Part shown: in pieces, positions 1 to 8,566 of the stretch
Position numbering within the stretch: the first letter of the stretch is position 1
How the letters are laid out: each line of letters begins with the position of its first letter
Assembly (NCBI GenBank): GCA_024277285.1
Contig: JAJRVM010000048.1
Coordinates: 1-8,566, forward strand
From: Planctomycetota bacterium
GTDB lineage: Bacteria > Planctomycetota > Planctomycetia > Pirellulales > Pirellulaceae
DNA: 8,566 nucleotides
Direction: 5' to 3'
The notes under the pieces: generated by a model
What the model was told of the DNA's origin: nothing
Database searches by the model: none
Seen by the model: only the letters and a program-made list of their open reading frames with translations
Translations under genes and position numbers: made by a program

Positions 1-6
1 CTAAAA

Positions 7-160
7 CTCTCCCACTCTCCCACTCTCCCACTCTCCCACTCTCCCACTCTCCCACTCTCCCACTCTCCCACTCTCCCACTCTCCCACTCTCCCCCTCTCC
101 CCCTCCCCCCTCCCCACTCCCCACTCCCCACTCCCCACTCCCCCACTCCCCCACTCCCCC
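7..160. repeat. CT-rich short tandem repeat with minus-strand G-quadruplex motifs
   Basis: Ten perfect tandem copies of the 8-mer CTCTCCCA fill 7-86. They decay into C-richer variants (87-111), then into a 7-bp unit ACTCCCC (from 116) that lengthens to ACTCCCCC (137-160). Read on the minus strand, this is GGG separated by five-base AGAGT loops over and over, which meets the usual G3+N1-7 quadruplex pattern; the distal part gives GGGG with three-base loops. A repetitive Gly/Arg/Glu/Ser reading frame runs through it on the minus strand, but it is a by-product of an 8-bp unit whose translation repeats every 24 bases, not a credible gene. The block ends 70 bp before the SDR start, so it lies in the upstream region of that gene. 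It may continue beyond the left edge of the window. Confidence 0.93.
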
Positions 161-230
161 TTAACATGGTGTCTTGCTTGAATCGAACGCAACACAACAC
201 GCGCGGTCGACGATAAAACAAAGGTAATCC

Positions 231-1037
231 ATGGCGTATTGGCAAGACAAAGTTGTATTGATCACCGGCGGCGCGGCCGGGCTGGGGCATCGGCTAGCGA
301 AACACTTTGCCGCAGCCGGCGCCCATTTGATTCTGGCCGATCGCGACGAACAGGCGCTGGCACAGGCGGCGGAACAACTGGCCAAACATGGTACACGTGT
401 ACATGGCGTGGTCACCGACATCACGAACCAGGGGTCGGTGAACCAACTGTTCGTTGCCGTCGATGACCAGTTCGGAAAGCTCGATGGCCTAGTCAATTGT
501 GCCGGCCGATCGGGGCGCGGCAAAGTGCTGGACACGACACCCGAGACGTTCCAGTCGTTCCTGGACCTGAACTTTTTCGGGACCGTGCGTTGCACGCGAG
601 GTGCGGCGCCGCGTCTGCTGAAATCGAGGGGACATCTGGTCAACATCGGGTCGCTCGCCGCCAAGATGGCATCGCCCTACCTGGGTGCCTATCCGGTCAG
701 CAAATTCGCGGTCGCCGCCTACTCACACCAACTGCGACTCGAATTGGGCCCGCAAGGCGTCCACGTGCTGTTGGTCTGCCCCGGGCCGATCGCGCGCGAT
801 GACGGCGGCAACCGCTATAGCGACCAGGCCAAGGACCTGCCCGCCACCGCCCAACAACCGGGCGGTGGAGTACGTATCAAGCGGATCGACCCTGACTACT
901 TGGCCAAACGGTTGCTGCACGCCTGTGAACACCGCAAGCCCGAACTCGTTCTGCCGGGCAAAGCCCGCCTTCTGGCCGCCATCCTCCAGCTTTGGCCCGC
1001 GTTGGGCGATCGAATCATCCACCGCAAGACGAGCTGA
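231..1037 (+). CDS. Classical short-chain dehydrogenase/reductase (SDR family NAD(P)-dependent oxidoreductase)
   Basis: A 268-residue protein with a single Rossmann-fold SDR domain, predicted to be cytoplasmic and to perform NAD(P)-dependent oxidation or reduction of an alcohol/carbonyl substrate that cannot be named from sequence. The cofactor loop TGGAAGLG is at residues 12-19. Asp37 closes the second beta strand (LADRD), which usually favours NAD(H). Asp63 contacts adenine in the family and NCAG is at 89-92. The catalytic tetrad Asn114, Ser141, Tyr154 and Lys158 (YPVSK) is complete, followed by the PG turn at 184-185. The C-terminal tail, with KARLLAAILQLWPALGDRII near residues 244-263, is hydrophobic and resembles the DHRS7-like/SadH-like branch, where it may touch membrane or a lipophilic substrate (inference). 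The ATG at 231 has AAGG six bases upstream (221-224). The next gene is 170 bp downstream, so co-transcription is possible but not shown. The fold is certain; the substrate is unknown. Confidence 0.95.
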   Translation: MAYWQDKVVLITGGAAGLGHRLAKHFAAAGAHLILADRDEQALAQAAEQLAKHGTRVHGVVTDITNQGSVNQLFVAVDDQFGKLDGLVNCAGRSGRGKVLDTTPETFQSFLDLNFFGTVRCTRGAAPRLLKSRGHLVNIGSLAAKMASPYLGAYPVSKFAVAAYSHQLRLELGPQGVHVLLVCPGPIARDDGGNRYSDQAKDLPATAQQPGGGVRIKRIDPDYLAKRLLHACEHRKPELVLPGKARLLAAILQLWPALGDRIIHRKTS

Positions 1038-1207
1038 GAGTCGAGCGCGGAGGCAACTGGAATTCGCCTCTCAATCAGGGTAAGTTGGTCACAGTCATCA
1101 TCGAGTTCCAGTGTTTTTGGGACGCATCGTTCTTTGTCGGACGTCCCGGATCGTAAAGCTCCCCGAGCCACTTTCCTCCAATCACTCTTTCAAGAGCGAG
1201 TAACGCC

Positions 1208-2668
1208 ATGTCACAACGCCTGCCAGGCACCGCCAACGGCCCCAGCCACTTCGCTGGATCGGGCATCTTTGGGTTAACTGCCATTGGATTGTCCATCCTT
1301 ATCTTGACGGCTGCCCCAGCGCTGGCCCGCGCGCAAGCTCATCCGGACGGTGCCCAACTCAAACCGAACTTGATCGTCATCTTCGCGGACGATCTTGGCT
1401 ATGGCGACCTTGGCTGCTTCGGCCATCCCACAATCCACACGCCGAACCTGGATCGCATGGCGGCCGAGGGGATGAAGTTGACCCAGTTCTACTCGGCGGC
1501 ACCGGTTTGCACGCCGAGCCGCGCGGCGTTGAACACGGGACGCCTGCCACAACGGACCGGGATGTGCAGCAACACGCGGCGCGTGTTGTTTCCCAACTCG
1601 AAAGGTGGCCTGCAAGCCAATGAAATCACGTTGGCTGAAGTGTTGCAACAGCAAGGTTACGCGACCGCGTGCGTCGGCAAATGGCATCTGGGACACTTGC
1701 CGCAGTACCTGCCGACTCGACATGGATTCGATAGCTATTTCGGGATCCCCTACTCCAACGACATGGACCGCGACGGCAAGAAAGCGCCCAAGGGCCGCGC
1801 CGCGTTCCTGGCCCCGAAGATCGAATACTGGAACGCGCCATTGATGCGCGATGAAAAGATCATCGAACGACCGGCCGACCAGACGACCATTACGAAGCGT
1901 TACACACAGGAGGCGGTGCGATTCATTCAACAGAACAAGGATCAACCCTTTTTCCTTTACTTGCCTCATTCCATGCCACACGTGCCACTTTTCCGCTCGG
2001 CGGATTTCGTCGACAAGAGTCGGCGTGGACTGTTCGGCGATGTAATCGAAGAGATCGACTGGAGCGTCGGGCAAGTGCTCGACACCGTCCGCAAGCTGAA
2101 CTTGCAACAAAAAACGCTCGTCTTTTTCACCAGTGATAATGGCCCATGGCTGATCTTCAATGAACAAGGTGGATCGGCCGGACTGCTCAAGGATGGCAAA
2201 GGAAGCACCTGGGAAGGTGGCATGCGCGAGCCGACCGTGGCGTGGTGGCCCGGCCATATCGCACCGCGCAGCGTCGGCATGGGCCTGGCGAGTACCATGG
2301 ACATCTTTGCCACCATGCACGGGCTGTTGAAGCTGGACATGCCCGAGGATCGTGTTATGGACAGCTATGACATGACGGCCATGCTGCTGGGCACAGGACC
2401 AAGCAACCGGAAGCTGCTGTTCTACTACCGCGGCTATCACCTGATGGCGGTACGCAAAGGACCATGGAAGCTGCACTTCATTACGCAGTCCGGATACAAG
2501 AACGACCGGACCGAACACAAAGTGCCACTGTTGTTTAACCTGGAACACGATCCGTCCGAAAAGTACGATGTGGCCAAGCAGCACCCGGACGTCGTAAGCG
2601 AGATCTTGGAAGAGGCGGCCGCGCATCGCAAGAACATGGTCCCCGCCCCCTCGCAATTGGAACGGTGA
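1208..2668 (+). CDS. Exported S1-family sulfatase (arylsulfatase-like, Cys-type)
   Basis: A 486-residue sulfate ester hydrolase of the alkaline-phosphatase superfamily. Residues about 20-42 form a hydrophobic segment ending in ALARAQA, a likely Sec signal with cleavage near residue 42-44, so the enzyme should act in the periplasm or outside. The calcium-site pair Asp61-Asp62 sits in FADDLGYGDLG. Cys101 in CTPSR (101-105) is the residue converted to formylglycine, followed by the supporting TGRLPQRTG stretch (110-118). Lys158 and His160 lie in GKWHLG, His258 in MPHVPL, Asp310-Asn311 in TSDNG, and Lys331 just before the WEGGMREP segment (335-342). The C-terminal part (RGYHLMAVRKGPWKLHF, then LFNLEHDPSEKYDVA) is the usual second sulfatase subdomain and resembles arylsulfatase A/GALNS-type enzymes. 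Nothing is truncated. Activity needs a formylglycine-generating enzyme or anSME, not encoded here. The natural substrate, probably a sulfated glycan, is inferred. The ATG at 1208 has only a weak purine stretch upstream. Confidence 0.96.
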   Translation: MSQRLPGTANGPSHFAGSGIFGLTAIGLSILILTAAPALARAQAHPDGAQLKPNLIVIFADDLGYGDLGCFGHPTIHTPNLDRMAAEGMKLTQFYSAAPVCTPSRAALNTGRLPQRTGMCSNTRRVLFPNSKGGLQANEITLAEVLQQQGYATACVGKWHLGHLPQYLPTRHGFDSYFGIPYSNDMDRDGKKAPKGRAAFLAPKIEYWNAPLMRDEKIIERPADQTTITKRYTQEAVRFIQQNKDQPFFLYLPHSMPHVPLFRSADFVDKSRRGLFGDVIEEIDWSVGQVLDTVRKLNLQQKTLVFFTSDNGPWLIFNEQGGSAGLLKDGKGSTWEGGMREPTVAWWPGHIAPRSVGMGLASTMDIFATMHGLLKLDMPEDRVMDSYDMTAMLLGTGPSNRKLLFYYRGYHLMAVRKGPWKLHFITQSGYKNDRTEHKVPLLFNLEHDPSEKYDVAKQHPDVVSEILEEAAAHRKNMVPAPSQLER

Positions 2669-2685
2669 CTTGTAACGCGACACGA

Positions 2686-2757
2686 CACGGCCAGCCGTGC
2701 CAGACTTCTTGCCAAGGAGCGGCGAATATGGCACGATATTCGGCACGGCTGCGCCGT
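2686..2757 (+). other. Inverted-repeat cluster upstream of xylA (possible structured leader or REP-like element)
   Basis: A perfect 10-bp inverted repeat pairs CAGCCGTGCC (2692-2701) with GGCACGGCTG (2742-2751). Between the arms are two further hairpins: CTTCTT/AAGGAG (2705-2710/2714-2719, one G-U pair, 3-nt loop) and CGAATAT/ATATTCG (2723-2729/2736-2742, 6-nt loop). Together they could fold as a three-way junction. The outer arms have competing partners: CACGGC/GCCGTG at 2686-2691/2694-2699, and ACGGC/GCCGT at 2745-2749/2753-2757, the latter followed by TTTCCCC. The element fills most of the 136-bp gap between the sulfatase stop and the xylA start. It could be a cis-acting leader or a dispersed palindromic repeat. 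The pairings are seen directly; any function is inferred. Confidence 0.5.
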
Positions 2758-2804
2758 TTCCCCGTATCCATTACGAGAGTTTTGACATAGAAAGAACCTT
2801 GCTC

Positions 2805-4115
2805 ATGTCCGCGTTTCCCGAAGTCAGCAAGATCCAATACGAGGGGCCCGATTCGAAAAACCCGCTCGCTTTCCGCTGGTATGACGAAAACGAGCTAGTT
2901 GAAGGCAAGTCGATGAAGGACCATATGCGGTTCAGCGTGGTCTACTGGCACACGTTCCGCGGAACCGGCGCCGATCCGTTCGGGCCAGGCACGATGCTGC
3001 GTCCCTGGGACGATGGCAGCGAATCGGTCGAAAATGCGTGCAACCGGGCGCGCGCAGCCTTTGAGTTTATCGAGAAACTCGGCGCACCCTACTATGCGTT
3101 CCACGACCGCGACGTAGCACCCGAAGGCGACTCGCTGGCGCAAACCGACAAGAACCTGGATGCCGTGGCCAAGGTGCTCAAGGACGAACAGGAGCGGACC
3201 GGTATCCAGTTGCTGTGGGGAACGGCCAACCTGTTCAGCAACCCTCGTTTCATGCACGGCGCTTCGACGAGCTGCAACGCCGATGCGTTCGCCTATGCCG
3301 CCGCACAAGTGAAAAAATGCCTGGAAGTGACGAAGGAACTGGGCGGCACGAACTACGTTTTCTGGGGTGGCCGCGAGGGGTATCAAAACCTGTACAACAC
3401 CGACATGAAGCGTGAGATGGATCATATGGCCGCCTTCATGCACATGGCGGTCGACTACGCCAAGGAAATCGGCTTTACCGGCCAGTTCCTAATCGAGCCC
3501 AAACCGAAAGAACCGACCAAACATCAATACGATTCGGATGCGGCCGCCTGTATCAACTACCTGCGCGCCTACGACTTGATGGATTCCTTCAAGCTGAACA
3601 TCGAAACGAACCACGCAACGCTGGCCGGGCACACGATGATGCATGAACTGGAGTACGCCGGCATGCAGGGCGCACTCGGTTCGATCGATGCCAACACGGG
3701 CGACATGTTGCTGGGCTGGGATACCGACCAGTTCCCGACCGACTTCTACCTGACCACGCAGTGCATGCTGGTGATCTTAAAGTACGGCGGTATCGTCCCG
3801 GGTGGTGTGAACTTCGATGCCAAAGTGCGGCGCGAGAGTTTCGAGCCCATCGACCTGTTCCACGCACATATCGGCGGTATGGACGCGTTTGCCAAAGGCT
3901 TGAAGATTGCCGCCGCAATCCGCGCCGAGGGCGAACTCGAATCGTTGCTCAAGCAACGCTACGCCAGCTGGGACAGTGGCATCGGCGCCGAGATCGAAAG
4001 CGGCAAGGCCGATTTCAAATCGCTGGAAACCTATATGCTCGACAAAGGCGACATCACGCCCAACACGAGCGGCCGGCAAGAAATGCTTGAGAATCTGATC
4101 AACCGCTACCTGTAA
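2805..4115 (+). CDS. xylA: Xylose isomerase
   Basis: A 436-residue cytoplasmic TIM-barrel isomerase interconverting D-xylose and D-xylulose (in vitro usually also glucose/fructose), with two divalent metals. The full family pattern is present: Trp48; His100 and Asp103 in FHDRDV; Glu231 and Lys233 in [15 protein letters not shown]; Glu267 and His270 in [12 protein letters not shown]; Asp295 in GSIDANTGD; Asp306 and Asp308 in [10 protein letters not shown]; Asp338 in GGVNFDAK. Length and N-terminus match the long class II enzymes such as the E. coli type (about 440 aa). The frame is open back to 2697, but those 36 extra residues overlap the palindromic intergenic element and look non-coding, so the ATG at 2805 ([14 protein letters not shown]) is preferred; its ribosome site is poor (GAAAG-like, about 10 nt upstream). 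No xylulokinase or xylose transporter is in the window, so the pathway context is missing. It lies 136 bp after the sulfatase gene, and a sugar-release/catabolism theme is plausible. Confidence 0.98.
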
Positions 4116-4380
4116 GATGCCGGTGCCAGGCCGAGCGACTGTGGCTATTCCAACGTGTCTGGAGTTGGACGACGTCCGGGGTGCCCAGCGCCGTGGCGAA
4201 CTCGGCTAGTGCGGTTACCCGATCGTCGTTTTCCGCTTTCCAGAAGATCGAGTAGATAGCAGCCAACGACGTATCGAATCCGCCTTTCGCCGTGACCCAA
4301 TCGCTCGTGCGCGCCGCCACATCGGTGACATCGATTTGCAGAACGGAGGCAGGCGTCGTTTTCCCTAGAACACGTACGGA
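4099..4380 (-). pseudogene. Coding-like minus-strand stretch, possible gene relic (unidentified)
   Basis: On the minus strand this stretch reads without stops as plausible globular protein, including FDTSLAAIYSIFWKAEND and VTALAEFATALGTPDVVQL, and its codons tend to end in G or C like the real genes nearby. The helical Ala-rich pattern with a TPDVVQLQTRW ending is faintly reminiscent of phasin-type helices, but I cannot assign a family. The frame continues upstream (to about 4779) only through the direct-repeat copies, where the translation simply repeats itself, so no sound start can be named. At its 3' end it overlaps the last 17 bases of xylA on the opposite strand. It could be a decayed gene, a short real gene, or chance in GC-rich DNA. 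Low confidence. Confidence 0.2.
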
Positions 4381-4431
4381 ATGATCGTGCCACTGCATGC
4401 TCGAACGCATCCGCAATCCCGATCGATCTCG

Positions 4432-4485
4432 CACTGCCAAACGCATAACCAACACGCCGCCAGCAACTGCACGCAGTGCGAACCG
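4432..4485 (+). repeat. 54-bp direct repeat, copy 1
   Basis: Identical over 54 bases to 4654-4707, 222 bp away. It begins CACTGCCAAACGCATAACC and ends CAGTGCGAACCG. Homology extends weakly upstream: a further 13-bp match (ACGTACGGAATGA) lies at 4372-4384 against 4592-4604, with diverged sequence between. The copy has short internal inverted ends, GCACTGC (4431-4437) and GCAGTGC (4473-4479), so a single copy could form a stem with a long loop. Confidence 0.95.
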
Positions 4486-4653
4486 GCGAACCGCTTTCCA
4501 ATGGCAGGTCGAGCGCCGCTTCACACTGCTCAACTTGGCGTTTTCGTGGTGGCATCGACTTGCGCTTTGTTGGGGGATCTGATACTGGAGGACGTACGGA
4601 ATGAGCAGTGGCACGGACGCGCGCAAACGCATTCCCCATCTCAATCGACTTAT

Positions 4654-4707
4654 CACTGCCAAACGCATAACCAACACGCCGCCAGCAACTGCACGCAGTG
4701 CGAACCG
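4654..4707 (+). repeat. 54-bp direct repeat, copy 2
   Basis: Exact second copy of 4432-4485. The sequence diverges at once on both sides (T instead of G before it; T instead of G after it), so the perfect block is sharply bounded. The same CACTGC/GCAGTG internal inverted ends are present (4654-4659/4695-4700). Confidence 0.95.
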
Positions 4708-4832
4708 TCTTGCGACTCTCCAGACCCCATTCTCAACACCCCACTCCTGCTCCTGACGTTCCAGCCGCCCAAGGCGCACCAGGCCACTACACCCCCCCCC
4801 AACAGAACTAGCAATCCGCGGAAATCTTCTCT

Positions 4833-4861
4833 TGTTCCCACGCCGGGGTTTTCCCTATACT
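4833..4861 (+). promoter_or_regulatory. Candidate sigma-70-type promoter of the secretin-like gene
   Basis: A -35-like TTGTTC (4833-4838) is followed by a 17-bp spacer and a -10-like TATACT (4856-4861, five of six consensus bases). Transcription would start near 4868, leaving a leader of about 130 nt before the GTG start at 4998. This is a match by eye; such matches are common by chance. Confidence 0.35.
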
Positions 4862-4997
4862 CCCGCGTCGTGTTGCGCGCTGCGACGACCTGGAGGGTGA
4901 TCGCGGTACTCGGCATCCCGTTGTGGAATCAGACCGACCAGCGTAGCCGACAACGACCCCATATTGAGAAACAAGACGATTTACAGGGAGGCAGATC

Positions 4998-6512
4998 GTG
5001 AAAGCCCAAGCCGCTGCCAGCATTGCGATGTTACTGGTCTTCGCGTTCCAGCTGCAAGCACAAACTCCGGCAACGTCCCCACCCGCCTCGGGAATACAGC
5101 CGCCCGCATCCACTTATGGCACGACCGGTTCGGGCGCCACGTTCCCTACTTCCACGGCGCCAGCAACGGGCACGGCGACCGCCGCGAGCACCCCGGCGTC
5201 TCCCTCGACCGTCCCACCAGCAGCGGCACCAGCCACTGCGCCCCCCCGCCCCGCAGTACCGAATCCAGCTGTGCCTAATCCAGCTGTCGCAAACCCAGCC
5301 CTGCCGGGCGTGGCGCCACCACGGTCGACCGCAGCCGGCGGGTCGGTGGCGGACAGCAGTTGGCATGCGCCGAACGTTGGCCAGTCTCGAGCCACCGCCA
5401 GCCTTTCCTCGCCAGCCCCAGGATCGGCGACCCCAGGATCGGCGACCTCGTCCCTGGACGCTCACAAAGTGAAGCCTGCCGAGGCGGCGGTTCCCGTTCG
5501 CTCGGGCGGCAAGGACATGTTGCCCAACGATCAGGGCCAAGTCTGGCAGCAGTACGACATCAGCGCCTATACGTCGCGAGTCAAGGGCGTGGACAACCCT
5601 CAGCAGGCGATCATCGATTGGATTCTGCGCGAAACGGGGACCGAAATCTGGTTCACTTCGCCGTTGGGCCTGCTGAGCGCGGACAGCAAGACGCTGAGTG
5701 TTTACCATACGCCGGAGATGCAACGTATCGTCGCCGATGTGGTCGGGCGATTCGTTAATGGCACGCAGGCCCCACACGCTTTGAGTTTGCGCGTGGTGGC
5801 CGTCAACAGTCCTGCCTGGCGCACCAACTACTTGAACCGCATGCGGCCCATCTCGGTCCAGACACCTGGCGCCGAGGCTTGGTTGATATCGAAGGAAGAC
5901 GCGGCGTTGATCTTGGCCGATCTGCGCCGCCGCACCGACTTTCGCGAATACAGTGCACCGGATTTGGTTTTCATCAACGGCCAGACGCAAACGATCAACC
6001 AACAACGCCCCAAGAACTATGTTCGTGCCTATCGCCCAAGATTCCAGGGCAACCGCGTGGTGGGCTACGACGCGGAACGTGTCCAATTGCAAGAGGGCTT
6101 CACACTGAAGATCAGCCCACTACTGTCTCAAGACGAACGCACGATCGACACAGTGCTGCGTTGTTCAGTGGACCAGGTGGAAAAACTGGTCTCAGTCGGC
6201 ATCAGCTTGCCCGGCTTCAACGGCCAGATGCAGCGTGCCGAGATTCAGGTCCCGCAACTGGTCAGCTGGCGGCTACACGAGCGTTTTCGTTGGCCCACCA
6301 ACCAGATCCTGCTGATCAGCGCCGGCTTGATCGCCTCGCCCGGCCCGGAACGCCCCACGACATTTGGTATTCCGAACCCCTTCGCAGCCGGTGGCGGACG
6401 CGCCAACGCACTGGTATTCGTCGAAAGCCGCGGCAAAGCAAGCCAGGCGTTGGTCACGCAGCCGACCAACGCAGTCGGCGGCCAAGCCGTCGCGCCAGGC
6501 GCGCGGTATTAA
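4998..6512 (+). CDS. Exported secretin-like protein with long Ala/Pro/Thr-rich linker
   Basis: A 504-residue protein starting with GTG; a strong Shine-Dalgarno AGGGAGG (4985-4991) six bases upstream fixes this start. Residues 1-21 are a Sec signal (hydrophobic ASIAMLLVFAFQLQA, cleavage near AQA). Residues about 22-165 are low-complexity Ala/Pro/Thr/Ser with short repeats (PNPAV, PGSAT), probably a flexible spacer. Residues 181-255 (VWQQYDISAYTSRV, then a helix, then VYHTPEMQRIVADVVGRF) resemble the small N-terminal domains of type II/III secretins. Residues 260-447 resemble a weak secretin core: IINGQT-like VFINGQTQTI (324-333), EGFTLKISPLLSQD (366-379), and QILLISAGLIAS (436-447), which matches the usual GQT-GGLI strand. 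The IPxLGxLF-type signature that normally follows is absent. It may be an outer-membrane pore subunit, a diverged relative, or a secretin-associated periplasmic protein. No other secretion genes are in the window. Family assignment is moderate; export is fairly sure. Confidence 0.8.
   Translation: MKAQAAASIAMLLVFAFQLQAQTPATSPPASGIQPPASTYGTTGSGATFPTSTAPATGTATAASTPASPSTVPPAAAPATAPPRPAVPNPAVPNPAVANPALPGVAPPRSTAAGGSVADSSWHAPNVGQSRATASLSSPAPGSATPGSATSSLDAHKVKPAEAAVPVRSGGKDMLPNDQGQVWQQYDISAYTSRVKGVDNPQQAIIDWILRETGTEIWFTSPLGLLSADSKTLSVYHTPEMQRIVADVVGRFVNGTQAPHALSLRVVAVNSPAWRTNYLNRMRPISVQTPGAEAWLISKEDAALILADLRRRTDFREYSAPDLVFINGQTQTINQQRPKNYVRAYRPRFQGNRVVGYDAERVQLQEGFTLKISPLLSQDERTIDTVLRCSVDQVEKLVSVGISLPGFNGQMQRAEIQVPQLVSWRLHERFRWPTNQILLISAGLIASPGPERPTTFGIPNPFAAGGGRANALVFVESRGKASQALVTQPTNAVGGQAVAPGARY
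5262..5287 (+). repeat. 15-bp tandem duplication in the linker (PNPAV codons)
   Basis: AATCCAGCTGT occurs at 5262-5272 and 5277-5287, one 15-bp period apart; a third, more diverged unit (AACCCAGCC) follows from about 5292. It encodes the repeated VPNPA pentapeptide of the Pro-rich linker. Being a multiple of three, the expansion keeps the frame. Confidence 0.8.
5416..5445 (+). repeat. Perfect 15-bp tandem duplication in the linker (PGSAT codons)
   Basis: CCCCAGGATCGGCGA is present twice in direct succession (5416-5430 and 5431-5445), encoding PGSAT twice. The lack of any difference between the copies suggests a recent in-frame slippage event in the linker of the secretin-like gene. Confidence 0.9.
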
Positions 6513-6551
6513 ATCACCCAGGCTGTCGCCGCCCCACCAACACCGCTCGCC

Positions 6552-6580
6552 TCGACTTCCATTGGACCGGTCTTTACAAT
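6552..6580 (+). promoter_or_regulatory. Candidate sigma-70-type promoter of the ketosynthase-like gene
   Basis: A -35-like TCGACT (6552-6557, four of six consensus bases), a 17-bp spacer and a -10-like TACAAT (6575-6580, five of six) lie 114 bp before the start of the ketosynthase homologue. The predicted leader would carry the GC-rich hairpin at 6603-6622. Evidence is by eye only. Confidence 0.33.
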
Positions 6581-6602
6581 TGACGGCTCCCTGCAAGCCA
6601 CA

Positions 6603-6622
6603 CTCCCCGCACGCGGGGGGAG
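6603..6622 (+). other. GC-rich hairpin between the secretin-like and ketosynthase-like genes
   Basis: CCCCG (6605-6609) and CGGGG (6614-6618) form a strong stem with a 4-nt loop; the flanking CT and GGAG allow a slid alternative (CTCCCC/GGGGAG). No U-run follows, only AGAAAC, so it is a poor intrinsic terminator. It lies in the presumed 5' leader of the next gene, immediately before an out-of-frame ATG at 6627. Confidence 0.5.
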
Positions 6623-6693
6623 AAACATGACACGCAGCCACGACTCCAAGAACACACCACGTTCAACAAAACCACACTCAGCAAAACTGTCGC

Positions 6694-8019
6694 ATGTCCA
6701 CAAATACGCAACGCCGCGTCGTAATTACGGGCCTTGGTCTGATCAGCCCACTTGGCAACACGCCCGAGTCATTTTGGAATGCGCTGAACTCCGGCACCTC
6801 GGGCGTTCGCGCACTGGAAGACCTGCCCGCCAAGCTTCTGGCCATGCCATGGGCTGCGGAAGCACGCGATTTCACCGGCCATATCGACGATTTCGGCACG
6901 CTCGAAAAGACCCAAAAACGGTCCATTCGCAAGGGCATTAAAGTGATGTGCCGCGAGATCCAGATGGGCGTGGCGGCAGCTCAACGCGCGCTGAACGACG
7001 CCGGTCTCAAAATCGGAGATTACGATGTTGAACGAACCGGCGTGCTTTTTGGCAGCGACTATATCCTGTCCGGACCCGACGAGTTCATTGATGCGATGGC
7101 GAGCTGTCGAGATGCAGAGAAACAGTTTGACTACGACCAGTGGGCGGACCAGGGGATCCCGAAAATCACTCCACTTTGGCTACTCAAGTACCTGCCGAAC
7201 ATGCCGGCGAGCCATATCGCGATCTACAACGACCTGCGCGGTCCAAGCAATTCGCTGACCATGCGCGAAGCGTCGGCCAATTCGGCCATCGGTGAAGCCA
7301 CGCATTTGATCGCGCGCGGCAGCGCCGACACAATGATCGCCGGAGCTACCGGCACGCGCGTCCATCCGATCCGCTCGCTGCACGTCGTATTGCAGGAAGA
7401 AATCGCCGCAACCGGAGACGACCCAGCCAAAGCTTGCAAGCCATTTGACAAGAACCGCTGCGGTATGGTGCTCGGCGAAGGAGCTGGTGCGATCGTCCTG
7501 GAATCGCTCGATTCAGCGTTGGCGCGAGGGGCAGCCATCCTGGGCGAAGTGGTCGGCTCGGGATCGTCCGCCGTCATGGATGTTCGCGGAGTAGGCAACC
7601 TGCAGCAAGCTTGTGCGATTGCCATGCGACAGACTTTGCAAAACTCTCAGCTTGCCCCCGAGGACGTCGGGCACATCCATGCCCATGGTGTTTCGACTTG
7701 CCGCGGTGACGCGGAAGAAGCACAGGCCATTGCTGAAGTTTTCGGCAAACGCCACGACCCAATCCCCGTGACGGCAGCCAAGAGCTACCTCGGGAATTCC
7801 GGTGCCGGTTGCGGCGTTATCGAATTGATTGCCAGTCTGCTTGCGATTCAACACGGGAATCTCTTTCCCGTGTTGAACCATACCACTACGGATCCCGACT
7901 GCCCCATTAACGTCGTGACCGCGTCCAACACCCCTCCGGGTGAGTCATTTGTGAACATCAATGTGACCCCCTTGGGGCAGGCCAGCGCGGTGGCCGTGCG
8001 GCGTTTCAACGCGGCCTAA
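6694..8019 (+). CDS. FabF-fold beta-ketoacyl synthase homologue lacking Cys and second His (CLF-like or decarboxylase-like)
   Basis: A 441-residue thiolase-fold protein of the FabF/KAS II family, full length. The N-terminus RRVVITGLGLISPLG (7-21), the GPSNS loop (183-187), IGEA (199-202), FDKNRCGMVLGEGAG (251-265), HAHGVSTCRGDAEEAQA (329-345) and AAKSYLGNSG (361-370) align with FabF motifs. The nucleophilic Cys of the TACTS-type motif is Glu192 here (TMREAS). The first His (His331) and the Lys (Lys363) are kept, but the second His (KSMTGH in FabF) is Asn368 (KSYLGN). The C-terminal NSFGFGG gating loop is replaced by NVTPLGQ (423-429). Normal condensing activity is therefore unlikely. Loss of the Cys is known from chain-length factors (Gln) and KSQ decarboxylases, so a non-catalytic partner of another ketosynthase, or a decarboxylase, is inferred. 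The ATG at 6694 lacks a Shine-Dalgarno, but the frame has a stop at 6628-6630 and no other start between. No ACP or partner synthase is in the window. Confidence 0.92.
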   Translation: MSTNTQRRVVITGLGLISPLGNTPESFWNALNSGTSGVRALEDLPAKLLAMPWAAEARDFTGHIDDFGTLEKTQKRSIRKGIKVMCREIQMGVAAAQRALNDAGLKIGDYDVERTGVLFGSDYILSGPDEFIDAMASCRDAEKQFDYDQWADQGIPKITPLWLLKYLPNMPASHIAIYNDLRGPSNSLTMREASANSAIGEATHLIARGSADTMIAGATGTRVHPIRSLHVVLQEEIAATGDDPAKACKPFDKNRCGMVLGEGAGAIVLESLDSALARGAAILGEVVGSGSSAVMDVRGVGNLQQACAIAMRQTLQNSQLAPEDVGHIHAHGVSTCRGDAEEAQAIAEVFGKRHDPIPVTAAKSYLGNSGAGCGVIELIASLLAIQHGNLFPVLNHTTTDPDCPINVVTASNTPPGESFVNINVTPLGQASAVAVRRFNAA

Positions 8020-8022
8020 GCG

Positions 8023-8094
8023 AACCAGCAAGCTCTGCGCCACGCCTGAGCGGTGCTGCGTATTTGCCCACAAGCTGGTTGCTGCACAGAGCTT
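8023..8094 (+). other. Interleaved inverted repeats just after the ketosynthase-like gene (possible pseudoknot)
   Basis: AACCAGC (8023-8029) is complementary to GCTGGTT (8074-8080), and the adjoining AAGCTCTG (8030-8037) is complementary to CAGAGCTT (8087-8094). The order arm A, arm B, A', B' is that of an H-type pseudoknot rather than nested hairpins. A small hairpin around 8041-8055 could sit in the loop. It begins three bases after the stop codon, so it would be part of the mRNA 3' end. No U-run follows. Confidence 0.4.
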
Positions 8095-8097
8095 ACC

Positions 8098-8124
8098 GTC
8101 GCTTCGTCGCACTCGACGAAAGAC
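8098..8124 (+). terminator. Stem-loop downstream of the ketosynthase-like gene (weak terminator candidate)
   Basis: TTCGTCG (8103-8109) and CGACGAA (8114-8120) form a perfect 7-bp stem with loop CACT. GTC/GAC (8098-8100/8122-8124) can extend it past a small internal loop. It lies 80 bp after the stop codon. It lacks a U-run (ATTACCCCC follows), so intrinsic termination is uncertain. Confidence 0.35.
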
Positions 8125-8310
8125 ATTACCCCCACCGTCCCCCCCATTGCTGCCAGTTTGACCATGATCGGATACATGAGGCAAGCAAGTCCGGAACCAG
8201 CGCGAGATTGACAGGCCTGCAATTGAGCGGCGAGAGTCCATCGGGCCTCGGCCAAGCCACACTTAGGCGGCCGGTGCGGGCGGGCGATGCCCTCGACGCC
8301 GGGTGGCATA

Positions 8311-8417
8311 AAGAAGGGATTCTGGCGGTCCGGCGCTCTTTCTGCCCACGATGTTTCTTGCCCTTTAGGGCCGTGCCGTCGAAGTTGGCTTCTTGGTGGT
8401 TCTCTTGAGAGGGCAAA
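8311..8417 (+). repeat. 107-bp repeat, copy 1
   Basis: Matches 8435-8541 at 104 of 107 positions (differences at 8390, 8408 and 8409), with a period of 124 bp and a 17-bp spacer. It starts AAGAAGGGATTCTGGCGG and ends GAGAGGGCAAA. Internal pairing is possible: GCCC/GGGC at 8360-8363/8368-8371 (loop TTTA), competing with TTGCCCT (8358-8364) against AGGGCAA (8410-8416). It is likely an interspersed non-coding repeat. Confidence 0.94.
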
Positions 8418-8434
8418 GAAGATTAGGGGCAAAG

Positions 8435-8541
8435 AAGAAGGGATTCTGGCGGTCCGGCGCTCTTTCTGCCCACGATGTTTCTTGCCCTTTAGGGCCGTGC
8501 CGTCGAAGTTGGCGTCTTGGTGGTTCTCTTGGAAGGGCAAA
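8435..8541 (+). repeat. 107-bp repeat, copy 2
   Basis: Second copy of 8311-8417, 97% identical. In this copy the long-range arms pair over eight bases (TTGCCCTT 8482-8489 with AAGGGCAA 8533-8540), one more than in copy 1, because of the 8408/8409 differences. The array may continue beyond the right edge of the window, which ends 25 bp later. Confidence 0.94.
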
Positions 8542-8566
8542 AAAGCCGGACAGAGCCGGTCAAATC

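Follow-up and report, generated by a model that had tools for sequence, protein, structure and literature searches.

What does a bacterium gain from a full-length ketosynthase gene whose product lacks the nucleophile Cys? The question is raised by the open reading frame at positions 6694..8019 (+ strand, 441 aa, ATG start, TAA stop) of the window, as we call the whole 8566-base stretch of DNA analyzed. The initial annotation read its product as a FabF homologue with Glu, His and Asn in place of Cys, His and His, and offered three roles: a subunit resembling chain-length factors (CLFs), a malonyl-ACP decarboxylase or a new acyl-ACP-binding function.

The window protein lacks the FabF active site

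The 6694-8019 protein matched Pfam ketoacyl-synt (127.7 bits) and Ketoacyl-synt_C (77.1 bits); its best NCBIfam match was TIGR03150 (FabF), at 284.1 bits and below the curated cut-off of 493.75. When the protein was aligned to solved FabF chains, the column of the nucleophile Cys was occupied by Glu192 (codon 7267..7269; this and all following features of the gene are on the + strand). The first catalytic His of FabF was retained as His331 (7684..7686), as was Lys363 (7780..7782). Asn368 (7795..7797) stood at the second catalytic His, and TPLGQ (T425-P426-L427-G428-Q429, 7966..7980) took the place of the FGFGG gating loop. These positions were placed identically when the protein was aligned alongside catalytic planctomycete FabF genes. 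The FabF alignment confirmed each residue named by the initial annotation, and no other Cys was found at the nucleophile elbow.

With Glu192, Asn368 and TPLGQ, the protein differs from FabF (Cys-His-His with FGFGG), and with Glu192 and Asn368 also from KSQ domains (Gln instead of Cys, and both His). It shares with CLFs a ketosynthase fold without the nucleophile Cys. We term it E-type and assign it to the PLW clade on three features: the PLW(L/M)LKxLPNM motif, which is the signature of the clade and reads PLWLLKYLPNM here (residues 160-170, 7171..7203), its position in the tree, and an insert of ∼20 aa relative to FabF. The alignment places the insert at approximately residues 125-149 (7066..7140); it is common to the window protein and KS2, a catalytic ketosynthase described below, and is absent from the FabF, KS-alpha and CLF rows.

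Upstream, the window encodes an SDR protein (231-1037), a sulfatase (1208-2668), a xylose isomerase (2697-4115) and a protein with a Pro-rich N-terminus and a conserved C-terminal part (4998-6512, + strand). The 4998-6512 gene recurs beside E-type genes at 15 loci including the window, at one of them on the opposite strand. Its product had neither a Pfam nor a PDB match, and a functional link between the ketosynthase homologue and its window neighbors gave no lead. No second ketosynthase and no ACP gene was found within the 8566 bases, so a partner would have to be encoded elsewhere in the genome, as it is in relatives; the contig ends 547 bases past the gene. Among named relatives, the nearest come from Planctomycetaceae and Pirellulaceae assemblies (72 and 71% identity). 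An Rfam search of the window gave no matches. Three repeats were noted: an 8-base tandem repeat with ∼20 copies of ACTCTCCC at 6-160, a 102-base repeat with two copies 222 bases apart (82%, 4399-4722), and a 124-base tandem duplication (96%, 8311-8545) just past the ketosynthase gene.

Glu192 is conserved in relatives

The protein homologue set consisted of the best 120 of 7514 matches, including the window protein itself, and every member had 59% identity or more. Among the 119 other homologues, H331 and K363 were present in all 119, and E192, N368 and P426 in 118 each. Where the database entries for these listed homologues carry a name, it is that of an ordinary 3-oxoacyl-ACP synthase. At 56 GTDB loci, the Glu192 column read E in 47, D in 3, A in 2, C in 2, R in 1 and G in 1, and both C rows (L055, L056) are ordinary ketosynthases. 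The N368 column held N in 33 of these loci, S in 11, H in 4, D in 4, L in 1, V in 1 and gaps in two; the H331 column was His in 36 of 56. In a sister group (L032, L033, L036-L041, L043, L045, L046), Glu192 and Lys363 were kept, with Cys, Ser or the like at His331 and Ser at Asn368. The Glu is the most conserved odd feature of the protein, and the Asn and the retained His are not fixed in distant relatives.

Sixty genomes related to Blastopirellula marina, whose own genome carries L021, were searched, and 58 gave a match with 48-62% identity. The two exceptions were a truncated match (G023, 62% over 235 residues) and a genome with only a 42% match (G037); among the 60, the match of G007 had a stop inside its frame. 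The PLW.L..LPNM motif, searched as DNA, was present in all 60 genomes, in two copies in 46, one in 12 and three in 2. Across 74 aligned members, 26 columns were invariant, and R79, K80, K83 and R87 of the KxxKRSIRKGIKVMCREIQM stretch were invariant or nearly so. Among the matches listed in plasmid searches, only ordinary ketosynthases (31-49% identity) appeared. Simple mutation of the window copy, an alternative raised by the initial annotation, is rejected on the presence of Glu192 in the best-listed homologues and on the matches in related genomes.

The second PLW copy is a paralogue, T2, which likewise lacks the Cys: in 15 T2 rows the Cys column read E in 11, D in 2 and S in 2. Of 20 regions examined for a second paralogue, 16 held T2 and one (L094) held KS2; in three no ORF had been picked, and two of these later showed T2. 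In the T2 of the B. marina group (L075:7549-8811, L087, L089), Ser stands at the Cys column with Asp one place before, and both His are kept. Given the Ser and the two His, some activity of this T2 is conceivable and may exist.

KS2, an active ketosynthase, ends an operon-like run

Ten ketosynthase domain matches were found in B. marina. KS2 (L061 of B. marina) is a Cys-His-His enzyme with the same ∼20-residue insert as the window protein, and Cys, His, Lys and His were retained in 33 of 33 KS2 rows. In 19 of 20 regions around it, KS2 ends an operon-like run of a FabZ-like protein, an ACP (128-135 residues) and a second FabZ-like protein, with FabG present in 4 of the regions. The ACP of the KS2 operon (L105:6102-6494, L118:5559-5945, L119, L122, L099) has 127-137 aa with a C-terminal extension, and the context of its attachment Ser is AESID, versus ADSLD in the ordinary ACP of L006. 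KS2 is not always in an operon, since ACP and dehydratase genes were seen in one of 8 KS2 regions from genomes found by profile.

A GH3-type adenylating enzyme is encoded after one deep operon (L118:9084-10856), and an aminotransferase gene lies before the operon in L118 (L118:3063-4160) and L141 (L141:3451-4554). These and the other neighbors of the KS2 operon (sulfatase-modifying factor, DUF362, seryl-tRNA synthetase, Competence domain and hydrolase genes) are too narrowly shared to name the product.

The PLW gene and KS2 co-occur and lie in tandem in deep relatives

In 246 Planctomycetota genomes drawn evenly from the phylum, the PLW motif was present in 41 (once in 25, twice in 16) and the KS2 motif in 15, all of them among the 41 (Fisher test, p ∼2e-13, a guide only, because the genomes are related by kinship and the counts are not independent). 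The exact KS2 motif misses true KS2 genes. In eight genomes without it (G084, G196, G252, G263, G062, G094, G155 and G230, the genomes of L130-L133 included), profile and residues recovered a true KS2 in 8 of 8, with the insert, EQEP or EQDP, and Cys-His-His. By motif, by profile matches checked by residue, and by adjacency, KS2 was present in 39 of the 41 PLW-motif genomes, in one as a fragment at a contig edge; in the remaining two the contig ends there. The KS2 profile scored 488-857 bits in 10 of 10 PLW genomes tested. In 60 of the 205 genomes without the PLW motif its best score was 454.8 bits, and the six best matches were FabF proteins without the insert.

Gene order was examined in all 25 single-copy PLW regions. 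In 19 of them the PLW gene lies upstream of KS2 on the same strand, directly in 16 and within ∼1 kb in 3, and in 14 of the single-copy deep regions dehydratase, ACP and dehydratase genes precede the PLW gene. Two further contigs break off just past the PLW gene and carry the same three genes upstream of it, and in the other four regions (L130-L133) KS2 is absent near the PLW gene and present elsewhere in the genome. The search of related genomes for a catalytic ketosynthase and an ACP, proposed by the initial annotation, was rewarded: KS2 accompanies the PLW gene in most deep regions, with an ACP gene upstream in many.

All 67 PLW-clade rows had W162 and a Lys or Arg at residue 165, but the motif search itself had contributed 23 of these rows; residue 165 varies in other PLW members, L152 having Cys. 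In the same column Glu stands in 26 of 33 KS2 rows and Lys in 5 of 5 FabF rows. If this column lies at the dimer interface, the difference could favor a mixed pair.

Loss of the catalytic site can be followed in living members of the PLW clade

The PLW genes of L122-L125 and L142, next to an active KS2, still encode Cys-His-His with FGFGG. In the PLW gene of L118, Asp replaces the Cys while both His and FGFGG persist, and the other operon copies mostly have Glu, with eroded His positions: among 18 whole-operon pseudo rows, 8 have His at H331 and 11 have His or Asn at the position of the second His. In 62 rows without Cys, the column read E in 47, D in 7, A in 2, S in 2, and R, G, N and Q in 1 each, so that 54 of 62 were acidic.

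In an 84-row tree, the PLW clade (44 rows), KS2 (26 rows) and both together were each supported at 100/99. All 39 rows without Cys formed one clade (100/100), so one loss of the Cys suffices; the five catalytic PLW rows branched first, and E-type and T2 were sister groups (100/100 together). The CLFs grouped with KS-alpha, apart from the PLW clade (98/94, and 96/86 in a 70-row tree). When the insert and PLW columns were removed, the four long-branched CLF rows moved into the pseudo clade, a shift that in our reading would reflect long-branch attraction. Omitting the CLF rows restored the earlier picture, and support was then 100/99 for PLW, 100/97 for PLW with KS2 and 94/93 for the pseudo clade. 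AU tests on the 70-row tree rejected neither a pseudo and CLF clade (p 0.241) nor a pseudo and FabF clade (p 0.094). Profile A1 scored FabF (4ls5_A) at 319.8 bits, actinorhodin KS-alpha (1tqy_A) at 272.0 bits and the CLF (1tqy_B) at 193.0 bits. Kinship with CLFs by descent is unsupported by the trees and the profile scores, though it stays conceivable, the CLF rows being placed unstably.

A proposed non-catalytic beta subunit of KS2

On balance, we lean towards a role for the window protein as the beta subunit of KS2: without catalytic activity of its own, it would form a pair with that enzyme and shape the acyl channel of KS2. Four observations lead us there: (i) the catalytic site is lost while the protein is conserved; (ii) the PLW clade and KS2 share descent; (iii) the two genes lie in tandem in deep relatives; and (iv) they co-occur. 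From these we infer physical pairing, control of the chain and a chemical product. KS2 is favored as the partner because descent, insert, deep-lineage gene order and co-occurrence all point to it, and for the window protein itself this choice comes from its relatives, since the window holds neither KS2 nor ACP.

The ancestor would have been an active Cys-His-His ketosynthase in tandem with KS2, in a small fatty-acid or polyketide-like operon encoding a FabZ-like dehydratase, an ACP of ∼130 aa, sometimes FabG, a second FabZ-like dehydratase, the PLW ketosynthase and KS2. After loss of the Cys, the PLW protein would have been retained as the partner of KS2. KS2 would then carry out condensation, and the pseudo-subunit would supply its half of the dimer interface, together with a basic stretch facing the ACP and the PLW segment close to the acyl channel of its partner, thereby limiting or shaping the chain that KS2 builds. 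We take the R79/K80/K83/R87 stretch to lie where FabF meets its ACP, and the PLW motif presumably lies where FabF lines the acyl pocket of its partner. In the relatives of the window, mostly Pirellulaceae, the gene has moved out of the operon, and duplication has given two beta-type paralogues, E-type and T2.

In known KS/CLF pairs, an active ketosynthase and an inactive one form an obligate heterodimer, and the channel at the interface determines chain length (PMC12664062). By analogy, the window protein fits this mode of working: it has lost the site but retains the fold and the basic stretch on the ACP side. For an acidic residue close to the cavity there is a precedent in another system, where Asp113 of Iga11 reportedly promotes the release of beta-ketoacyl-ACP (PMC8358021); Glu192 might conceivably act alike.

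Alternative partners and functions

The E-type protein could instead be the beta subunit of the primary FabF, in a heterodimer of the housekeeping fatty-acid pathway, with T2 staying with KS2. E-clade genes directly follow fabF on the same strand, with a gap of 0.25-0.42 kb, in 7 of the 95 regions examined (L006, L030, L031, L047, L055, L149, L156), the gene order being plsX-fabD-acpP-fabF-E or fabD-fabG-acpP-fabF-E; in L022, L024 and L144 the distance to fabF is 2.6-3.4 kb. This placement favors FabF as the partner of the E-type paralogue. No fabF, fabD, plsX or ACP gene was found in the T2 regions of the alignment set, and T2 competes as beta subunit of KS2. However, sequence kinship, the insert and the ancestral pairing all lie with KS2, and most E-clade loci, the window included, show no FAS gene, several of their contigs being short. 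An E-clade gene behind fabF has either moved there for co-expression or now serves FabF. Taken together, we regard a FabF partnership as unlikely.

Decidedly less probable is that the E-type protein pairs with T2, or with itself, as an acyl-ACP-binding platform or sensor without a condensing partner. Exactly two PLW motifs in 46 of the 60 B. marina-related genomes (three in 2, one in 12) would suit such a pseudo-pair, and the near-invariant basic stretch would suit a platform or sensor. The single PLW gene beside KS2 in deep lineages, however, indicates that the family did not begin as two dead subunits.

The second role offered by the initial annotation, that of a KSQ-like malonyl-ACP decarboxylase, would have the protein supply acetyl-ACP, with Glu for Gln and with His and Asn as in KAS III. 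A C-H-N site is given for FabH-like priming enzymes (PMC12664062), and E-H-N resembles it with the Cys replaced; H331 and N368 are also near-fixed in the 119 best-listed homologues. In the L032-L046 type, however, which keeps Glu192, both have been lost (C or S at H331, S at N368), in the whole-operon pseudo rows the two His positions are eroded, and all 12 Pirellulales E rows have V or L in place of the pantetheine Thr of HGTST. Because both His are lost in Glu-keeping relatives, we rank decarboxylation low and consider it very improbable.

Decay of a gene without function, to which the lost catalytic site and the in-frame stop in G007 might point, hardly deserves credence given the 48-62% matches in 58 of 60 genomes, the 26 invariant columns in 74 members and the full-length 441-aa frame, whose openness the initial annotation had rightly held against decay.

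Pairing with KS2 as a beta subunit, the reading that we favor, might be part of a larger picture, which we put forward tentatively as possible though doubtful. Planctomycetota would have evolved their own KS-alpha/KS-beta system independently of the polyketide CLFs, with living intermediates (both partners active, Asp, Glu). In Pirellulaceae and their kin the beta subunit would have been freed from the operon and duplicated into exchangeable subunits, and this gene moved behind fabF, one cell fitting KS2 and perhaps FabF with different silent partners for different chain lengths.

So far, CLFs have been the main source on how a catalytic ketosynthase becomes a silent partner, and their ancestors no longer exist. 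In the PLW clade, active, half-changed and dead forms still occur within a common gene order, so that each step is open to separate testing. Nearly all the B. marina relatives searched have the gene (motif in 60 of 60), yet where it carries a name, this is that of an ordinary 3-oxoacyl-ACP synthase, which misleads metabolic models. The KS2 operon suggests that planctomycetes make a second acyl product, as yet unstudied.

Comparison with known systems

That the pattern is not a nameable standard class, as the initial annotation stated, needs amending: it is already in print for one R. baltica paralogue, without an assigned role. Rattray et al. (2009) list Glu163/His298/Lys328/Asn333/Pro392 for NP_866153 (RB4527), the same pattern as in the window protein, and state that its function must differ (PMC2649909). 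Their treatment of the R. baltica FabF paralogues gives residues and tree grouping and proposes no role, and the section on paralogues describes no KS2, operon or intermediates. A further R. baltica paralogue, NP_865682 (RB3714; Asp163, Ile328, His333), may by its residues correspond to T2 (PMC2649909). A full-text literature search, with subscription journals mostly outside it, returned no paper on the PLW/KS2 pair; the residue pattern is in print, and the active sister, the operon, the intermediates and a proposed role were not found in the literature searched. KS-CLF pairs have been counted in 14 phyla including Planctomycetes (PMC10132072), and that count may include some of these operon pairs.

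Compared with FabF (KAS II), the window protein has kept the fold, length, His331, Lys363 and GEGAG, but has lost the Cys, the second His and FGFGG. The aryl polyene pair ApeO-ApeC likewise joins an active ketosynthase to an inactive one as a heterodimer, and its pathway is reducing and includes a dehydratase (PMC8358021), but ApeC is about half-size, with one thiolase fold, whereas the window protein is full length. The rhizobial acpXL-fabZXL-fabF1XL-fabF2XL-lpxXL cluster for very long chain fatty acids also includes a dedicated ACP, a FabZ and a pair of neighboring ketosynthase genes (PMC5613085). We liken them by gene content alone, having found no report there of one ketosynthase being inactive, and no lpxXL-like gene was recognized among the annotated neighbors of the KS2/PLW loci.

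The closest likeness in mode of working is to CLFs. As with the actinorhodin CLF (1tqy chain B), a Cys-less subunit of ketosynthase fold is encoded, in deep relatives, beside a Cys-His-His ketosynthase and an ACP gene. The window protein has Glu at the Cys position, whereas the three Streptomyces CLFs compared have Gln, and an Azospirillum KS-like neighbor has Arg. In contrast to CLFs, it shares its insert with KS2, the operon of its clade has two FabZ-like dehydratases and no cyclase, and in the relatives of the window the PLW gene is unlinked from KS2. The CLF-like subunit of the initial annotation is supported in its way of working, with KS2 adjoining in 19 of 25 deep regions and the two forming sister clades; descent from CLFs is unsupported, and the Gln is lacking. 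Planctomycetes appear to have evolved the silent-partner role separately from the silent partners of antibiotic synthesis.
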